From contig NZ_JALLPK010000001.1 of assembly GCF_023276375.1 (NCBI RefSeq), positions 1,240,001 through 1,304,000 on the forward strand: 64,000 nt of DNA, given 5' to 3'. The position numbers were made by a program, and so were the translations under genes. The DNA comes from Halocatena marina (GTDB lineage Archaea; Halobacteriota; Halobacteria; Halobacteriales; Haloarculaceae). Within the stretch, counting starts at the first letter, position 1. Every line of letters begins with the position of its first letter. The notes under the pieces are model-generated. The model saw nothing but the letters and a program-made list of their open reading frames with translations, was not told the origin of the DNA and did no database searches. Below, piece after piece: positions 1 through 64,000 of the stretch.

Positions 1-840
1 CTCTCCCCCGGATATTGACTGAACATCCCATACTGCCTCATCGACTGTAAGATACGGTCGACGAATATTCGGAACCACTTTATCGAGTTCGTAGCTGAAT
101 CGCGTTATCTGTGAGGCCTGTACTGCCGATTCAGACAGCGTGTCAGGTTGATCGAACACCTCCCGTGGCGTCCCTTCGATCAGTTCACGCCCGTGCTTGA
201 GACAGATAACACGATCACAGTACTGCTGAACGATTGGGATAATGTGAGTGACGATGACAATCGTTCTGTTGTCTTCCTCTTTGAGCCTCCGAAGGAAGTT
301 CATGATCTCGATCGACTGTTTCGCGTCTTGACCAGTCGTAGGCTCATCGACGATTATCATACTGGGTTTCATCGCCAAAATCGAAGCAATCGCCACTCGC
401 TGTCGTAGCCCCTTGGTCAGCGAATTTGGATGCGCTTCGAACAGCTCGTCTCTGACGCCGGCAACCGCTGCTGCTTCCTGTGCGCGTGCGCTAACTTCTT
501 CGTCGTGCATTCCAAGATTACGTGGGCCGTATGCTATTTCATCCCAAACTGATCGGTTGAATAGCTGATGATCTGGGTTTTGGAACACGTATCCCACCTT
601 CTCGACGATTTTGTTCGAACTTCTCTTTTCGCGTGTGTCGATTCCTTCGACGGATACTGTTCCTTCTGTCGGCGTGAGTGTCGCGTTCAAGCACTTCGAG
701 AGCGTGCTTTTTCCAGCTCCGTTCTGTCCGATCAGCCCCACGATTTCAGCCTCGTCGAAAGAAACATTCACCCCGTTCAGGGCTTTCGTTCCATCCGGAT
801 ATGTGAGATGGAGATCGTTCGTCTCGACTACGTGTTTCAT
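1..840 (-). CDS. ECF importer ATP-binding subunit, partial (runs off left edge)
   Basis: CbiO-type ATPase of an energy-coupling-factor importer; it would power uptake from the cytoplasmic face through the EcfT/S-component pair nearby. The frame starts at the ATG at 838-840 and is open through base 1, so 280 codons are seen and the C-terminus is missing. Walker A is GQNGAGKST (residues 38-46) and Walker B is MIIVDEPTTG. The signature motif has the unusual form LTKGLRQRVA instead of LSGGQ. Its ATG overlaps the stop of the preceding ATPase gene by 4 bp (ATGA), pointing to translational coupling and a heterodimeric ATPase pair. The substrate can only be guessed from neighbours. Confidence 0.93.
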   Translation of the reverse strand, partial: MKHVVETNDLHLTYPDGTKALNGVNVSFDEAEIVGLIGQNGAGKSTLSKCLNATLTPTEGTVSVEGIDTREKRSSNKIVEKVGYVFQNPDHQLFNRSVWDEIAYGPRNLGMHDEEVSARAQEAAAVAGVRDELFEAHPNSLTKGLRQRVAIASILAMKPSMIIVDEPTTGQDAKQSIEIMNFLRRLKEEDNRTIVIVTHIIPIVQQYCDRVICLKHGRELIEGTPREVFDQPDTLSESAVQASQITRFSYELDKVVPNIRRPYLTVDEAVWDVQSISGGE

Positions 841-1697
841 AGTTGCTCCTCCTTTTTCATGCGTTTCTCACAGAGTGAGACCGCTTCATCGATCGTCAGC
901 GGTATTTCGACCTCACTTTTTGGTGATGACTGAAGCTGACGCGCAAAAAGCGTCACTTCCGGTGCGAATAAGCTGGCGAGCTCAGCATCAGAAAGTTCCT
1001 CGAAGAACTGATGTGGCGGTGCTCGGTGTGTAATCTTCCCATCATCGATGTAGATGAGCCTGTCTGCGAGCGGAGCGAGATGTTCAATGTCGTGTTCGGC
1101 AATGATTACAGTCTTGTCTTCGGCAATAAGTTCACTGATAATTTCGAACACCTGTGCTTTCCCATGAGGATCGAGCATGTTGGTCGGCTCGTCGAAGACG
1201 AAGATATCCGGCTTCATGGCGATGACCGACGCAAGAGCGACCCGTTGTTTTTGTCCTCCCGAGAGCTCCAACGGGGATTTATCGAGCAGGTCCTCGATGC
1301 CGACTTTTTCCGCAGCGGCGAACAGACGACGATCAATTTCATCGAGATCGAGACGGAGATTTTCGAGGCCAAAGACGATTTCGTCCAGCACGTTCATCAT
1401 CGTGAACTGGAGTTCGGGATCTGAGAAAACGAACCCGACTGTTGCTGCTAGTTCGCGTTCGTTCATCTCCTCGACGAGGGTACCGTAGAGGCGAACCTCT
1501 CCCTCTTTGATACCGTCCGTTGATTTGGGGATCATCCCACTGATGGACTTTAGGAGCGTTGTTTTTCCGTTTTCGTTCGCTCCGACGATGCCCAGCACCT
1601 CACCTTCTCCCACCTCCAGCGTAATGTCTTCTAAGGCATTATCGTCTGCATGAAGATATCGCCAGTTGAGATTCGTAATTTCGACTGTTTTTGTCAT
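837..1697 (-). CDS. ECF importer ATP-binding subunit
   Basis: First of two ATPase subunits of the ECF importer, 286 aa. Walker A is GANENGKTT (residues 39-47), the signature is LSGGQKQRVA and Walker B is IFVFDEPTNMLD, so the ATP site is complete. An in-frame extension to 1787 exists, but the ATG at 1697 places the beta-strand MTKTVEITNLNWRY where the family starts, and it begins just after the end of ecfT, so I prefer it. The gene is followed with a 4-bp overlap by the second ATPase. The order ecfT, ATPase, ATPase on one strand indicates one mRNA starting at the ecfT promoter. Confidence 0.93.
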   Translation of the reverse strand: MTKTVEITNLNWRYLHADDNALEDITLEVGEGEVLGIVGANENGKTTLLKSISGMIPKSTDGIKEGEVRLYGTLVEEMNERELAATVGFVFSDPELQFTMMNVLDEIVFGLENLRLDLDEIDRRLFAAAEKVGIEDLLDKSPLELSGGQKQRVALASVIAMKPDIFVFDEPTNMLDPHGKAQVFEIISELIAEDKTVIIAEHDIEHLAPLADRLIYIDDGKITHRAPPHQFFEELSDAELASLFAPEVTLFARQLQSSPKSEVEIPLTIDEAVSLCEKRMKKEEQL

Positions 1698-1710
1698 ATA
1701 TTCACTCCAA

Positions 1711-2670
1711 CTATGGTTTAACGACGCTCCAGAGGTATTCGTAGACGATCCCCTGATCATACCGGAACTGTCCCTCGAAGAATGCAAGATAGAACACCAC
1801 CAGCGCGACGCTGACTGCCCCAGCGATCACGAGATGATCCCGGACTCGCATTCGATACTGTGTTCGGAGGTAGTTCGGTCGGTCAGATTCGAACAGACTG
1901 AATTCGAAATTGTGATAGCCGCGAGCGAACAGGGCGTCCTCTATGTGTGTGATTCGACGAATAGCGAGTGTAAACAGCGGAACAATGTACATGACGTAGT
2001 GTTTCACTCGGTTCGTTACAGACATTCCTCCCGTTTCCAGACCCTTTGCGTGCTCTGCTTCCCGGATCGTCGATAGATCATCGAGAAAGAGCCCCGCCGA
2101 TCGAAACGCCAACGACAACACGTACACGACACCAAACGAGATATTGAGCTGTCGGAGTGCAACGATGATATCCCGTTCGCGGTTCGTGGTCGCATAGAAG
2201 ATGGCGGCGAAGACGAGGGCAATGATGCGCCAGTAGTTTGCGAATGCGAACATCAACGGCTCGAAATAGCCAGTCACAAACCCTGTTTGAAATGCAACGG
2301 CTCCCGACGTATCCCCCGGGAAGAACAGATACGTCCCCATCATGAACAGGAACATCGTGACGATGAGCGGGAGGAAAAGTCTGAGCCGCTGGAGCGAGAC
2401 ACTCGCGGTCAGTAAGAGTACGAGCCATACTCCGACAAGCATGACGTTGAGTTCGGTCGTTAGGACAGCGAGCGGAAGGAAGGCGAAAATGACCATTATC
2501 AAAAGGCGCGTCAACGGGTGGAAACTGTAGACCCATGATTCGGCAGGAACGTAGCCGAACAACGTTTTCTTGCGCCGTTGGGTTGGTTGATCCCCTGACT
2601 GGTCTACCTCCGTTTGGTCTGAGACCGGCAGGTTTACGCTGTCTTTCGCCGCCTCGTGAGAAGTCATCAT
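1711..2670 (-). CDS. ecfT: ECF importer transmembrane subunit EcfT (CbiQ family)
   Basis: Membrane coupling subunit of the ECF importer, 319 aa, linking the ATPases to the substrate-binding S component. After a polar N-terminus of about 50 residues come hydrophobic helices (for example LLIMVIFAFLPLAVLTT), and near residues 205-225 an AEHAKGLETGG stretch of the type CbiQ/EcfT proteins use to touch the ATPases (Ala-Arg-Gly-like motif). A second ATG directly follows the first; the difference is one residue. It heads the operon with the two ATPase genes. Its promoter region holds the CCTCCCATGGGAGG palindrome 35 bp upstream of the start, shared with the divergent S-component region. Confidence 0.9.
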   Translation of the reverse strand: MMTSHEAAKDSVNLPVSDQTEVDQSGDQPTQRRKKTLFGYVPAESWVYSFHPLTRLLIMVIFAFLPLAVLTTELNVMLVGVWLVLLLTASVSLQRLRLFLPLIVTMFLFMMGTYLFFPGDTSGAVAFQTGFVTGYFEPLMFAFANYWRIIALVFAAIFYATTNRERDIIVALRQLNISFGVVYVLSLAFRSAGLFLDDLSTIREAEHAKGLETGGMSVTNRVKHYVMYIVPLFTLAIRRITHIEDALFARGYHNFEFSLFESDRPNYLRTQYRMRVRDHLVIAGAVSVALVVFYLAFFEGQFRYDQGIVYEYLWSVVKP

Positions 2671-2705
2671 ATGGCATAGAGCGGGTTGAATTGATAAACG
2701 TTTGA

Positions 2706-2719
2706 CCTCCCATGGGAGG
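2706..2719. promoter_or_regulatory. Palindromic operator, copy 1 (ecfT promoter)
   Basis: Perfect 14-bp palindrome CCTCCCATGGGAGG, 35 bp upstream of ecfT. An AT-rich TATA-like element (complement of catatattg, about 2741-2749) lies about 30 bp further out, so the palindrome would cover the transcription start, the usual place for an archaeal repressor. Three near-identical copies occur at 2863, 3691 and 6683, each in front of a gene of the same putative pathway. The binding protein is not identified. Confidence 0.75.
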
Positions 2720-2862
2720 AGGTCGTTCCTCTCTTAGTGCCCATATATTGATTGCATGCGAAATTATCGATGAAAATCCAATACAGAGGAATGAAGGCCG
2801 TCTATTGATGTTACTCGTGATGATCTTGTATTTATATCTATATTTATGTGAATAAACAATCT

Positions 2863-2876
2863 CCTTCCATGGGAGG
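2863..2876. promoter_or_regulatory. Palindromic operator, copy 2 (S-component promoter)
   Basis: CCTTCCATGGGAGG, matching the copy at 2706 at 13 of 14 positions. It lies 59 bp upstream of the chosen ATG of the putative S component and just downstream of a strong TATA-like run (tttatatctatatttatg, 2831-2848). The position again fits a repressor site over the start of transcription. Confidence 0.72.
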
Positions 2877-2935
2877 TGGAGGTATTAACTATGATTGGCA
2901 AGTGGTACCTACTGCCATGAAACGTGGTGTTGATT

Positions 2936-3601
2936 ATGGGTTCGGCTAAAAACGTGAAAGGTGTGGACAAGGATTCAGGAAGTGAACGGCCAACAACGGA
3001 TGGGCGCGAGGTCTGGAAAGTTCACGAAGGTGAACACCGGGAGTCTGGTCCGGTTCATGTAATAATGACCGCTCTCTTCATTGGTATCGGTATCGTCGTC
3101 GGTACCTTTGGGAGCTTAGCCGTTCCAATCGGGTTTGTGTCGGCATTCTGGCCGGGGCAGGCAGTGCAGGCCGTCGGCGCGGTTTGGTTCGGTGCGTGGG
3201 GAATCATCGCTGGTGTTGTATTCCCGATCATATCGAACACAATCAGTGGCTCTGCTCCGCTCCCGGTGTCGCTCGCGTACATCCCCGGGAACATGGTTCA
3301 GGCAGGACTTGCTGCGTGGGCAATGAAACATTTCCATGCGCACCCATCGCTCAAAACCAGGCGAGACTGGATCATCTTCATCGCTTTCGGAGTCATCGCA
3401 GCGAATTTCGTCGGGTCGCTCTGGGGCTCTGCCATCCTATTGACGTTCGGTCTCATCACAGCCGAAGCTTGGCCGATCGTGTGGGTTGGCTGGTGGATTG
3501 GTAACACCATCCCCGGTGTCATCTTCGGTGGTATCCTACTGAAGTTCGTCTCCCCAGTCATCATCGACAGCAAAGCCTTCGTGAAAAACTGGTGGGCCTG
3601 A
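2936..3601 (+). CDS. Putative ECF substrate-binding (S) component, membrane protein
   Basis: Integral membrane protein of 221 aa. The first 40 residues are polar and charged. They are followed by about five or six hydrophobic segments, for example the helix starting VIMTALFIGIGIVVGTFGSL and a Gly/Trp-rich C-terminal helix IVWVGWWIGNTIPGVIFGG. Size and topology fit ECF S components, and the gene is divergent from ecfT and the ATPases with the same palindromic operator in front, which is the main reason for the call. The ligand is unknown; neighbours suggest a ureide, hydantoin or modified amino acid. A GTG at 2924 is an alternative start; the ATG at 2936 gives the more usual MGSAKN beginning. 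Confidence 0.7.
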   Translation: MGSAKNVKGVDKDSGSERPTTDGREVWKVHEGEHRESGPVHVIMTALFIGIGIVVGTFGSLAVPIGFVSAFWPGQAVQAVGAVWFGAWGIIAGVVFPIISNTISGSAPLPVSLAYIPGNMVQAGLAAWAMKHFHAHPSLKTRRDWIIFIAFGVIAANFVGSLWGSAILLTFGLITAEAWPIVWVGWWIGNTIPGVIFGGILLKFVSPVIIDSKAFVKNWWA

Positions 3602-3690
3602 GATAACTGGATCACACACTCCTCTCAGCCGACCCCGTTTTCGTGCATACTATTGATTGAGTGGTAGCGTCCGACCGTGTTCACTAGCTA

Positions 3691-3704
3691 CCTCCCATGG
3701 AAGG
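3691..3704. promoter_or_regulatory. Palindromic operator, copy 3 (PLP-enzyme promoter)
   Basis: CCTCCCATGGAAGG, third copy of the regional palindrome, 43 bp upstream of the preferred start of the threonine-synthase-like gene. Flanks are also partly symmetrical (ctagc before, gctag after, offset by one base). The ATG inside it is unlikely to be a start codon, because that would add residues with no family resemblance. Confidence 0.72.
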
Positions 3705-3747
3705 TGCTAGGTTATTGGGCGACGGAAGTGCATTCTTCTGCATGGTA

Positions 3748-4983
3748 ATGGAACATGTCACTTCCCTCGAGTGCACCCTTTGCGGTGAGACGTATGCTCC
3801 CGACCAAATCATCTATACCTGTCCGAACCACGAGGGCGTTGCAGGCATCCTTGAAGTACAGTACGACTACGATCTCATTAACGACCGATTCGACGAACCA
3901 CTCGATGGTGTTATCGAGAGCCAATGGAAATACCGTGCCTTCCTCCCGATCAATGACGACGCGCCTGCCGTCACATTAAACGAGGGCGGCACTGATCTGT
4001 TCGTCACGCCGAATCTGAGCGATGAGTTGGGGGTCGATATCCGGATAAAAGACGATGGGCGAAATCCCACCGGTGTATTGAAAGATCGTGCAACGAGTGT
4101 CTCAGTTACTAAGGCTGCCTACCTTGGTCAAGACGTCATAACGTGTGCCTCGACAGGCAACGCAGCCGCATCTCTGGCTGGCTATGCAGCTCGTGCAGGA
4201 CTGCCGTGTCGAATCTTCGTTCCTGACGCAGCCCCCGAGGAAAAGCTTGCACAGCCACTTGTGTACGGTGCAGACGTCCTCGCTGTGGATGGAAGCTACG
4301 ACGAGGCATACGATCTAAGCATGGACGTCACAGAGGCGTTCGGCTGGTATAACCGAAATGCGGCGGTCAATCCGTTCCAGGTCGAAGGAAAACGAACCGT
4401 CGGGCTCGAACTCGCAGAGCAAACGAAAGGCGACGTTCCAGATTGGCTCGTTTTCTCGATGGGTGATGGATGTACAATCTACGGTGGCTGGAAGGGATTT
4501 CGTGAGTTCTACGATCTTGGCTTTGTCGACGAGACACCGAAGATGCTCGGTGTCCAAGCAACAGGAGCAAGCGCAATCCACGACACGTTCCACTCTCACG
4601 ACGACATCGACGACGTTGCAAAAACAGTCGCAGACAGTATCTCTGTCGGCCGACCACGGAACACAGTCAAAGCCTGTAAAGCGCTCGAAGAAAGCGACGG
4701 GACATCACTCCTCGTCACTGACGAAGAAATTCTCGCCGCAGAGAAAACGCTGGGAACTACAGAGGGAATCTACGCCGAACCCGCAGGGGCGACTCCGATC
4801 GCAGGTGTCCGAAAGGCACTCGATCAGGGTATCATCGAACCGGACGAAACGGTGCTCGCTGTCGTCACGGGCTACGGATTAAAAGATACGAAAAGTGCAA
4901 TGAAAGCGAGTGGTGAACCTCAGTACATCGGCCCCGATCTCGAAGCTGTCGACACACTGTACGGCGATACCGGCTCGTCGTAG
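3748..4983 (+). CDS. Threonine-synthase-like PLP-dependent enzyme
   Basis: Fold-type II PLP enzyme of the threonine synthase family, 411 aa. An N-terminal zinc-finger-like segment has Cys9, Cys12, Cys25 and His28. The PLP lysine is Lys112 in NPTGVLKDRA, an Asn-containing phosphate/cofactor loop STGNAAASLAGYAA follows, and a late GYGLKD motif is present. Threonine synthases make threonine from O-phosphohomoserine, but relatives deaminate or eliminate from other amino acids. Its place among hydantoinase, carbamoylase and D-aminoacylase genes behind the same operator suggests a catabolic lyase acting on the released amino acid. Upstream in-frame ATGs at 3697 and 3742 exist; the family begins at the zinc finger, so 3748 is preferred. 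Confidence 0.82.
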   Translation: MEHVTSLECTLCGETYAPDQIIYTCPNHEGVAGILEVQYDYDLINDRFDEPLDGVIESQWKYRAFLPINDDAPAVTLNEGGTDLFVTPNLSDELGVDIRIKDDGRNPTGVLKDRATSVSVTKAAYLGQDVITCASTGNAAASLAGYAARAGLPCRIFVPDAAPEEKLAQPLVYGADVLAVDGSYDEAYDLSMDVTEAFGWYNRNAAVNPFQVEGKRTVGLELAEQTKGDVPDWLVFSMGDGCTIYGGWKGFREFYDLGFVDETPKMLGVQATGASAIHDTFHSHDDIDDVAKTVADSISVGRPRNTVKACKALEESDGTSLLVTDEEILAAEKTLGTTEGIYAEPAGATPIAGVRKALDQGIIEPDETVLAVVTGYGLKDTKSAMKASGEPQYIGPDLEAVDTLYGDTGSS

Positions 4984-5022
4984 CAAACAAGGGTGTACTC
5001 CTCGACTCGTTTCACACACAAT

Positions 5023-6645
5023 TTACACACCGTCTTGTTCGATCCGTGGACGAGACTGACCATTCCACGCCTCAGTCGATCGGAGCACTTCTCCGGCACT
5101 CTTGCCCGTTGGTTGTCCCGCTTCAACAGCAATCGTTCCATTGACGAGGACATAGTTCATCCCATCGGCTAACTGCAATGGGTTCTGATACGTGCCGTTC
5201 TCCCGTACCGTATCGAGATCGAACGCTACGAGATCAGCACAGTACCCTTCCGCAATGCGGCCTCGATCTGAGAGTCCGAGGATTGCCGCCGCGTGGCCAG
5301 ATGCCTTATACACTGCCGTCTCGATCGGGAACACGGCGCGATCTTCGACGTACCGTTCGAGAATTCGAGCGAACGTGCCGATCGCGCGGGGATGTGGCTT
5401 CCCGCCGAAGATCCCGTCCGAGCAGATCGTTCCACGTGTGTCAGCGAGGAATCGCTCGATATCCTCTTCTGTCATGATGAAATCTGCCATCGTCACATCG
5501 AGGGATTCTTCGACGAGCAAGTCACACATCGCAGCAATCGGATCGACGTCCCGTCGTGTTGCAATCGCATCGACTGTTTCCCCGATGGCTGTGCCACTCG
5601 CCGTGTGAGTGATGAGAATGTTCTCCCAGGTTCCTGCTGCTCGGGCGAGGTTCTCCCATTCGCCATCAGATTCGATATCTGCTCGGATTTTCGAACGCAT
5701 CTCGGGATCGTTCAGCCGGGCGTGAATCTCGGATGCATTCCCCTCACGTGCCCACGGTGGTAACAATGCGGTGAGCATTGTCGAACCGGCAGTGTACGGA
5801 TACTGATCGAACGTGACCGTTACACCGCGCTCATTGGCAGCATCGAACAGTTCGAGGATCTCTTTCGACGCCCCCCAGTTGGCTCGTCCACCGACTTTCA
5901 GATGAGAGACGTGTGGCTGACACCCGCCGTTTTCACAGATATCCAGATAGCGCTCGATTGATTCGACGACGTAGTCCGTTTCGTTCCAAACGTGTGAAAC
6001 CATGAACGAGTTGCGTGTTCCAAGCGTTTGTGCCAGTTCGATGAATTCATCGTCACGACCGTAGGAACTGGGTGGGTAGATCATCCCTTTCGACATGGCG
6101 AATGCGCCCTCGTCGATGGCAGTCAGTAGTTCTTCACACACCGTGTCTATTTCCGAACGATCGAGTTCGCGCGTTTCGAAATCGGCGACTGTCGAACGAA
6201 GGTTCCCATGGGGTGCATAGTAAGCACAATTAACTGCTGGTGTTGCAGCATCTAGTTCGTCGAGAAACGATCCAACAGATGTCCACGACCAGTCGTCTTT
6301 CGTTCCCAAAAGCGTCTGTACGCGTTTTCCCCACTCTTCTTTGAGCGCTTCGGGAACAGGGGCGACACTAACGCCGTCTTGCCCGAGAACTTCGAGAGTT
6401 ACGCCTTGGGTGAGTTTCTCTGGTGCAGTTGGATAATCAAACAGGCGGAGCTCCGAGTGAGCGTGCATATCGATGAATCCAGGCGTGAGATACGCCCCAT
6501 CGAGGTCGATAACCCGGTCTGCTCCAACTCCTGTTTCATCAATACGATCGATAGTACCGTCCTCAATACGCACGGTCGCAGCATAGGGTGGACGACCTGT
6601 CCCATCAACAACTGTTGCATTCTGAAATTCAAGAGACCCGACCAT
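5023..6645 (-). CDS. N-acyl-D-amino-acid deacylase family amidohydrolase
   Basis: Amidohydrolase-superfamily enzyme of 540 aa, similar to D-aminoacylases, which cleave N-acyl groups from D-amino acids. Seen: the metal motif GFIDMHAHSE (His61, His63), the CQPHVSHLKVGG histidine region, and a late SDGIFGGKPHPRAIG segment carrying the catalytic-type Asp. Where classical D-aminoacylases have a cysteine metal ligand in a GNCG motif, this protein has GQDG. It may use a different ligand or belong to a subfamily acting on other N-substituted substrates. Divergent from the M20 gene, sharing one palindromic operator at 6683. An upstream in-frame ATG at 6690 falls inside the operator; I chose 6645. Confidence 0.87.
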   Translation of the reverse strand: MVGSLEFQNATVVDGTGRPPYAATVRIEDGTIDRIDETGVGADRVIDLDGAYLTPGFIDMHAHSELRLFDYPTAPEKLTQGVTLEVLGQDGVSVAPVPEALKEEWGKRVQTLLGTKDDWSWTSVGSFLDELDAATPAVNCAYYAPHGNLRSTVADFETRELDRSEIDTVCEELLTAIDEGAFAMSKGMIYPPSSYGRDDEFIELAQTLGTRNSFMVSHVWNETDYVVESIERYLDICENGGCQPHVSHLKVGGRANWGASKEILELFDAANERGVTVTFDQYPYTAGSTMLTALLPPWAREGNASEIHARLNDPEMRSKIRADIESDGEWENLARAAGTWENILITHTASGTAIGETVDAIATRRDVDPIAAMCDLLVEESLDVTMADFIMTEEDIERFLADTRGTICSDGIFGGKPHPRAIGTFARILERYVEDRAVFPIETAVYKASGHAAAILGLSDRGRIAEGYCADLVAFDLDTVRENGTYQNPLQLADGMNYVLVNGTIAVEAGQPTGKSAGEVLRSTEAWNGQSRPRIEQDGV

Positions 6646-6682
6646 GTGTGTGGTTGGTTTACACGCTACAAAAGTGGCACCA

Positions 6683-6696
6683 CCTACCATGGAAGG
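6683..6696. promoter_or_regulatory. Palindromic operator, copy 4 (divergent D-aminoacylase / M20 promoter)
   Basis: CCTACCATGGAAGG, fourth copy of the regional palindrome, in the 90-bp gap between two divergent genes: 37 bp from the D-aminoacylase start and 39 bp from the M20 start. One bound dimer could control both directions. Aligning the four copies gives CCTNCCATGGNAGG. Confidence 0.74.
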
Positions 6697-6735
6697 CTAT
6701 TCAATAAAAAGAGCGGGAAACCAGTATAGCATGAC

Positions 6736-7989
6736 ATGGACGTTGTTGTAAGTAGTGAGCGATTTCAGAGTCGTTTCGAGGTATTCAGCCAGATTGGGGA
6801 AACTGATCGCAGTGGGGTGAATCGTCCTTCTCTCTCGGACGCGAATAAATTAGCACGACAACAGATCGTTGAATGGTTTGAGGATGCTGGATTGACCGTC
6901 ACCATCGATGAGATGGGGAATATTTTCGGACGCAGAGACGGGAGCACAACGGACGCTTCACCAGTACTCTTTGGCTCTCATATTGATAGTCAGTACAACG
7001 GTGGGCGCTATGACGGCGTCGTCGGTGTTCTTGGCGCGCTCGAAGTAATCGAATCGCTCAACGACGCCGGTGTAGAGACGGATCGGCCACTCGAAATCGT
7101 TGCGTGGAGCAACGAGGAGGGTGTTCGATTTCAACCGGACATGCTTGGCAGTGGGGTCTTCACCGGCGTTTTTGATCTCGAATACGCCTATTCCCGTGAG
7201 GACAGTGATGGAAACACATTCGGAGACGAGTTAGAGCGAATCGGCTACCGAGGAGAGCATCCCTGTGAACCACGTGATATTCACTGTTACTTTGAGCTTC
7301 ACGTCGAGCAAGGGCCGTATTTGGATGAACAGGATTTGAGTGTCGGTGTCGTCGAAGGAGTCTACGGCTTTTCTTGGCTTGACGCCCGCTTCGGTGGAAA
7401 AGCAGACCACGCTGGACCGACACCAATGCATCTCCGACACGATGCACTCGTCGCAACGAGCGATATCATCACCGCAGTCCGACGGCTTACCGCGAGCGGA
7501 GGGTCTGATTTAGTCGGAACCGTCGGATCGGTCGATGTCTACCCGAACTCCATCAATGTCATTCCGGAACAGGTCGAGTTCACCGTTGATCTGCGATCAT
7601 ACGACAACGAAACAGTCGATCAGGCTGTCGAACGCATTCGGACCGAGATTCGGTGTGCCGCAGAGCGCGAAGATGTCAGTTGGTCTTGTGAAGAGATCAT
7701 GCGCGTCGATGCTGATCCATTCGATGCGGATTGTGTCAAGACGGTTGAGCGAGCAGCTAAAGCCGTCGATGCAGAGTATATGCGTATGGTCAGTGGTGCG
7801 GGACACGATGCAAACTATCTCAACACCGTCTGTCCGACGAGTATGATATTCATACCAAGTGTCGATGGCGTTAGCCACACCGAGGGTGAGTACACCGAAT
7901 GGGAGGACGTAGTGGTCGGTGCGAACGTTCTCATGGGTGCAGTGACCGAACAAGCGACGATAACGGAAACGACCGAACTACACCAATGA
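6736..7989 (+). CDS. M20-family N-carbamoyl-amino-acid hydrolase / amidase
   Basis: Cytoplasmic Zn-dependent amidohydrolase of the hydantoinase/carbamoylase branch of peptidase family M20, 417 aa. Metal and catalytic residues are in place: His82 in GSHIDSQ, Asp93 in RYDGVVGV, the Glu pair in SNEEGVRF (127-128), His189 in ELHVEQGP and His381 in SHTEGEY; the dimer-interface motif GKADHAGPTPM is also present. Members hydrolyse N-carbamoyl amino acids, allantoate or beta-ureido acids. Its stop overlaps the start of a hydantoinase gene by 4 bp, so ring opening and decarbamoylation are probably made from one mRNA under the operator at 6683. The exact substrate is inferred. Confidence 0.92.
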   Translation: MDVVVSSERFQSRFEVFSQIGETDRSGVNRPSLSDANKLARQQIVEWFEDAGLTVTIDEMGNIFGRRDGSTTDASPVLFGSHIDSQYNGGRYDGVVGVLGALEVIESLNDAGVETDRPLEIVAWSNEEGVRFQPDMLGSGVFTGVFDLEYAYSREDSDGNTFGDELERIGYRGEHPCEPRDIHCYFELHVEQGPYLDEQDLSVGVVEGVYGFSWLDARFGGKADHAGPTPMHLRHDALVATSDIITAVRRLTASGGSDLVGTVGSVDVYPNSINVIPEQVEFTVDLRSYDNETVDQAVERIRTEIRCAAEREDVSWSCEEIMRVDADPFDADCVKTVERAAKAVDAEYMRMVSGAGHDANYLNTVCPTSMIFIPSVDGVSHTEGEYTEWEDVVVGANVLMGAVTEQATITETTELHQ

Positions 7990-9362
7990 CTGTCGATACC
8001 ATCCTCTCTGGTGGAACTGTCGTGACGGACACTCGAACCTTCGATGCTGACGTTGCGATACGCGATGGAACGATTGCCGCAATTGGATCCTCTGAGTCGC
8101 TCCCCCCAGCGAGGACGGTTGTCGATGTCTCTGGATGTCTCGTAATGCCGGGATTCGTCGATCCCCACGTCCATATCGACGATTCAGCGTCGATCGATAC
8201 GTACGAAACGGCGACCGCCGCTGCCGCCAGCGGTGGTATCACGACGGTCATTGATTTTGCATGGCAGACTGAAGATAATTCGTTGGAGAACTCCCCACGA
8301 CCGCTGACCGCTGGAATCGAGCGCAAGCAGGAGAAAGCTGAGAACGCCTACGTCGATTACAGTCTCCACGGAGGGATCACCATCGAAACAGAGGACGTTC
8401 TGGAGGAACTCGCGACAGCGGTCGAAATGGGTGTCACGTCGTTCAAAATGTTCACCGCGTACGATTTCAGAATCTCTAACGGTTTCATATACAAAATATT
8501 GGAGGAAATAGCCAACCTCGACGCTGTCGGTGTCTTCCACACGGAGGACAACTCAGTATGTGAAACATTAATTGAAGCGTTCAAAACAACGGGTCGGAAC
8601 GAATCAACGTGGTATCCACAGTCACGGCCGGATTTCGCTGAAGCAATGGCTGTCGAGAATGTTCTCAGGATGGCATTTGAAACCGGTGCGAAGTACTACG
8701 GCGTCCACACTTCCTGTCGAAAATCCGCCGCCGTTATCGATCGATTCCGAAACGACGGGAGTCAGGTGCGGGCAGAGACGTGTACGCACTACACGACGCT
8801 CGATGACGCTGTGTACGAAACACAGGGAAACCTCCCGCTCATTGCACCACCAATCCGGAAACCGGATGACATTGAAGCGATGTTCGAGTATCTTCGGACT
8901 GGGACACTCGATGTTGTTTCGACGGATCATGCACCGCATTCGAGCGAAAGCAAGCAGGTTGACTGGTGGGACAGTCCGTACGGAGCAGGAAGCCTTCAAG
9001 AGAGTGTTCCCGTTTTTCACGACGAAGCAGTGAACAAGCGCGGCTTTGGGTATCCCTTCCTCGTACGAGTGATGAGTACTGCCCCAGCGAAGATATTTGG
9101 TCTGACCGGGAAAGGAACGCTTGCTCCGGGAACGGATGCAGACATTGTCGTCTTTGATCCGGACAAGACGATGCGCATTTCGGGCGATGAGGGTGCATCG
9201 AAGGCAGATTTCAGCATCTATGACGGTCGTGAAGTGACTGGAGCAGTGCAACAGACGTACGTTCGGGGGACGTGCATCGTCGAGGACGGCGAGTTGGTTG
9301 GTGATCCCGGTACCGGAGCGTTCGTTGCACGCGCGCTTCCCGATTGGGAATCGATACGCTAA
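7986..9362 (+). CDS. Hydantoinase / dihydropyrimidinase
   Basis: Cyclic amide hydrolase of 458 aa that opens hydantoin or dihydropyrimidine rings to N-carbamoyl acids. The binuclear metal centre can be traced: His61 and His63 in DPHVHID, the lysine expected to be carboxylated, Lys153 in TSFKMF, His184 in VFHTED, His240 in GVHTS and Asp313 in STDHAPH. The ATG at 7986 overlaps the M20 stop (ATGA); a longer in-frame start at 7899 lies inside the M20 gene and has no family support. With the M20 enzyme it forms the standard hydantoin-to-amino-acid pair. Stereospecificity cannot be read from the sequence. Confidence 0.92.
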   Translation: MTVDTILSGGTVVTDTRTFDADVAIRDGTIAAIGSSESLPPARTVVDVSGCLVMPGFVDPHVHIDDSASIDTYETATAAAASGGITTVIDFAWQTEDNSLENSPRPLTAGIERKQEKAENAYVDYSLHGGITIETEDVLEELATAVEMGVTSFKMFTAYDFRISNGFIYKILEEIANLDAVGVFHTEDNSVCETLIEAFKTTGRNESTWYPQSRPDFAEAMAVENVLRMAFETGAKYYGVHTSCRKSAAVIDRFRNDGSQVRAETCTHYTTLDDAVYETQGNLPLIAPPIRKPDDIEAMFEYLRTGTLDVVSTDHAPHSSESKQVDWWDSPYGAGSLQESVPVFHDEAVNKRGFGYPFLVRVMSTAPAKIFGLTGKGTLAPGTDADIVVFDPDKTMRISGDEGASKADFSIYDGREVTGAVQQTYVRGTCIVEDGELVGDPGTGAFVARALPDWESIR

Positions 9363-9455
9363 GCGAGGTCTGTTGCGTGATAACACATACTGTTCCTTAT
9401 CCTGTCGCTGCGCCGATCTCCTTGGAAATTTCGAGTATGACCTATCCTTATAATT

Positions 9456-9467
9456 CGAACGCGTTCG
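9456..9467. promoter_or_regulatory. Palindrome CGAACGCGTTCG in amidohydrolase-pair promoter
   Basis: Perfect 12-bp palindrome directly after a TATA-like cttataatt (9447-9455) and 12 bp before the ATG of the first amidohydrolase. It differs from the CCTNCCATGGNAGG operator, so this pair is probably under separate control. A chance palindrome is possible, since only one copy was seen. Confidence 0.4.
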
Positions 9468-9479
9468 TAGAATCTTACC

Positions 9480-10235
9480 ATGATCATTGATGCACACGCC
9501 CATCTCGACGAAGTGGAATCATTCGGTTGGAAAGACACGCCATCCACGCTCCTTCGGTTGATGGACGCGGCTGGTATCGATACGGCCGTCGTCACTACGT
9601 ACGCCGATACGCCGGGTCCAGAGGACGGCGTCGAACGACTACGGGAGTACGTCGACGACCATCGGGATCGATTCATCGGCTTTCCACGGATGGACCCACG
9701 GTACGGTGATGAGGCAATTGAGATTTTCGAACAGGCAATCACCGAGTACGGCATGAAGGGTTTGAAGCTCCATCCAGTCAGCAATCTCTCAAATCCCTAT
9801 TCGGAGTTCAACGTCGAACTGTTGGAGACAGCTGCTCGACTCGATGTCCCCGTGCTGTTTCACTCGGGTGATCGAATACTGTGTCTCCCTCGCCAGATTG
9901 GTGAAGCAGCGCGCAAAACGGAGGCAACGCTCATCATGGGACACGTTGGTGGGTTCTTCAACGCCCGCGAAGCGGTTGCCGTGGCAGCTGAGCATGAGAA
10001 TATTATCCTTGAGACCTCTGCGCTCCCATATCCACGGATCATTCAGGAGGCAGTCGATCAGTTGGGTGCCGACCGAGTGATCTACGGCAGTGACCAGCCA
10101 GCGGCCAATCCGCACGTCGAACTCGAAAAAATTCGTGTCCTCGATCTGACAGACGAACAACGCGAACTGATCCTCGCTCGGAACATTGCCAATCTCCTTG
10201 ATTTAGACATCGAGAACGGAGGAGAGTCCTCATGA
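9480..10235 (+). CDS. Amidohydrolase-2 family metal-dependent hydrolase
   Basis: TIM-barrel amidohydrolase of 251 aa in the branch containing decarboxylases and lactonases (amidohydro_2). Complete metal site: His6 and His8 in DAHAH at the N-terminus, His128 in LFHSGD, His155 in MGHVGG and Asp205 in YGSDQP. Likely a hydrolase or decarboxylase of a small carboxylic or lactone substrate; no specific reaction can be assigned. Overlaps the next gene by 4 bp, and the two proteins are paralogues of nearly equal size, so they may form a hetero-oligomer. Confidence 0.88.
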   Translation: MIIDAHAHLDEVESFGWKDTPSTLLRLMDAAGIDTAVVTTYADTPGPEDGVERLREYVDDHRDRFIGFPRMDPRYGDEAIEIFEQAITEYGMKGLKLHPVSNLSNPYSEFNVELLETAARLDVPVLFHSGDRILCLPRQIGEAARKTEATLIMGHVGGFFNAREAVAVAAEHENIILETSALPYPRIIQEAVDQLGADRVIYGSDQPAANPHVELEKIRVLDLTDEQRELILARNIANLLDLDIENGGESS

Positions 10236-11002
10236 TCATTGATGCGAACGCAAATGTCGGGCCATCGGTGTACGACGACTTCGAGTTTTCACCGACAGTC
10301 GAACGCCTCACGGAGAATCTTGCAGCCGCAGCTATCGATGGAGCAGTCGTTGCACCGCTTAAACCACCGTCGTTCGACTTTGATCGAGCGAACGCTCGCT
10401 TAGCCGCGCGATTACAAGAGAGAGCGACATGCTATGGGATCGGTCGTGTCGATCCACGAGTTGACGACAGTGTTGAACACGCAGAGCGGGCGCTGTCGGA
10501 GTACAACCTTTATGGCTTCAAACTCCATCCATGGGAAGAAACCGTCTCGATTACCTCACCAAACGTCCCCCCTCTTCTTGAAATCGCAGCCAGCTACACT
10601 GCACCAGTATGGATCCATGCAGGCTATCCCGGCGTTTCACACGCGCTGTCGGTTCGGGAGATCGCACAACAGTTTCCGGATGTTCCGATGATACTCACTC
10701 ACGGCGCACAGCTTGACATCAGTGGACTGAGCTTGACAGACGCATTCGAACTCGCAGAAACGACGACGAACACGTATTTCGAACTCTCGGGCGTGTATCG
10801 GCGAGATTTCATCGAGGATCTCGTTGAGACGGTCGGTCCTGAACGGGTGCTCTTTGGGACAAACGCACCGTACTTCCATCCTACAGTCGAAAAATCACGA
10901 GTAATCAACGCTGAGATCTCTGATACTACTAAACAGAAGATCTTGGGCGAAAATATACTGAATTTGTTAGAAATACCAGACAATGGTCATTCATTTGAGT
11001 GA
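10232..11002 (+). CDS. Amidohydrolase-2 family paralogue with degraded metal site
   Basis: Paralogue of the preceding gene, 256 aa, translationally coupled to it (ATGA). The barrel pattern is retained (MIIDA start, FKLHP near residue 97, LFGTNAP near the end), but the metal ligands are altered. The N-terminal HxH is NAN (Asn6, Asn8) and the Asp of the YGSDQP position is Asn211. The two inner histidines (His129 in WIHAGY, His157 in LTHGAQ) remain. It may be a structural or regulatory partner of the active paralogue, or have an unusual mechanism. Reading frame is intact, so it is not a simple pseudogene. Confidence 0.85.
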   Translation: MIIDANANVGPSVYDDFEFSPTVERLTENLAAAAIDGAVVAPLKPPSFDFDRANARLAARLQERATCYGIGRVDPRVDDSVEHAERALSEYNLYGFKLHPWEETVSITSPNVPPLLEIAASYTAPVWIHAGYPGVSHALSVREIAQQFPDVPMILTHGAQLDISGLSLTDAFELAETTTNTYFELSGVYRRDFIEDLVETVGPERVLFGTNAPYFHPTVEKSRVINAEISDTTKQKILGENILNLLEIPDNGHSFE

Positions 11003-11136
11003 CGGTATCGGGTCTAACGAAATTCGCACTGTCTCTCGAAATTAAGGCATTCTGAAGATTGAATTGGTTGTCTTAGACGGTGTACTGGAAATTTCGCCTT
11101 TCCGATTCGGTCCGGCTATCGCTACCAGAGCGGGAA

Positions 11137-12052
11137 TCAACGCTCAAGTGCATCGATTACGAGATCTGCAAAGTGCTCTGTCGCACTCGGACACTGTCTG
11201 AAGAACAGTTCCGGTTCGATGAGTTCTAGTTCCATGAGTGTGAACTCACCATCAACCACAACACCATCGACGCGGGCGTAGTGTGTGTCGTGTCTGATGT
11301 CATCAATAATACGACTAGCCTCGTCGATGAATCGTTTCGGTGCTGGTTTCAAGATAACAGTTCCACCGAACTCCGATTGAACGCGGAAATCGTCAGACAC
11401 GTGCTTGATGATGCTGTGACTGAACTGTCCACCGATGAAGATGAGAGACCACTCCCCGGCTGTTTTGATTTCGGGGATGAATGGCTGAACGAGCGCATCG
11501 GAATGAGTAATGATCTCGTTGAGTTGTGGCTGATCTCGTGTTGCGGATTCGAGAGAGACGCGTGACGTTAGGTACGCAGTCCCGGCGATCGCTGGTTTCA
11601 AAACTGCCTCCGTCCACCCATTGTCTCGCAAGACGGTCTCTAACTGCCGTGGTGAATCCTGTTCGATCACAGCCGTCGGAACAGCGCGAACACCATCCGA
11701 AGCAAGCTCTTTTAGATAGGTTTTTTTTGAGGTTCCATTGGACCGTCGCTGGCGGATTCCAGAGTTCAACACCGAGTGAAGCAAGCGAATCGATCCAAGA
11801 GCGAAAGGCGTCTGGCCGACGATGGTAGTCCCAACACGATCGGATCACAATCAACTCGTATGCGTCCCATGCGAGAGACGTATCGCTCCATACCACCGGC
11901 GATACGTCGATGCCTCTGTCATCTAACGTCTGTAGTAATACTCGATCGTCAGATCCACAGTTAGGACGATCGGTTGCTGTGGCGAGGCCCACCGGTCCAA
12001 CCGAAGCCGACAGTTCACTCCCCTCTCCCGATGATCGATGTTCGTGAGACAC
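11137..12052 (-). pseudogene. ATP-grasp ligase gene split by a frameshift
   Basis: Two reading frames together spell one haloarchaeal ATP-grasp protein. The N-terminal half (VVWSDTSLAWDAYELIVIRS, then NPPATVQWNLKK) runs into the wrong frame at a run of eight A residues on the coding strand (complement of 11721-11728). The C-terminal half continues one base off as TYLKELASDGVRAVPTAVIE through AGEWSLIFIGGQFSHSIIK and ends at 11137. Removing one A restores NLKKTYLKEL, the expected ATP-grasp sequence. This is an inactivating mutation, a sequencing error, or slippage on the A run. No ATG opens the N-terminal half; GTG codons at 12052 or 11992 are possible starts. Substrate unknown. Confidence 0.75.
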
Positions 12053-12283
12053 GACCGAGACGATGAAACTTCGCTGAATAAATTTTGCTATGCTGGTTAT
12101 GCACGCTCCTGATCTCGCTTGTTTTGTACGCGAATTCGTCTGCATTCTCGTTTGTTCTACTCTCGAAACTCTGAACGTCGAGTGACGTCCTCTGAGAGAT
12201 GCTTCATCCCCTCAAATGGCCAATATGGATTACTTGAAACGACGGCCAGTGCTCTTGTGCAACGCGATGTACTTGACCGACGA

Positions 12284-14161
12284 TCAAGCAGTAGACGCGT
12301 CGGCTATTCCAATCTGGACGTTCCAGAGAGTGGCGTACGTACCGTCGTATTCGAGGAGTTCTTCGTGCGTGCCACGTTCGACGATCTCACCATCGTCGAG
12401 CACGAGAATACGATCGGCCGTCCGTACTGTCGATAGTCGGTGTGCGATCACACACGTCGTGCGATCCGCAACGAGGTCGCTGAGCTGGTCTTGAATGATG
12501 CGTTCGGTCTTTGTATCGACGTGGCTGGTCGCCTCATCGAGGATCAAGATTTCAGGATCGTCGACCACAGCGCGCGCGATAGCGATCCGTTGGCGTTGCC
12601 CGCCCGAGAGACTCGTGCCACGTTCGCCGACCTCAGTGTCGTAGCCTCTGAGTAGCTCCGTGATGTCGTCGTGGACGCCAGCCAGTCGTGCTGCCTCACG
12701 GACCTGTTCGTCGGACACAGCGCCATCAGCACCGTACGCGATATTGTACCTGACGGTGTCGTTGAACAGGAATGCGTCTTGATTCACGTATCCGATGGCA
12801 CTCCGGAGACACCGTACCGGAACGTTACGGATGTCTTCGCCGTCAATAGTGATCGTACCGTCATCGGAATCGTACAGCCCGAGTAAGAGCTTCACGGCTG
12901 TCGATTTTCCAGCACCAGTCGCACCAACGACCCCGACTGTCTCGCCTGATTCGACAGCGAAGCTCACACTCTCGATTGCTGGCTGTGCACCATTCGAGTA
13001 GTGGAACGTCACATTCTCGAAACAGACGTGACCGTTTTCGACCGTGAAACCGTTGTTCGAGGTGTCATCTGCAATTTCACATTCACCTTCACTTTCGCCG
13101 TCCGTGACACCGTCGATGCGTTTTGCTGCCGCTTTCGCGGACGTATAGCCGTCGATGACGCCACTAAGATTCTTCAGCGGCAGCGTGATGCGCTCCATGT
13201 AGAACAGGAATGGTACAAGTTCCCCCGTGGTTAGCGATCCTGTGAATAGGACTGGCGGCCCGACAAGAATCCAGTAGACACCGATTGCAAGCGTCGCAAG
13301 CAGCCACATTCCTGCGACGAGGCGATTTAAGGGTGCCTGCCGGACTGCCAAGCGCCGGCTTCGAAAGCGCGCTCGAACGTGATCCCGCGAGGCGGATTCG
13401 ACGCGGTCGTATTCGTGAGCCTCACCAGTAAACGCCTTTACGACGCCGATACCGTCGAGGCTGGTTTCGAGGAGCGCGTTCAACGCGCCGCGTTCACGTC
13501 GGACGCCATCCTGAAGCGGTTCGATTCGCCGCGAGAACCAGCTGTTGAGAACGGCGATAAACGGCCCGGATAGCAGCACGAAGACCGCAAGCTGCCAGTT
13601 CAGCACTGACATATAAACGATCGCCGCGACGAGAGTAACGACGATCCAAACGGTGGCACTGATCAACACCGCAAAGAACGATTCGAGTTGATTGATGTCG
13701 TCGTTCAATGCACTCATCACGTCGCCTGTCCGGTGGGCATCGAAGTAGTCGAGCCTGCGGTGCTGGGCTGCATCGAAGGCGTGCACACGGATACGATGGA
13801 GTATCCTCTGGGCGAACACGCCGAAGCTGAACTCTGCGAGAGCGCCACCGAAGACAGTCACAGCGTTTACGGCGATCACCAAGGTGCCGACGAATACGAG
13901 CGTCAGAAGCGGTTCCGTGGCTGTTGGTATCCACGCGTCGGGAAGCAACGGTAAAGCGAGGGGCTGATCGTTGAACAGCGCATCAATAGCGATTCCGATG
14001 AGAAAGACATCCGCAAACCCGATGAACGACTTCACAGCGGCGGATCCGACTGCACCCATCAGATAGTGACTATCTGCGCGACCGTACTGCCGTACCAATT
14101 CCAATAACGGGTAGTCGGTGGACGCATCGTTTGTGAGATCTGCGGCCGCTTCATCCATCAT
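12284..14161 (-). CDS. ABC exporter, fused permease-ATPase, subunit 2
   Basis: Half-transporter of 625 aa: a six-helix type I exporter domain (about residues 40-340) followed by an ATPase domain. ATPase motifs are complete: Walker A GATGAGKST, signature SLSGGQRQR, Walker B ILILDEATSHVD and the switch histidine in CVIAHRLST. It starts within the stop region of the upstream exporter gene (4-bp overlap), so the pair very likely forms a heterodimer. Cargo is unknown; relatives export lipids, drugs or peptides. The regulator divergent from the operon is the likely controller. Confidence 0.92.
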   Translation of the reverse strand: MMDEAAADLTNDASTDYPLLELVRQYGRADSHYLMGAVGSAAVKSFIGFADVFLIGIAIDALFNDQPLALPLLPDAWIPTATEPLLTLVFVGTLVIAVNAVTVFGGALAEFSFGVFAQRILHRIRVHAFDAAQHRRLDYFDAHRTGDVMSALNDDINQLESFFAVLISATVWIVVTLVAAIVYMSVLNWQLAVFVLLSGPFIAVLNSWFSRRIEPLQDGVRRERGALNALLETSLDGIGVVKAFTGEAHEYDRVESASRDHVRARFRSRRLAVRQAPLNRLVAGMWLLATLAIGVYWILVGPPVLFTGSLTTGELVPFLFYMERITLPLKNLSGVIDGYTSAKAAAKRIDGVTDGESEGECEIADDTSNNGFTVENGHVCFENVTFHYSNGAQPAIESVSFAVESGETVGVVGATGAGKSTAVKLLLGLYDSDDGTITIDGEDIRNVPVRCLRSAIGYVNQDAFLFNDTVRYNIAYGADGAVSDEQVREAARLAGVHDDITELLRGYDTEVGERGTSLSGGQRQRIAIARAVVDDPEILILDEATSHVDTKTERIIQDQLSDLVADRTTCVIAHRLSTVRTADRILVLDDGEIVERGTHEELLEYDGTYATLWNVQIGIADASTA

Positions 14162-16029
14162 TCGATCAGCTCCGTTTCGGTGCGGCTGTTCGTACCGTCG
14201 TTAGCGGTAGCGACGGTCCCTATCTGAACACGCCAGAGATCCGCGTAGATGCCGTCCGCAGCGACGAGGTCGTCGTGAGTGCCGCGTTCGACGATCTCAC
14301 CATCGTCAAGCACGAGGATGCGATCAGCAGTCCGGACCGTGGAGAGCCGATGCGCGATGGCAAAAATCGTCCGGTCACCCGCAGACGTAGCGAGACGCTG
14401 CTGGATGGCGGCTTCAGTTTCGTTGTCGACATGGCTTGTTGCTTCGTCGAAGACGAGTATCTCGGGGTCGTGGTAGAGTGCACGGGCGATGGCAATTCGT
14501 TGGCGCTGACCGCCTGAGAGATTCGTGCCGCGTTCGCCGACAGCGGTATCGTACTCTGTAGGAAGAGTAGTAATGAATTCGTGGGCATCTGCATCGTTCG
14601 CTGCGGCGATCACCGTCTCTCGGTCCGGGTTCTGGTCGCCATACGCGATGTTCTCCGCGACGGTACTGGGAAACAGGAATGGGTCCTGACTGACGTATCC
14701 GATATACTCTCGGAGATTCGCGGCATCAGCGGCTGTGATATCGTGGCCGTCGATACGAACTGTACCCGCGTCCGGCTCATAGAACCGAAACAACAACTGC
14801 ATCAGAGTGGACTTGCCAGCGCCAGTCGAGCCAACGATCCCGATGAACTCACCCGATTCAGCAGTAAATGAGACATTGGTAAGTGTTTCGCTGTTCTCCT
14901 GATTGTAGTCTCCTGTGTTTTTGTATGTGAAACTGACGTCGTCGTATTCGACAGATCCAGTCCCGGTGAGCTCCGACAGATTATCGACATCCGGGGTGTC
15001 GTGCTGGTGTATAGCGACGACGCGGCGGGCGGCCGCCTGACCGCTCTCAACTTTATCGACGACGTGAACAGCGAGTCGGCGAGTCGGATCAAGGAACGAC
15101 TCTGCGTAGATGAGGAACGTCAGTAGGTTGCCTGCAGACAGTTCGACCGTGAAAAACAGCGGTGGCCCGGCGAGTATCCAGTAACCGCCGAGAAGAAACA
15201 ACCCCCAGATACCGACCGTTCCACAAAACCACGAGATGCCGTTGTACGCAATCCGGAGCCGGATTGTCGACCACATCGACTCCTTGTAGGAGTTCGAGAC
15301 AGCTTCAACCCGAGCACGTTCGGTGGGTTCGCCGGCAAACGCTTTCACCGTGGCCAGCCCCTGGATCGCGTCCTGAATCTGAACGTTCACGGCACCAATG
15401 CTCTCTCGAACGGCGTCGTACCGCGGTTCAAGCAGCGATGCATACACTCTGGCGGTAACCACGAGTACGACTGGTACCGCCAGCAGTAGCACTGCGAGCT
15501 GCCAATTGAGTACCATCATAAACGTGAACGCACTCACGAGGCCCCCGCCGTACAGCAGGCCATCGCGGCCGCCTGCGAACAGATCAGCAAGCGTATCAAC
15601 ATCGTCGTTAACGACGCTTACAATGTCGCCGTGGTCCCGGTCGTCGTGATAGGTAATCGGTAGTGCCGCTGCGGTAGCGAAAACGTCCGTCCGAATCTCG
15701 TGCAGTGTTTGCAGTGAGATCTTCTCGTAAACGAGGCTCCCGTACCATTTTGCGGTGCTCTCTGTAATGATAGCAGCACCGAGTACGCTTATTGTGAGTA
15801 TTGCTTGGCCACTTTCTGTCTTGGGAAGCCACGATACGGGAACGAGTGGGAGCGTGTATCGATGGCTCCCCAAAAGGAGCACATCGAGGGTACGACCGAT
15901 AATGAGTGCAGGGATTCGTTGGAGAAACACTGCTGCAATGAGCAGACCAACACCGACTGCAAATTGTTGCCATCGCGGCTTCACGAATTCATCGAATACG
16001 TAACCGACTGGAGTCTTCGATTGCTGCAT
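14158..16029 (-). CDS. ABC exporter, fused permease-ATPase, subunit 1
   Basis: Half-transporter of 623 aa with about six membrane helices (residues 20-330) and a C-terminal ATPase: Walker A GSTGAGKST (401-409 region), signature NLSGGQRQR near 505, Walker B ILVFDEATSHVD and IFAIAHRLST. Both halves of this exporter keep canonical catalytic motifs, so neither is an obviously dead site. First gene of a two-gene operon. The 173-bp gap to the divergent HTH regulator contains an 11-bp perfect inverted repeat at 16113-16156 that could be the operator. Confidence 0.92.
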   Translation of the reverse strand: MQQSKTPVGYVFDEFVKPRWQQFAVGVGLLIAAVFLQRIPALIIGRTLDVLLLGSHRYTLPLVPVSWLPKTESGQAILTISVLGAAIITESTAKWYGSLVYEKISLQTLHEIRTDVFATAAALPITYHDDRDHGDIVSVVNDDVDTLADLFAGGRDGLLYGGGLVSAFTFMMVLNWQLAVLLLAVPVVLVVTARVYASLLEPRYDAVRESIGAVNVQIQDAIQGLATVKAFAGEPTERARVEAVSNSYKESMWSTIRLRIAYNGISWFCGTVGIWGLFLLGGYWILAGPPLFFTVELSAGNLLTFLIYAESFLDPTRRLAVHVVDKVESGQAAARRVVAIHQHDTPDVDNLSELTGTGSVEYDDVSFTYKNTGDYNQENSETLTNVSFTAESGEFIGIVGSTGAGKSTLMQLLFRFYEPDAGTVRIDGHDITAADAANLREYIGYVSQDPFLFPSTVAENIAYGDQNPDRETVIAAANDADAHEFITTLPTEYDTAVGERGTNLSGGQRQRIAIARALYHDPEILVFDEATSHVDNETEAAIQQRLATSAGDRTIFAIAHRLSTVRTADRILVLDDGEIVERGTHDDLVAADGIYADLWRVQIGTVATANDGTNSRTETELIE

Positions 16030-16112
16030 GAGTCCGAGTAGTGGTACAAAAACAGAAACTGGATCGTAATAACCGTAATCTGCAACATATTACTGTTGGA
16101 TTAGTGTCACTC

Positions 16113-16156
16113 TGGTGAAGCTGTACTGACTGTCTGGTTCGCTCGCAGCTTCACCA
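16113..16156. promoter_or_regulatory. 11-bp inverted repeat between exporter and HTH regulator
   Basis: TGGTGAAGCTG at 16113-16123 and its exact complement CAGCTTCACCA at 16146-16156, separated by 22 bases. It sits in the only gap between the divergent exporter operon and the zinc-ribbon regulator. Two half-sites two helical turns apart on opposite strands fit binding by two regulator dimers. An RNA hairpin in one of the leaders is the alternative. Confidence 0.6.
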
Positions 16157-16202
16157 TTGTATTACCACAAGCTGATTATTGAGGCGTCGTGGAGTGTGAG
16201 AC

Positions 16203-17102
16203 ATGATCGACGAATCGTCCATCGAAGATAGTGCGGTGACCGTTGAACGACGCTCACCGGAGGACGTCTTCAGCCTGCTCGCGAACGATGTCCGCATCGA
16301 AATCCTCCACGCACTCGGTGAAACGCCGGATACGTCTCTGTCGTTCTCAGAACTTCAAGCGCGTGTGGATGTTGCCGACAGCGGGAATTTCAACTATCAC
16401 CTAGAGAAACTCTGTGGTTCATTTATTCGAAAAGACGACGACTACGAACTCACACACGCTGGTGAACAGATCATCGGTGCGATGCTCGCAGGAACGTACA
16501 CTGCAGACGCGACTATTGAACCAATATTACTGGATTGGAACTGTCTGCTCTGTGGCGGCGCGATGACTGCTGAGTACTTCGGAGAGCGCGCCCACATCTC
16601 CTGTCAGACGTGCGGAAAAGGCGCTGTGTTCCCGTTTCCGCCCGGGTGCCTCACGCAGTTCGATCGATCGGAACTCCCAGCGGCATTTGCACGGTGGTTG
16701 CGTCAACTCGTCAAACGGACCATTGCAGGATTCTGTCACGTTTGTGCCGGGCGCGTGGACGGTGCGCTCGCACGATTACCCGGAGGCACTGAAGCCAATC
16801 CAAAACCCTCTCAGGCTGCCTTCGAATGTCAGCGGTGTGGTGGTGGCATGCGATTCTCCGGCGCAACACTCGCAACCTTTCACCCGCAAGTTGAGTCGTT
16901 CTTTTTCGAGCACGACCTCCACCTGTTAGCTGGCCACGCATCCCGAGCATGGAGCCGTCTCGACCGGTTTGACTCCGAAACGCTCGAAACTGACCCGCCA
17001 CGGCTTGAGATGACCTTCGCACACGGCGGTGAAACACTCACAGCCGAAATCATGCCGGACGCGACGATTCGAACCGTGCAGCGATACGCCACAGACAGCT
17101 AA
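16203..17102 (+). CDS. Winged-helix transcriptional regulator with two zinc ribbons
   Basis: Cytoplasmic regulator, 299 aa. Residues about 20-100 form an ArsR-like winged helix (SLLANDVRIEILHALGE, then a helix-turn-helix with GNFNYHLEKL). After it come four CxxC motifs in pairs: CLLCGG and CQTCGK, then CHVCAG and CQRCGG, making two zinc-ribbon domains, and a short beta-rich tail. This architecture is common in haloarchaea; ligands are not known. Divergent from the ABC exporter with a long inverted repeat between them, so it probably controls that exporter and itself. Confidence 0.85.
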   Translation: MIDESSIEDSAVTVERRSPEDVFSLLANDVRIEILHALGETPDTSLSFSELQARVDVADSGNFNYHLEKLCGSFIRKDDDYELTHAGEQIIGAMLAGTYTADATIEPILLDWNCLLCGGAMTAEYFGERAHISCQTCGKGAVFPFPPGCLTQFDRSELPAAFARWLRQLVKRTIAGFCHVCAGRVDGALARLPGGTEANPKPSQAAFECQRCGGGMRFSGATLATFHPQVESFFFEHDLHLLAGHASRAWSRLDRFDSETLETDPPRLEMTFAHGGETLTAEIMPDATIRTVQRYATDS

Positions 17103-17169
17103 TTCGGCGGGGATCGATCTAGTGTGACGAACCGCAGATGATGTGTTCAGAAACCCATACTATCACGTG

Positions 17170-17397
17170 TTAGTCAGCGTACGTGATTGTGGTCACAAGT
17201 CCGATTCCGACCGCGATGAGAAAGAGCATGATACCAACCGATTGGCCGGTCCCAATCGTCATTCCTTCGATGAAACTGCGAAACGCCCGCCAGTTCGGGG
17301 TCTCAAACGCGATCCAGCCCCCGATGAGGACCCCGCCGACCAGCGATAGACTGGTGGCGACGAGTGTACCAACGAATGCCAGCACTTTTTTCGCCAT
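17170..17397 (-). CDS. Small membrane protein, two helices
   Basis: 75-residue hydrophobic protein starting MAKKVLAFVG. Two predicted membrane helices: about residues 8-30 (VATSLSLVGGVLIGGWIAF) and 52-72 (SVGIMLFLIAVGIGLVTTIT), separated by a short loop. In-frame ATGs upstream (17463, 17490) would add an Arg-rich stretch, which looks less natural. No family recognised. It stands alone on the minus strand between the HTH regulator and a VOC protein. Confidence 0.6.
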   Translation of the reverse strand: MAKKVLAFVGTLVATSLSLVGGVLIGGWIAFETPNWRAFRSFIEGMTIGTGQSVGIMLFLIAVGIGLVTTITYAD

Positions 17398-17777
17398 CGA
17401 CTGGCTCTGAGGATCACGATTACGCCTCTTTGATCGACGATCGTGTCTACCAGATCTCTCCATATGTCTGTCATCAACGTATGGAACCATTTGTCTTGGT
17501 TCTTCTGATCGTGGCTGACCCGTATCGATCCGGATTTTAGTCCAAACATCGATTAAATGATAGCACCATATCTCTGATTGTGTTATATTCTGATACTTGT
17601 GGGAAGTTTCCTTTCAGATATCCAATAAGATAATGCTAAACACGATTTGTGTATCGGTTCACTGTGATCGTGTCGTGGGTCTGAATCTGTCTATATGACG
17701 TGAATAACACAGAACAGCTGTTATGAAGGTGTTTACACACTGAAAACAAGGCGATTCGACCAGCGTCTGTACTTCTA
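17398..17777. other. Intergenic, no gene seen
   Basis: 380 bases, AT-rich towards 17550-17640. No convincing gene or RNA, apart from the promoter of the small membrane protein, which should lie near its 5' end. Confidence 0.5.
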
Positions 17778-18191
17778 TTATGTCTCTTCTGGAGACACGT
17801 GTTCGACGAGAACGACTCCGTTCCCGTACAGATCAGTCGCAACAGCCTCAATTCCGTAAGGTTGCGTTTTTGGTTCGGAGGTAAACTCGACACCTCGTTC
17901 ACGGAGAGTTTCGTACGTTGCGTGGCAATCATCCACGGTGAAAGCAAGTGCCGGTTGCCGTCCCAACATTGCACCACGACGTTCGGCCTCCTCACCTTCG
18001 AACCAGTCGAGTGGCTCAAGGACAATTTCCACCGTATCGTCTTGTTTGGGGGCGACAGTGACCCAGCGACGAGCCTCGGGGCCAAACGTCTCGTCACCTT
18101 TCTTTTCGAGACCGAGTTTTTCGGTGTAAAAACGCAGCGCAGCATCTTGCTCTTCTACGATACGGGTGGTGAGACGGAGTTTTTCGATCAT
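17778..18191 (-). CDS. VOC / glyoxalase-like family protein
   Basis: 137 aa, one full vicinal-oxygen-chelate unit: beta-alpha-beta-beta-beta halves beginning LRLTTRIVEEQDAALRFYTE and ALAFTVDDCHATYETLRERG. The second half ends with the typical TDLYGNGVVLVEHV strand carrying the glutamate metal ligand. The family includes glyoxalase I, dioxygenases and resistance proteins; the reaction cannot be told from sequence. Single gene, no operon partner. Confidence 0.85.
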   Translation of the reverse strand: MIEKLRLTTRIVEEQDAALRFYTEKLGLEKKGDETFGPEARRWVTVAPKQDDTVEIVLEPLDWFEGEEAERRGAMLGRQPALAFTVDDCHATYETLRERGVEFTSEPKTQPYGIEAVATDLYGNGVVLVEHVSPEET

Positions 18192-18295
18192 GTTTCCTCA
18201 CTCTATCGAGGTCATTTATCGGTGAATACGTTCGCCTAGCGGGTTGAAAGTGTAATTGGTCTCGTGGATGGAAACGAGTTTAATGGTCGCCCTGT

Positions 18296-18697
18296 CTATG
18301 CTCCTGCCGCAGCGGGCCGGCGGGAGAGCCGAGTATACTGGGCGGTGAGATCGTCAACCATCGCATGTATTGAGTCCGTCTCGATCGGCCGGAGTGCCCG
18401 GTACCACGCCACTGGACAGCCCCCGCCCGGATGTTCGTATCGAAGAGCATGGTACCGATCGGCGAACTCAATCCACACATCTCGAATCAGTCGCTCTGCG
18501 GTGCCACTCGAAGACTCTCCCGAGTGTTGTTGGTACAGCGGTAGCCACACCTCTACAACCGCATCTGCCTGAAGGAAGCCGACGAGCTGCCGTTCGGACA
18601 ACGGTTCAGCAGGGAGACAATCGATTCGGCGCTGAGCGGGTGAGACGAGTGTCGTTGGGAGCGTCCAATCGGTAGCAATTGAACACGTTTCGGACAT
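18296..18697 (-). CDS. Hypothetical protein, 133 aa
   Basis: Soluble acidic protein starting MSETCSIATDW, no membrane segment, with conserved-looking segments PAQRRIDCLPAEPL and LIRDVWIEFADRYHALRYEH. A frame extension to 18823 is hydrophobic and AT-rich and is probably not translated. A TATA-like tatatat directly before the ATG (18697-18703) would suit initiation from a site very near the start codon. Family not recognised. Confidence 0.6.
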   Translation of the reverse strand: MSETCSIATDWTLPTTLVSPAQRRIDCLPAEPLSERQLVGFLQADAVVEVWLPLYQQHSGESSSGTAERLIRDVWIEFADRYHALRYEHPGGGCPVAWYRALRPIETDSIHAMVDDLTAQYTRLSRRPAAAGA

Positions 18698-19012
18698 ATA
18701 TATGGTGCATAACAACATCCACTGAGATAAAGGTACCTGGTTACAAACGTATATTATAGAATTTAATATAATAATAGCAGTTAGGAATAGATAGAACAGC
18801 CTACTAATTATTCGCGGCTGCATCTACACTTGGGTGTCGGTCATTCGCTCGATCTCTACTGTGCTGTTCGTTCTGGGCTTGCTTCGACATGGGTCCGACG
18901 AAGTCAAACTAAAGAGCGTTTCCGTGAGGTACATATAATAGTTGCTGATGATTGGAATACGGAGTGATAAACGATTTTTCGTGTCAAGTTCCACACGGTT
19001 CCCACCGGTGTG

Positions 19013-19666
19013 ATGGAAAAACTCGATACCCAGCTCGATGACGTTCGTAGCATCGAACTCGATAATGCCTTCTATGTCGAAGATGGCACGTGGATCGAGT
19101 CGCTCACGGTATCGTCGGCGACTGATTTCGATCCACACGAACCCCTTTCGGAGATTTGGGGTGTGGAACTGTTCTACACGCACGAAATACCAACTGGTCC
19201 ATCTGGCGTCGCGATCCGCCGCCTGACGATTATCGCCAAGGAATCATATCCCTTTATTCTCAGCGTTGTCCTTCGTCAGGAAGCGATTCCAAATCGAATC
19301 GCACTGCAGGGAAACGAGTTTGAAGTTGTCGCCACCGTTCGAAATTGGGAACAGTTTCGTTCACTTGCCGACGAACTCGAGGAGACGTTGGGCGCATTTG
19401 AGTTACAAAGTGTGAATCAAATTGAAACTCCGGGAGAGCCACTCGGTAGTGGACGAATAACCGAAGTTCTCACCACGAAGCTCACTCACGAGCAACTCGC
19501 AGCGCTCGAAACCGCGTACGATATGGGCTATTTCGACGTGCCGCGAACGGCGTCGACAGTCGACATCGCGGAGGAGCTGAATGTTTCCCAATCGACGGTG
19601 AGCGAACGGTTGCGAGTTGCCGAACGGAACCTTTTCGCACTGATCTACGGTCCCCGCGAGAAATAG
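19013..19666 (+). CDS. Bacterio-opsin-activator-type HTH transcriptional regulator
   Basis: 217 aa. The N-terminal 150 residues form a mixed alpha/beta sensor-like region of the type seen in haloarchaeal Bat homologues. The C-terminus, from about residue 158, is the HTH_10 domain: LTHEQLAALETAYDMGYFDV, then DIAEELNVSQSTVSERLRVA. The start could be the GTG at 19010. It lies 118 bp upstream of the importer operon that begins at 19785, on the same strand, and is a reasonable candidate for its regulator, though nothing shows this directly. Confidence 0.85.
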   Translation: MEKLDTQLDDVRSIELDNAFYVEDGTWIESLTVSSATDFDPHEPLSEIWGVELFYTHEIPTGPSGVAIRRLTIIAKESYPFILSVVLRQEAIPNRIALQGNEFEVVATVRNWEQFRSLADELEETLGAFELQSVNQIETPGEPLGSGRITEVLTTKLTHEQLAALETAYDMGYFDVPRTASTVDIAEELNVSQSTVSERLRVAERNLFALIYGPREK

Positions 19667-19718
19667 CGCAGGGAACGACCGACGACCGGGCATCTGAATA
19701 TCACCCCTCATATAAAGT

Positions 19719-19732
19719 GTGGTAGCAACCAC
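19719..19732. promoter_or_regulatory. Inverted repeat GTGGT-N4-ACCAC in importer promoter
   Basis: GTGGTAGCAACCAC placed just after a TATA-like atataaag (19709-19717), 52 bp before the binding-protein start. Position suits an operator at the transcription start of the importer operon. Single copy seen. Confidence 0.45.
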
Positions 19733-19784
19733 CGCGTATCGGGATAAGATTCAGTGAGATACTTGTCTTTTGGTGACTTGTTGC

Positions 19785-21725
19785 ATGGACACAAAAGATC
19801 ATCACAGATCGATGGTGGCTGACGATACACGACGAGTCAGTCGGCGTCGGTATCTCGCGGCAGCCGCGGTTAGCGCCGCAGGTCTGTCCGCGCTTGCGGG
19901 GTGTAGCTCACCGCTATCGGGAAACAGCGATGCGAACGCGCTCGATGCTGAGGTACCCAAAGGCGCACCCGAATCAGTCGAGACGAAGTACTGGCACGAC
20001 TGGCCAACGATCGAAGCCGACACACCACCAATGGAGTATACTGCGACAGCGGGTGGAGTGCTCGATCCAGTGACGATTGAGTTCTCCACAGAAGATGATT
20101 CGTGGATGCGCGAGCACGCATTCATGATCCAGCGTGCACTCGCTGATCTCGGTGCACCGACGACGCTCAACGACCGTCCGCTGAATCAGTTATACGCACA
20201 GAGTTGGACCACAGCTGGCCTCGAAAACATGATCTCGATGAGTACTCACGGACCGGATCCCCAGCGAGGACTCGATCCAAATCCGTTGTTAATGCGCCGA
20301 CACAAATCGAATCCGTCGAACTACGACAACTACTGGCACCCAACGCTCAACGACATCCTCGACAGACAGCGCCAGCAAACGGGCGACCGAAAGACACGAA
20401 AGCGCCTCGTTGATCGGGCGCTAACGATCTTTGCAGAGGATGTGGGCGGTCTCATTACGCTCTTTCCGGATGTCATCACGGCCGCCAACGAACGAAAATG
20501 GAATGGGTACGTTCCGACACCAGGAGATGGCCCGACGGGTGATGCCTTTCAATGGTCGGAGGTCAATCTCCAGCCGACGGCTGGCGACCGGTCCTACGTG
20601 AAAGGCACGACCATCTCGATGAACTCGCTCAATCTGCCGTGGGCCGCCGGTGGTGCAGAAGAAAAGCGACTCAGATATATTTACGATGGATTATTCGATG
20701 CGTCGCCTGAACTCGAAGTGATTCCCGCACTTGCGACGAACGCGACCGTTGTTGACGACACCACGATCGAGATGGAGCTTCGAAAGGGTGTCACGTGGCA
20801 CGACGGGAAGCAATTCACTGCTGAAGACGTGGCGTTCACTGTCAATTACTATCTACAACATTCATCACCGAGTCAAGCACCTTTTTACGAACCGATCGAC
20901 GCTGTCGAGCCACTCGGCAAACACGCTGTTCGGTTCTCTCTCAAGCGTCCGGATGCATCGTTTCTAACCCAACGCGTCGTCCGAAGCGCGATCATTCCAA
21001 AGCATCGATGGGCAGACATCGACAACCCGACTCAGTATAATCCAGCCAATCCAATCGGCAGTGGTCCGTTCGAATTCGAGAGCTGGTCTCAGAGCAGCAA
21101 GTTTGTCGTCAATCGTAGTGACGAGCACTGGATGTGGAACAACAAGTGGCGTACAGAGCATCTCGGAGAGAGTGCAACCACCGGACCGGGTATCGACCGT
21201 GTAATCTGGGTCAACGTCGGGAACATCAATGCGCTGATCGGCGGCATCCAGAGCGGAGATATCGATGCCATCGCTGGCCGTCTGTCGAGTCAGCAGGCCG
21301 AACGCGCAGCACGACCCGCTGCCGTCGAGAAGAAAGTCACCGACAATTTCGCACCATTAGATACGAAGCTCATGTTTTCTGCACCATTAATCCGCGATAA
21401 GGAGTTCAGAGTCGCACTCGCGAAATCCACCGACAAAAAAGGGTTCGTCAAACAAGTCCTCCGGGGACACGCGACTGTTCCGCCTGGCGAAAACTTCATT
21501 TCAGACATTATGATGTGGCACAACAAAAACACACACGATTACGGATACGACGTAGAAGCAGCACGGACGATTCTCAAACGGGCGGGATACACGTGGGACA
21601 ACAACGGCAACCTCAGATTTCCGAACGGGGCTGCATGGGGTGCGTTCATCGAACGGATACAGAACGGCAACTGCCACCAGCGACGAACAGATCTCGGACA
21701 ACGGAATTTCGCCAGCGATGAGTGA
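19785..21725 (+). CDS. ABC importer substrate-binding lipoprotein (peptide/nickel type)
   Basis: Extracytoplasmic solute-binding protein of family 5, 646 aa. The N-terminus has a twin-arginine stretch (SRRRYLAAAA) and a lipobox LSALAGC with Cys40 as the lipidated residue, so it is Tat-exported and membrane-anchored. SBP_bac_5 hallmarks follow: VDDTTIEMELRKGVTWHDGK, FTAEDVAFTVNYYL, NPIGSGPFEF. Family members bind peptides, nickel, sugars or organic acids. The last codons overlap the next gene by 8 bp. TTG (19770) and ATG (19812) are alternative starts. First gene of a six-gene operon. Confidence 0.92.
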   Translation: MDTKDHHRSMVADDTRRVSRRRYLAAAAVSAAGLSALAGCSSPLSGNSDANALDAEVPKGAPESVETKYWHDWPTIEADTPPMEYTATAGGVLDPVTIEFSTEDDSWMREHAFMIQRALADLGAPTTLNDRPLNQLYAQSWTTAGLENMISMSTHGPDPQRGLDPNPLLMRRHKSNPSNYDNYWHPTLNDILDRQRQQTGDRKTRKRLVDRALTIFAEDVGGLITLFPDVITAANERKWNGYVPTPGDGPTGDAFQWSEVNLQPTAGDRSYVKGTTISMNSLNLPWAAGGAEEKRLRYIYDGLFDASPELEVIPALATNATVVDDTTIEMELRKGVTWHDGKQFTAEDVAFTVNYYLQHSSPSQAPFYEPIDAVEPLGKHAVRFSLKRPDASFLTQRVVRSAIIPKHRWADIDNPTQYNPANPIGSGPFEFESWSQSSKFVVNRSDEHWMWNNKWRTEHLGESATTGPGIDRVIWVNVGNINALIGGIQSGDIDAIAGRLSSQQAERAARPAAVEKKVTDNFAPLDTKLMFSAPLIRDKEFRVALAKSTDKKGFVKQVLRGHATVPPGENFISDIMMWHNKNTHDYGYDVEAARTILKRAGYTWDNNGNLRFPNGAAWGAFIERIQNGNCHQRRTDLGQRNFASDE

Positions 21726-22923
21726 AAAACCACTTGACGGTGTCACCGTCATCGACTGTGCGTCACTGTATGCAGGTCCGCTTACCGCGATGGCGCTCGG
21801 AGATTTCGGCGCCGAGGTCATCAAGATCGAACATCCCCAGGGCGATGCGCTGCGAGAGTTCGGAGCGTACGAAGAACCGCTGTCGTATCTCTGGGTCAAT
21901 CGAAACAAAAAGAGCGTTCCACTCGATCTCCACACCATCGAAGGACAGCAGCTATTCTGTGAGCTCGTTGCGGATGCGGATGTTCTCGTCGAGAACTTTC
22001 GTCCGGGACGGCTCGAATCGTGGGATATCGGCTGGGAAAGGCTCTCGGAGCTCAATCCGGAACTCGTGATGGTTCGGACGACTGGATTCGGTCAAACCGG
22101 CCCATACAGCGACCGGCCCGGATTCGGGACGCTCGTCGAGTCGATGAGTGGCTATGCGTACTCGACCGGTCACGCAGACGGTCCACCTACGTTGCCCCCC
22201 GTCGCGATGGCGGATACGATCTGCTCGCTGCACTCCGTGTACGCCACGATGATGGCGTTGTACTGGCGTGATACGTGTGATGGAACGGGCCAGTATATCG
22301 ACACTGCAATTCTCGAAACCATGTTTGGAACGCTCGGTGATCACGTAATCGAGTACGGACGGAAAGAGATCGATCACGAACGGTCGGGTAACCAGAGTAG
22401 TCGCACCGCTCCACGAAACACCTATCAGACCAAAGACGGCCGATGGGTGGCGATATCGGGCAGCTCAGCGAACATCGCCGAACGTATTCTCCGGATCGTC
22501 GGTGGTGAGGAACTCGTTGATGATCCACGCTTTGAGACGATGGAAGACCGCCTAGCGAACGCTGATACACTCGATGGAATTATCGACGACTGGATGGGGC
22601 GTCATACCCGCAAAGAGGTAATCGAGATCTTCGAGACTAACGAGGCTGCCCTTGGACCAGTATATAATATGGCCGATGTTTTCGAGGATCCCCACTTCGA
22701 CGAGCGTGATGCGATCATCGTGGTCGAAGACGACGAATACGGTGCTGTCCCGATGCGTGGTGTGTTCCCGAAATTCTCGGAAACACCCGGTGCTGTGAGA
22801 CACACTGGTCCACGGCTCGGTGAGCATACTCTCGAAATACTGCCCGAACGGACCTCGGTTACCGAAACAGAACTAAAACAGCTTGCTGACGAGGGCGTGA
22901 CGACAGTGGAGGGAGACAGATGA
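21718..22923 (+). CDS. CaiB/BaiF family III CoA-transferase
   Basis: 401 aa, family III CoA-transferase that moves CoA from a donor thioester to a carboxylic acid. Seen: the N-terminal LDGVTVIDCASLYAGPL and LGDFGAEVIKIEHPQGD, the central NFRPGRLESWDIGWERL, the TGFGQTGPYSDRPGFGTLVE segment, and ADTICS around the expected catalytic Asp. Overlaps both neighbours (8 bp upstream, 4 bp downstream). Its place between a binding protein and a CitE-type lyase suggests activation of an imported organic acid to its CoA ester before cleavage. Confidence 0.92.
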   Translation: MSEKPLDGVTVIDCASLYAGPLTAMALGDFGAEVIKIEHPQGDALREFGAYEEPLSYLWVNRNKKSVPLDLHTIEGQQLFCELVADADVLVENFRPGRLESWDIGWERLSELNPELVMVRTTGFGQTGPYSDRPGFGTLVESMSGYAYSTGHADGPPTLPPVAMADTICSLHSVYATMMALYWRDTCDGTGQYIDTAILETMFGTLGDHVIEYGRKEIDHERSGNQSSRTAPRNTYQTKDGRWVAISGSSANIAERILRIVGGEELVDDPRFETMEDRLANADTLDGIIDDWMGRHTRKEVIEIFETNEAALGPVYNMADVFEDPHFDERDAIIVVEDDEYGAVPMRGVFPKFSETPGAVRHTGPRLGEHTLEILPERTSVTETELKQLADEGVTTVEGDR

Positions 22924-23774
22924 CCAACCGCCTTCGCCGTTCACTGCTGTACACGCCAGCAGACGACCGATCGATGATGGTAAAGGGCGTAGAAACCGCT
23001 GCCGACGCGGTCATCTTTGATCTGGAAGATGCGATCCCAGACACTGCGGTGTCCGCTGCACGAAATCGAATCATCGATGTCCTCACAGAGAACGACTTCG
23101 AAACAACAGAGCTCTGTGTGCGAATCAACGGACTCCAGACGGATGCATGGCTCAATGACACCCTCGCAGCTGTCGAGGCTGGCGTGGATACGATCGTGCT
23201 TCCGATGGTCGGACAACCGAGTCACCTCGAGACCGCCGTTCGGGTCGCCACCGACGCGGCTGGGCCAACACCGGAGTTCATCCCGACGATTGAGACGCCA
23301 CAGGGCGTTGCGAACGCACATGCAATTGCAAAGGCGGCACGAACGCTTCCTTCGGTCTCCGGATTCTCGTTTGGCTTTGGTGACTATACAAATGCAGTCG
23401 GTGCAACCGGTCGACCGGAGCGACTTCGTGACGAACTCGAACGAATGACAGTGCGCGCAGCCGCACTCGGTGGACTCGAACCGCTTGCAACGGTTTATCA
23501 GGATTACACCGATGAAGCAGGGCTACGCGAGACAGCACGCAGGGCACGGGCGATCGGGTTCGTCGGCCAGAAGGCGATCCATCCCGCACAGATCGAGATA
23601 CTCAATGACGTATTCACTCCATCACACGAGGAAATTCAGCAAGCACAGCGATTCGTTGCTGCGTTCGAAGACGCAGAGCGCGATTCGATCGTCGTCGACG
23701 GTACTTTCCTCGATACGGCTATCGTCGAACAGTATCGGACGGTTATCGCACGCAGTGAAGCGGTGGATGCATGA
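22920..23774 (+). CDS. HpcH/HpaI aldolase family, CitE-type acyl-CoA lyase
   Basis: 284 aa TIM-barrel lyase related to citrate lyase beta subunit, malyl-CoA, methylmalyl-CoA and citramalyl-CoA lyases. Motifs: LLYTPADDRSMMVKG, the Mg site DLEDAIPDTA, the PTIETPQGVANA glutamate region and GQKAIHPAQI. It would cleave a 3-hydroxyacyl-CoA-type thioester made by the CoA-transferase upstream into a shorter acyl-CoA and a keto acid such as glyoxylate or pyruvate. Precise substrate unknown. ATGA overlaps at both ends. Confidence 0.9.
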   Translation: MTNRLRRSLLYTPADDRSMMVKGVETAADAVIFDLEDAIPDTAVSAARNRIIDVLTENDFETTELCVRINGLQTDAWLNDTLAAVEAGVDTIVLPMVGQPSHLETAVRVATDAAGPTPEFIPTIETPQGVANAHAIAKAARTLPSVSGFSFGFGDYTNAVGATGRPERLRDELERMTVRAAALGGLEPLATVYQDYTDEAGLRETARRARAIGFVGQKAIHPAQIEILNDVFTPSHEEIQQAQRFVAAFEDAERDSIVVDGTFLDTAIVEQYRTVIARSEAVDA

Positions 23775-24757
23775 GTGAGTTCCAGCGATTCCTCGCAAAG
23801 CGGATCGGAATTTCCGTATTGCTCACGCTCGTCGCTGTGTCGGTGATCTTTTTCACACTCCGGCTGCTACCAGGCAGTCCGTTCACGCAGTTGGTCGCGT
23901 CTGGCAATCTCACCGAACAACAAGTTCGGGAGATCATGCAACTCTATGGATTGAACAGACCTCTCAGTGAGCAATATCTCGCCTATCTTCGAAACCTGCT
24001 CACGTTCCAGTTTGGTTACTCGATCCGACAGAGCCGGCCCGTTTGGGAAATTCTTGGTCCGAAACTGCTCAACACGCTCGTCTTACTCATCCCAGCTCTG
24101 GTCTGTACGGCGATCCTGAGCACGCTTCTCGGGATGGTCGCTGGCTGGAATCGAGGATCGTGGCTGGAGACAGGAAGTATCGTAACGACCACCTTCTTTC
24201 GGTCGACACCGGTATTTATCTCAGCGCTCGGGTTCATTATCGTCTTCGCGTACACCTTCAATCTCGTTCCGGCATTCGGGATGCGAGATATCACGGTTAC
24301 TCCAAACGGTGTCGGAGCCTACTTCTCGATCGACTTTCTCCATCACTACATACTCCCGTTTACTGTCGCCATGCTCTACTACAGCGGTGACTTTCTCTTG
24401 CTTGCTCGGAACGGTATCGTCGAGCGGAAGGGTTCTGCGTTCCTCAAGCTTCATCGAGCGAAAGGCCTCTCCGAAACTGAGCAGCTGTGGCGTGCCGGTC
24501 GGAACTCGTTGTTGCCCGTGCTGACGTACTTTGCGCTCCGGCTCGGGATGGTGTTTCAAGGTCTCATCTTGCTCGAGGTGGTTTTCGGTTGGCCAGGTAT
24601 TGGCCGCCAGTTGGTCACCTCGATTGCACAGCAAGACTACCCGGTTGTACAGGCTGCTGTCTTCCTCATGGCGCTCGCTGTCATCATCATGAATCTCGTA
24701 GCCGACGTGTTATCGGCGTACTTCGATCCGACTGTCTCGATGGGAGGTGGTAACTGA
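23771..24757 (+). CDS. ABC importer permease (DppB type)
   Basis: 328 aa inner-membrane permease of the peptide/nickel family with about six helices. N-terminal MSEFQRFLAKRIGISVLL is typical. The ATPase-contact (EAA) loop is RAKGLSETEQLWRAGRNSLL, and the C-terminus has VFGWPGIGRQLVTSI. Starts with a 4-bp overlap on the lyase gene and ends with a TGATG overlap on the second permease. Confidence 0.93.
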   Translation: MSEFQRFLAKRIGISVLLTLVAVSVIFFTLRLLPGSPFTQLVASGNLTEQQVREIMQLYGLNRPLSEQYLAYLRNLLTFQFGYSIRQSRPVWEILGPKLLNTLVLLIPALVCTAILSTLLGMVAGWNRGSWLETGSIVTTTFFRSTPVFISALGFIIVFAYTFNLVPAFGMRDITVTPNGVGAYFSIDFLHHYILPFTVAMLYYSGDFLLLARNGIVERKGSAFLKLHRAKGLSETEQLWRAGRNSLLPVLTYFALRLGMVFQGLILLEVVFGWPGIGRQLVTSIAQQDYPVVQAAVFLMALAVIIMNLVADVLSAYFDPTVSMGGGN

Positions 24758-25671
24758 TGTCCGTCGAGTTCTCCCGGTCAACCGGTGACTGGCTCCAAAC
24801 GAAAGCGAGTCAGGTTCGGACCCAACTCCAGTTCATCGCCGAGGATCGACCGGCGTTCGTGAGCTTGGTCGTTCTTGCAAGCTTCCTGTTTCTGGGCGTG
24901 TTCGGCCCAGTGATCGCTCCACACGAACCGATCCGCTACAGCGTGCTCTCTGCGAATGGCGTCATTATGCGGTTACACCCGCCAACGCTTGCGGCCCCGC
25001 TTGGCACGACCGCCTACGGGAAAGATGTGCTCAGCCAGTTCCTCGCTGGAGCCCGACCAACCCTCATCGTAGGACTGTTCGGTGGTATAGCGACCGGCGG
25101 GATCGGATTCCTCGTTGGATTGGTCAGCGGCTACTACGGTGGCTGGGTGGATGAGGTTCTGATGCGACTCACGGACCTCACGTTCTCGCTGCCGTTCATG
25201 CCGATGGCGCTGTTGTTGCTCACATTTATTCGACCAAATATCTGGATTATCACGCTGATCATCGCGGCCTTCCTTTGGAAGATGCCTGCACGCGTTGTGC
25301 GCTCGGAGGTGCTCTCGATCCGCGAGCGGACGTTCGTAAAATCCGCACGCGCGAGCGGCGCGAGTGACTTCCGGACGATGTTCGGTCACGTTGCGCCAAA
25401 CGTCCTACCGATCGGCTTTCTGTACACGGCGTACGGTGTCGCGTGGTCGATCGCGGCTCAGGCGAGTCTCGCGTTTCTCGGATTCGGCGATCCGACGACG
25501 ACTAGCTGGGGGCGAATGCTCAGACAGCTTTTCGCCTCAGGAAGCATCCGGGTCGCGTGGTGGTGGGTCCTTCCACCAGCGCTTGGTATCGCTGCCGTCA
25601 CGACATCGGTGTTCCTCATCGGGCGTGCGTACGAGGAAATCATTAACCCCGAAATTAACGATCACCAATGA
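24757..25671 (+). CDS. ABC importer permease (DppC type)
   Basis: 304 aa second permease of the same importer. It has the N-terminal oppC-like segment near FVSLVVLASFLFLGVFGPVI, the PLGTTAYGKDVLSQFLAGAR block, and the EAA loop KSARASGASDFRTMFGHVAP followed by LAFLGFGDPTTTSWGRML. Forms a heterodimeric channel with the preceding gene product. One-base TGATG overlap upstream, 4-bp overlap downstream. Confidence 0.93.
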   Translation: MSVEFSRSTGDWLQTKASQVRTQLQFIAEDRPAFVSLVVLASFLFLGVFGPVIAPHEPIRYSVLSANGVIMRLHPPTLAAPLGTTAYGKDVLSQFLAGARPTLIVGLFGGIATGGIGFLVGLVSGYYGGWVDEVLMRLTDLTFSLPFMPMALLLLTFIRPNIWIITLIIAAFLWKMPARVVRSEVLSIRERTFVKSARASGASDFRTMFGHVAPNVLPIGFLYTAYGVAWSIAAQASLAFLGFGDPTTTSWGRMLRQLFASGSIRVAWWWVLPPALGIAAVTTSVFLIGRAYEEIINPEINDHQ

Positions 25672-27752
25672 GTTTACTCGAAGTCGAAGATTTGAAAGTC
25701 ACGTACGGTACCGACGATGGACGCGTCCACGCTGTCAATGGCGTCTCGTTCACAATCGAGGATGGCATTAACTATGGGCTCGCCGGTGAGAGTGGCTCGG
25801 GAAAATCCACGGCCGCCGAAGCGATCATTGGTCTATTGCCGGACAATGCACAAGTCGACGCTACATCGGTTCGGTTTGATGGTGTTGACCTTCTCGAACT
25901 GTCTGCGAACGAACGACAAGACATACTCTGGGAGCGGATAGCATACATCCCCCAGAGTGCAATGGACTCGCTTGACCCGGCAATGACTTGCAGCGCACAG
26001 ATACGTCAGGCGATCCAGAAACACCGTCTCATCTCGAAATCGAATGCCCGCAGCCGAGCTCACGAACTCTTCGAGATGGTTGGACTCGACCCCGGTCGAA
26101 TTGATGACTACCCACACGAGTTCTCAGGCGGAATGCGCCAGCGAGTCACAATTGCGATGGCACTCGCGCTTGATCCTGATCTCATCATCGCTGATGAGCC
26201 GACGACCGGACTTGACGTGATCGTTCAAGACAAAATCATCGATACCATCCTCGACATTCAGGCCCAGATCGATAGCTCACTCCTGCTCATTACGCACGAT
26301 ATCGGCGTCATTGCCGAAACGTGCGACGAACTGTCCTTGCTCTACGGCGGCAAGGTGATGGAACAAGGGAGCGTGGATAACATGCTGATCAATCCTGTCA
26401 ACCCCTATACGATGGGGCTGAAGAACTCCTTCCCGACGGTCGATGAGACCGACGAAACACCGGTCTCTATTCCAGGATCACCACCTGATCTCACTGAAGA
26501 ACCCGCTTCGTGTGTTTTTCTCGACCGGTGTGCGTTCGCCACCGAGGAGTGCGAAAACTCCCACCCAGCGTTCGTCGAACTGCCGAACCGTAACCAGCGT
26601 TCGGCTTGCCACCACGCTAAAAAGGCCGCACAGATGCGTCACGAGGCGACAGATCCCGGAACGTGGGGAATCACTACAGATAGCACAGCACAGTCTGGTA
26701 CTGATGAGGTGGTTCTCGAAACGGACGGACTCGAGAAGTATTATACGCAGAGCCAGTCGCTTGCTGCGAAGCTCCGAGGTCAAGAGCAAAACCACATTCG
26801 GGCAGTCGATGGCGTCTCGATCGAAGTCCGTCGCTCGGAGGTTCTTGGCGTTGCCGGAGAATCGGGCTGTGGGAAGTCCACGCTCGGTGAAACCATCGCG
26901 CTCTTAGAGGAGCCGACTGGTGGCGAAATTGTCTTCGACGGAATGTCCTTTGAGGAGTATCACGACGGCAATATGAAGGAGTTCCGAAGGAAAATGCAGT
27001 TCGTCTTCCAGGATCCCTACGACTCGCTGAACCCCAGACAGAAGGTCCGTGATCTTGTCGGCGAGCCGCTCGTGATTCACGACTATCGAACTGAAAAGCG
27101 TGAACAGACCGTTATCAATACCCTCGAACAGGTCGGACTCACACCCGGCACGGCGTTTCTCGATGCGTACCCTCACGAGCTCTCAGGCGGTCAGCGTCAA
27201 CGCGTCGCCATCGCCCGCGCGCTTGTACTCGATCCAGACTTCTTGATCTGTGACGAGCCAGCATCGATGCTCGACGTCTCGCTGAAAGTCAACCTCCTCA
27301 ACCTCCTGCGAAATCTCGCAAACGAAACCGACATCGGCATCATCTACATCTCTCACGACCTTGCCAGTCTCACGCAGGTCTCGGACCGTCTTGCTATCAT
27401 GTATCTTGGACGAATTGTAGAGATGGGTGAGACCGCTTCAGTTGTCGCGGATCCGAAACACCCGTACACGAACTCGCTGCTGGCGGCATCTCCGGAGAAG
27501 GATCCGTCTGTCGACCGTAATCGGATTCTTCTCGACGGTGAACCACCGGACCCGGTTGCGCTTCCCTCGGGCTGCAAATTCGAACCTCGGTGTCCGAAAG
27601 CTCGCGAACAATGCCATCAATCAGAACCAACGCTGGAGGAAGCTACTGAGGAGGGGCAGGCGGCGGCCTGTTACTTCCCGGAAGACGAAGCACAGTATTC
27701 GTCTGTCGATGACGAAGCTTCCGCTGAGCACGGGGAATCAGCCAGCGACTAA
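25668..27752 (+). CDS. Fused DppD-DppF-type ABC importer ATPase
   Basis: 694 aa protein with both ATPases of the importer in one chain. Domain 1 (about 1-325): Walker [10 protein letters not shown], signature FSGGMRQRV, Walker [13 protein letters not shown]. Domain 2 (about 345-690): [30 protein letters not shown]. Each ends with the Cys-rich tail of oligopeptide ATPases ([14 protein letters not shown] and [14 protein letters not shown]), which in relatives can hold a 4Fe-4S cluster. Such fusions are frequent in haloarchaea. Last gene of the operon; the next gene is on the opposite strand. Confidence 0.93.
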
Positions 27753-27879
27753 TCCCTCTCTGCCCGAGGATATTATCCGATTCAGTGTCATAGCGGCCAT
27801 CTGTACGAAAAATCTTCCCGTTGCTTGCTGTCAATCAGCAACGTTCTGATGAGGGCACAGAAAAGAACCACTTCGCGTG

Positions 27880-28434
27880 TTAGTACGCGTGTGGTTGTGC
27901 GGTAACCGTTCTATTTGAGGTTCGCTCGTTGGTTCTTGGCTTCGTAGCTCCGTGCTCGGTGAGGAGGGCGCTCGTATACTCGGGGTCCGAGACGTTTGCA
28001 AGACGAAAGCCAGACGCGTTTCCACCAGCTGTCTCGATATCAATTGTCCCGTACGACAGGATGCGCTCTCGGACGGTTTGGGTGATGGTGGTGTGCTGGA
28101 TTCGGGAAAGCCAAATCGTACGGACTGTACAGGAGAGCAATCCTGATTTCTTGTATACTTTTTCGGACGTGAGGACATATTGGACGCTCCTGCGGTGGAG
28201 AAGCAACCCGACGATACCGACGGTTCCGATTCCGATTAACACGACCGAGAGTGCGTTGATGAGCGCCTCTCCTCGGCTGAATGCAATCATGATTCCTCCA
28301 ACCCCAAATCCTACGAGGAGCAGACTTATCACGAGTGATCCGGCGGCTGCTCGGAGGCTCGGGGACCCGTTCCATACGACCCGTTCGTTCGACGCGAGTG
28401 TTACCCACGATGGGCCGCTAGTCGTTTCCGACAT
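27880..28434 (-). CDS. PH-like (bPH2) domain membrane protein
   Basis: 184 aa. Two close membrane helices (about residues 28-52 and 58-80) precede a bacterial-type pleckstrin-homology fold recognised from RRSVQYVLTSEKVYKKSGLL, VRTIWLSRIQHTTITQTVRE and GTIDIETAGG. An N-terminal NERVVWNGSPS is also typical of this haloarchaeal family. Role unknown; such proteins are thought to sit at the membrane and mediate protein contacts. Single gene. Confidence 0.8.
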   Translation of the reverse strand: MSETTSGPSWVTLASNERVVWNGSPSLRAAAGSLVISLLLVGFGVGGIMIAFSRGEALINALSVVLIGIGTVGIVGLLLHRRSVQYVLTSEKVYKKSGLLSCTVRTIWLSRIQHTTITQTVRERILSYGTIDIETAGGNASGFRLANVSDPEYTSALLTEHGATKPRTNERTSNRTVTAQPHAY

Positions 28435-29066
28435 ATTTGAGCATTTATTCTGAAACGGTATATACTTTGTCGTGTTATTCAGATTTTATCGGTTATTATT
28501 GGGCAATCTAGGTGAAAGAAGCTCACTTATGTGCAAAGGTTGTTTTGTCGTACTCCACCTGTTCTGGTTGTTGCTCCCGACGTTTGCTTCTTGAAGACGC
28601 TCAGTTCTACTGACGACTCGTGTATGTGAACGAAAAACGATCGGCCTCCCGCGAGCAATAAAGCTGATGTGAATGAGTGTGTTAGAAGATTACGTTTAGA
28701 TGTTGTTGGAGGATAAAAAGTGAAAAAGTAACATTCGAAGCAGATCTGGTTGTGCAGAGCACAGGCGAAGAAATGTTAATATAAAATACAAAATTCATCG
28801 GACTATCATAGAATATATTGGAAAATAGAAATATAATTGTAGTATAATACCTATTGGAAATAGGTCTCATGCCGGCTAAAGGTGCCAATGTCGCTGATTC
28901 AGCAATGGTATAAAAATTGTTATTAAATAAATACTCGTGATTTGCATTACTCATAAGTAACCTCTTGCCATATGTCATTCTGATGGATTCGTTCCATAAC
29001 ATGTCAGTCAAATTTATCTCGATAGGCAGAGATCGAGTGAGAGTCACTGAAGGAGGGCTGTAACGA
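28435..29066. other. AT-rich intergenic stretch
   Basis: 632 bases between divergent genes, clearly more AT-rich than the coding blocks, especially 28740-28980. A 206-codon frame on the minus strand here is AT-driven and partly antisense to the sulfatase start; I do not believe it. No RNA gene or repeat recognised. Confidence 0.5.
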
Positions 29067-30518
29067 ATGCGGAATGTTGTACTTATCGTTCTCGACACGG
29101 TTCGAAAGGACACGTTCGACGAGAGCGCACCACGACTCCGGGAGGCGTCGGGAACCTCGTTCGAGCAGGCTCGTGCTGCAAGCTCGTGGAGTGTGCCGAG
29201 CCATACGAGTATTTTCACTGGGCAATTGCCCCACCAGCACGGTATCCACGCAGAGAGCTTCGACTCGTCATTTAGCTTCTCGACGATCGATGAGAACGAC
29301 ACGTTCCTCGGCGATCTTTCAGGTTATCGAAAGATCGGATTAAGTGCGAACTCGTATCTGAATCGGGTGTTCGGCTTCGACTCGTTCTTCGACGAGTACG
29401 AAGATTTCTCGATCGGTTCGCATGTTCACGAAAGTCTGTTCACAGATGGGTTGGTGATTCGGGAGTTCTTGGCAGAGTCCGACGAGCCAAACGCCGCAAA
29501 ACGATATTTGGATTTTCTTCGAGCTTGCTTCGACCACGACAAACCGCTGAAGAGCGTCGCTAACGGTGTTTGGTCACAGATCGGTCCAACGGTGAAACGG
29601 CTGCCCGTCCCCGAGGTTGTCGACGACGGTGCAAAGAACATCGCGCGCACAGCACACGATCGAGCGACAGAAGACAGCGAGCCATTCTTCCTATTTGCGA
29701 ACATGATGGACGCCCATACGCCGCTTCGGAATCTGATCCAGTTCGATCAATCGCTGCACTCGGTTCCGAACGACTGGAGTTCGAACGAGTTCGACAAATG
29801 GGAGTTGAACAAGGATGGCGCGGCGACAGATGAGTACACACGCAATTACCGACAGCTGTACGCTGCTGCCGTTGAGTATCTCGATCGTGTGATATCCGGA
29901 TTAATCGACGATATTCAACGATCTACGGCCCGCGAAACAACGTTCGTTATCATCTCCGATCACGGACACAATCTCGGTTACGACAGCGACGATGAGCTCT
30001 TTCATCACACTGGGAGCATGACCGAAGGCATCATGCACACGCCGTGTGAGATTATTAACCCACCGGATGGGTATCCAGAAACCGTCACCGAGTACTTCTC
30101 GCATCTTCAACTGAGCGAGCTCATCGTTAGACTCGCTCACGAAGAGCCATTCGATGACGCGCTCACGGCCGAGTGGATTCCCGCCGAAACGATCGGATTG
30201 CTTGGGACGGATCCCACGTGGGGGAAAGAATTCACCGATGATGAGTTCACGTACTGGAACCGAATGATCCGGTGTGTCTACCACGACGATACGAAAATTG
30301 AGTGGAACTCACTGGGTGAGTGCTATGAGTACGAACTCGATTCGAACCGACCATCACGCCAGCAGTTACTCACGGACGATATAGCACCGAAATCGGAAGC
30401 GACAGCACTCTTCGAGGAAAGTCTGGTGGAGTACAAACAACAGGCGGCTGCTGACGAACAAGACCTCGCGTTCGATGAATCGGTCGAAAATCAGCTTCGT
30501 GAACTGGGATACCTCTGA
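29067..30518 (+). CDS. Sulfatase / alkaline-phosphatase superfamily enzyme
   Basis: 483 aa. N-terminal metal motif NVVLIVLDTVRKD with Asp10, nucleophile region SSWSVPSHTSIFTG with Ser42 at the position of the formylglycine Cys/Ser, and the later metal motif FVIISDHGHNLGY. The usual sulfatase C/S-x-P-S-R motif is S-V-P-S-H here, as in a group of haloarchaeal homologues that may act on cell-surface glycans rather than sulfate esters. No signal peptide. Followed, tail to tail, by a membrane glycosyltransferase, which favours a role in surface polysaccharide. Confidence 0.85.
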   Translation: MRNVVLIVLDTVRKDTFDESAPRLREASGTSFEQARAASSWSVPSHTSIFTGQLPHQHGIHAESFDSSFSFSTIDENDTFLGDLSGYRKIGLSANSYLNRVFGFDSFFDEYEDFSIGSHVHESLFTDGLVIREFLAESDEPNAAKRYLDFLRACFDHDKPLKSVANGVWSQIGPTVKRLPVPEVVDDGAKNIARTAHDRATEDSEPFFLFANMMDAHTPLRNLIQFDQSLHSVPNDWSSNEFDKWELNKDGAATDEYTRNYRQLYAAAVEYLDRVISGLIDDIQRSTARETTFVIISDHGHNLGYDSDDELFHHTGSMTEGIMHTPCEIINPPDGYPETVTEYFSHLQLSELIVRLAHEEPFDDALTAEWIPAETIGLLGTDPTWGKEFTDDEFTYWNRMIRCVYHDDTKIEWNSLGECYEYELDSNRPSRQQLLTDDIAPKSEATALFEESLVEYKQQAAADEQDLAFDESVENQLRELGYL

Positions 30519-30572
30519 CCAGTTTTACACACAAAGACCAACGACAGCGGGCCGATAGGCGAACGATATCGA

Positions 30573-32819
30573 CTACGCTGTAATGGCCGACGCCCGTTCT
30601 TTCGGTTCTAATTCAGACTCTGACTCTGGGCTAACACTATTGGTGCCTTGTTTCCCCTCTGTTTGTATGGTTGTATTCATACTGACTTCTGGAGGATACG
30701 TCCCCCCTGGCACGTACATTCCTTCACGCCCACACGAGTGCGAGCCTCTACAGACCTTCGTCGGGCCAGGCCAGAGGAATCGGGCACTCTCGTTGTTCGC
30801 ATCAATAGCGAGTCCCTGACTGTACGTAACGGGATCACCGTCGTCTTTTCTGAAGGTGATCGCTAACGTGGCGTAGACTGGTCCTTCGACGGCAATTGCA
30901 TCGGCATGTGTCTGTTCTGCAGTTGGGTGTGGAGTGACACGACCGGTTGGCAGAGTCCGCTGGGTGGTGTTGGTAGTGTTACTCATTGCTCCTTGCGCCC
31001 CTTGAATATCCGCTAGCCTTACGTGCGTTCCATTGACATCCCAGCGTACCGTGACCGGTTTCTCTTTGCTCGCGTCTGAACCACGATGATAACTAACGAT
31101 CTCTGTTTTATTTACCGAGAGGCGAACCGATGATAGTCGTCCGAGATCACCAACGGTTGTCGTGAATCGGTGATGAGAGCCGTTGCGGATATCGAGTGAT
31201 TGTAGATGTGGGGTGATTTGCTGTCCTTTCCCACTATCCCACAGCCCCCTGTACGTGAATCGGTAGGGTGTTCGATTGGGGTACGCATCGATGGTAGCGA
31301 ATTGCTTGGTTGGACCGAGATTTTGTGCATAAAGGGTTGAGCCCTCATTGAGCGAGCCGCCGTTGCGGAGCGACTGGAACGGGTGACCCAACCACTCCTC
31401 GTGCGGCGTTGGCAGGAAGACAAGCGCGTGATCGAACGTCTGTTTCTCGAATGGGGCGTATACCTCTGCATACTGGTCGGTATACTCCATATTTCGCTCA
31501 ACCACTGGTTCAATCCTGTTGTATTCTGCGCCTGCAATAATTGGTGCCGAGACGATAATGAGCACGATAACGACTAGTCGTGCTGTCTCCGCTGAGGTGT
31601 GTTTCGCGGCCGTCGATCTGATCGTTCGTCCGAGCCAAAGCGCGCCTGCACTAGCGAACACGGACAGTGGGAGTATGAGATCGAGATGATAGTACGGACC
31701 AAGTTTCGAGATGAAGCCGTCTGTGGTATCTGTGACCGCTCCAAGAATGTTGAACGTTCCCCAGAAGTAAATATTTCCAACGATGACGGAAACGAACACT
31801 GCTGAAAGAATCATTCGAAGCTCCCAATCAGGAAGTGACGTTTCATTGTTACTTTCATGCTGGTGGAGTACGACTGGAATGAGGCCGAGTACAGCGAGTA
31901 TCGAACCAATCGGTGCAGCAAATGTCCATTGAGAGAGGAGTTCGATGACGAGCTGTGTGTTCGCTTGCAGCGCGAGGTCAATCGTATACCAGAGTCCCGG
32001 CCCGGTGAGTCTCCGAAATCCGAATCCTAGTCCATCCAACGGCGCGAATACCTGATAGGGAAAGAGGAACGGGTTACCTGTCACGATACCGTTGTACGCG
32101 AGGGCGAGGCTAACTCCGCCCAGTCCGAAGAGGGCGACGACTGCCTCTCGTTCCATCAGTGGTTGCCAGTCGTTCTGATTGCGGATGGCAACAAACGCCA
32201 CACTGAGTGCGTGAACAACGAACGGGGTCGCAAAGAGAACGGCTGAATACGGGCGGGAGAAAAACGACAGCCCAATCGCTCCTCCGGCGAGCATAGCATA
32301 TCGCCGACGCCGCTGTCGATGCATCCGGATGTATCCGAACGCAAACATGAGGTTCAACAGCATCGTTGGTGCATACGACATGAATGTCGCGGAGATAAAC
32401 AGGAAAAACGGTGTCAAAAGAGTAATCCCGGCGGCGAGGACACCTGTCGGTCGGTCGAACACCTCACGCCCGATAAGACCGACGAACGCGACGTTGCCAG
32501 CCGCGATCACCGAGAGCGCCAACCGAGGAATGCCAAGCGCAAGCCCAGGGGTGAACAGCCCCGCAGCCACCGGCGTATACTTCGGATAGAGACGCTTTCC
32601 ATCCCGTATGAAGAACCACGGCTGAAAGACCTTTGAAAGATCAGCCGTGAGCCATAGTTTCCCTTGAAGAAGTAGATTCGCCTGCTGGAGATATACCCCT
32701 TCATCGTGATTTACCGAGAGATACGGAAACACTTCGTGGCCAATAACGTACACCACGATTCCAGCGAGCACCGCGAAAACGGCGATTGCAGTTCGAAATC
32801 GATTCTCAGTCCAGCTCAT
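30573..32819 (-). CDS. GT39/ArnT-like membrane glycosyltransferase
   Basis: 748 aa. About a dozen helices in the first 450 residues, with the acidic motif NHDEGVYLQQ (Asp39, Glu40) in the first external loop, where GT-C fold transferases hold the catalytic Asp. The last 300 residues are a soluble, beta-rich outside domain, including a Cys pair in KVCRGSHSCGREGMYVPGG. Likely transfers a sugar from a lipid-linked donor outside the membrane. Donor and acceptor unknown. Confidence 0.85.
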   Translation of the reverse strand: MSWTENRFRTAIAVFAVLAGIVVYVIGHEVFPYLSVNHDEGVYLQQANLLLQGKLWLTADLSKVFQPWFFIRDGKRLYPKYTPVAAGLFTPGLALGIPRLALSVIAAGNVAFVGLIGREVFDRPTGVLAAGITLLTPFFLFISATFMSYAPTMLLNLMFAFGYIRMHRQRRRRYAMLAGGAIGLSFFSRPYSAVLFATPFVVHALSVAFVAIRNQNDWQPLMEREAVVALFGLGGVSLALAYNGIVTGNPFLFPYQVFAPLDGLGFGFRRLTGPGLWYTIDLALQANTQLVIELLSQWTFAAPIGSILAVLGLIPVVLHQHESNNETSLPDWELRMILSAVFVSVIVGNIYFWGTFNILGAVTDTTDGFISKLGPYYHLDLILPLSVFASAGALWLGRTIRSTAAKHTSAETARLVVIVLIIVSAPIIAGAEYNRIEPVVERNMEYTDQYAEVYAPFEKQTFDHALVFLPTPHEEWLGHPFQSLRNGGSLNEGSTLYAQNLGPTKQFATIDAYPNRTPYRFTYRGLWDSGKGQQITPHLQSLDIRNGSHHRFTTTVGDLGRLSSVRLSVNKTEIVSYHRGSDASKEKPVTVRWDVNGTHVRLADIQGAQGAMSNTTNTTQRTLPTGRVTPHPTAEQTHADAIAVEGPVYATLAITFRKDDGDPVTYSQGLAIDANNESARFLWPGPTKVCRGSHSCGREGMYVPGGTYPPEVSMNTTIQTEGKQGTNSVSPESESELEPKERASAITA

Positions 32820-33451
32820 TTTCCTCGTTATTGGAATACTCTCTCTGAGTGTAGTCGTGATTGTCGATCCGTTCTCGAACGTGATTGTGTGAGCAGGTGA
32901 TCACGTTGCAACTGTCACGTTCGCGCCTCGATTGTGGCTGTGTACTCGTTTTTTCTTCTATTAGATCTGATTGCCTTGTTAGAACCATATCTCTCCGAAT
33001 TTTTCCATACAGTATGAATGCGCCCACACGCTCACAGACTCATTCTCAATGCTGTCTGCACTCTTTCCGTGATCTCTCGGCTCTGTCATTTCTGTACTGC
33101 CAGCCATAACGCCATCGCTGATAGAACGACTTTCATTTCGTGCCGATTGCAAGCCAACCTCAGTATAGTGGTGAAGAAAGATAGCGATCAAGAAGTCACT
33201 ACGACTTCTTGTGATTCTGTAACCTGTCGTCGGTTCCATGACCGAGCAAGAACTAGCATAAGGGATAGTGTTTGTGTCCTACGATGGATTTCACAATGAT
33301 TACCACACAACTCTTGGGTATTTGGTCTCATTCTACAGATTTTTCCTGCTCGTGTCTACTGCTCTCTGTTTGGATTCGTTGTAAATCCTAAAATCGATTG
33401 GGAAATGCTTGATATAGACTGAACAGAGTGTATCGGCCGGTGAATTGTGTG
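32820..33451. other. Intergenic stretch with one strong hairpin
   Basis: 632 bases without a convincing gene. Frames on both strands up to about 90 codons have no recognisable sequence. Contains the hairpin at 33190-33210 and the presumed promoter of the glycosyltransferase near 32820. Confidence 0.5.
33190..33210. other. Hairpin, 8-bp perfect stem
   Basis: AAGAAGTC, loop actac, GACTTCTT. It has no T-run after it and does not follow a gene end, so it is not an obvious terminator. It could be an operator or a structured RNA. Confidence 0.4.
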
Positions 33452-33586
33452 ATGAATGCGATAAATTATATGCCGATATACGAAGGCCGGATAGTGGACG
33501 TTGGGAACGTTAGCTCCAACACAGGGATTTCCCTGGTTATTCTAGCGCTGCTGGCCTCCTTCGTCTACTACTATAATTTCCAGTGA
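33452..33586 (+). CDS. Possible 44-aa single-helix membrane protein
   Basis: Short frame MNAINYMPIYEGRIVDVG followed by a clear membrane helix, GISLVILALLASFVYYYNF, ending four residues from the C-terminus. Codon choice (ctg, gtt, tcc, ggg) is less AT-rich than the surrounding spacer, which supports coding. It may instead be a surviving fragment of a longer gene. No family recognised. Confidence 0.4.
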   Translation: MNAINYMPIYEGRIVDVGNVSSNTGISLVILALLASFVYYYNFQ

Positions 33587-33713
33587 CTGAATCAGGCGCT
33601 CAACAACTGCATTCCTCTCAAGAGGGATACAAACAACTGACTAGACAATGCTTCATGATTTATTCGGTCGAAAAATTGAAACAAGGTTGATCGAATCTGA
33701 CCAAATATTTCTA

Positions 33714-34025
33714 TTAGTCAGCTTTGAACTCGTCACAGTCTTCGTATCGAAAGAAGACCTTTCGCTCTCGTTCCTTGGCACAGTATTTGCACCGATAGAT
33801 CGTCTTGGGTCGTCCTTCATACACTTTTCTAATTGGCATAATCACATGGGGACCAACCGTCTGAGTTTGGTTTTGTCTCATATATCGACTTATTTTGCCA
33901 AGTATGTACACACCTCCAAAAATGGTTGTTAAAATCAGAACTATACCAAGGACGACGTCTCCAGGCACATCAACCTCAGATGCCAACACTAGGCTACACT
34001 GGCGTGGACAATGGAACTGGATCAT
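33714..34025 (-). CDS. Small membrane protein with zinc-finger-like tail
   Basis: 103 aa. One membrane helix (about residues 20-45: VPGDVVLGIVLILTTIFGGV) followed by a basic linker and a C-terminal segment with CKYC and a later Cys (YEDC), which could hold a metal as a partial zinc finger. No family recognised. Flanked by AT-rich spacers on both sides. Confidence 0.55.
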   Translation of the reverse strand: MIQFHCPRQCSLVLASEVDVPGDVVLGIVLILTTIFGGVYILGKISRYMRQNQTQTVGPHVIMPIRKVYEGRPKTIYRCKYCAKERERKVFFRYEDCDEFKAD

Positions 34026-34239
34026 TCATAGTAAGTTACTGATATGTATCTAATTACTGTGTCGGTTGATAATACTCGCCGTGATCGCTGTTATTGTGGG
34101 GACCGATTATTTCTGGGCTTACGGTGTTTACTAATGTATGACGACAGTGTTATCCACAAGAGCGTATGCAGGTATCCCTCGGGTCAGGCATCCGCGATCA
34201 TCACCAACAGATGAATAGATTGCATTTTTCTAAAATTTA

Positions 34240-34608
34240 GGTACACAATACGAACCCTTCGTCTATGACACTGAGACTGAGCACTATCAGCAATTAACTG
34301 ATGGTGAGCCACATTGGAGTCCAAATGCACCAGCTATCTGGGGTTCGGCTAGCGAGGCGTTGTATTTCCAGACTGGTGAGCACGGATACGATCTTCAAGA
34401 GATTCATCGCCTCGGCCTCGACGGAACGATCGAACGTATCACAACACTGGGAGATGGTTGGGGACTCCTGTGGGTGTTTTCCCGACTGGAACGTGGTTAT
34501 TATAAACACATCGTTGACAATACACAGCGTGTGTTTGGGCACGATATTACAACTGACAAGCGCATTCAACTGAGTGGTCCGGTCCCTCTCGTTTCGATTC
34601 AGGAATAG
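34240..34608 (+). pseudogene. Remnant of an S9-type beta-propeller peptidase
   Basis: A frame without a good start reads EPFVYDTETEHYQQLTDG, PHWSPNAPAIWGS, ALYFQTGEHGYDLQEIHRL, then GTIERITTLGDGWG. This is the blade pattern of prolyl-oligopeptidase or TolB-like propellers (strand, Asp-rich turn, next strand). It is preceded by a stop, lacks the N-terminus and the hydrolase domain, and ends at 34608. I read it as the surviving middle of a decayed gene. Confidence 0.55.
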
Positions 34609-35696
34609 AATCTGAGTACGAAGAACTGGATACTGGGAACTCACGGTAATATCGATGAACAAACAACTTCAAAACGATGGGAGTTGATCACAGCATTCCT
34701 CAATTGACGGTTCTGACAAACGAATATCCAGCAGCAGCTGAACCTAACTAAACACATTATATCAAAAATATAGTATTAATATTTACTAGATATAATTTCG
34801 GCCCTCGGCGTCTCAACATCTTGTTGAAATTTTCATATCAAATATTCAATATAATGGTATTACTGTTACATATGTATAAATGATGTCGAAGCTGTTTGTG
34901 GATGTTGGACTAGAGTAACTGCATCGTAGTTCCAGCTTCTCGGTAAAGATTCGCGCCGGATAACTTCATTTTAGATAATGCATGAGATGTATCATTTATT
35001 CTAAGTGAAAAAAGGTTTTTCATCCCCAATATTCATAGTATATAACTGACTTGTTCGAATTATCACCTCTAGTTATCATTCTCTAGTGGTGCTAAACAGC
35101 ACTCCAACCACACGTCAGAAATAATCCATTCTCGATAAATATCGAACTTATTATGTATTTCTGAAAGGACCGTTGATAGGACCAATGGTGTAAGATAGGT
35201 TTGAGTAGCGCTCTATACACGGTAGACACGTTAACTGACTGTCATGATATCTTCGAAGAGAAGCGTGGTTACTAAAAATCGATATATGAGTCAACAGGCG
35301 TGACAATCAGAGAATTACTTGATTTGAGCATCGTGGATCAGTCTAACTTCTTGTATTTCGAAAGCGAACGTGATCTGAGTTCGTACACTTGTTTGGAATA
35401 CGTGATTATATGAGTGGAGAAAATCGCCTGTTCGATACTGATAACACGGGACCAGTCCACTGAGTCGTTATCTATCGATCTGTATTCTGTTAAGACGGAC
35501 CGCATACGACAACCGGATCGGTACAGCGGGCTGTCACCACGGTCTGTGATGAACGAGCTGATGTCGAGAGTTGGCTACATTCTGAAAGAGGGTCAGCAAC
35601 CGCTTGATACTATCATTCGGCGACTACTGATAGACGACGATCGCTGCTGTTGGCGAGCCGGAAAGAAATAAGTCAGCCACCGTCTGACTAGACTTC
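34609..35696. other. AT-rich spacer with possible decayed coding pieces
   Basis: Very AT-rich, especially 34740-35180. Near its end, a GTG frame (35299-35412) reads TIRELLDLSIVDQSNFLYFE and stops on an ATGA overlap with a frame beginning MSGENRLFDTDNTGPVH, which soon stops. A third frame (to 35671) then continues RIRQPDRYSGLSPRSVMNEL. This looks like one or two small genes broken by frameshifts, but no family is recognised. Confidence 0.35.
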
Positions 35697-36107
35697 ATGG
35701 TGGGGATACTGCTTGCCACGGATGGGAGTGAGTGTGCGAAACGAGCGGGTGATCACGCCATCAATATTGCAAATGACAGAGAGGTGCCACTCCACGTACT
35801 CTGTGTCGTTGACTGTCGAGAGTTCGATGAGACGGCACTCAGCTCAAGCGAATTGGCGTGTATTCAAGCTGAAGATCATGGTCACGAATGTGTTGCTGAT
35901 GTCGCTGACGAAGCAAGAGCCGCTGGTCTCAATGTTGTAACTGACGTTCGCCATGGTATCCCAGAACAATCAATCATCGCGTACGCTGATAAAATCAGCG
36001 CAAATATCATCGTCATGGGCGAACACGGGGATCACACCGAACACCTTAGTGGCGTTGGGCGTCGTGTGAAAGCTGATAGTGGACGGAAAACGATTGTCAT
36101 CACATAG
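35697..36107 (+). CDS. Universal stress protein (UspA family)
   Basis: 136 aa single UspA domain: starts MVGILLATDGSECAKRAGDH, central VRHGIPEQSIIAYADKI, and an ATP-loop-like GEHGDHTEHLSGVGRRV. The G-2x-G-9x-G-S/T nucleotide motif ends in GR instead of GS, so ATP binding may be altered. Alone between AT-rich spacers. One of four stand-alone Usp genes between 35.7 and 45.4 kb. Confidence 0.9.
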   Translation: MVGILLATDGSECAKRAGDHAINIANDREVPLHVLCVVDCREFDETALSSSELACIQAEDHGHECVADVADEARAAGLNVVTDVRHGIPEQSIIAYADKISANIIVMGEHGDHTEHLSGVGRRVKADSGRKTIVIT

Positions 36108-36319
36108 GAACGTTACTCCAAGATCGTGATCTCTGCTCTTCTCTCAACGCCTTCATGAGGTCGAGAGACTCCACCAGCGCAGACTACGATAGTGAACGCC
36201 TATCGAGTCGAGGTAAGGACCGTCACCGCCAGACTTTGTACTGATCGACACTGACGAAACAGGTAACCGCGATCCTCGTGATCTTCAAGGTCATCGCTCT
36301 TGCACTCTGTTCGTGTGGC

Positions 36320-36715
36320 TTATCCCGTCTGTCTGGGATGAGGACGAGCCAATATGTACTGCCAGAACCAGACTCCTGCCACTGATCCGAGAAAGCCAGC
36401 AACGACATCGGCGTACTCGGGTTTCCGTCCTGGAATCCACTGCTGAAGGGAGTTGGTGATAACACCGTGGATGGTCGAACTGCCGACGGCAAGGACTGGC
36501 GCAGTACGTCTGCTACATTTGGCTTCGAGTGCCTTCACGAGCGTTGTCGAAAGCCCAGCGTGACCTACAAAATGAAGGAATTTGTCCGGACCGAAGCGCC
36601 CGAACTTTCGATAGCGGAAGGGGGATGGCACCATTGACCCGACGAATAGAATAACAGCAATGATTATTACTGGAATCCAACAGGATTGTGACGGGCTGTT
36701 CAGTGGTTTTTTCAT
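36320..36715 (-). CDS. VanZ-like membrane protein
   Basis: 131 aa with four membrane helices and the VanZ-type sequence PDKFLHFVGHAGLSTTL after the first helix, then GVITNSLQQWIPGRKPEYADVVAG before the last. VanZ-like proteins are small, of unclear biochemical role (the founding member affects teicoplanin resistance). An in-frame ATG at 36757 would add 14 residues; 36715 gives a normal MKKP start. Confidence 0.75.
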   Translation of the reverse strand: MKKPLNSPSQSCWIPVIIIAVILFVGSMVPSPFRYRKFGRFGPDKFLHFVGHAGLSTTLVKALEAKCSRRTAPVLAVGSSTIHGVITNSLQQWIPGRKPEYADVVAGFLGSVAGVWFWQYILARPHPRQTG

Positions 36716-36921
36716 GAGTATCCTACAATCGGTAGCAACTTGGTGTTCTGGCCTCATTGCAGTTTGTGAAAATAATTTCTAATCAACACATCATATGCCG
36801 CGCTGACCGGCGCTGTCGTCTGTCGCCAACACCAAGAATTCACTCGGAGAATGGCACAGTGGTGTCTCTACCTGATTGGAGTCAAAAGAGCACTCTTCCC
36901 CCGAAAGAGTGCTGTTGTCGA

Positions 36922-37422
36922 TCATCCCATCGTTTCTCTGTCTGTTCGACGTGTTAGGAACGTTCGGTGTCCAGCAAAGTGATCGTAGACGCCACCGAGG
37001 ACAAGTCCATAGACTAGATACGCGAACAGCGTGATGATCAAGAGCGGAAGATCTTCAGCAAATGTCTCACCACCGGCCCAAATACCGTAGAGAACAGTGA
37101 CGACGTATCCTATCCAGAGAATGAAACCAAAGACGGCTCCATGAGTAAGCCCCGACTCACCAGGAAGTCCCCACGTAAAGCCTCCAAAGAGGAGTGGCCA
37201 TCCGAGAGCGAACAAGATAATAAACCAAAAAAATGTCAACCCCGCCGCTGTGAGGCTTCCCGCTTCACAGTATGGTGGACCTCCAATGGCACACAAACTC
37301 GTGAACGTGGCAAAGACGAAGATTTTGGTGCCGCTGAGAAGGAAGTCCGTGATGAGCAAAAACACCGCCAGAACGACTGTGGCAACGATTCCGCCGCCGA
37401 TACTACTTCGGGCGGGGTTCAT
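36922..37422 (-). CDS. Hypothetical four-helix membrane protein
   Basis: 166 aa with about four to five helices (the first, GIVATVVLAVFLLITDFLLS; later GAVFGFILWIGYVVTVLYGI and LIITLFAYLVYGLVLGGVYD). A charged tail ends at Gly166. Resembles a haloarchaeal membrane family often found near stress genes, but I cannot name it. Between a VanZ-like gene and a Usp gene. Confidence 0.7.
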   Translation of the reverse strand: MNPARSSIGGGIVATVVLAVFLLITDFLLSGTKIFVFATFTSLCAIGGPPYCEAGSLTAAGLTFFWFIILFALGWPLLFGGFTWGLPGESGLTHGAVFGFILWIGYVVTVLYGIWAGGETFAEDLPLLIITLFAYLVYGLVLGGVYDHFAGHRTFLTRRTDRETMG

Positions 37423-37640
37423 ACGCTGTCTACGGTTTCAACGATGAAAAAACTAGCACAAATGCCTCATAATTGGAATCAACGTAAGTGTATGACCGAT
37501 CAATCCCTTCTGAATACAGATCGAGGTAAAATGTATGGGTTGTGCGTGCCACAGGCGGGTTCAGGTGCTATACTCGATGACAATGACTTTTGAACCAAAC
37601 TTTTTGACGCTTGATGACGTATCAAAGCGAGTGGTGCAAC

Positions 37641-38060
37641 ATGTACGACACCGTACTTGTTCCGGTGGACGGAAGTAATTCAGCGAACCGGGCAGTCGAA
37701 CGAGCACTCGGAATCGCACAGAAGTTCGACGCAACTGTGCACACAATATTTGTTGTTGATACGACGAGGTATGGCGAATCAACACTCAGTAGCTCAGACC
37801 TCGTACTCAACGATTTAGAGACCCACGGTGCTTCGCTGCTCGAAGAGGTTGTAGATTCTGGTGACGATATGGGCATCGAGATAGTTCAACAGATCCGTCA
37901 CGGTGCTCCCCATCAGGAGATCATTACCTATGCTGACGAAATCGGCGCTGACGCCATTGTCCTTGGATATCAAGGACAGTCACACGAGCTTGCGGGCCAT
38001 ATCGGTAGCGTTGCTGACCGCGTCGTCAGGACTGCAGGCCGACCGGTGATGATCGTATGA
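37641..38060 (+). CDS. Universal stress protein (UspA family)
   Basis: 139 aa single UspA domain: MYDTVLVPVDGSNSANRAVE, and the nucleotide motif GYQGQSHELAGHIGS, which fits G-2x-G-9x-G-S, so ATP binding is likely. The ATG at 37641 is preferred over 37611 because the family begins at the first beta strand. Confidence 0.92.
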   Translation: MYDTVLVPVDGSNSANRAVERALGIAQKFDATVHTIFVVDTTRYGESTLSSSDLVLNDLETHGASLLEEVVDSGDDMGIEIVQQIRHGAPHQEIITYADEIGADAIVLGYQGQSHELAGHIGSVADRVVRTAGRPVMIV

Positions 38061-38753
38061 TGGCGTCTGTGTATCTGGAAAGGCTTTTTCAGTGGATCCA
38101 TCATTGGTTGGGAAGACGGAAATCACGCCCACCTCAAACAATATCAAAGGAACAAACGATCAACCACAGTTAGAGTCCACCGGCATAAGCGATGTTTGAT
38201 CACCAATGACCTGTTCGGTTATTCACAACCAACATTACACAATTACAGCTGTAAATGCAAGGGTTTCCCTCAAACCAGATTGAATCCGTGCGTGGAATAG
38301 TGTGTTTTTTGTTGAACTGAATGTTGTAAGTATTATCGCTATTACAGGATCTGGACAGCGTAGTCGCCCCACGAGCCATCTCGGGTGTGTCATTGGAAAT
38401 ATGGCTACTATTATATATTAAAATCGAGCTTGCCAGAGTAAGCCTATCAATGTCTACTCTGATCGTGTAATGAGCTGTTGGCGTTCCTCGTCGTCTGCCG
38501 CGCATATCGTCAGCTTACGGATGAAGGTGTTGGCATGGCCTTGCCGAGATTCAGCCGTCACACAAGGACGTAGCGGCCGAGACGATACGAAGTATGCTGC
38601 AATCGATCGTGGAAGTCCCGTTCATACAATTGACAGGAGGACTTATTCTATTCGGCACTAATTAATGAGTGGTGGAAGCAGAGATAAGGATCTCAGGTTT
38701 CCACGGACAAACAGAGACATAGTAGAACACAGCTTGATTAGGTAATTACAACA
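38061..38753. other. AT-rich spacer
   Basis: 693 bases with no convincing gene. A short frame around 38545-38660 reads AEIQPSHKDVAAETIRSMLQ then a hydrophobic IVEVPFIQLTGGLILFG; it may be the tail of a lost membrane protein gene, but has no start and too little sequence to call. Confidence 0.4.
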
Positions 38754-39200
38754 ATGACAGAAAACGTTCTCATTCCAGTCGATGGGTCGCCACTGTCGTT
38801 CAGAGCGCTTCGTCACGCATTGCGAGAGTATCCAGACGCCTCGATCACTGTGCTACACGTAGTCGATCTCTTCGAACCCGGCTACGGAGCACAATTTGAC
38901 TTTGAGTCTGCCTACGAACCTTTGACTGGCTCTGAAGAGTGGTACAAACGATCTGAAGAGATCACAGAACAGCTCTTCGATGAAGTCAAAGAACACGCGG
39001 ACGAGTACGGTCGTGACGTTTCCACCGTGTCTGAAATCGGCGATCCGAAACGAATCATCGTCGACTACGCCGATGAAACAGAGATTGATCATATTGTCAT
39101 TGGGGCCCACGGGCGCTCCGACGAAGAGCGACCCCTATTTGGAAGTGTCGCTGAATTGGTCGCGCGACGCGCAGCGGTCCCCGTGACACTCATTCGATAA
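38754..39200 (+). CDS. Universal stress protein (UspA family)
   Basis: 148 aa single UspA domain: MTENVLIPVDGSPLSFRAL, and GAHGRSDEERPLFGS fitting the G-2x-G-9x-G-S ATP motif, then VARRAAVPVTLIR as the last strand. It stands alone; a good TATA-like element is not clear in the AT-rich upstream sequence. Confidence 0.92.
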   Translation: MTENVLIPVDGSPLSFRALRHALREYPDASITVLHVVDLFEPGYGAQFDFESAYEPLTGSEEWYKRSEEITEQLFDEVKEHADEYGRDVSTVSEIGDPKRIIVDYADETEIDHIVIGAHGRSDEERPLFGSVAELVARRAAVPVTLIR

Positions 39201-39523
39201 CAGTGTGATCTTTCTTTGAATGGCCTCGCAGTGCTCATAAACTGATTTGGTAGACGAGTGATTGATTGTCAAATATACAATCGCTATCGGTCGAGTACCT
39301 GTGATCAGCCCAATATAGGACATACCCTAACGCAAATTCTCATCGATATCCATCAATTCGTGGTACGTTACGGTGGTGTAAATCAGTTAATCACCTCTTG
39401 TAGACAGTCTTCATTCACTGACACAGCTACGCTTGCCTCGGACGGCTACTCTATGCGCGGTGAATAGTTCTGTCGAGAGAAAGCTTTGATAAACGTTGTA
39501 TGATTGGCTGTGCTAGATCAGTT
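39201..39523. other. Spacer, no gene seen
   Basis: 323 bases between the Usp gene and the site-2 protease, with nothing recognisable besides the expected promoter of the latter. Confidence 0.5.
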
Positions 39524-40687
39524 ATGCGACGATTTCGACTGGGATCGGTATTCGGCATTCCGATTGAACTCGATATTACGTTTTTACTCATCATTCCGAT
39601 CTTCGCCTACCTTATCGGATCGCAAGTAGTACCGACAGCCAACCTTCTCAATATGGTTTGGGACGCTCAGATTGCCCCTCAAGCGTTAGCATCGGGTTCA
39701 ACACCGTGGATTCTCGGCACCATAGCAGCGCTTGGATTGTTCGTCGGCGTCGTTCTTCACGAACTTGGCCACTCTCTCGTCGCGCTTCATTTCGGCTACG
39801 CGATTGAGTCAATCACACTGTGGATCCTCGGCGGCATCGCCTCCATCACCGATATGCCCGAGGATTGGCGTCAAGAACTCTTGATCGCTGTTGCCGGACC
39901 GTTCGTGAGCATCCTTCTCGGAGTTGGTTGTTATCTTATCTTTCTTGTACTCCCCGAGACCTTCTATGCCGGTCGTTTCGTCCTCGGGTATTTGGCAATT
40001 CTGAACGTCGCGCTCGCTGCATTCAATTTGCTACCGGGATTTCCAATGGACGGCGGACGGGTCCTGCGCGCGCTCCTCGCTCGCACACGGTCGCACCGGC
40101 GCGCCACCCAGATCGCTGTGACCGTCGGTAAGGGATTTGCCCTCTTCCTCGGATTTATCGGTCTCCTTGGATTCAATATCATCCTTATCGGAATTGCTTT
40201 ATTTATTTATGTTGGTGCATCGAGTGAAATGCAACAACAGTTACTCGAGGATGCGTTCAAAGGCGTTTCTGTACGAAAGATTATGACGCCAGCGGAAGAT
40301 CTCGATACTGTTGCCGCAGGAACGAGCATTTCAGAGCTACTCGAACAGATGTTTAGACAGCGCCACGTCGGCTATCCTGTCGTTGATGATGGCACTGTTG
40401 TCGGCATGATTACGTTAGACGACATCAGTTCTGTGCCCCCCGTCGAACGCGACGCTATTACTGCCGCCGATATGATGGAAACCGATCTCAAGACGATTGC
40501 AACCACGGCCGACATCATTGATGCACTGTCTGAACTCCAGCGCAACAAAATCGGCCGGCTACTCGTTATGGATACTGATGACGAACTCACCGGTATGATC
40601 ACTCGAACAGATCTCACACGAGCGCTATCGATTGCTAATCAGATTGAATCAACTGACTATGCGAATAGCAGACAGAGAAACTCTTGA
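39524..40687 (+). CDS. Site-2 protease (M50) with C-terminal CBS pair
   Basis: 387 aa intramembrane metalloprotease. Zinc ligands His79 and His83 with catalytic Glu80 in HELGHSL, and the third ligand Asp176 in NLLPGFPMDGGR. About six helices span residues 10-235. Two CBS domains follow (about 245-380: VRKIMTPAEDLDTVAAGT and ADMMETDLKTIATT), which usually sense adenine nucleotides. Family members cleave membrane-bound regulators. An in-frame ATG at 39500 is an alternative start; the conserved MRRFRLGSVFGIPIELD supports 39524. Confidence 0.92.
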   Translation: MRRFRLGSVFGIPIELDITFLLIIPIFAYLIGSQVVPTANLLNMVWDAQIAPQALASGSTPWILGTIAALGLFVGVVLHELGHSLVALHFGYAIESITLWILGGIASITDMPEDWRQELLIAVAGPFVSILLGVGCYLIFLVLPETFYAGRFVLGYLAILNVALAAFNLLPGFPMDGGRVLRALLARTRSHRRATQIAVTVGKGFALFLGFIGLLGFNIILIGIALFIYVGASSEMQQQLLEDAFKGVSVRKIMTPAEDLDTVAAGTSISELLEQMFRQRHVGYPVVDDGTVVGMITLDDISSVPPVERDAITAADMMETDLKTIATTADIIDALSELQRNKIGRLLVMDTDDELTGMITRTDLTRALSIANQIESTDYANSRQRNS

Positions 40688-40939
40688 GCCGTCTCTCAGA
40701 TGCACCGGCGAGAGTCGCGCCACAATCGCAGACCGGAATTCACGCAAATGATCGTATCTACATGAATCGGCGCACGGACGATCACAGCCAGATCTCCGAT
40801 GAAACGTGAAACTGGACTCCAGCAGCACGACCGGGATCATGTGATTTTCTGTTTATATGGCGCACGGAAATGTTACAGAAACGAGCGTACTTGTGCAGAC
40901 TCCGGTACACATAGGACGTTCGAACTCAATTGTGCACGT

Positions 40940-41470
40940 ATGGCTCATTCCGAACGGATTGCTATTCTCGGTGGTACGTTCACACCAATTCATAGTGGTC
41001 ACCGTGCCCTCTTACACAAAGCTTTCCAAACCGCAGATCGTCTTGAGGGGAGCGACGGCCACGTTATCGTTGGTCTCGTTTCGACTACTCTTGCCAAGCA
41101 GACACGAAGTGATCCATCCCACGCCGAACTGCTCGGTTCCTTTCAAGACCGACGGGAAAATCTCGATGCCGAACTTAATCGGATGTCCGATGCTTACACT
41201 GCAACCTACGAGATCATTCAGTTAGAAGATACTTTGGGCCCTGCTGCAACACGTGAAGATGTGGATGCGCTTGTCATTTCTCCAGAGACAAAAGCTCAAC
41301 GTCGTGCTCACGAACTCAACCAACGCCGCATTGATACCGGCCTCCAGCCGCTTGAAGTTCATACATCTCCATTTGTTATCGCAGAAGACGGCGTCCGAAT
41401 CAGCAGTACCCGCATTCGAAATGGAGAAATCGATGTTCACGGACGTGTGTTGGATTCCTCTGAAGAATAG
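40940..41470 (+). CDS. Archaeal phosphopantetheine adenylyltransferase-like protein
   Basis: 176 aa nucleotidyltransferase of the CoaD-like archaeal family, which makes dephospho-CoA from phosphopantetheine and ATP. Nucleotide motif GGTFTPIHSGH (HxxH spacing His18-His21) near the N-terminus and ISSTRIR (154-160) near the C-terminus are both present. A long in-frame extension to 40799 precedes it without family resemblance; the ATG at 40940 starts right before the first strand. I rate the enzyme class as sure and the exact substrate as likely. Confidence 0.88.
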   Translation: MAHSERIAILGGTFTPIHSGHRALLHKAFQTADRLEGSDGHVIVGLVSTTLAKQTRSDPSHAELLGSFQDRRENLDAELNRMSDAYTATYEIIQLEDTLGPAATREDVDALVISPETKAQRRAHELNQRRIDTGLQPLEVHTSPFVIAEDGVRISSTRIRNGEIDVHGRVLDSSEE

Positions 41471-42068
41471 TTAAGGCTGATAAACACATCATGTCGTGTA
41501 TCGATTCTATAACATTGTTTATTTATTATGTACTAGAATTTTATATGTGGGAGATAATCTAATGATTATCGATGATCTTTGAATAACAACTATAGTCACA
41601 TTTTCTGAGTAAGATGTGATCGCACGTACGCACCATCAATTCACTATCATTATATGGGCGATACTCTTTGGACAATCCTTTTAGTGGCCGCTATACAAAT
41701 TCGGCGGCAAACGCTATCAAAGCTAGAATAAACAGTATATTCATTCGGAGCTAGTCCAAGTAATAACATAAAAATTACAGACATATTATTTGTACTGTCA
41801 AATCATTTCTTATTTATGACTGAACATTCTACCGCGTGTATAGTTCAGCGTATACAAAACCGTAGAGTTCATTAAGTATTGATTGCTGATACATCATCGA
41901 ATATATTGTATTCTAAATAATAGGCTCGACCACTGATCGAACGATGAATGGAGAAGTGGTACACAAGTGAATCAAAATTTCACTCCGTATCGTCGTCCCC
42001 GAATCGATTTTTGAACCATCCACTGTCGATGATCTCCAAACACGGGAATATACGGCGTCGCTATCAGA
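41471..42068. other. AT-rich spacer
   Basis: 598 bases, strongly AT-rich, between convergent genes. No gene, repeat or RNA recognised. Confidence 0.5.
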
Positions 42069-43238
42069 TTAGACGGTATCGTTGTTCTCAACCGCTTTCA
42101 CTCCGGAATCGCTGTCTCCATTCGAAGAAATGCTCTCGTCGGTTGAGGTTGACACAGCTTTTGCGTCGGTCGAATCCTCCGTTGTCACACGCACATCTCG
42201 TTGCGGGAACGGGATTTCGATACCGACATCCATCAGTCGCTTGTAGATCGTCCGATTGAGTTTGTGGTGGACTTTGACAGCCTGCGTCGGTGCGCGCACC
42301 CAACAAAAGAGTTCGTATTGGAGCGCCGAGTCTCCAAACTGACGGAACCGCATACGTGGCTTCGGGTTGTCGAGGACAAGCGTTTCATCGCTTGCTATCT
42401 CTATAATAAGCTCTTCAAATGTGTCGATGTTAGTGCCGTACGCAACCCCAATTGGAACTCGAAGCCGCTTTCTCGTCTCTGGTGCTGACTGATTGATCAC
42501 TTTCGCAGCGTTGAGAATCGAATTCGGAACGGTGATGAGTACCTCATCACGCGTCATAAGCGTCGTCGATCGCACCCCGACGTTGACAACGGTCCCCGCC
42601 TCTCCGGTGTCCAATTTAATGTAATCGCCAAGCTTGTACGTGTCGTCGAAGTAGAGCGCTATACCGCCGAAGAAGTTTGCGACGGTATCTCTTGCAGCGA
42701 AACCAACTGCCATGCCAGCGATTCCCGCAGCGCCCAACAGTGGTGAGATGCTGTAACCCCACACAGAGAGTAACGTCGCTATAGTGCCAGCAGAGACAAC
42801 GAGCGTCCAGATATTCGAAAAAATGGGAGCAAAGTCGAACCGAGAATCTTTTCCTTTCACCTCGTCGACAATTCGATTGACGATGCGATTTGCCGCGAAG
42901 GCCCATGCAAGCAAGATGACCGACAACGATGGTCTCCCGAAGAAATTATTTATTTGTCCATCTGTTAGAATTACATTATCAACTACTGATGGAATCTGTG
43001 TCAGCAAAAACACTCCTGTCAGTGCGGCTGTGAGGACGATCGGAATCCGGAGTTCCTCGACGAGAATATGATCGTACTTTGTCTCCGTACGCTTTGTGTA
43101 TCGCAACAGCGACCTGAGCACGATAAATTCGAGAACCACTGCAACACCAATAGAAATTCCAAGCAATAGCACCGTCGCCTGCCACACACCAATTTCTCCA
43201 AGCAACTCGGTCAAACTTCTGCTAACGACATTACCCAT
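42069..43238 (-). CDS. MscS-family mechanosensitive channel
   Basis: 389 aa. Four or five helices; the pore helix and beta domain are seen in LLGAAGIAGMAVGFAARDTV, ANFFGGIALYFDDTYKLGDY and GTVVNVGVRSTTLMTRDEVL, all MscS hallmarks. A variable acidic Ser-rich tail of about 40 residues (from DSTDAKAVST) closes the protein. Opens on membrane tension after osmotic downshock, which matters for a halophile. Single gene. Confidence 0.92.
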   Translation of the reverse strand: MGNVVSRSLTELLGEIGVWQATVLLLGISIGVAVVLEFIVLRSLLRYTKRTETKYDHILVEELRIPIVLTAALTGVFLLTQIPSVVDNVILTDGQINNFFGRPSLSVILLAWAFAANRIVNRIVDEVKGKDSRFDFAPIFSNIWTLVVSAGTIATLLSVWGYSISPLLGAAGIAGMAVGFAARDTVANFFGGIALYFDDTYKLGDYIKLDTGEAGTVVNVGVRSTTLMTRDEVLITVPNSILNAAKVINQSAPETRKRLRVPIGVAYGTNIDTFEELIIEIASDETLVLDNPKPRMRFRQFGDSALQYELFCWVRAPTQAVKVHHKLNRTIYKRLMDVGIEIPFPQRDVRVTTEDSTDAKAVSTSTDESISSNGDSDSGVKAVENNDTV

Positions 43239-44041
43239 TACTCGCTACAGGAATAGCCCCAAATTAAGAGTTCCTACCCTGGTGCAGTCGATCGATTTTT
43301 CCAATAACCACGCCGATTACCACTCAAGTCTATCCGTGCCATGGGTGGGAAAATCGTTTCTACCATCTGTTCGATCACTTTGTGAACCTCGACAATGTGG
43401 AGCAAAGAATGGCACCTGTACCACTCGCGAAACGTATTAGATGGTTCAGAAGGGATAATATCTATAGTCTTAAGTGCACTGAATTATTGGTCTCTGGGGT
43501 AGAATTGATTAGTTTAGTATTCGCTGTTGCACTCGGATATATGGCAATCTCTGATGAAGTAGTCACTCTAAACCTATTTAGTTGTCCTCAGTGTTGTACT
43601 GTTGCCCGGTTTGGCGTTCGAACGTCGCCATATTGATTGGACGTAGCGGAGAGAACTGTTTGGACACATTCTATAAGAGTATTGGTATTTAGTACTAGTG
43701 TGGTCGTTGTCGAGCACTGATCGTGCTTTCGGTACCCTGCACTGTGAACTTCCCTCCTCTCAATGTAGTCTATACACGCGTGAGCACGTCTATTATGAGC
43801 TCCGTGTAGAGTGAATTTCCTATACGAGACGAGAGAAAAGGGCGCTGAACAGGTCTAGATAGTTGTGGGTGACAAGAAAGAGAGCTTTCTGTTACGTTCA
43901 CGACGGCAATCGGGTGTACGGACTCCATTCGAACAGATATGTACTACTGGAAATTTTTACAATCGAAATTTAGAGCCACTATAGAAACTATTAAGTGAGT
44001 AATGAACGGTTCTATTTGTATATTCGAAATCAACCGTGACC
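43239..44041. other. Spacer with one doubtful small frame
   Basis: About 800 bases. A GTG-initiated 84-codon frame at 43382-43636 contains one plausible membrane helix (ELISLVFAVALGYMAI) and a CPQCC motif near its end, but has no recognised family and AT-rich codons; I leave it unannotated as a gene. The last 60 bases should hold the promoter of the AsnC/TrkA-C operon. Confidence 0.35.
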
Positions 44042-44821
44042 ATGCCAGAACCAGAAACTGACTATCGGCTCGACGACATTGATCGTCGTATCCTTTATGC
44101 ACTCATGCAAGACGGGCGTAATACGACCGCCGCCTCGATTGCTGATACAGTTAATGTGTCGGGGGCGACCGTTCGAAACAGGATCCAGAACCTCGAAGAA
44201 CGGGGCATCCTCCGTGGGTACACCGCACACGTTGACTTCGAACGGGCCGGTGGAAAGCTCGTGAATCTCTACTTGTGTAACGTTCCAATTCCAGAACGCG
44301 AAGCACTCGCTCACAGATCCCGCGCGATTCCCGGTGTCGTCAACGTCCGAACGCTGATGACAGGTCGTGAAAATCTTCATGTCGTTGCGATTGGTGAGCA
44401 TACCAAAGATCTGCAACGAGTCTCTCGAAATCTCTCGCAACTCGGCATCGAAATCGAGGATGAAGATTTGATTGAAGACGAATTCTTCAGCCCGTATACA
44501 CCGTTTGGCCCGGATGACGACCAACAAACCGATGAACCAGACGACTTCATCAGCCTCACGGGGCAAGCTAACATCATTCAACTGACCGTCCGATCGAAGG
44601 CTCCGATCGCAGGCCATAGCCTCGAAGAAGCGAGTGATCAAGGTATTCTCGACAACAATACGCTCGTCATCGGTATCGAGCGAGATGACCAAGAACTCAC
44701 ACCTCACGGCAACACGGTCGTTCATCCAGATGACATCGTTACCGTGCTCTCACGGAAGAACACTGACGGAACAGCACTAGAGATCTTCCGCGGATCCAAC
44801 GCTGAGCCAGCTGAGCGATGA
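44042..44821 (+). CDS. Lrp/AsnC regulator with C-terminal RCK_C (TrkA-C) domain
   Basis: 259 aa. An AsnC-type winged helix (DDIDRRILYALMQDGRNTTA, then GATVRNRIQNLEERGIL) and an AsnC ligand-binding half end near residue 150. An RCK_C domain (about 175-255: LTVRSKAPIAGHSLEEASDQ, HPDDIVTVLSR) follows. RCK_C domains bind small ligands such as cyclic di-AMP or nucleotides in potassium and amino acid transporters, so this protein may couple ligand level to transcription of the permease operon it heads. GTG at 44036 is an alternative start. Stop overlaps the next small gene (ATGA). Confidence 0.9.
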   Translation: MPEPETDYRLDDIDRRILYALMQDGRNTTAASIADTVNVSGATVRNRIQNLEERGILRGYTAHVDFERAGGKLVNLYLCNVPIPEREALAHRSRAIPGVVNVRTLMTGRENLHVVAIGEHTKDLQRVSRNLSQLGIEIEDEDLIEDEFFSPYTPFGPDDDQQTDEPDDFISLTGQANIIQLTVRSKAPIAGHSLEEASDQGILDNNTLVIGIERDDQELTPHGNTVVHPDDIVTVLSRKNTDGTALEIFRGSNAEPAER

Positions 44822-44988
44822 CACGACTACCGTGGAACGGAACTCATGTTCGACGCTGGTTCGTTCGTAATACAGTTTACCACGAGTATCAGAACCGCGG
44901 AATCAATTTCATCTCCGACCCCGAGATCGAGTCGCGTCCAAACGACACTGTGGACAAACAGCAGCTCCGGTCTACTATAAATCGATGA
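44818..44988 (+). CDS. 56-aa protein coupled on both sides in permease operon
   Basis: MTRLPWNGTHVRRWFVRNTV begins at an ATG that overlaps the regulator stop by 4 bp. Its TGA overlaps the ATG of the next Usp gene, again by 4 bp, so it is framed by two ATGA junctions. Basic N-terminal half, acidic and polar second half (ISDPEIESRPNDTVDK), no membrane helix, no cysteine. Such exact coupling at both ends is strong evidence that it is translated. Function unknown; it may modulate the regulator or the transporter. Confidence 0.65.
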   Translation: MTRLPWNGTHVRRWFVRNTVYHEYQNRGINFISDPEIESRPNDTVDKQQLRSTINR

Positions 44989-45401
44989 GCAAGTCACTTA
45001 CCGAATCGATAATCGTTCCGATCGCTAACCAAGAAGACGCCCAAGCAACGGCGACAGCCCTCGAACCGTACGATGTCGGTGATATTACCATCTTGTATGT
45101 CGTCGAGAAAGGCGAAGGAGTCCCCGATAAAACTCCGGTTGAACAGTCCAAACAAGTTGCTAGTGAGTCGTTCGATATCTTCAAAGAGACGTTCCCCGAG
45201 GCCAAAACGGAAACCACATATCAACGTAACGTAGTCGCGGGAATCATTGAGGCTGCACGAGACGTTGATGCGAGCGCGATCGCTTTCCGACCTCGGGGTG
45301 GTGCCCGAATCCGCCAGTTCCTCGCTGGGGACCGCTCTCTCCGTCTGATTACCGAGGCGGAACGACCAGTTATTGCCCTCTCCGTGGAGGTGGATGAGTA
45401 A
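44985..45401 (+). CDS. UspA-like protein with altered nucleotide loop
   Basis: 138 aa with a Usp fold: SLTESIIVPIANQEDAQATA, strand DITILYVVE, and the helix IIEAARDVDASAIAFRPRGG. The ATP motif is not conserved (RPRGGARIRQFLAGDRS in place of G-2x-G-9x-G-S), so it probably does not bind ATP in the usual way. Its stop overlaps the permease start (TAATG). Likely an accessory subunit of the transporter, whose own C-terminus carries two related domains. Confidence 0.85.
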   Translation: MSKSLTESIIVPIANQEDAQATATALEPYDVGDITILYVVEKGEGVPDKTPVEQSKQVASESFDIFKETFPEAKTETTYQRNVVAGIIEAARDVDASAIAFRPRGGARIRQFLAGDRSLRLITEAERPVIALSVEVDE

Positions 45402-47665
45402 TGACTGAAACCAACGAAGAACTTGCGAAAGATCTCGGGCTACTCTCGGTACTGACGATCGGTGTCGGGACGATGGTCGGTGCAGGCATCTTCGTGCTGC
45501 CGGGTGAAGCGGCTGTGGCAGCCGGGCCGGCCGTTGCACTCTCGTTCATTGTTGGAGGTGTTATTTCGCTGTTCACAGCGCTCTCTGCCTCTGAACTGGG
45601 AACAGCGATGCCAAAGGCCGGTGGAAGCTATTACTACGTAAACCACGCCTTAGGACCACTGTTCGGCTCGGTTGCTGGCTGGGGCAACTGGATGGGACTT
45701 GCCTTCGCCTCTGCGTTCTACACCCTCGGGTTCGGCGAGTATCTGGCCACGTTCCTTCCACTCCCTAACCTTATGTTCGGGTCTGTCGGTTTGACTTCGT
45801 TTCAGGTTGGTGCGCTCTTAGCAGGTGCTGCGTTCATCGCCATCAACTACATCGGCGCGAAAGAGACCGGCAGTGTCCAGATCGTAATTGTTACGATCCT
45901 TGTCGCTATCCTTACAGTCTTCTCGATTCTCGGTCTCTTTCAGGCGGATATCTCGACACTTCGGCCGTTTTTCCCGGCAGAAGCGGGAGGCGCTGCCGCT
46001 ATCCTCCCCGCAACAGGTCTCGTATTCGTCTCATTCCTCGGATTCGCAAAAATCACGACTGTCGCCGAGGAGCTGAAAAATCCTGGACGGAACCTACCGC
46101 TGGCCGTCGTCGGCAGCGTGGTGATTGTGACGGTGATGTACGGTATCATCATGGTGGTACTGATGGGTGTGGTTAACTGGCAGCAGCTTGGCCCATCGTT
46201 CACTACAACCCCCGTTTTGGATGTCGCCGAAATCGCCTTCGGAACGTTCGGTCTCGCGGGTATCGGTGTTGGCATGTTGACGTTTGCGGGACTGTTAGCA
46301 ACCGCCTCCAGCGCGAATGCGAGTATCCTCGCTTCTTCGAGAATTAACTTTGCGATGGGACGAGACAAGCTCATCTCAGACAAACTCAACGCGATCCATC
46401 CCAATTTCGCTACCCCGTATCGGAGCATCGCGGTTACGGGTGCGCTCATCCTCCTGTTCATTATTGTGGGTGACGTGAAGACGCTCGCAAAAGCCGGTAG
46501 CGTCCTCCACCTCATCGTCTACGGACTACTCAACATCGCACTCATCGTGATGCGTCAGGCCGACGTCGAGGAGTACCAGCCCGAATTCGAGGTGCCGTTA
46601 TACCCGGTGGTGCCGATCGTCGGCGCTGTTACATCGTTTGGACTAATCGCGTTCATGGAACCGATTGAGATTGCGCTTTCACTGGTGTTCGTCGCCGGCG
46701 GACTCATTTGGTATTTCGTCTATGCTCGAGGGATAGCCGAAAAGAAAGGGATCCTGAGCCAGTATATTCTCGACCGATCGGAGGAAATGCCGCCGGCTGC
46801 GGTTTCGGCTGCGAGTACGGTTCAACCCGATGGTGGCGAGTTTCGGGTAATGGTTCCACTTGCAAACCCACAGACAGAGAAAGATCTCATCACGCTAGCG
46901 AGCGCTGCCGCAAAGCAGCGAGGTGGAACCGTCGATGCGGTCCATGTCGTCACAGCGCCCGACCAAACTGCGCTTCAATACGCCGCCGATCACGTCGATG
47001 AGCTTGAAGAAGATTATCACGCGATACTCGACGAAGCGAAACAGGACGCCGAAACATTCGGCGTCGACGTTGAAACCCACACGGTCCTCTCACACCGGCT
47101 GTTCAAAGGGATCTTCGACGCAGCCGAGTCACATCAAGCGTCGCTCGTTGTCATGGGATGGAATGAAGAGACGCATGGCCTCTCAGGACGGGTTGAAGGC
47201 ACTTTCGACGAGCTGACCGATGAGTTGCCGTGTGATTTCTTGGTTCTCAAAGATCGTGGGTTTGACCCTGATAAGATTCTCGTGCCGACAGCAGGCGGAC
47301 CGGATTCGGACCTCTCTGCTGAAGTTGCAAAACTGTTACAGACTGAGTACGATTCAGATGTCACGCTCCTTCACGTCGCTGACTCGAAGGAAGAGGGAAC
47401 CGTCTTCCTTGAGGACTGGGCAGACACTCACGGCTTCGCGGACGCGACGTTACAAGTCGAAACCGGAGATATCGAGTCCGAAATTGAGCGAGCAGCTGAC
47501 AGCAGCACGATGGTGATCATCGGTGCGACTGAGCGCGGACTTCTCTCGCGGTTAGTCCGTGGCAGCTTGGTGTTGGATGTCGTCGACGATGTCGAGTGTT
47601 CTGTGCTCCTCGCCGAACGACCACGAACAAAGACACTGATCGATCGACTAATCGGAGATAAATAA
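45401..47665 (+). CDS. APC-family amino acid permease fused to two Usp domains
   Basis: 754 aa. Residues about 15-445 are an APC permease of about 12 helices with the early unwound-helix motif VGTMVGAGIFVLPGEAA. Two Usp-like cytoplasmic domains follow (about 480-625 and 630-750), each with a helix before a GxxxxG segment (VVMGWNEETHGLSGRVEG and VIIGATERGLLSRLVRGS). Imports or exchanges amino acids under control of the soluble domains. Final gene of the four-gene operon started by the AsnC/TrkA-C regulator. Confidence 0.92.
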   Translation: MTETNEELAKDLGLLSVLTIGVGTMVGAGIFVLPGEAAVAAGPAVALSFIVGGVISLFTALSASELGTAMPKAGGSYYYVNHALGPLFGSVAGWGNWMGLAFASAFYTLGFGEYLATFLPLPNLMFGSVGLTSFQVGALLAGAAFIAINYIGAKETGSVQIVIVTILVAILTVFSILGLFQADISTLRPFFPAEAGGAAAILPATGLVFVSFLGFAKITTVAEELKNPGRNLPLAVVGSVVIVTVMYGIIMVVLMGVVNWQQLGPSFTTTPVLDVAEIAFGTFGLAGIGVGMLTFAGLLATASSANASILASSRINFAMGRDKLISDKLNAIHPNFATPYRSIAVTGALILLFIIVGDVKTLAKAGSVLHLIVYGLLNIALIVMRQADVEEYQPEFEVPLYPVVPIVGAVTSFGLIAFMEPIEIALSLVFVAGGLIWYFVYARGIAEKKGILSQYILDRSEEMPPAAVSAASTVQPDGGEFRVMVPLANPQTEKDLITLASAAAKQRGGTVDAVHVVTAPDQTALQYAADHVDELEEDYHAILDEAKQDAETFGVDVETHTVLSHRLFKGIFDAAESHQASLVVMGWNEETHGLSGRVEGTFDELTDELPCDFLVLKDRGFDPDKILVPTAGGPDSDLSAEVAKLLQTEYDSDVTLLHVADSKEEGTVFLEDWADTHGFADATLQVETGDIESEIERAADSSTMVIIGATERGLLSRLVRGSLVLDVVDDVECSVLLAERPRTKTLIDRLIGDK

Positions 47666-47938
47666 CAGACCGTACGCGTCTGCTGCTAACTGCGGCTATT
47701 ATCTATCTCGTTTGCGCTCGTGATTGTCGATAATTCCATCATCCAATGGGCGGACGAGTCGGTAACAGTAGCAATTCACGATGACCTGTTTGGTGGGACC
47801 ATGCTGGCTGCTCGGACGGGCTCTTGTCTCTCCGCACACGAGCCGCCGATTGGATCCCGTGACTCTCGATTACCGACACGAGTGTCAGCAGATTCAAACG
47901 AAACTATGAGATATGCTCGATCACGGAGGAAACAACAC

Positions 47939-48763
47939 ATGACAACAGATGATCTAGATCTGCAGTACAGTGACGAAGAGATCAGGGATTTCATCGGGAA
48001 AGCGGTCGCTCAAGCCAGCACTCACCAGCAGCAACCGCGTTTTTATGCGGTGACAGGCAGTCACGTCTACGGCTTTGAGAGTCCCAATAGCGATATCGAC
48101 GTTCGTGGCGTTCACGTCACCCCGGCTGAGAAGTACGCGTATCTTCAGACACCAGTTGACGAAGTGACTGTCAACATGGACGGGACAACCGAAGGTTTTG
48201 AAGCCTACGCCGAGATAGACCTCCGTAGTTACGAACTCAAAAAATTTGGATCCTTACTAGCGAAAGCTAACTACAATGTCATCGAGCTGGTGTTCGAAGC
48301 GCCGACGGTGATGAACGGACTATCATTAGAGATGGATGCCCTAGAAGCGCTCATCCGGAAGCATCTCCCGATGAATGTTTCTCATGCCTATCTTGGGATG
48401 GCAAAATCGAACTATTATAAGCATCTAGATCCCGAAAAAGCGAAGAGCTACGATCCGCGGCCGAAGAAATTTCTCTACGTCTACCGAGGACTTCTCGGCG
48501 CACAGTACGTCCTTGGGCATGAGGACATCGAGGCGAATATCCACACGTTGGCCACCGAGGTCGACGGTGGTGACCCGGCGCTTGTCACAGATCTGATCGA
48601 TCACAAACGGGAGGCAAACGATCCGTTCGTCTCCGATGCGCTCGAAGAGCGAGCACGAACAGCCATCGTCGAGCAGTTCAACGCACTCGATGCGTTGCCT
48701 AAGCCCCAGAAAGTTGGTTACAGAGAGGAGATCGACAAATGGATGCACAACGTTAGGATCTGA
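47939..48763 (+). CDS. RlaP/YcgL-type (COG3541) nucleotidyltransferase
   Basis: 274 aa. A polymerase-beta-type nucleotidyltransferase core lies near the N-terminus: YAVTGSHVYGFESPNSDIDV with the GS motif (Gly40, Ser41) and catalytic Asp52 and Asp54. A helical region with KFLYVYRGLLGAQYVL follows. In other genomes this family is linked to RNA ligase and RNA repair; no ligase gene is next to it here. The ATG at 47939 is preferred over an upstream in-frame start at 47720 because the extension shows no family sequence. Confidence 0.82.
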   Translation: MTTDDLDLQYSDEEIRDFIGKAVAQASTHQQQPRFYAVTGSHVYGFESPNSDIDVRGVHVTPAEKYAYLQTPVDEVTVNMDGTTEGFEAYAEIDLRSYELKKFGSLLAKANYNVIELVFEAPTVMNGLSLEMDALEALIRKHLPMNVSHAYLGMAKSNYYKHLDPEKAKSYDPRPKKFLYVYRGLLGAQYVLGHEDIEANIHTLATEVDGGDPALVTDLIDHKREANDPFVSDALEERARTAIVEQFNALDALPKPQKVGYREEIDKWMHNVRI

Positions 48764-49361
48764 ATCTGTTGATGGATCATCTCTGTCCATTGATTGCTCC
48801 TGTCGGCTGCTTTTGCTACCTAGTCAAAAATTAAAACATACTATTTGACTACATCCACACATTGATATTTAGATACGAATGCAAAAATCTGGGTGACATC
48901 ACCAAATATATCTGAAAACAATATTAATATAATATGAGCCATTATCTTTGAGAGTCAAAAACAGGTGTCTCGTATGATAATCTAGAAAATAGAGAATTTC
49001 AAAGCAGATAGCACGTCGTCAGAGGTTCTCTAACTGATCAGATCGCGCATCTACATTCCTTACTACTGTTATGATATTTACTACGGACAATCATAGAACG
49101 CAATCGTTGTTATATCCATCTTTAGTATTTTTGTTCAGTATTCACGCACGTATCTTTGAATCTATTGGAGAGGATATTTCAGAAAATAATATAGCATACA
49201 CTGTATATCACTATACTGTTAGGTATTAGAAAGTAACAAAATTGTATTACTCAAAACCGTCTATCGAAACAGATTAATAAAACGTATATTGAGTGTTTGT
49301 CATCCCTTGATACTATACAACTCGAAAGAGTATCCTCGACCGCTTTCGTCGAGAAAAACCA
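48764..49361. other. AT-rich spacer
   Basis: 598 bases, among the most AT-rich of the window, between convergent genes. No gene, RNA or repeat recognised. Confidence 0.5.
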
Positions 49362-50219
49362 TCATTCGGCCCACTCAGGTGGAACGATGCCTGGCTGTTT
49401 GATATCGAGTCGATCTCCAACACGCACCATTTCGATAACGTTCGGATACCGAAAGGAAACCGCGTGGTCATGGAGGACTTTCGGGTCAGTTTCGAAACCC
49501 TTCCAGAGGTTGTAATGGGTGGGAACGAGCCGTTCGACGCCCAGCGCAACTGCCGCTTTAATCATCTCATTTCCGTCCATGTACCATCGGGTCGGCTTGA
49601 CCCTCACCTCGTCAGGTGGAGTGAACGGCCCAACAGTACCGAACGCAAACGCAGCGAGTGTGATATCAAATCGCTCACCGATAGCGATGAATTGATCAGT
49701 ATACTTCGTATCTCCACCGTGGTAGAACGTCCCCGATGCGTGTTCGATGACGAATGAGACCGGTTCGACCGCATCAGTATCGTTCGCGGCGAACACGTAC
49801 ATGGTGAGGTCACCGACCTCGAATGTGTCACCGGGTTTCACCGTCGATCGCTGGGGTGGCGGGATCCGGAGTGGTCCATCGTAATCCGGATTTATGAAAC
49901 ACGTCTCCGGAGCATGTATCGTAGCGTCGAGGCTCTCTCCCAGAGGAATATACGACGGAGGGTGCATGTGGTCGACGTGCTCGTGAGTAATGAGGATTGC
50001 ATCGCACAGCGTCGCGTCGCTTGGATCCATAGGTATTGGGCATATTCGAACTGCATCCGAGCGGTGTTCTCCGATTCCGAAATATGGATCGATATACATG
50101 GTTGTGGTTGCGGTTCGGATAATGAAGCCTGTCGCGCCGAGATACCAGATTGATAGTCCACCAATCACTGCGTTCTCTACCTCCTCGATGAACCATTCAT
50201 CCCACGTCGACCGAATCAT
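49362..50219 (-). CDS. UlaG-like MBL-fold metallohydrolase
   Basis: 285 aa beta-lactamase-fold hydrolase with HEHVDH (His79, His81, Asp83, His84) as the metal motif, GGDTKYTDQF for the second site, and LVPTHYNLWKG near the end. The overall pattern, with DPYFG after the first strands, is that of UlaG-type L-ascorbate-6-phosphate lactonase relatives. The true substrate is unknown. Single gene. Confidence 0.87.
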   Translation of the reverse strand: MIRSTWDEWFIEEVENAVIGGLSIWYLGATGFIIRTATTTMYIDPYFGIGEHRSDAVRICPIPMDPSDATLCDAILITHEHVDHMHPPSYIPLGESLDATIHAPETCFINPDYDGPLRIPPPQRSTVKPGDTFEVGDLTMYVFAANDTDAVEPVSFVIEHASGTFYHGGDTKYTDQFIAIGERFDITLAAFAFGTVGPFTPPDEVRVKPTRWYMDGNEMIKAAVALGVERLVPTHYNLWKGFETDPKVLHDHAVSFRYPNVIEMVRVGDRLDIKQPGIVPPEWAE

Positions 50220-50633
50220 GGCTTGAAGTACACCCTATCGCTACATCAAATTATTGCCCTTCTGTAAATTGAAATTCGATGTTACTCTGATTGAGATCCA
50301 TAAGCTACGAACAGCAGACACAGAATGTCTACTCCCGTCGTCTGTGGGTGTAATCTCGGAGGTATTTCCTATTGAATTTCCAACAAAGCAAGCCAAATGA
50401 TTTGGTATTTAGCCCACATGCTTCAGGGCTGAATCAACTAGCAGTGGAAGATAGTAGGTGGTAATCCGCTTTGATACTAAAGCCAGTGATTCAGTATACC
50501 CTAAGGGAAGGATCGATACCTCCATCTGAATCGTGTGCATCTTCTTGCGACTAGCGCTGTAGTTTCTCGTCTGCTCTTTGTCGTTGGATGGCGGCAGCGT
50601 TTTTACACCCCTCATCCATTGTACTGGTAGCAT
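50220..50633. other. Spacer with an IS200/IS605-like hairpin
   Basis: 414 bases without a convincing gene. AGCCC-acatgcttca-GGGCT at 50411-50430 forms a hairpin that resembles the subterminal hairpins of haloarchaeal IS200/IS605 elements. No transposase or TnpB sequence was found beside it. Confidence 0.35.
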
Positions 50634-51737
50634 ATGTCATATGATGTATTCGATTGGGGACGTGACGATCCTGTGCAGGTGCTTGATCCAGACGGTCGCG
50701 TCGTCTCCTCAGAACTACTTCCAGAACTCGAAGACGAGACGTTAACAGCAATGTACCGTGACATGCGCTTTTGCCGACGGTTCGACGAGCGCATGATCAG
50801 TCTGCAGCGTCAGGGGCGGATCGGGACGTACTCCTCACTGGCTGGTCAGGAGGGATCGCAGATCGGATCAACGTACGCCCTGCGCGATGAGGATACGCTC
50901 TTCTATCAGTACCGCGAACACGGTGCTCTCGTCGCTCGTGAACTTCCGTGGGAGTATCTGATATACTGGATGGGAAACGAAGATGGCAACGCGGCCCTAG
51001 CGGATGTAAACGTCTTTCCACTCAATATCACGATTGGAGACCATCTTCCCCACGCTGTCGGATGGGCGTGGGCATCAAAACTGAACGGCGACGATCGGGC
51101 GACTGTCGTCCATTTCGGTGACGGTGCCACCTCCGAAGGAGATTTTCACGAAGGAATGAACTTCGCCGGGGTATTCGACACACCCACAATATTCATTTGT
51201 AACAACAATCAGTGGGCAATCTCGGTACCGCGCCATCGACAGACAGCGTCCAAAACACTGTCTCAGAAGGCAACAGCGTATGGATTTGAAGGAATTCAGG
51301 TCGACGGAATGGACCCACTCGCAATGTACGTGGTGACGAAGGCCGCTCGTGAGAAGGCTGTTGAAGGTAACGGATCCCGGCCCACACTGATTGAGGCGAT
51401 CCAATACCGCTTTGGTGCCCACACGACTGCTGATGATCCTTCAGCGTATCGCGACGAGGAAGAAGTCGAACGGTGGCGCGAGCGTGACCCACTCGATCGA
51501 TTTGAGGCTTTTCTTTCCCATCAAGGAATCATCGATACTGAGTGGCTTGCGAAAATGGAGGACGAAATAGAGGAGACAATCACTGCACTCGTAGATCGGG
51601 CCGAGGAGTACAGGGCTGATCCAGACAGTATTTTCACGGATGTCTACGCCGAACGACCCGATCGACTCGAAGAGCAACGGAAGTATCTGTATCGACTCCG
51701 TGAACAGTATGGTGACGATGCGTTGTTGACAGATTAG
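50634..51737 (+). CDS. Lone 2-oxoacid dehydrogenase E1 component, alpha subunit
   Basis: 367 aa thiamine-diphosphate enzyme of the pyruvate/branched-chain dehydrogenase E1 alpha family. The ThDP-Mg motif GDGATSEGDFHEGMNFAG (from 162) ends with CNNNQWAIS, and the phosphorylation-loop-like GAHTTADDPSAYRDEEEV is also present. E1 alpha normally works with E1 beta, E2 and E3, usually in one operon; here none of these is adjacent. It may pair with a distant beta subunit or serve a different reaction. A TATA-like element is hard to place in the upstream spacer. Confidence 0.9.
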   Translation: MSYDVFDWGRDDPVQVLDPDGRVVSSELLPELEDETLTAMYRDMRFCRRFDERMISLQRQGRIGTYSSLAGQEGSQIGSTYALRDEDTLFYQYREHGALVARELPWEYLIYWMGNEDGNAALADVNVFPLNITIGDHLPHAVGWAWASKLNGDDRATVVHFGDGATSEGDFHEGMNFAGVFDTPTIFICNNNQWAISVPRHRQTASKTLSQKATAYGFEGIQVDGMDPLAMYVVTKAAREKAVEGNGSRPTLIEAIQYRFGAHTTADDPSAYRDEEEVERWRERDPLDRFEAFLSHQGIIDTEWLAKMEDEIEETITALVDRAEEYRADPDSIFTDVYAERPDRLEEQRKYLYRLREQYGDDALLTD

Positions 51738-52297
51738 CGTTCTTTTGCCTAAATGAGGAATATGTATGCATTATAGATTTTCAAAGAGGTAGGACACGGA
51801 CACATCGCCATCTGTGTAGGTACCAAAGATCATCAACCTCGTGTGATTGCTCTCGTGTTCGTGCTCAAGGATATCATGGGAATTGCCAAGGACAAATGAC
51901 CACTCAGGAATTGAGTTCGTCATCGATCATCGTTGGAGTCCACAACGATGTAGGATATCGTATCAGTACCTTTCGATCACGTATTTTTATTCCAGGTGAT
52001 ATTTTCCTCATCTCACTAAACCAGCTCCCACCAAAACGTCGATAGCAGAGCTGTAAACCTCTACGACTGGGTATTACACGTGTACCGTTGTAATTATCGG
52101 TGCCAATCGCTGCTGTCGATCGGGGTATATTCAAGCTTTGATTGACAGCTCTGGACATCATTCCAACCGGTGAGTCTCAAATCTGAGCACTACTATGAGC
52201 CAGAATCATTCGAACACGCCACTAAATCATGTAGTATTCATCTACGGTAATAAGAATATATCCGTTGCCTTCGTGTTCACAACATCGAAACAGTGGG
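51738..52297. other. Spacer containing decayed coding sequence
   Basis: 560 bases between convergent genes; most of it is accounted for by the remnant at 51771-52060. Nothing else recognised from 52165 to 52297. Confidence 0.4.
51771..52060 (-). pseudogene. Decayed gene remnant, family unknown
   Basis: One minus-strand frame reads protein-like over its last 45 codons (EWSFVLGNSHDILEHEHESN, then RLMIFGTYTDGDVSVSYLFE) up to a stop at 51771. Continuing upstream in the same frame it still looks coding (VYSSAIDVLVGAGLV, KYHLE, KYVIERY, YDILHRCGL) but is broken by four stop codons. This suggests an old gene inactivated by point mutations. I cannot name the family. Confidence 0.4.
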
Positions 52298-53050
52298 TCA
52301 CATATCAGTGACGAATCGGTTGACCGTGCTAATAATGATTCCGGGAATATCTTCTTCGAATCGTTTGCTCTTCATTCGATTGCCGTTCCCTGCGACGTAA
52401 ACGGCACCGATCACACGTTCATCATGTTTGATAGGGACTGCCACAGCTCGGTGACCGAGCCGTTGTTCACCACGTTCGAACGCAATTCCCCGATCTGCGA
52501 TTTGGGTGAGTCGCTCCTGTAGCTTCGTTCGGGTTGTTAACGTTCGATCTGTCTTCGGAGGAAGGCCGGTTTGTTCGATTATCTTGTCAACTCTATCATC
52601 GGGTAACTCTGCGAGGATCGCCTTTCCAGGTGCACTACAGTGTAGATACCGAGAATTCGTACGGTCGTCTGTAGGACGGTTGGAGGGCCACGCACGGTAG
52701 AGGTCAATAGCGTATCCCTTCCTTTCGATCAGTATTCCCGCTGTCTGGTCAGTCACTTCTGCGAGGATATCAATATGTGGCTTTGCCATAACGTACTCAG
52801 TGTTACCGATCCGGGCGGCTTCACCGAGACCGGCGAAACTAATTCCTAATTCGTATTTACGATTCTTTTTGCGTACATAACCGAGCTCACACAGCGTATT
52901 GAGGTGCTTGTGCGTTGTGCTTTTCGGAAGATCAAGGCTGTTGGCTAACTCTGTAACCCCAATGGGACTCTCACCCTCTGCGAGTGCCTCGACGATTGTA
53001 AAACTTGTTTGTGTTGCGTTTACCGTCTGTTGATGGTCTGAATCAGTCAT
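52298..53050 (-). CDS. IclR-family transcriptional regulator
   Basis: 250 aa. N-terminal winged helix (SFTIVEALAEGESPIGVTEL, then LPKSTTHKHLNTLCELGYV) and the IclR effector domain (about 80-250) with CSAPGKAILAELPDD and ADRGIAFERGEQRLGHRAVA. Divergent from the enolase-superfamily dehydratase; the gap contains GTTCAT-N5-ATGAAC. Most likely controls that gene, with a sugar acid or its product as ligand. ATG at 53062 is an alternative start. Confidence 0.92.
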   Translation of the reverse strand: MTDSDHQQTVNATQTSFTIVEALAEGESPIGVTELANSLDLPKSTTHKHLNTLCELGYVRKKNRKYELGISFAGLGEAARIGNTEYVMAKPHIDILAEVTDQTAGILIERKGYAIDLYRAWPSNRPTDDRTNSRYLHCSAPGKAILAELPDDRVDKIIEQTGLPPKTDRTLTTRTKLQERLTQIADRGIAFERGEQRLGHRAVAVPIKHDERVIGAVYVAGNGNRMKSKRFEEDIPGIIISTVNRFVTDM

Positions 53051-53085
53051 TGTAATTATCATTACTCTTGGAAACTAAAAGTTTT

Positions 53086-53102
53086 GTTCATATGTGATGA
53101 AC
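53086..53102. promoter_or_regulatory. Inverted repeat GTTCAT-N5-ATGAAC, candidate IclR operator
   Basis: 17-bp site GTTCATATGTGATGAAC in the gap between the IclR gene (36 bp away) and the dehydratase (106 bp away). Close to the regulator start, it fits autoregulation. A TATA-like agatatattt at about 53176-53185, with the dehydratase ATG at 53208, would give a leaderless message for the latter. Confidence 0.45.
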
Positions 53103-53207
53103 GGAGTGTAGATGACATCGAACACGGTCCGTCTGCGGGCCAACAAAAGCAACAACGCAGGTTGCAGTGCCCGATAGATATATTTGAGTACAGGAAATTC
53201 ACTCTAT

Positions 53208-54359
53208 ATGAACATCACGGACTTTGAACTGTATGAAGTCCCACCACGCTGGGTATTTTTGGCAATCCGAACCGACACCGGTCTCACGGGCTGGGGAGAG
53301 CCTATCATCGAGGGTCGGGCCAAAACGGTGTGTACTGCGGTGACAGAACTGATGGAGAACTACTTCCTCGGAAAAGATCCACTTCGGATCAAGGACCACT
53401 GGGAAGCAATGTACCGAAACAACTTCTACCGGGGTGGGCCGATCCTGATGAGTGCCATTGCAGGGGTCGATCAGGCGTTGTGGGACATCAAGGGTCAACA
53501 CTATGATGTACCGGTATACGAGCTGTTGGGTGGACGCTGCCGCGATCAAGTCCAAGTGTATCAGTGGATCGGAGGGGACCGGCCCTCTGAAATCGCTGAC
53601 GAGGCCAAACAGTTGGTTGAGGCTGGTTATTCAGCTATCAAGATGGACGCCGTCGAGCGAATGCGGCCGATCGACTCCCCCGAAACAGTCACAACAGTCG
53701 CAAATCGAGTCGAGAACGTCCGCCAAGCGGTCGGCGAGAATGTCGACATCATCGTCGATTTCAGGGGTCGAGCTTCGACACCAATGGCAACGCGGCTCAT
53801 CCACGCGATCGAACCGTTCGAACCGATGTTCATCGAAGAGCCGGTGTTACCGGAGTACAACGATAATCTCGGATCGATTGCCAATACGACAACCACTCCG
53901 TTGGCGACCGGTGAACGAATGTATTCTCGATGGGATTTCAAGACACTGCTCGAATCGGGTTCTGTCGACGTCGTTCAGCCGGATATTTCACACGCAGGCG
54001 GCATCACAGAGGTCACGAGGATCGCGTCTATGGCCCACCCATACGACGTGTCGGTGGCGCTCAACTGCCCGATCGGACCGATTGCGCTTGCTGCTTCCAT
54101 GCAGGTGTGCGCCTCGATCCCGAATCTTCTCATTCAAGATCATGGATTTGCCTTCTCCGAAGCGACCACTGGGCAACCATACGAATATCTCTGTGATCCA
54201 GACGTGTTCGAGTTCGAATCAGGATTCTTGTCATTGCTCTCTGAACCAGGACTTGGTCTCACGATTGACGAGGACGCTGTTAGAGAGAAAGCTGGACAGA
54301 ATATCGACTGGCACAATCCAGTCTGGCGACACGATGACGGAAGTATTGCCGAATGGTAA
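53208..54359 (+). CDS. Galactonate-dehydratase-like enolase-superfamily protein lacking both catalytic His
   Basis: 383 aa, close in length and pattern to E. coli DgoD (D-galactonate dehydratase): start MNITDFELYEVPPRWVFLAI, GGPILMSAIAGVDQALWDIK, metal ligands Asp184 (VDFRGR), Glu210 (FIEEPV) and Glu236 (ATGERM), Asp259 in QPDISHAGG and a C-terminal NPVWRHDDGS. From memory of the DgoD sequence, its two catalytic histidines lie in DFHGR and APHCPLGPIALA. Here these read DFRGR (Arg186) and ALNCPIGPIALA (Asn286). The scaffold and metal site are kept, but the acid/base pair is not, so the reaction is probably different. Divergent IclR regulator. Confidence 0.85.
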   Translation: MNITDFELYEVPPRWVFLAIRTDTGLTGWGEPIIEGRAKTVCTAVTELMENYFLGKDPLRIKDHWEAMYRNNFYRGGPILMSAIAGVDQALWDIKGQHYDVPVYELLGGRCRDQVQVYQWIGGDRPSEIADEAKQLVEAGYSAIKMDAVERMRPIDSPETVTTVANRVENVRQAVGENVDIIVDFRGRASTPMATRLIHAIEPFEPMFIEEPVLPEYNDNLGSIANTTTTPLATGERMYSRWDFKTLLESGSVDVVQPDISHAGGITEVTRIASMAHPYDVSVALNCPIGPIALAASMQVCASIPNLLIQDHGFAFSEATTGQPYEYLCDPDVFEFESGFLSLLSEPGLGLTIDEDAVREKAGQNIDWHNPVWRHDDGSIAEW

Positions 54360-54396
54360 CGGTACTATCGGGTGGGTAGCGAGCTACTCGAATCTT

Positions 54397-55761
54397 CTAC
54401 TCATCATCCTCGAACTGATAGAAGACCTCTGATTGTGCCACGGAGCTGGACTTGTACAGCGCCCAGAACGTGAGAAGGCCAACGTCCTGCTGTTCGGCCC
54501 AGTCGACGACGGCCTGAGCCGTATCAGTTGTGAATCCGGATTCACCGACGTTCGGTGTGATCCCAAGCATTTCCCAGCGCTCCTGAACTGATTTATTCGG
54601 GTAAATCTGGCCGAGCCACTCGACAGTGCCTTCACCCGCAGAACGGATGATATCGGCTGTCGTCGGGTTGAAGTTCATAGTCATTATGTTTACGTACTCG
54701 AGGTCGACGCCTGCATCGACAGCATCGCTGACCATGTCTCTGGCAGGCGAGTAGTTCCGGTTCTCGATACCGTTTCGGCCAGCCGGAACAGTGTAGGAAA
54801 CCTTGATCTCCGGACGCTCCGCTTGGAGCATTGCGAGAGCTTCGTTCCGAATCTGGTAGACGCTAGCGGGTCGTCCGTTTTGTGCGTTCTCGTCGTCAAT
54901 ATCGATGTGCGTGACGCCAAGCGTATCGATGATCTCCTCGTAACCCTGTTTCGCCTCGGCTGCGGTGCTCGCATCACGGGCGACGGTCCGTCCGTGCCAG
55001 CCACCGATGGCGACCCACACGTCGATCCCCTGATTCTGTAGCGTCTGGATCTCGTCTGTGAAATCAGTGAGTGGACGCTGGCCGGCCGAGGTGAGCCAGC
55101 CAGGATTCACACCATCCCCGGACGTTGCATCCCCAACGAACGAGGCGATCACGCGGTCGGTGCTCGCGGCTTGTGTGTTTCCGACGAGATCGCCCCACGT
55201 CCCCTCATACGGTGCGAATACGTCGTCTTCTTTGGCACTACCACCGGTGCCGACGGAAACGGTCGTAGCACCGGTCGCAGTCGCGCCTGCGTCGTCGGTG
55301 ACGGTGAGCGTCGCTGTGTAGTCCCCGACAGTAGCGTAGGTATGGGTGGCCGTCCGGCCCGTCGCTGTTGTCTCGTCACCGAACGCCCACTCGTAAGACT
55401 GGAGCGTTCCATCAGCGTCCGACGAACTCGATGCGTCGAATGTCACTTGTTGACCTGGTTCGGGCGAGGAGGGAGAAAGGGTGAATGCTGCGGTCGGTGA
55501 CTCGTTGCCTCCACCGCTCCCACAATCGCCGATCTTCACCCAGACGCTATCGCTTTCTTCCGGTTCGTTGGCCTGTGTCCACCACTGCGCTTCCCAGAGT
55601 GCGTCGTTGTACACAACCTGTTCGCCCTCCGTGTAGGCGACGTCCGATTGCCACTGCGTGATTCCGCTGCAGTCTGCTGCCGCTGCGAATCCACTCGTTC
55701 CGAGTGTCAATGCTGGAAGTGTCGATGCCTTGCGTAGTATGCTGCGTCGTGTGAATCTCAT
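54397..55761 (-). CDS. Secreted GH18 chitinase-like protein with CBM and PKD, copy 1
   Basis: 454 aa, exported by Tat (MRFTRRSILRKAS, cleavage after the Ala-rich GFAAAA). Then a CBM5/12-like chitin-binding segment (about 30-70, WQSDVAYTEGEQVVYNDALW), a PKD domain (about 80-160: SFEWAFGDETT-type core seen as YEWAFGDETTATGRTATHTY), and a GH18-like catalytic domain. The DxDxE motif is DIDDE in THIDIDDEN, with the proton-donor Glu kept but not the usual DGxDxDWE surroundings. Possibly a chitobiosidase-like or chitin-binding relative. First of three tandem paralogues; leader and CBM are nearly identical in DNA to copy 3. An ATG at 55800 is an alternative start. Confidence 0.85.
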   Translation of the reverse strand: MRFTRRSILRKASTLPALTLGTSGFAAAADCSGITQWQSDVAYTEGEQVVYNDALWEAQWWTQANEPEESDSVWVKIGDCGSGGGNESPTAAFTLSPSSPEPGQQVTFDASSSSDADGTLQSYEWAFGDETTATGRTATHTYATVGDYTATLTVTDDAGATATGATTVSVGTGGSAKEDDVFAPYEGTWGDLVGNTQAASTDRVIASFVGDATSGDGVNPGWLTSAGQRPLTDFTDEIQTLQNQGIDVWVAIGGWHGRTVARDASTAAEAKQGYEEIIDTLGVTHIDIDDENAQNGRPASVYQIRNEALAMLQAERPEIKVSYTVPAGRNGIENRNYSPARDMVSDAVDAGVDLEYVNIMTMNFNPTTADIIRSAGEGTVEWLGQIYPNKSVQERWEMLGITPNVGESGFTTDTAQAVVDWAEQQDVGLLTFWALYKSSSVAQSEVFYQFEDDE

Positions 55762-56002
55762 CGCTTTTAGTTTCTTCTCTTCGTTTTCTATTTTCTCCAC
55801 ATTCTTCGTCCCTGACTACTTCGGCTCTCTTCGGGGGTGGAATACCCAACTGATCCGGTGGCAGAGACTGTGTGGGAAGCCTGTCGGAGCAATTCGTGGA
55901 CAGCCCGACTATCGCCGGGAACGGCTTCATTGAATTTCTCATCGCCCCATAGTAGCTTCCTCTGTTGCTCTGATTGTATTTCTCCAAACGCTCAACTCTA
56001 CT

Positions 56003-57436
56003 CTACTGTACTTGGTTGTAGATGTGCGAGAACTCGTAGGGGTCCTGTGAGATTCCACTACAGGTGGCAGATACGGAACCGTCCGGACAGCCGCCGTTGT
56101 CCCGATCGAGGGACCAGAGCGATACAAACCCGATGCCCTTGTTCTGGGCGAACGAAGCGACTTCCTGTGCGTCCGCCAGCTCGTGGGTCCCTCCGACATT
56201 ATTGACACCAATCATCGGCGTAATTCCGATCATGCCCCAGATCTCGGACGATGATTTGTTCGGAAAGATAGACGTTAGATCTGAGTGAGTCCCGGTAGCT
56301 GAGTCTTTGATCGTGCTCGCATTTGGCGGGACCCAACCGTAGTTCATTGTCATGATATTGATTGTTTCGAGATCGACTCCGTGGCTCTTTGCGTTTTCGA
56401 CGACATACTGGCCGTGACTGGTGAGTCCAGTTGTCTGACATCGTAAGGTGTAGGAGACGTGTACTGTGTTTTCGGCTTGAAGTTCAGCTAACGCCTGATT
56501 GCGCCGATCGACCGCTGCTTCGTCGGCTGATTCGATGTCGAAATCGAGATGAGTTACGCCGTAGGTGTCGATGACCCTCTGGTACTCACGTTTGATCTTC
56601 GCGATGTCAGTCGTGTCCTGGGCGATCATCGTCCCGACTGCACCGCCGAAAGAAACGATGACGCTGCCACCCTGATCTTGATAGGCCTGAATCTCCGACA
56701 CCAATCCAGCCTCCCCAACGAGCATATCTGCTGCACCGTCCCATGCAGCGTTGCCGTTACCGTCAGAGAGGACGAACGCTGCCGCAACAGCGTCGTTGCC
56801 AGCTTGTTGATAGTGATCGATTAGGTTGGTCTCTGGATTCGTCGTCATGTGATCGAACGGTGCGAACATCGAATCACCAGTAGTGCCGCCACCGTCAGCC
56901 TGAACGGTGATTGTGGTGGAACTCGCTGCGGTTGCGCCTGCGTCGTCCGTGACAGTGAGCGTCACCAGATAGTCGCCAGCGGTGGTGTAGGTGTGGGTGG
57001 CCGTCTGTTCGGTGGCGTCGGTAGTGCCGTCGCTGGTGAAATCCCATTCGTAGCTGTTGATCGAGCCGTCGGCATCAGAGGAGCCTGATGCGTCGAATGA
57101 TACCTGTTGCTCCGGTGCTGGTGTTGCTGGTGAGGTAGTAAACGATGCAGTTGGGGCTTCATTATCTCCACCTCCACTGCCACAGTCGCCGACGTAGTTC
57201 CAGTAGGCGCTGTCCCGAGACGGTTCTGCGTTTCGGGACTCAAGTTCGGCCTCCCAGAGCACTTCGATTCCATTCTGATCTGAGTGGTGGACTCGATCAC
57301 CTACGGCATAGAGCGTCGCGGCATCCCATGTCGGGGACGAACTACAGTCCGCTGCCGCTGCGAATCCACTCGCTCCGAGTGTCAGTGCTGGAAGTGTCGA
57401 TGCCTTGCGTAGTATGCTGCGTCGTGTGAGCTTCAT
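56003..57436 (-). CDS. Secreted GH18 chitinase-like protein with CBM and PKD, copy 2
   Basis: 477 aa. Tat leader MKLTRRSILRKASTLPALTL, a short CBM-like segment with Trp and Cys (SPTWDAATLYAVGDRVHH), a PKD domain (INSYEWDFTSDGTTD core), and a GH18-like domain whose active-site motif is DFDIE in THLDFDIES. Together with copy 1 it belongs to the compact GH18 type, with a substrate pocket ending in the INIMTMNYGW strand. The PKD coding region is almost identical to that of copy 3 at the DNA level, while the catalytic part differs. Confidence 0.87.
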   Translation of the reverse strand: MKLTRRSILRKASTLPALTLGASGFAAAADCSSSPTWDAATLYAVGDRVHHSDQNGIEVLWEAELESRNAEPSRDSAYWNYVGDCGSGGGDNEAPTASFTTSPATPAPEQQVSFDASGSSDADGSINSYEWDFTSDGTTDATEQTATHTYTTAGDYLVTLTVTDDAGATAASSTTITVQADGGGTTGDSMFAPFDHMTTNPETNLIDHYQQAGNDAVAAAFVLSDGNGNAAWDGAADMLVGEAGLVSEIQAYQDQGGSVIVSFGGAVGTMIAQDTTDIAKIKREYQRVIDTYGVTHLDFDIESADEAAVDRRNQALAELQAENTVHVSYTLRCQTTGLTSHGQYVVENAKSHGVDLETINIMTMNYGWVPPNASTIKDSATGTHSDLTSIFPNKSSSEIWGMIGITPMIGVNNVGGTHELADAQEVASFAQNKGIGFVSLWSLDRDNGGCPDGSVSATCSGISQDPYEFSHIYNQVQ

Positions 57437-57634
57437 TGATGTGTTGTATTCGTATTCGCTGTTTGCTGAGCGATGCTGCTGCGAAACAGCACCGGTGGAT
57501 GATCTAGATACCCGCCAGTTCTCTCACGATTCGATCGTTCTTGCCCGCTCAGTGTGTCTATCGAATTTCCATCCCATCTCGACCTCTGATTTCGATCGGC
57601 ACGCGTGGAGTGATTTTCTGTCGCGCGTCACCGA

Positions 57635-59377
57635 TCACAGCAGTGTGTTGTTGAGCCTCGTCAGTAGGGTGTGATCGACCGTATCGTGTGAGAGTGCCCA
57701 GATCATCGTGCCGCCGTAGTTGCTGTCCGAGAGCCATGTCATCTTCTCCTCGATCGTTTGGGGTGTCTCGTGACTGAGCACGAGAGACTGATCCGTGTTG
57801 TAACTCCACGCGCTAACGGCAGTGTCGTCGTACATGGTCTCCCACCCTGGCTGTGAGAGATCAACCTGACTCGTTGCGCGCTCTCCACCAGATGTTGCGA
57901 TGTCCCAGTAGTCGTAGATACCGCTCGTTTCCGTGTCCGGGGGGAACGACCCGCTCCCAGTTCCACTAAACGGTTGGTACAGTCCGTCGTTGGTGCTATT
58001 CCCCGAGCCGTCTGGAGCTTGGACGCTAGCAAAGCTTCGGCCGTAGAACGGCGTGGCCATGTTGAGTTGAGATGGATCCCAGCCGTTGTCGACGTAGTAC
58101 TGTAAACCAGACTCGATGTTCCAATCCGCAGCGTTCTCGTTCGGATTGTTCGGGTTCTGGTGCAGTGGTGACTGATGGGCCGAATAGTCGTCCCATGCGC
58201 CCGCGTAATCGAACGTCATGATGGAGGCAAAATCGAGCAGGTTCGAGAGCTGCCCGTGTTCGAGTCCGTCGTTCCCCTCGTGGATCCCCTCAGCAGTCAA
58301 AGGATCTGCCGTCAGGGCCACACTGAGATGATAGTCTTTTCCATCGTCTGCACCGGCCGCATCTAGCGCAGAGCGACACTCTTCGAGCAAGAGCGTAAAG
58401 CGGTGCTGATCACCAGCTCTCACTGTATTGCCTGATTTGCCACCTCCCCCAGGGTACTCCCAATCGATATCGACTCCGTCGACACCGGCCTCTCGGATGA
58501 TGCGAACGCACTCATCAGCGAACGTTTTGCGGCTCGATTGGGTGTTTGCGGCGTCAGAGAAGTTCCCCGAATCGTTCCATCCACCGATTGAGATGAGACA
58601 CGTGACGTCCGTGTTTGAGGCGATGTCTCCAAAGGATGTCACGTCATGGTAGGACTGTGGAAACAAGAATCGCTGAGCGTAGGTATCGCCCAATCCCGAG
58701 ATGCTCCCATCTGATTCGGGTTTCATGAACGCATACTGCAGGTGGGTGACCTTGTCTGTTGGAATATCCGCCGGTACGTAGTCACGCGCGTATTGTGCCC
58801 ACTGCATCCAGTAGCCCACGACCCGGTTACTAGTTGTCCCCCCACCGCCGTCGGTCTGCACGGAGACCGTGGCTGAGTTCGATGCAGTTGCGCCTGCATC
58901 GTCCGTGACAGTGAGCGTCACCAGATAGTCGCCGGCAGTGGTGTAGGTGTGGGTGGCCGTCTGTCCGGTGGTGTCGGTAGTGCCGTCACTGGTGAAATCC
59001 CATTCGTAGCTGTTGACCAAGCCGTCGGCATCAGAGGAGCCTGATGCGTCGAATGATACCTGTTGCTCCGGTGCTGGTGATGCTGGCGAGGTAGTGAACG
59101 ATGCAGTTGGGGCTTCATTATCTCCACCTCCACTGCCACAATCGCCGATCTTCACCCAAACACTATCACTGGTGTCCGGTTCGTTGGCCTGTGTCCACCA
59201 CTGCGCTTCCCAGAGTGCGTCGTTGTACACAACCTGTTCGCCCTCCGTGTAGGCGACGTCTGACTGCCACTGCGTGATTCCGCTGCAGTCTGCTGCCGCT
59301 GCGAATCCACTCGTTCCGAGTGTCAATGCTGGAAGTGTCGATGCCTTGCGTAGTATGCTGCGTCGTGTGAGCTTCAT
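57635..59377 (-). CDS. Secreted GH18 chitinase with CBM and PKD, copy 3
   Basis: 580 aa. Tat leader MKLTRRSILRKASTLPALTL, CBM5/12-like domain (about 30-70), PKD domain (about 90-170) and a full-length GH18 chitinase (about 185-580) with the canonical catalytic motif DGVDIDWEYPGGG and the SIGGWNDSGNF substrate-binding strand. Hydrolyses chitin outside the cell. It is the only one of the three with the classic motif, so it is probably the main chitinase. Its upstream 600 bases contain several inverted repeats that may control it. Confidence 0.93.
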   Translation of the reverse strand: MKLTRRSILRKASTLPALTLGTSGFAAAADCSGITQWQSDVAYTEGEQVVYNDALWEAQWWTQANEPDTSDSVWVKIGDCGSGGGDNEAPTASFTTSPASPAPEQQVSFDASGSSDADGLVNSYEWDFTSDGTTDTTGQTATHTYTTAGDYLVTLTVTDDAGATASNSATVSVQTDGGGGTTSNRVVGYWMQWAQYARDYVPADIPTDKVTHLQYAFMKPESDGSISGLGDTYAQRFLFPQSYHDVTSFGDIASNTDVTCLISIGGWNDSGNFSDAANTQSSRKTFADECVRIIREAGVDGVDIDWEYPGGGGKSGNTVRAGDQHRFTLLLEECRSALDAAGADDGKDYHLSVALTADPLTAEGIHEGNDGLEHGQLSNLLDFASIMTFDYAGAWDDYSAHQSPLHQNPNNPNENAADWNIESGLQYYVDNGWDPSQLNMATPFYGRSFASVQAPDGSGNSTNDGLYQPFSGTGSGSFPPDTETSGIYDYWDIATSGGERATSQVDLSQPGWETMYDDTAVSAWSYNTDQSLVLSHETPQTIEEKMTWLSDSNYGGTMIWALSHDTVDHTLLTRLNNTLL

Positions 59378-59450
59378 TGTGTTTTGTTTGTCTGTCGTCG
59401 GGCACTGATCTCTGTTAGTGCGTGCCTCATACGTCGTCTCTCGACTGCTG

Positions 59451-59477
59451 ATAGCGGTTGCTACGGCTGACCGCTAT
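59451..59477. promoter_or_regulatory. Inverted repeat ATAGCGGT-N11-ACCGCTAT upstream of chitinase
   Basis: 8-bp perfect arms at 59451-59458 and 59470-59477, about 75 bp upstream of the copy 3 chitinase start. A second, weaker pair GTCGT-N6-ACGAC lies just beyond (about 59491-59506). In mRNA it would be a leader hairpin; on DNA a regulator site. Which one cannot be told. Confidence 0.4.
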
Positions 59478-59528
59478 TGATGGCGGTGGTTGTCGTTTCA
59501 CTACGACTTTTGCTGAATTGCGTACGAT

Positions 59529-59547
59529 ACTCTCTCTTCTAGAGAGT
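59529..59547. promoter_or_regulatory. Inverted repeat ACTCTCT-N5-AGAGAGT upstream of chitinase
   Basis: 7-bp arms at 59529-59535 and 59541-59547, in an AT-rich region with TATA-like sequence close by (about 59558-59580). Position, about 150 bp upstream of the chitinase start, fits a promoter-region operator. Confidence 0.35.
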
Positions 59548-59982
59548 TACTCTAATACAATATATTACCACCATATAATAATTTCTGAAGTTTATAGACT
59601 ATTTTCTAAGAGGCAGTTTTAGGAACAAAACTCAACGCACCGATATCGTCGTGGATCGTACCCCCATCAATAATTTCCGTGTCGTTCCACCAGTGGTGCG
59701 GGGAGTAGATCGAATCTCTCTGGTCGTCGTTGATTCGATTACTGTCAGTAACCATTATTTACATGTGGTAGTTAGTATGAATATGATGCAGATTTCAATG
59801 TCAGATACAACAGACAGAGAGGTTGCAGACGGAGCGTATCTAACTGATGAGATGGATGGTGGTAAAATGACAACGGCAGGTTGACAGCGGCAGCACGTCT
59901 GTGTGCTGGTTAGCAGCCAGACGTATCGAGTCTGGCGACACAGCCAGTGGCTTGCGACGGACAACTATTGGAACGTGTGAAT

Positions 59983-61914
59983 TCAGCTCGGTGGGTACGT
60001 CTCCTGATCGAGGATAACTTTCTCATCATTGGCGATGACAACTGTATCCGGATTGCTATTGTTGAGAACTGCGCCGGTAAATCCGGTGTAGACGGTTGTG
60101 TGGGTGTCTTCGCCGCTTCCATTTCGGACAGTGATTGTCGCATCCGGCCCGAGAGCAATGTCGCTGAATGTGTAGTTCTGTCCATGTCCTCCTTCGAAGC
60201 TGAGAATGAACTCCGAAAGATCGATTTCTGTATCACCAGTGTTCTGTAGTGTGATGAACTCTCCGTTGAGATTCTCTCCGTCACTTCCTGGTGCGTTTGC
60301 TTGAATTTCAGTGATTTCGATGGCTTCCCCTTCGGGTCGTTCGGAAATCAGTTGCGCCCCCGGATTTCCGGCTTCAGTCATAAAGGACGCAAGGGTGTTC
60401 ACCGGGGCATTTGGATACGTGACAGCAGAGACAACGCGGTAGTCGGTCTGCCACTGCTCTGGTGTGAGCGTACAGCGCACGTATCCTCGATTGTTGTTGA
60501 AGAACCGACGATGCGGCTCGTTTGGAGTACCACCATAGTCGGTTATCCCGGAGCCGTCCCCAGAGGAGCTGATTGAGGTGCCAACGTACTCGGTACCGAC
60601 GATTTCTGAGTCAGGATTCGAGAAGTCGGCTTTGATATTATACACGTAGTTCCGGTGGACATCGCCGGTGATCACGATGGGATTCAGATCTGACTGTTGG
60701 GCCATGAAATCACGAACAGTGTCTCGATCGGCTCGATAGCCATCCCATTTATCTCCAGCTCCGAAATTCTCAACGTCCGGGTCGGGATTTTCATCCGTTG
60801 CCGAGAACGGGACCTGTTGTGCCAGGACATTCCATTGAGACTCGGAACGAGCGAGTCCATCAATCAACCAGTCCTCTTGAACATTTCCAAGAAGTGTCCG
60901 ATTTGGATCGCTCGCTTCCTCAGTGGATGACGTTTGATCGGAGCGGTACTGGCGAGTGTCAAGGACATTGAATTCGACGAGATCTCCGAACGTGAATCGC
61001 CGATAGAGTGGGAGATCGGGTCCCGTCGGCATTCTCGAAGGACGTAGCGGCATGTGTTCGAAGTACGCTTGGTAGGCGTTTGCACGCCGCTCTAGAAAAT
61101 GCTCTGGTGGAACGTCGTTCTCTGAAACCTCATCAGCGTAGTTGTTTTCGACTTCGTGATCGTCCCACGTGACGAGCCACGGGAACGCGGCGTGAGCATC
61201 TTGAAGGTTTTCATCGGTCTTATAGAGCGCGTGGCGGAGACGATACTGTTCGAGTGTATTGGTCTCTGTATTGAATCGACGAGGAATCTCTGTGCTGCGC
61301 TCGCCAGTGCTCGGTGAAATCGGATACTCGTAGATGTAGTCTCCGAGATGAATCACCAGATCGAGGTCGTCTGCTGCCATGTGCTCATAGGCAGTGTAGT
61401 AGCCGGACGGCCACGACTGACACGACGCGAATGCGAAACTAAAACTATCTGGACTCGTTTCAGGTGCGGGTGCAGTCTTCGTTTGTCCGATAGGGCTGTA
61501 TTTATTTCCGGCTTGGAATTGATAGTAATACTCTGTGTTATCTTCGAGTCCTTCAACGTCGACGTGGACCGAATGCGCCCATTGTGGGGTGGCGAACGTC
61601 ACTCCACGCGTGACGACATTGTTCATCCCCTCGTCGGTAGCGATCTCATAGAGTACCGGTACAGGGAGATCGGGCATCCCTCCATTGGGTTCGAGCGGTT
61701 CTGGCGCGAGTCGAGTCCAGAGGACGACTGAATCAGGGAGCGGATCTCCCGAGGCGATTCCCAGTGTAAACGGGTCATCACTAAACCGCTTTGGTGCCCG
61801 ATTAGCTGCTTTCGCTCGGTCACTGAGTGCGATCCCAGAAGCGCCGAGTGTGGCCATTCCACCGAGTGCACGGAGGAAGGTGCGTCGTTTCGTAGTTGGC
61901 AGATCTGTTGTCAT
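59983..61914 (-). CDS. phoD: Alkaline phosphatase D with C-terminal lamin-tail domain
   Basis: 643 aa, Tat-exported (TKRRTFLRALGGMATLGASG leader). An N-terminal fibronectin-like region, then the PhoD metallophosphoesterase core: FAFASCQSW, HLGDYIYEY, TWDDHEVENNY and VITGDVHRNYV carrying the metal ligands. Residues about 545-640 form a lamin-tail-like beta domain (IEITEIQANAPGSD, GEFITLQNTGDTEIDLSEF), a module often found on secreted nucleases and phosphatases as an anchor or binding unit. Releases phosphate from diesters or monoesters outside the cell. Single gene. Confidence 0.92.
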   Translation of the reverse strand: MTTDLPTTKRRTFLRALGGMATLGASGIALSDRAKAANRAPKRFSDDPFTLGIASGDPLPDSVVLWTRLAPEPLEPNGGMPDLPVPVLYEIATDEGMNNVVTRGVTFATPQWAHSVHVDVEGLEDNTEYYYQFQAGNKYSPIGQTKTAPAPETSPDSFSFAFASCQSWPSGYYTAYEHMAADDLDLVIHLGDYIYEYPISPSTGERSTEIPRRFNTETNTLEQYRLRHALYKTDENLQDAHAAFPWLVTWDDHEVENNYADEVSENDVPPEHFLERRANAYQAYFEHMPLRPSRMPTGPDLPLYRRFTFGDLVEFNVLDTRQYRSDQTSSTEEASDPNRTLLGNVQEDWLIDGLARSESQWNVLAQQVPFSATDENPDPDVENFGAGDKWDGYRADRDTVRDFMAQQSDLNPIVITGDVHRNYVYNIKADFSNPDSEIVGTEYVGTSISSSGDGSGITDYGGTPNEPHRRFFNNNRGYVRCTLTPEQWQTDYRVVSAVTYPNAPVNTLASFMTEAGNPGAQLISERPEGEAIEITEIQANAPGSDGENLNGEFITLQNTGDTEIDLSEFILSFEGGHGQNYTFSDIALGPDATITVRNGSGEDTHTTVYTGFTGAVLNNSNPDTVVIANDEKVILDQETYPPS

Positions 61915-62484
61915 GCTGTTTGCTTCACTAGTTGACTGGGCGCTAACAACATAATTTCATCCTCTGTAGAATATATTAGTTAATGTATTGCATTTAGATT
62001 GATATACTGGATCTGGATGATTGGTTTTTATACTTCTGTGACGAAAGGGGAATAATCACTCCGAGAGAAACAGGCAGATCAATGGTATCGGATCAGATCA
62101 AATCAATTAGTTATTCGTCTGCGTTCGAAAAATGATGCGTACATAACACAGCCCGTGATTGACGTGGGAGCACGCTCGAAACACCATCCGGTCAAGTCCC
62201 ATTCTGGTGGATGCGGATACACACTCATCTGATTCTTCGTCGGCTGTGTGTCTCCTACGGTCGGCTTTCGATTGGTCATCAGCGTCGGTAGGGTGAATCA
62301 ATAATTCCTTGCTCAAGGTCGTTTCTTCGTGCGGTATGCTATGTCCAGTCAGGAGTAATCTCTCTATTACAAAGTTGCATCCCGGACAACACATTGCGTT
62401 ACCAGGAGAGGTCGTACCGAGAGTAATTCACGAGCGAACAGCGAGTGATCGCGGCCAAATCCGGAAAAATAAGGGTTACCACTC
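61915..62484. other. Intergenic, no gene seen
   Basis: 570 bases between divergent genes. A 95-codon minus-strand frame (62107-62394) with CCPGC at its start is not convincing. Expected to hold the promoters of phoD and the ATP-grasp gene. Confidence 0.45.
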
Positions 62485-63726
62485 ATGAATGGTGTTCTTG
62501 TCCTCGACAGCAATGGGCAGTCGGCCCTCAGTATCGTTCGGTCGCTTGGCAGACACGGCGTCCGTGTCACTGCCGGAGCGGATCGGCGGTTTGCGCTCGG
62601 GCCGATGTCGAAGTATGCGACGGACGTGTACATCCACCCAGACCCGGATGACGACTGTTATGCCTTTATCGACCATCTCCGAGCGTACTTGGCTGATAAT
62701 GACTACTTCGCAGTCGTTCCGGTCACGGACAAAACGACGGCGCTATTGTCTCGGCATAAAGCCGAACTCGAACGAACGGGCACAATTGTTGCCGCCGAGG
62801 ACTGGGAGACGTTCTCGCTTGTGTATAACAAGGCGAACACGTTCGATCTTGCTGCGGAGCTCGATGTTCCGACCCCCACGACATTCACGCTGGAGTCGCC
62901 GGCTAAGATCGATCACATTAGGGATGATCTGACGTATCCTGCGGTGATTAAATCACGGAGCAAGAGCATATGGACTGCAAATGGGACCCACAAGCTGAGT
63001 CGCGTCGGTGAGTCCCATTACGTCCGCTCGCCGGATGAACTTCTATCGACCTACAAGACACTCCACGCATCGAACGACGCGTTTGAGGAGAATCCACCGA
63101 TAGTTCAAGAATATGTCCCTGGGGAGACTCAGACGACTGTTGTCTTGGCTGACGAGGGCGAAATCCTTGCACATTTCCAGGAACGACGGCTGCGGACTGA
63201 TCCGCCAAGCGGGGGGAACTCGACGCTTCTCGATGGAGTCCAGAACCAGCGAATGTACGGATATGCACAATCACTAATTGAGTTACTGGGATGGACCGGG
63301 CCAGCACAGGTCGAGTTCATGAAACAACCTGATGGCGAATTCCAGCTCATTGAAATAAATGGTCGCTACTGGGGATCGCTCCCACTCGCGATGAACAGCG
63401 GCGTTGACTTCCCGTGGCTTCACTACCGACTGTTGCGTGGCGAGCGCCCAGAGCCGGTGGAAAGCTATCGAACGGATATTGTTCAGCGTCGCCTGCTGTA
63501 CGGGGATCTTAACTGGCTCCATCACCGGCTCGTGGAAGGTGACTTTCGTGCGTTCGGGCCATTTTTCCGGTCATTTATTGGCCCAAAGCACACGTTCGTT
63601 TCCATTGATGACCCGCAACCTACCGCTGTCGCGCTCTTGCAAGCAGTCGAGCTTGGAGCTGGACAACTGATCGATACACTTCGACTGAAGACACGAATAC
63701 GGCGGAACCTAATAAATCCGACGTGA
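62485..63726 (+). CDS. ATP-grasp family ligase
   Basis: 413 aa. N-terminal Rossmann-like half (GVLVLDSNGQSALSIVRSLG) and an ATP-grasp core: lysine strand YPAVIKSRSKSIWT, EYVPGETQTTVVLADEGEI, and the metal strand FQLIEINGRYWGSL. Members join an amine or thiol to a carboxylate with ATP. Its genome context gives no substrate: no partner gene follows within the window. The C-terminus is basic (LRLKTRIRRNLINPT). Intact, unlike the frameshifted ATP-grasp gene at 11.1-12.1 kb, to which it is not closely similar. Confidence 0.88.
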   Translation: MNGVLVLDSNGQSALSIVRSLGRHGVRVTAGADRRFALGPMSKYATDVYIHPDPDDDCYAFIDHLRAYLADNDYFAVVPVTDKTTALLSRHKAELERTGTIVAAEDWETFSLVYNKANTFDLAAELDVPTPTTFTLESPAKIDHIRDDLTYPAVIKSRSKSIWTANGTHKLSRVGESHYVRSPDELLSTYKTLHASNDAFEENPPIVQEYVPGETQTTVVLADEGEILAHFQERRLRTDPPSGGNSTLLDGVQNQRMYGYAQSLIELLGWTGPAQVEFMKQPDGEFQLIEINGRYWGSLPLAMNSGVDFPWLHYRLLRGERPEPVESYRTDIVQRRLLYGDLNWLHHRLVEGDFRAFGPFFRSFIGPKHTFVSIDDPQPTAVALLQAVELGAGQLIDTLRLKTRIRRNLINPT

Positions 63727-64000
63727 CCACCACACAGAAGACAAAACAACGCATTGTGTGCAACTGATTTCACGGTATCCATCTGCAAGGGAGATGATGA
63801 CCGTCCATATGTCTGTACGGATGTCCTACTCGGACTGTATTTTATATTGTGAGCAGTCGTTTTGACCGGTCAATCAGAGCCCTGTCGGTCACAGAGTGTC
63901 AGGGAAGATATTTTCATCGTCTAATTACCGAAACTCGAGAGTCGTCGCCTTGATACCACCTATTGATCATTTCTATCGACATGGTTCACACTGACGGTAA

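Follow-up and report, generated by a model that had tools for sequence, protein, structure and literature searches.

A 14-base mirror-symmetric pattern, CCTNCCATGGNAGG, used for our motif searches, occurs in exact form at four places in the 5.32 Mb genome of Halocatena marina, all inside the same 4 kb, in a cluster that looks like a hydantoin or N-carbamoyl/N-acyl amino-acid catabolic set with uptake. Judging from sequence, we consider it highly probable that this palindrome is the operator of the HTH_10 protein encoded beside the cluster, which would activate one local regulon from upstream of BRE/TATA. Observed in silico are the site itself and where it lies, as well as the fact that it is conserved and occurs together with the regulator. 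To our knowledge, the operator is known for few haloarchaeal HTH_10-type regulators; the present case joins such a regulator to a candidate operator of 14 bp, promoters of fixed geometry and a defined group of target genes. The window referred to below is the whole stretch of 64,000 nucleotides analysed, and positions are those of the window.

The palindromes and the genes they front

An earlier note on this DNA had placed near-identical palindromes at 2706, 2863, 3691 and 6683, fronting five transcription units at 35-59 bp from their starts, and all of this holds: the four are exact matches before five promoters. Site 1 (2706..2719), which like the others has no strand, is a perfect palindrome (CCTCCCATGGGAGG) with a TATA-like sequence (TTTATCAA) 7 bp off and the ATG of ecfT at +35. 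It would drive the minus-strand series ecfT-ecfA-ecfA'-racemase, that is, an EcfT/CbiQ-like transmembrane component (1711..2670; PF02361, E 5.5e-19), two ECF transporter ATPases with PF00005 (ecfA, 837..1697, scanned as ORF 837-1787, and ecfA', 1..840, its stop just left of the window), both of which match ECF models best at scores below the ECF_ATPase cut-offs, and an Asp/Glu/hydantoin-racemase-like gene outside the window after ecfA' (PF01177, E 2.2e-49). Site 2 (2863..2876; CCTTCCATGGGAGG), 6 bp from a TATA-like TATTAACT, would drive the plus-strand gene of a putative ECF S component (2936..3601), a membrane protein with its ATG at +59 and an alternative in-frame GTG at 2924 (+47). Its sole Pfam match is MASE1, profile scans found no match to known S families, and its single-sequence model is poor (pLDDT 50). 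Of 293 genomes from the order, 2 have it, both belonging to this species.

Site 3 (3691..3704; CCTCCCATGGAAGG) would drive a plus-strand gene for a threonine-synthase-like PLP enzyme (3742..4983; ATG at +37; PF00291; TIGR00260 at 225 bits, cut-off 167.1), and is conserved before the PLP orthologues that adjoin the regulator. Site 4 (6683..6696; CCTACCATGGAAGG) is common to two divergent genes on its opposite sides, those of a D-aminoacylase-like amidohydrolase (5023..6645, minus strand; start at +37; PF07969, with PRK09061 below cut-off) and of an M20 hydantoinase/carbamoylase-family amidase (6736..7989, plus strand; start at +39; TIGR01879 at 427 bits, cut-off 204). The plus-strand hydantoinase/dihydropyrimidinase-like gene overlapping the latter (7986..9362; TIGR02033 at 340.5 bits, below the 393.25 cut-off) probably forms one operon with it, and two plus-strand Amidohydro_2 genes (9480..11002; PF04909) are possibly the tail of that operon. 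The carbamoylase and racemase families of the hyu set are represented, with the hydantoinase model under its cut-off.

About 0.375 exact copies (~0.4) are expected from the base composition of the window. A whole-genome search with two mismatches, suggested in the earlier note, finds exact copies only here and no enrichment. The window itself holds 30 matches at up to three mismatches: four exact, none with one mismatch, and two with two (positions 10525 and 43335). Genome-wide, nine places match with at most one mismatch (the four of the cluster and five elsewhere) against 16 for the reversed pattern, and 98 with at most two against 236; over-representation is not seen once mismatches are allowed. 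The signal of the motif is exact matching plus clustering, not genome-wide enrichment. We rejected a genome-wide regulon, the exact copies being confined to this cluster and the five one-mismatch copies elsewhere having been inspected (L005-L009); one of these (L008) is found some 30 bp ahead of an SSS symporter gene but is missing a TATA-like box at the usual distance, and is therefore not claimed as a site.

The palindromes lie only in gaps between genes given the starts chosen in the earlier note. Longer mechanical ORFs begin at an ATG within CCATGG, at 3697 (+), 6690 (-) and 2713 (-), which is what would be seen if the palindrome, containing ATG, were a start-codon context, or else a repeat element or RNA hairpin, and no protein site at all. 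We find this scarcely credible: the genome has just four exact copies, the palindrome precedes a TATA-like box, and a single copy serves two divergent genes. We rejected a start-codon context because the N-terminal extension that the CCATGG start would place before the PLP protein, compared by eye, is not conserved in Salinadaptatus.

Linkage of the site to an HTH_10 regulator

The block itself contains no regulator gene, as had been noted earlier, yet an HTH_10 (Bat-type) gene stands ~0.76-1.5 kb left of window position 1 (C1:1238509-1239237, + strand; window approximately -1491 to -763). It is convergent with the hydantoin-racemase-like gene, which separates it from the ECF ATPase genes. Its HTH_10 domain is C-terminal (residues 182-233; PF04967, E 2.3e-19, 69.4 bits against a gathering score of 23.1), a domain also found in Bat, NarO and DmsR; a second Pfam domain was not found at E <= 0.001, and PAS and GAF sensor domains as in Bat are absent. 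According to the sections consulted of PMC11218638, PAS and GAF are missing from NarO and DmsR too, so that the absence of these domains here argues against orthology to Bat, not against membership of the family. The model of the Salinadaptatus relative suggests two ferredoxin-like N-terminal domains, and a fold search with the regulator model gave as its best match Ta1207 of Thermoplasma (5m86), a weak one (TM 0.43 on the query).

In another Halocatena, Salinadaptatus, Haladaptatus and Halorubrum, too, the regulator has the PLP, D-aminoacylase and M20 genes as neighbours, and the site is present in 7 of 7 tested clusters with a linked regulator and in 0 of 18 without one. All 20 promoters tested in the linked clusters carry it, at 0-2 mismatches save for one promoter at 3; their gaps span 30-43 bp, apart from one of 60 bp, whereas the best matches at the 39 promoters of the unlinked clusters have 4-6 mismatches and scattered gaps. 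The unlinked clusters are those of G227 and G296 (both of the same genus), G351 and 15 Haloarcula genomes; because related genomes inflate such counts, the contrast was collapsed to lineages, where it stands at 5/5 against 0/3 (p = 0.018). Where orthologues have no linked regulator the site is missing too, as would suit a regulator and a site that go together. The earlier note had held that its proposal would fail if the motif were not conserved upstream of orthologues; it is conserved in every tested cluster where the regulator is linked. The shared regulator acting through the palindrome that it had proposed is strongly supported, and the co-occurrence names the linked HTH_10 protein as a candidate.

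Promoters were left out of the count where the protein match was below 55% identity or started past residue 25, which dropped the D-aminoacylase of Haladaptatus litoreus and truncated PLP matches at three loci of Haloarcula; two further Haladaptatus loci with the regulator (L323, L332) have fragmentary M20 matches and no testable promoter, and G283, of the same species, was excluded from the cluster count. Salinadaptatus has two exact sites in its genome, both in this cluster. The HTH_10 gene adjoining a site in G295 has as its best match in Halocatena marina the gene left of the window (53% identity), and a second PLP copy of G295 (L051) sits in a locus without D-aminoacylase, M20, site or regulator.

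A blind search of 392 genomes points to the same pairing. A gene of the regulator's subfamily lies within 1.5 kb of 14 of the 27 exact sites examined elsewhere, in about five lineages, and was not found within that distance of the other 13; control palindromes lie near one at 0 of 30 loci (Fisher 2.6e-6 uncollapsed, 0.005 collapsed to lineages). Within the order, 184 of 342 genomes and 54 of 89 genera have the subfamily; for 78 of 119 of its regulators, no palindrome in any of the forms tried lies closer than 600 bp. In G179 the site was not found at the locus of a close relative of the regulator (49% identity), both one-mismatch sites being on a different contig. A 5-mer palindrome scan, its ranking dominated by coding-sequence words, left the motif outside the top 40; in a masked half-site scan it ranked second of 256 within 150 bp, and from 800 bp upwards it was no longer among the top 12.

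Halocatena marina has 53 matches to HTH_10-type genes at E <= 0.001, a wide choice of proteins should a different, unlinked regulator bind the site and the adjacent gene be a bystander. We nevertheless hold this to be very unlikely, as the linkage of site and regulator recurs in several lineages and also at quite different targets, such as the Haloferax aldehyde dehydrogenase promoter (G278, G126), which adjoins a subfamily regulator and bears the same site. The window's own HTH_10 gene (19010-19666) was considered and rejected as the regulator, being outside the subfamily.

Promoter geometry and mode of action

The site is usually placed ~7 bp from a TATA-like box and ~37 bp from the start codon. 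At 20 gene-directed sites, the A/T fraction is 0.80-0.95 at 7-11 bp past the site, four start coordinates in this set lying a few bases off a start codon and alignment-derived starts being the better measure of the gap. Counted over six bases on the better side, A/T comes to 4-6 for 19 regulator-linked sites and to 1-4 for 30 control sites. The D-aminoacylase and PLP promoters have weak TATA-like boxes. This position at the cluster promoters fits activation through a site upstream of BRE/TATA. In the mechanism we propose, an HTH_10 dimer would bind CCTNCCATGGNAGG immediately before BRE and TATA and recruit TFB/TBP, each site driving one promoter and site 4 two divergent ones. The two ferredoxin-like N-terminal domains modelled in the relative could sense a small molecule, and the regulon induced would comprise the ECF uptake system, racemase, hydantoinase, M20 carbamoylase, D-aminoacylase and PLP enzyme. 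Binding, dimer, activation over repression, ligand and pathway are in this scheme what we infer.

The same protein might instead use the same site as a repressor released by an inducer, a reading we regard as improbable. It would gain from 11 of 15 Haloarcula loci, where only ~13 bp separate the end of a related palindrome, CCTTCATACGGAGG, from the aligned start of the regulator downstream of it, as would suit autorepression. The cluster palindromes, however, lie upstream of the BRE/TATA position, neither on nor downstream of it, and the holders of that upstream position described in the parts consulted of the published accounts are the activator GvpE (PMC4390858) and CsmR, inferred to be a positive regulator (PMC13286277). 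Autoregulation of the Halocatena marina regulator was rejected, its own gene having no site with <=2 mismatches.

The proposed operator has partial parallels, taken here from portions of the cited papers. The GvpE UAS directly adjoins BRE between two divergent promoters, a close UAS-BRE distance being essential; GvpE, however, is leucine-zipper-like, its UAS of 20 nt consists of two 8-nt parts and a 4-nt spacer (PMC4390858), and its divergent UAS overlap, whereas here one palindrome is common to both promoters. CsmR of Haloferax volcanii is associated with a TATCA(N4)TGATA semi-palindrome upstream of BRE/TATA, a different motif with a regulon of motility and cell shape; the words HTH and bacterio-opsin are absent from the text of that paper (PMC13286277). 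The Haloferax mediterranei denitrification motif CGAAYATDKTYG, a semi-palindrome, resembles CCTNCCATGGNAGG in length and in being common to several promoters, one cluster having a bacterio-opsin-activator gene (PMC10062603, PMC11218638), but it differs in sequence, stands 66-79 nt ahead of the start codon (319 nt in nar), and has a binder said there to be undisclosed. Compared with Bat, NarO and DmsR, the putative activator here would have catabolic rather than anaerobic or light-related targets and CCTNCCATGGNAGG as its operator; its N-terminus, going by the relative's model, would be two ferredoxin-like domains, the N-termini of NarO and DmsR lying outside the comparison. The motif is unreported in titles and abstract starts of open-licence papers on haloarchaeal HTH_10, Bat-like and palindromic regulons, the motif letters not being among the queries.

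G227, also a Halocatena, has these PLP, D-aminoacylase and M20 genes amid xdh-like, yqeB, yqeC, selD and ssnA-like genes. The selenium-dependent molybdenum hydroxylase (SDMH) region of Haloarcula marismortui includes yqeB, yqeC, selD and ssnA, as excerpts of PMC2276186 describe it. The SDMH-like region of G227 differs from the present cluster in having neither a linked subfamily regulator nor the palindrome, and SDMH-type genes were not found in a scan of ten cluster proteins from the window.

Recognition helices and palindrome centres

A wider proposal, which we put forward as doubtful, is that the whole HTH_10 subfamily may read CCTNC-N4-GNAGG placed immediately before BRE/TATA, the centre being set by the recognition helix together with what surrounds it. 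If it is true, operators and targets could be assigned to many orphan haloarchaeal regulators from sequence alone. In the code envisaged, which is only partly supported, TTST-type helices may specify CTATAG and KTT-type helices mostly CCATGG. KTT-type helices adjoin CATG centres in 15 cases, other centres in 15, TATG in 1, CGACCATGGTCG in 1 and no such palindrome in 32, and this variety of centres led us to lower an estimate that had already been under even chances. TTST-type relatives adjoin a different palindrome, CCTGCTATAGCAGG, within 600 bp in four of five cases, all of one genus; the pairing of regulator and candidate operator described above, along with such relatives that have another recognition helix beside another palindrome, makes the way the subfamily reads DNA directly testable.

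The palindrome and the genes behind it

A motif search of the window found the four 14-bp palindromes where the earlier note had placed them (2706, 2863, 3691 and 6683), and the gaps from site to chosen start were likewise as described, at 35, 59, 37, 37 and 39 bp. From site 1 the minus strand carries ecfT (CbiQ family) and then two ECF-type ATPase genes, a series ending just outside the window in an Asp/Glu/hydantoin-racemase-like gene. Site 2 precedes a membrane protein and putative S component (2936–3601), site 3 a threonine-synthase-like PLP enzyme, and site 4 a D-aminoacylase-like amidohydrolase in one direction and, in the other, an amidase of the M20 carbamoylase family whose gene overlaps a hydantoinase-like one. 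The set looks like one for uptake and breakdown of hydantoin or N-carbamoyl/N-acyl amino acids, a substrate that we infer. The site 2 membrane protein fits an S component by gene position alone; its sole Pfam match is MASE1, among 293 genomes from the order it was found in two, both Halocatena marina, and it may represent a new S family.

The H. marina genome comprises 5,317,764 bases in 7 contigs, with the window at 1240001–1304000 of contig C1. The motif occurs in it four times exactly, where base composition predicts about 0.375 copies, and five times with one mismatch. The exact copies all lie inside 4 kb. At up to two mismatches the motif is found in 98 places, against 236 for a backward control pattern, so the case for the site rests on exactness and clustering. 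On another contig, an SSS symporter gene begins about 30 bp downstream of a single-mismatch site (L008:1501, C4:331965), and no TATA-like box was found at the usual distance from that site.

A candidate regulator and its co-occurrence with the site

In a second Halocatena species (G295), the PLP, D-aminoacylase and M20 orthologues are accompanied by three sites, two exact and one with a single mismatch, one of which precedes an SSS symporter gene and is adjoined by an HTH_10 gene; the locus yielded no match to ecfT or the S component. The best H. marina match to that HTH_10 gene, at 53% identity, is C1:1238536–1239234, which is 767–1465 bp to the left of window position 1. The candidate regulator gene there (12510–13238 of locus L105) matches HTH_10 at E 2.3e-19. 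The window's own HTH_10 gene (19010–19666) was rejected as the palindrome's partner, since it falls outside the pairing subfamily; it lies upstream of an ORF that by eye resembles a peptide-type binding protein.

A Salinadaptatus relative of the regulator, 51% identical, was modelled from 45 sequences (pLDDT 87). By element order the model has two beta-alpha-beta-beta-alpha-beta units (residues 10–79 and 99–170), followed by a helix-turn-helix at 186–235, and a fold search gave Ta1207 (5m86) as the best, weak, match. Two such ferredoxin-like domains, as modelled, would suit a small-molecule sensor.

We compared the regulator-linked PLP/D-aminoacylase/M20 clusters of the window, G295, Salinadaptatus halalkaliphilus, Haladaptatus litoreus, Halorubrum aquaticum, Halorubrum sp. 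48-1-W and Halorubrum cibi with clusters lacking this regulator in the locus, from G227 and G296 (both Halocatena), G351 and 15 Haloarcula genomes. The site is kept upstream of the orthologues in the regulator-linked clusters, where 20 promoters (14 sites, because divergent genes share them) showed 0 mismatches in eight cases, 1 in two, 2 in nine and 3 in one, at 30–43 bp before the aligned start with a single exception at 60 bp. The best matches in 39 promoters of the other clusters had 4–6 mismatches at scattered positions; regulator absence from these 18 loci was judged by tblastn, and three of the loci span 12 kb or less. The Haloarcula genomes have subfamily members elsewhere. Site and regulator co-occur over clusters (Fisher, 2.1e-6) and, collapsed to lineages, in 5/5 with regulator versus 0/3 without (p = 0.018). 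The only two exact sites in the Salinadaptatus genome belong to its PLP/D-aminoacylase/M20 cluster.

In G227 the three genes lie among xanthine-dehydrogenase-like, YqeB, YqeC, SelD and SsnA-like genes (L052:9–18586). The neighbours in Haloarcula loci L057 and L061 look similar by eye, with in addition an ABC transporter (domain scan of its ATPase); these neighbourhoods resemble the selenium-dependent molybdenum hydroxylase region of Haloarcula marismortui as described in the part of the published account consulted.

The motif across the order and its place in the promoter

Of 392 genomes in the order, 37 contain the exact motif. Outside G295 and the two H. marina genomes it has 36 places, of which 27 were obtained as loci and examined; a subfamily regulator lies within 1.5 kb (tblastn below 1e-25) at 14 of them and none at 13. 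An exact site in G403, not among the 27, is 57 bp before a regulator. A control palindrome of the same composition, GGANGGTACCNTCC, matched 103 of the 392 genomes and had such a regulator within that distance at 0 of 30 loci. Nine of the 14 linked sites come from a single Haloferax lineage (including G278 and G126), where the neighbour is an aldehyde dehydrogenase gene (domain scan in L222 only); the linked sites reduce to about five lineages, and the collapsed comparison is 5/18 versus 0/30 (p = 0.005). At other sites the neighbours are local catabolic or transport genes: a proline racemase with an SNF-family transporter, and an Asp/Glu racemase with an MFS transporter.

In 20 gene-directed sites taken together, positions 7–11 bp after the palindrome have an A/T fraction of 0.80–0.95, and the other positions 0.15–0.85, mostly between 0.25 and 0.7. 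The gap from site to start is 31–40 bp in 16 of the 19 rows that have an assigned start; four of these 19 start coordinates are inexact by a few bases. Counting A/T on the better side in a six-base stretch gives 4–6 at 19 regulator-linked sites, versus 2–5 at 13 motif sites that lack a regulator and 1–4 at 30 control sites. According to the portion of PMC4983044 consulted, Haloferax volcanii transcripts are mostly leaderless (72%), with TTWT proposed as the haloarchaeal TATA box and CGAAA as the BRE; the site should therefore adjoin the BRE on its upstream side, the place also given for GvpE and CsmR sites in the published excerpts consulted.

Recognition helices and palindrome centres

Bat, NarO and DmsR are already published as HTH_10 regulators (PMC11218638 and PMC10062603, in the parts consulted). 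In literature searches on haloarchaeal motifs of HTH_10 regulators, on hydantoin and on palindromic regulons, no listed title or abstract opening reports the motif. What is new here is a predicted operator and a named candidate regulator within a known kind; a wider code relating recognition helix to palindrome is a bolder and less certain reading.

We surveyed 119 subfamily regulators, 14 of them included because they stand beside a motif, for palindromes within 600 bp. CCTNCCATGGNAGG lies near 16 (15 with KTT-type helices, 1 KAT-type), a TATG/CATA centre near 3 (2 KAT, 1 KTT), CGACCATGGTCG near 3 (two with GKTTFLHHLR, one KTT) and other centres near 15, all KTT; none of the forms tried was found within 600 bp of 78. 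CCTGCTATAGCAGG lies near 4, all TTST-type, and a fifth TTST-type gene, in L111, is without it within 600 bp. TTST with CTATAG is the only clean pairing, and it is confined to one genus. Unbiased support is modest. In a scan reaching 150 bp from each of 105 regulators (48 clusters), the half-site came second of 256 (6 clusters, mean 0.55), a signal that weakens with distance; scanning 1.5 kb for 5-mers did not reveal the motif.

As perfect palindromes, CCTGCTATAGCAGG occurs at L106:7893, L108:13124, L111:9581, L115:7487 and L118:8009, in four of these loci 112–128 bp before TTST-type HTH_10 genes; in L111 the distance to an HTH_10 gene is about 1.3 kb. At L108:7112 and L109:7828 the palindrome TTCGACCATGGTCGAA follows an HTH_10 gene with the GKTTFLHHLR helix at a distance of about 90 bp. 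In 11 of 15 Haloarcula loci (L126, L127, L129, L131–L133, L135 and L137–L140), CCTTCATACGGAGG lies 23–26 bp before the aligned regulator start, a position that would suit autorepression.
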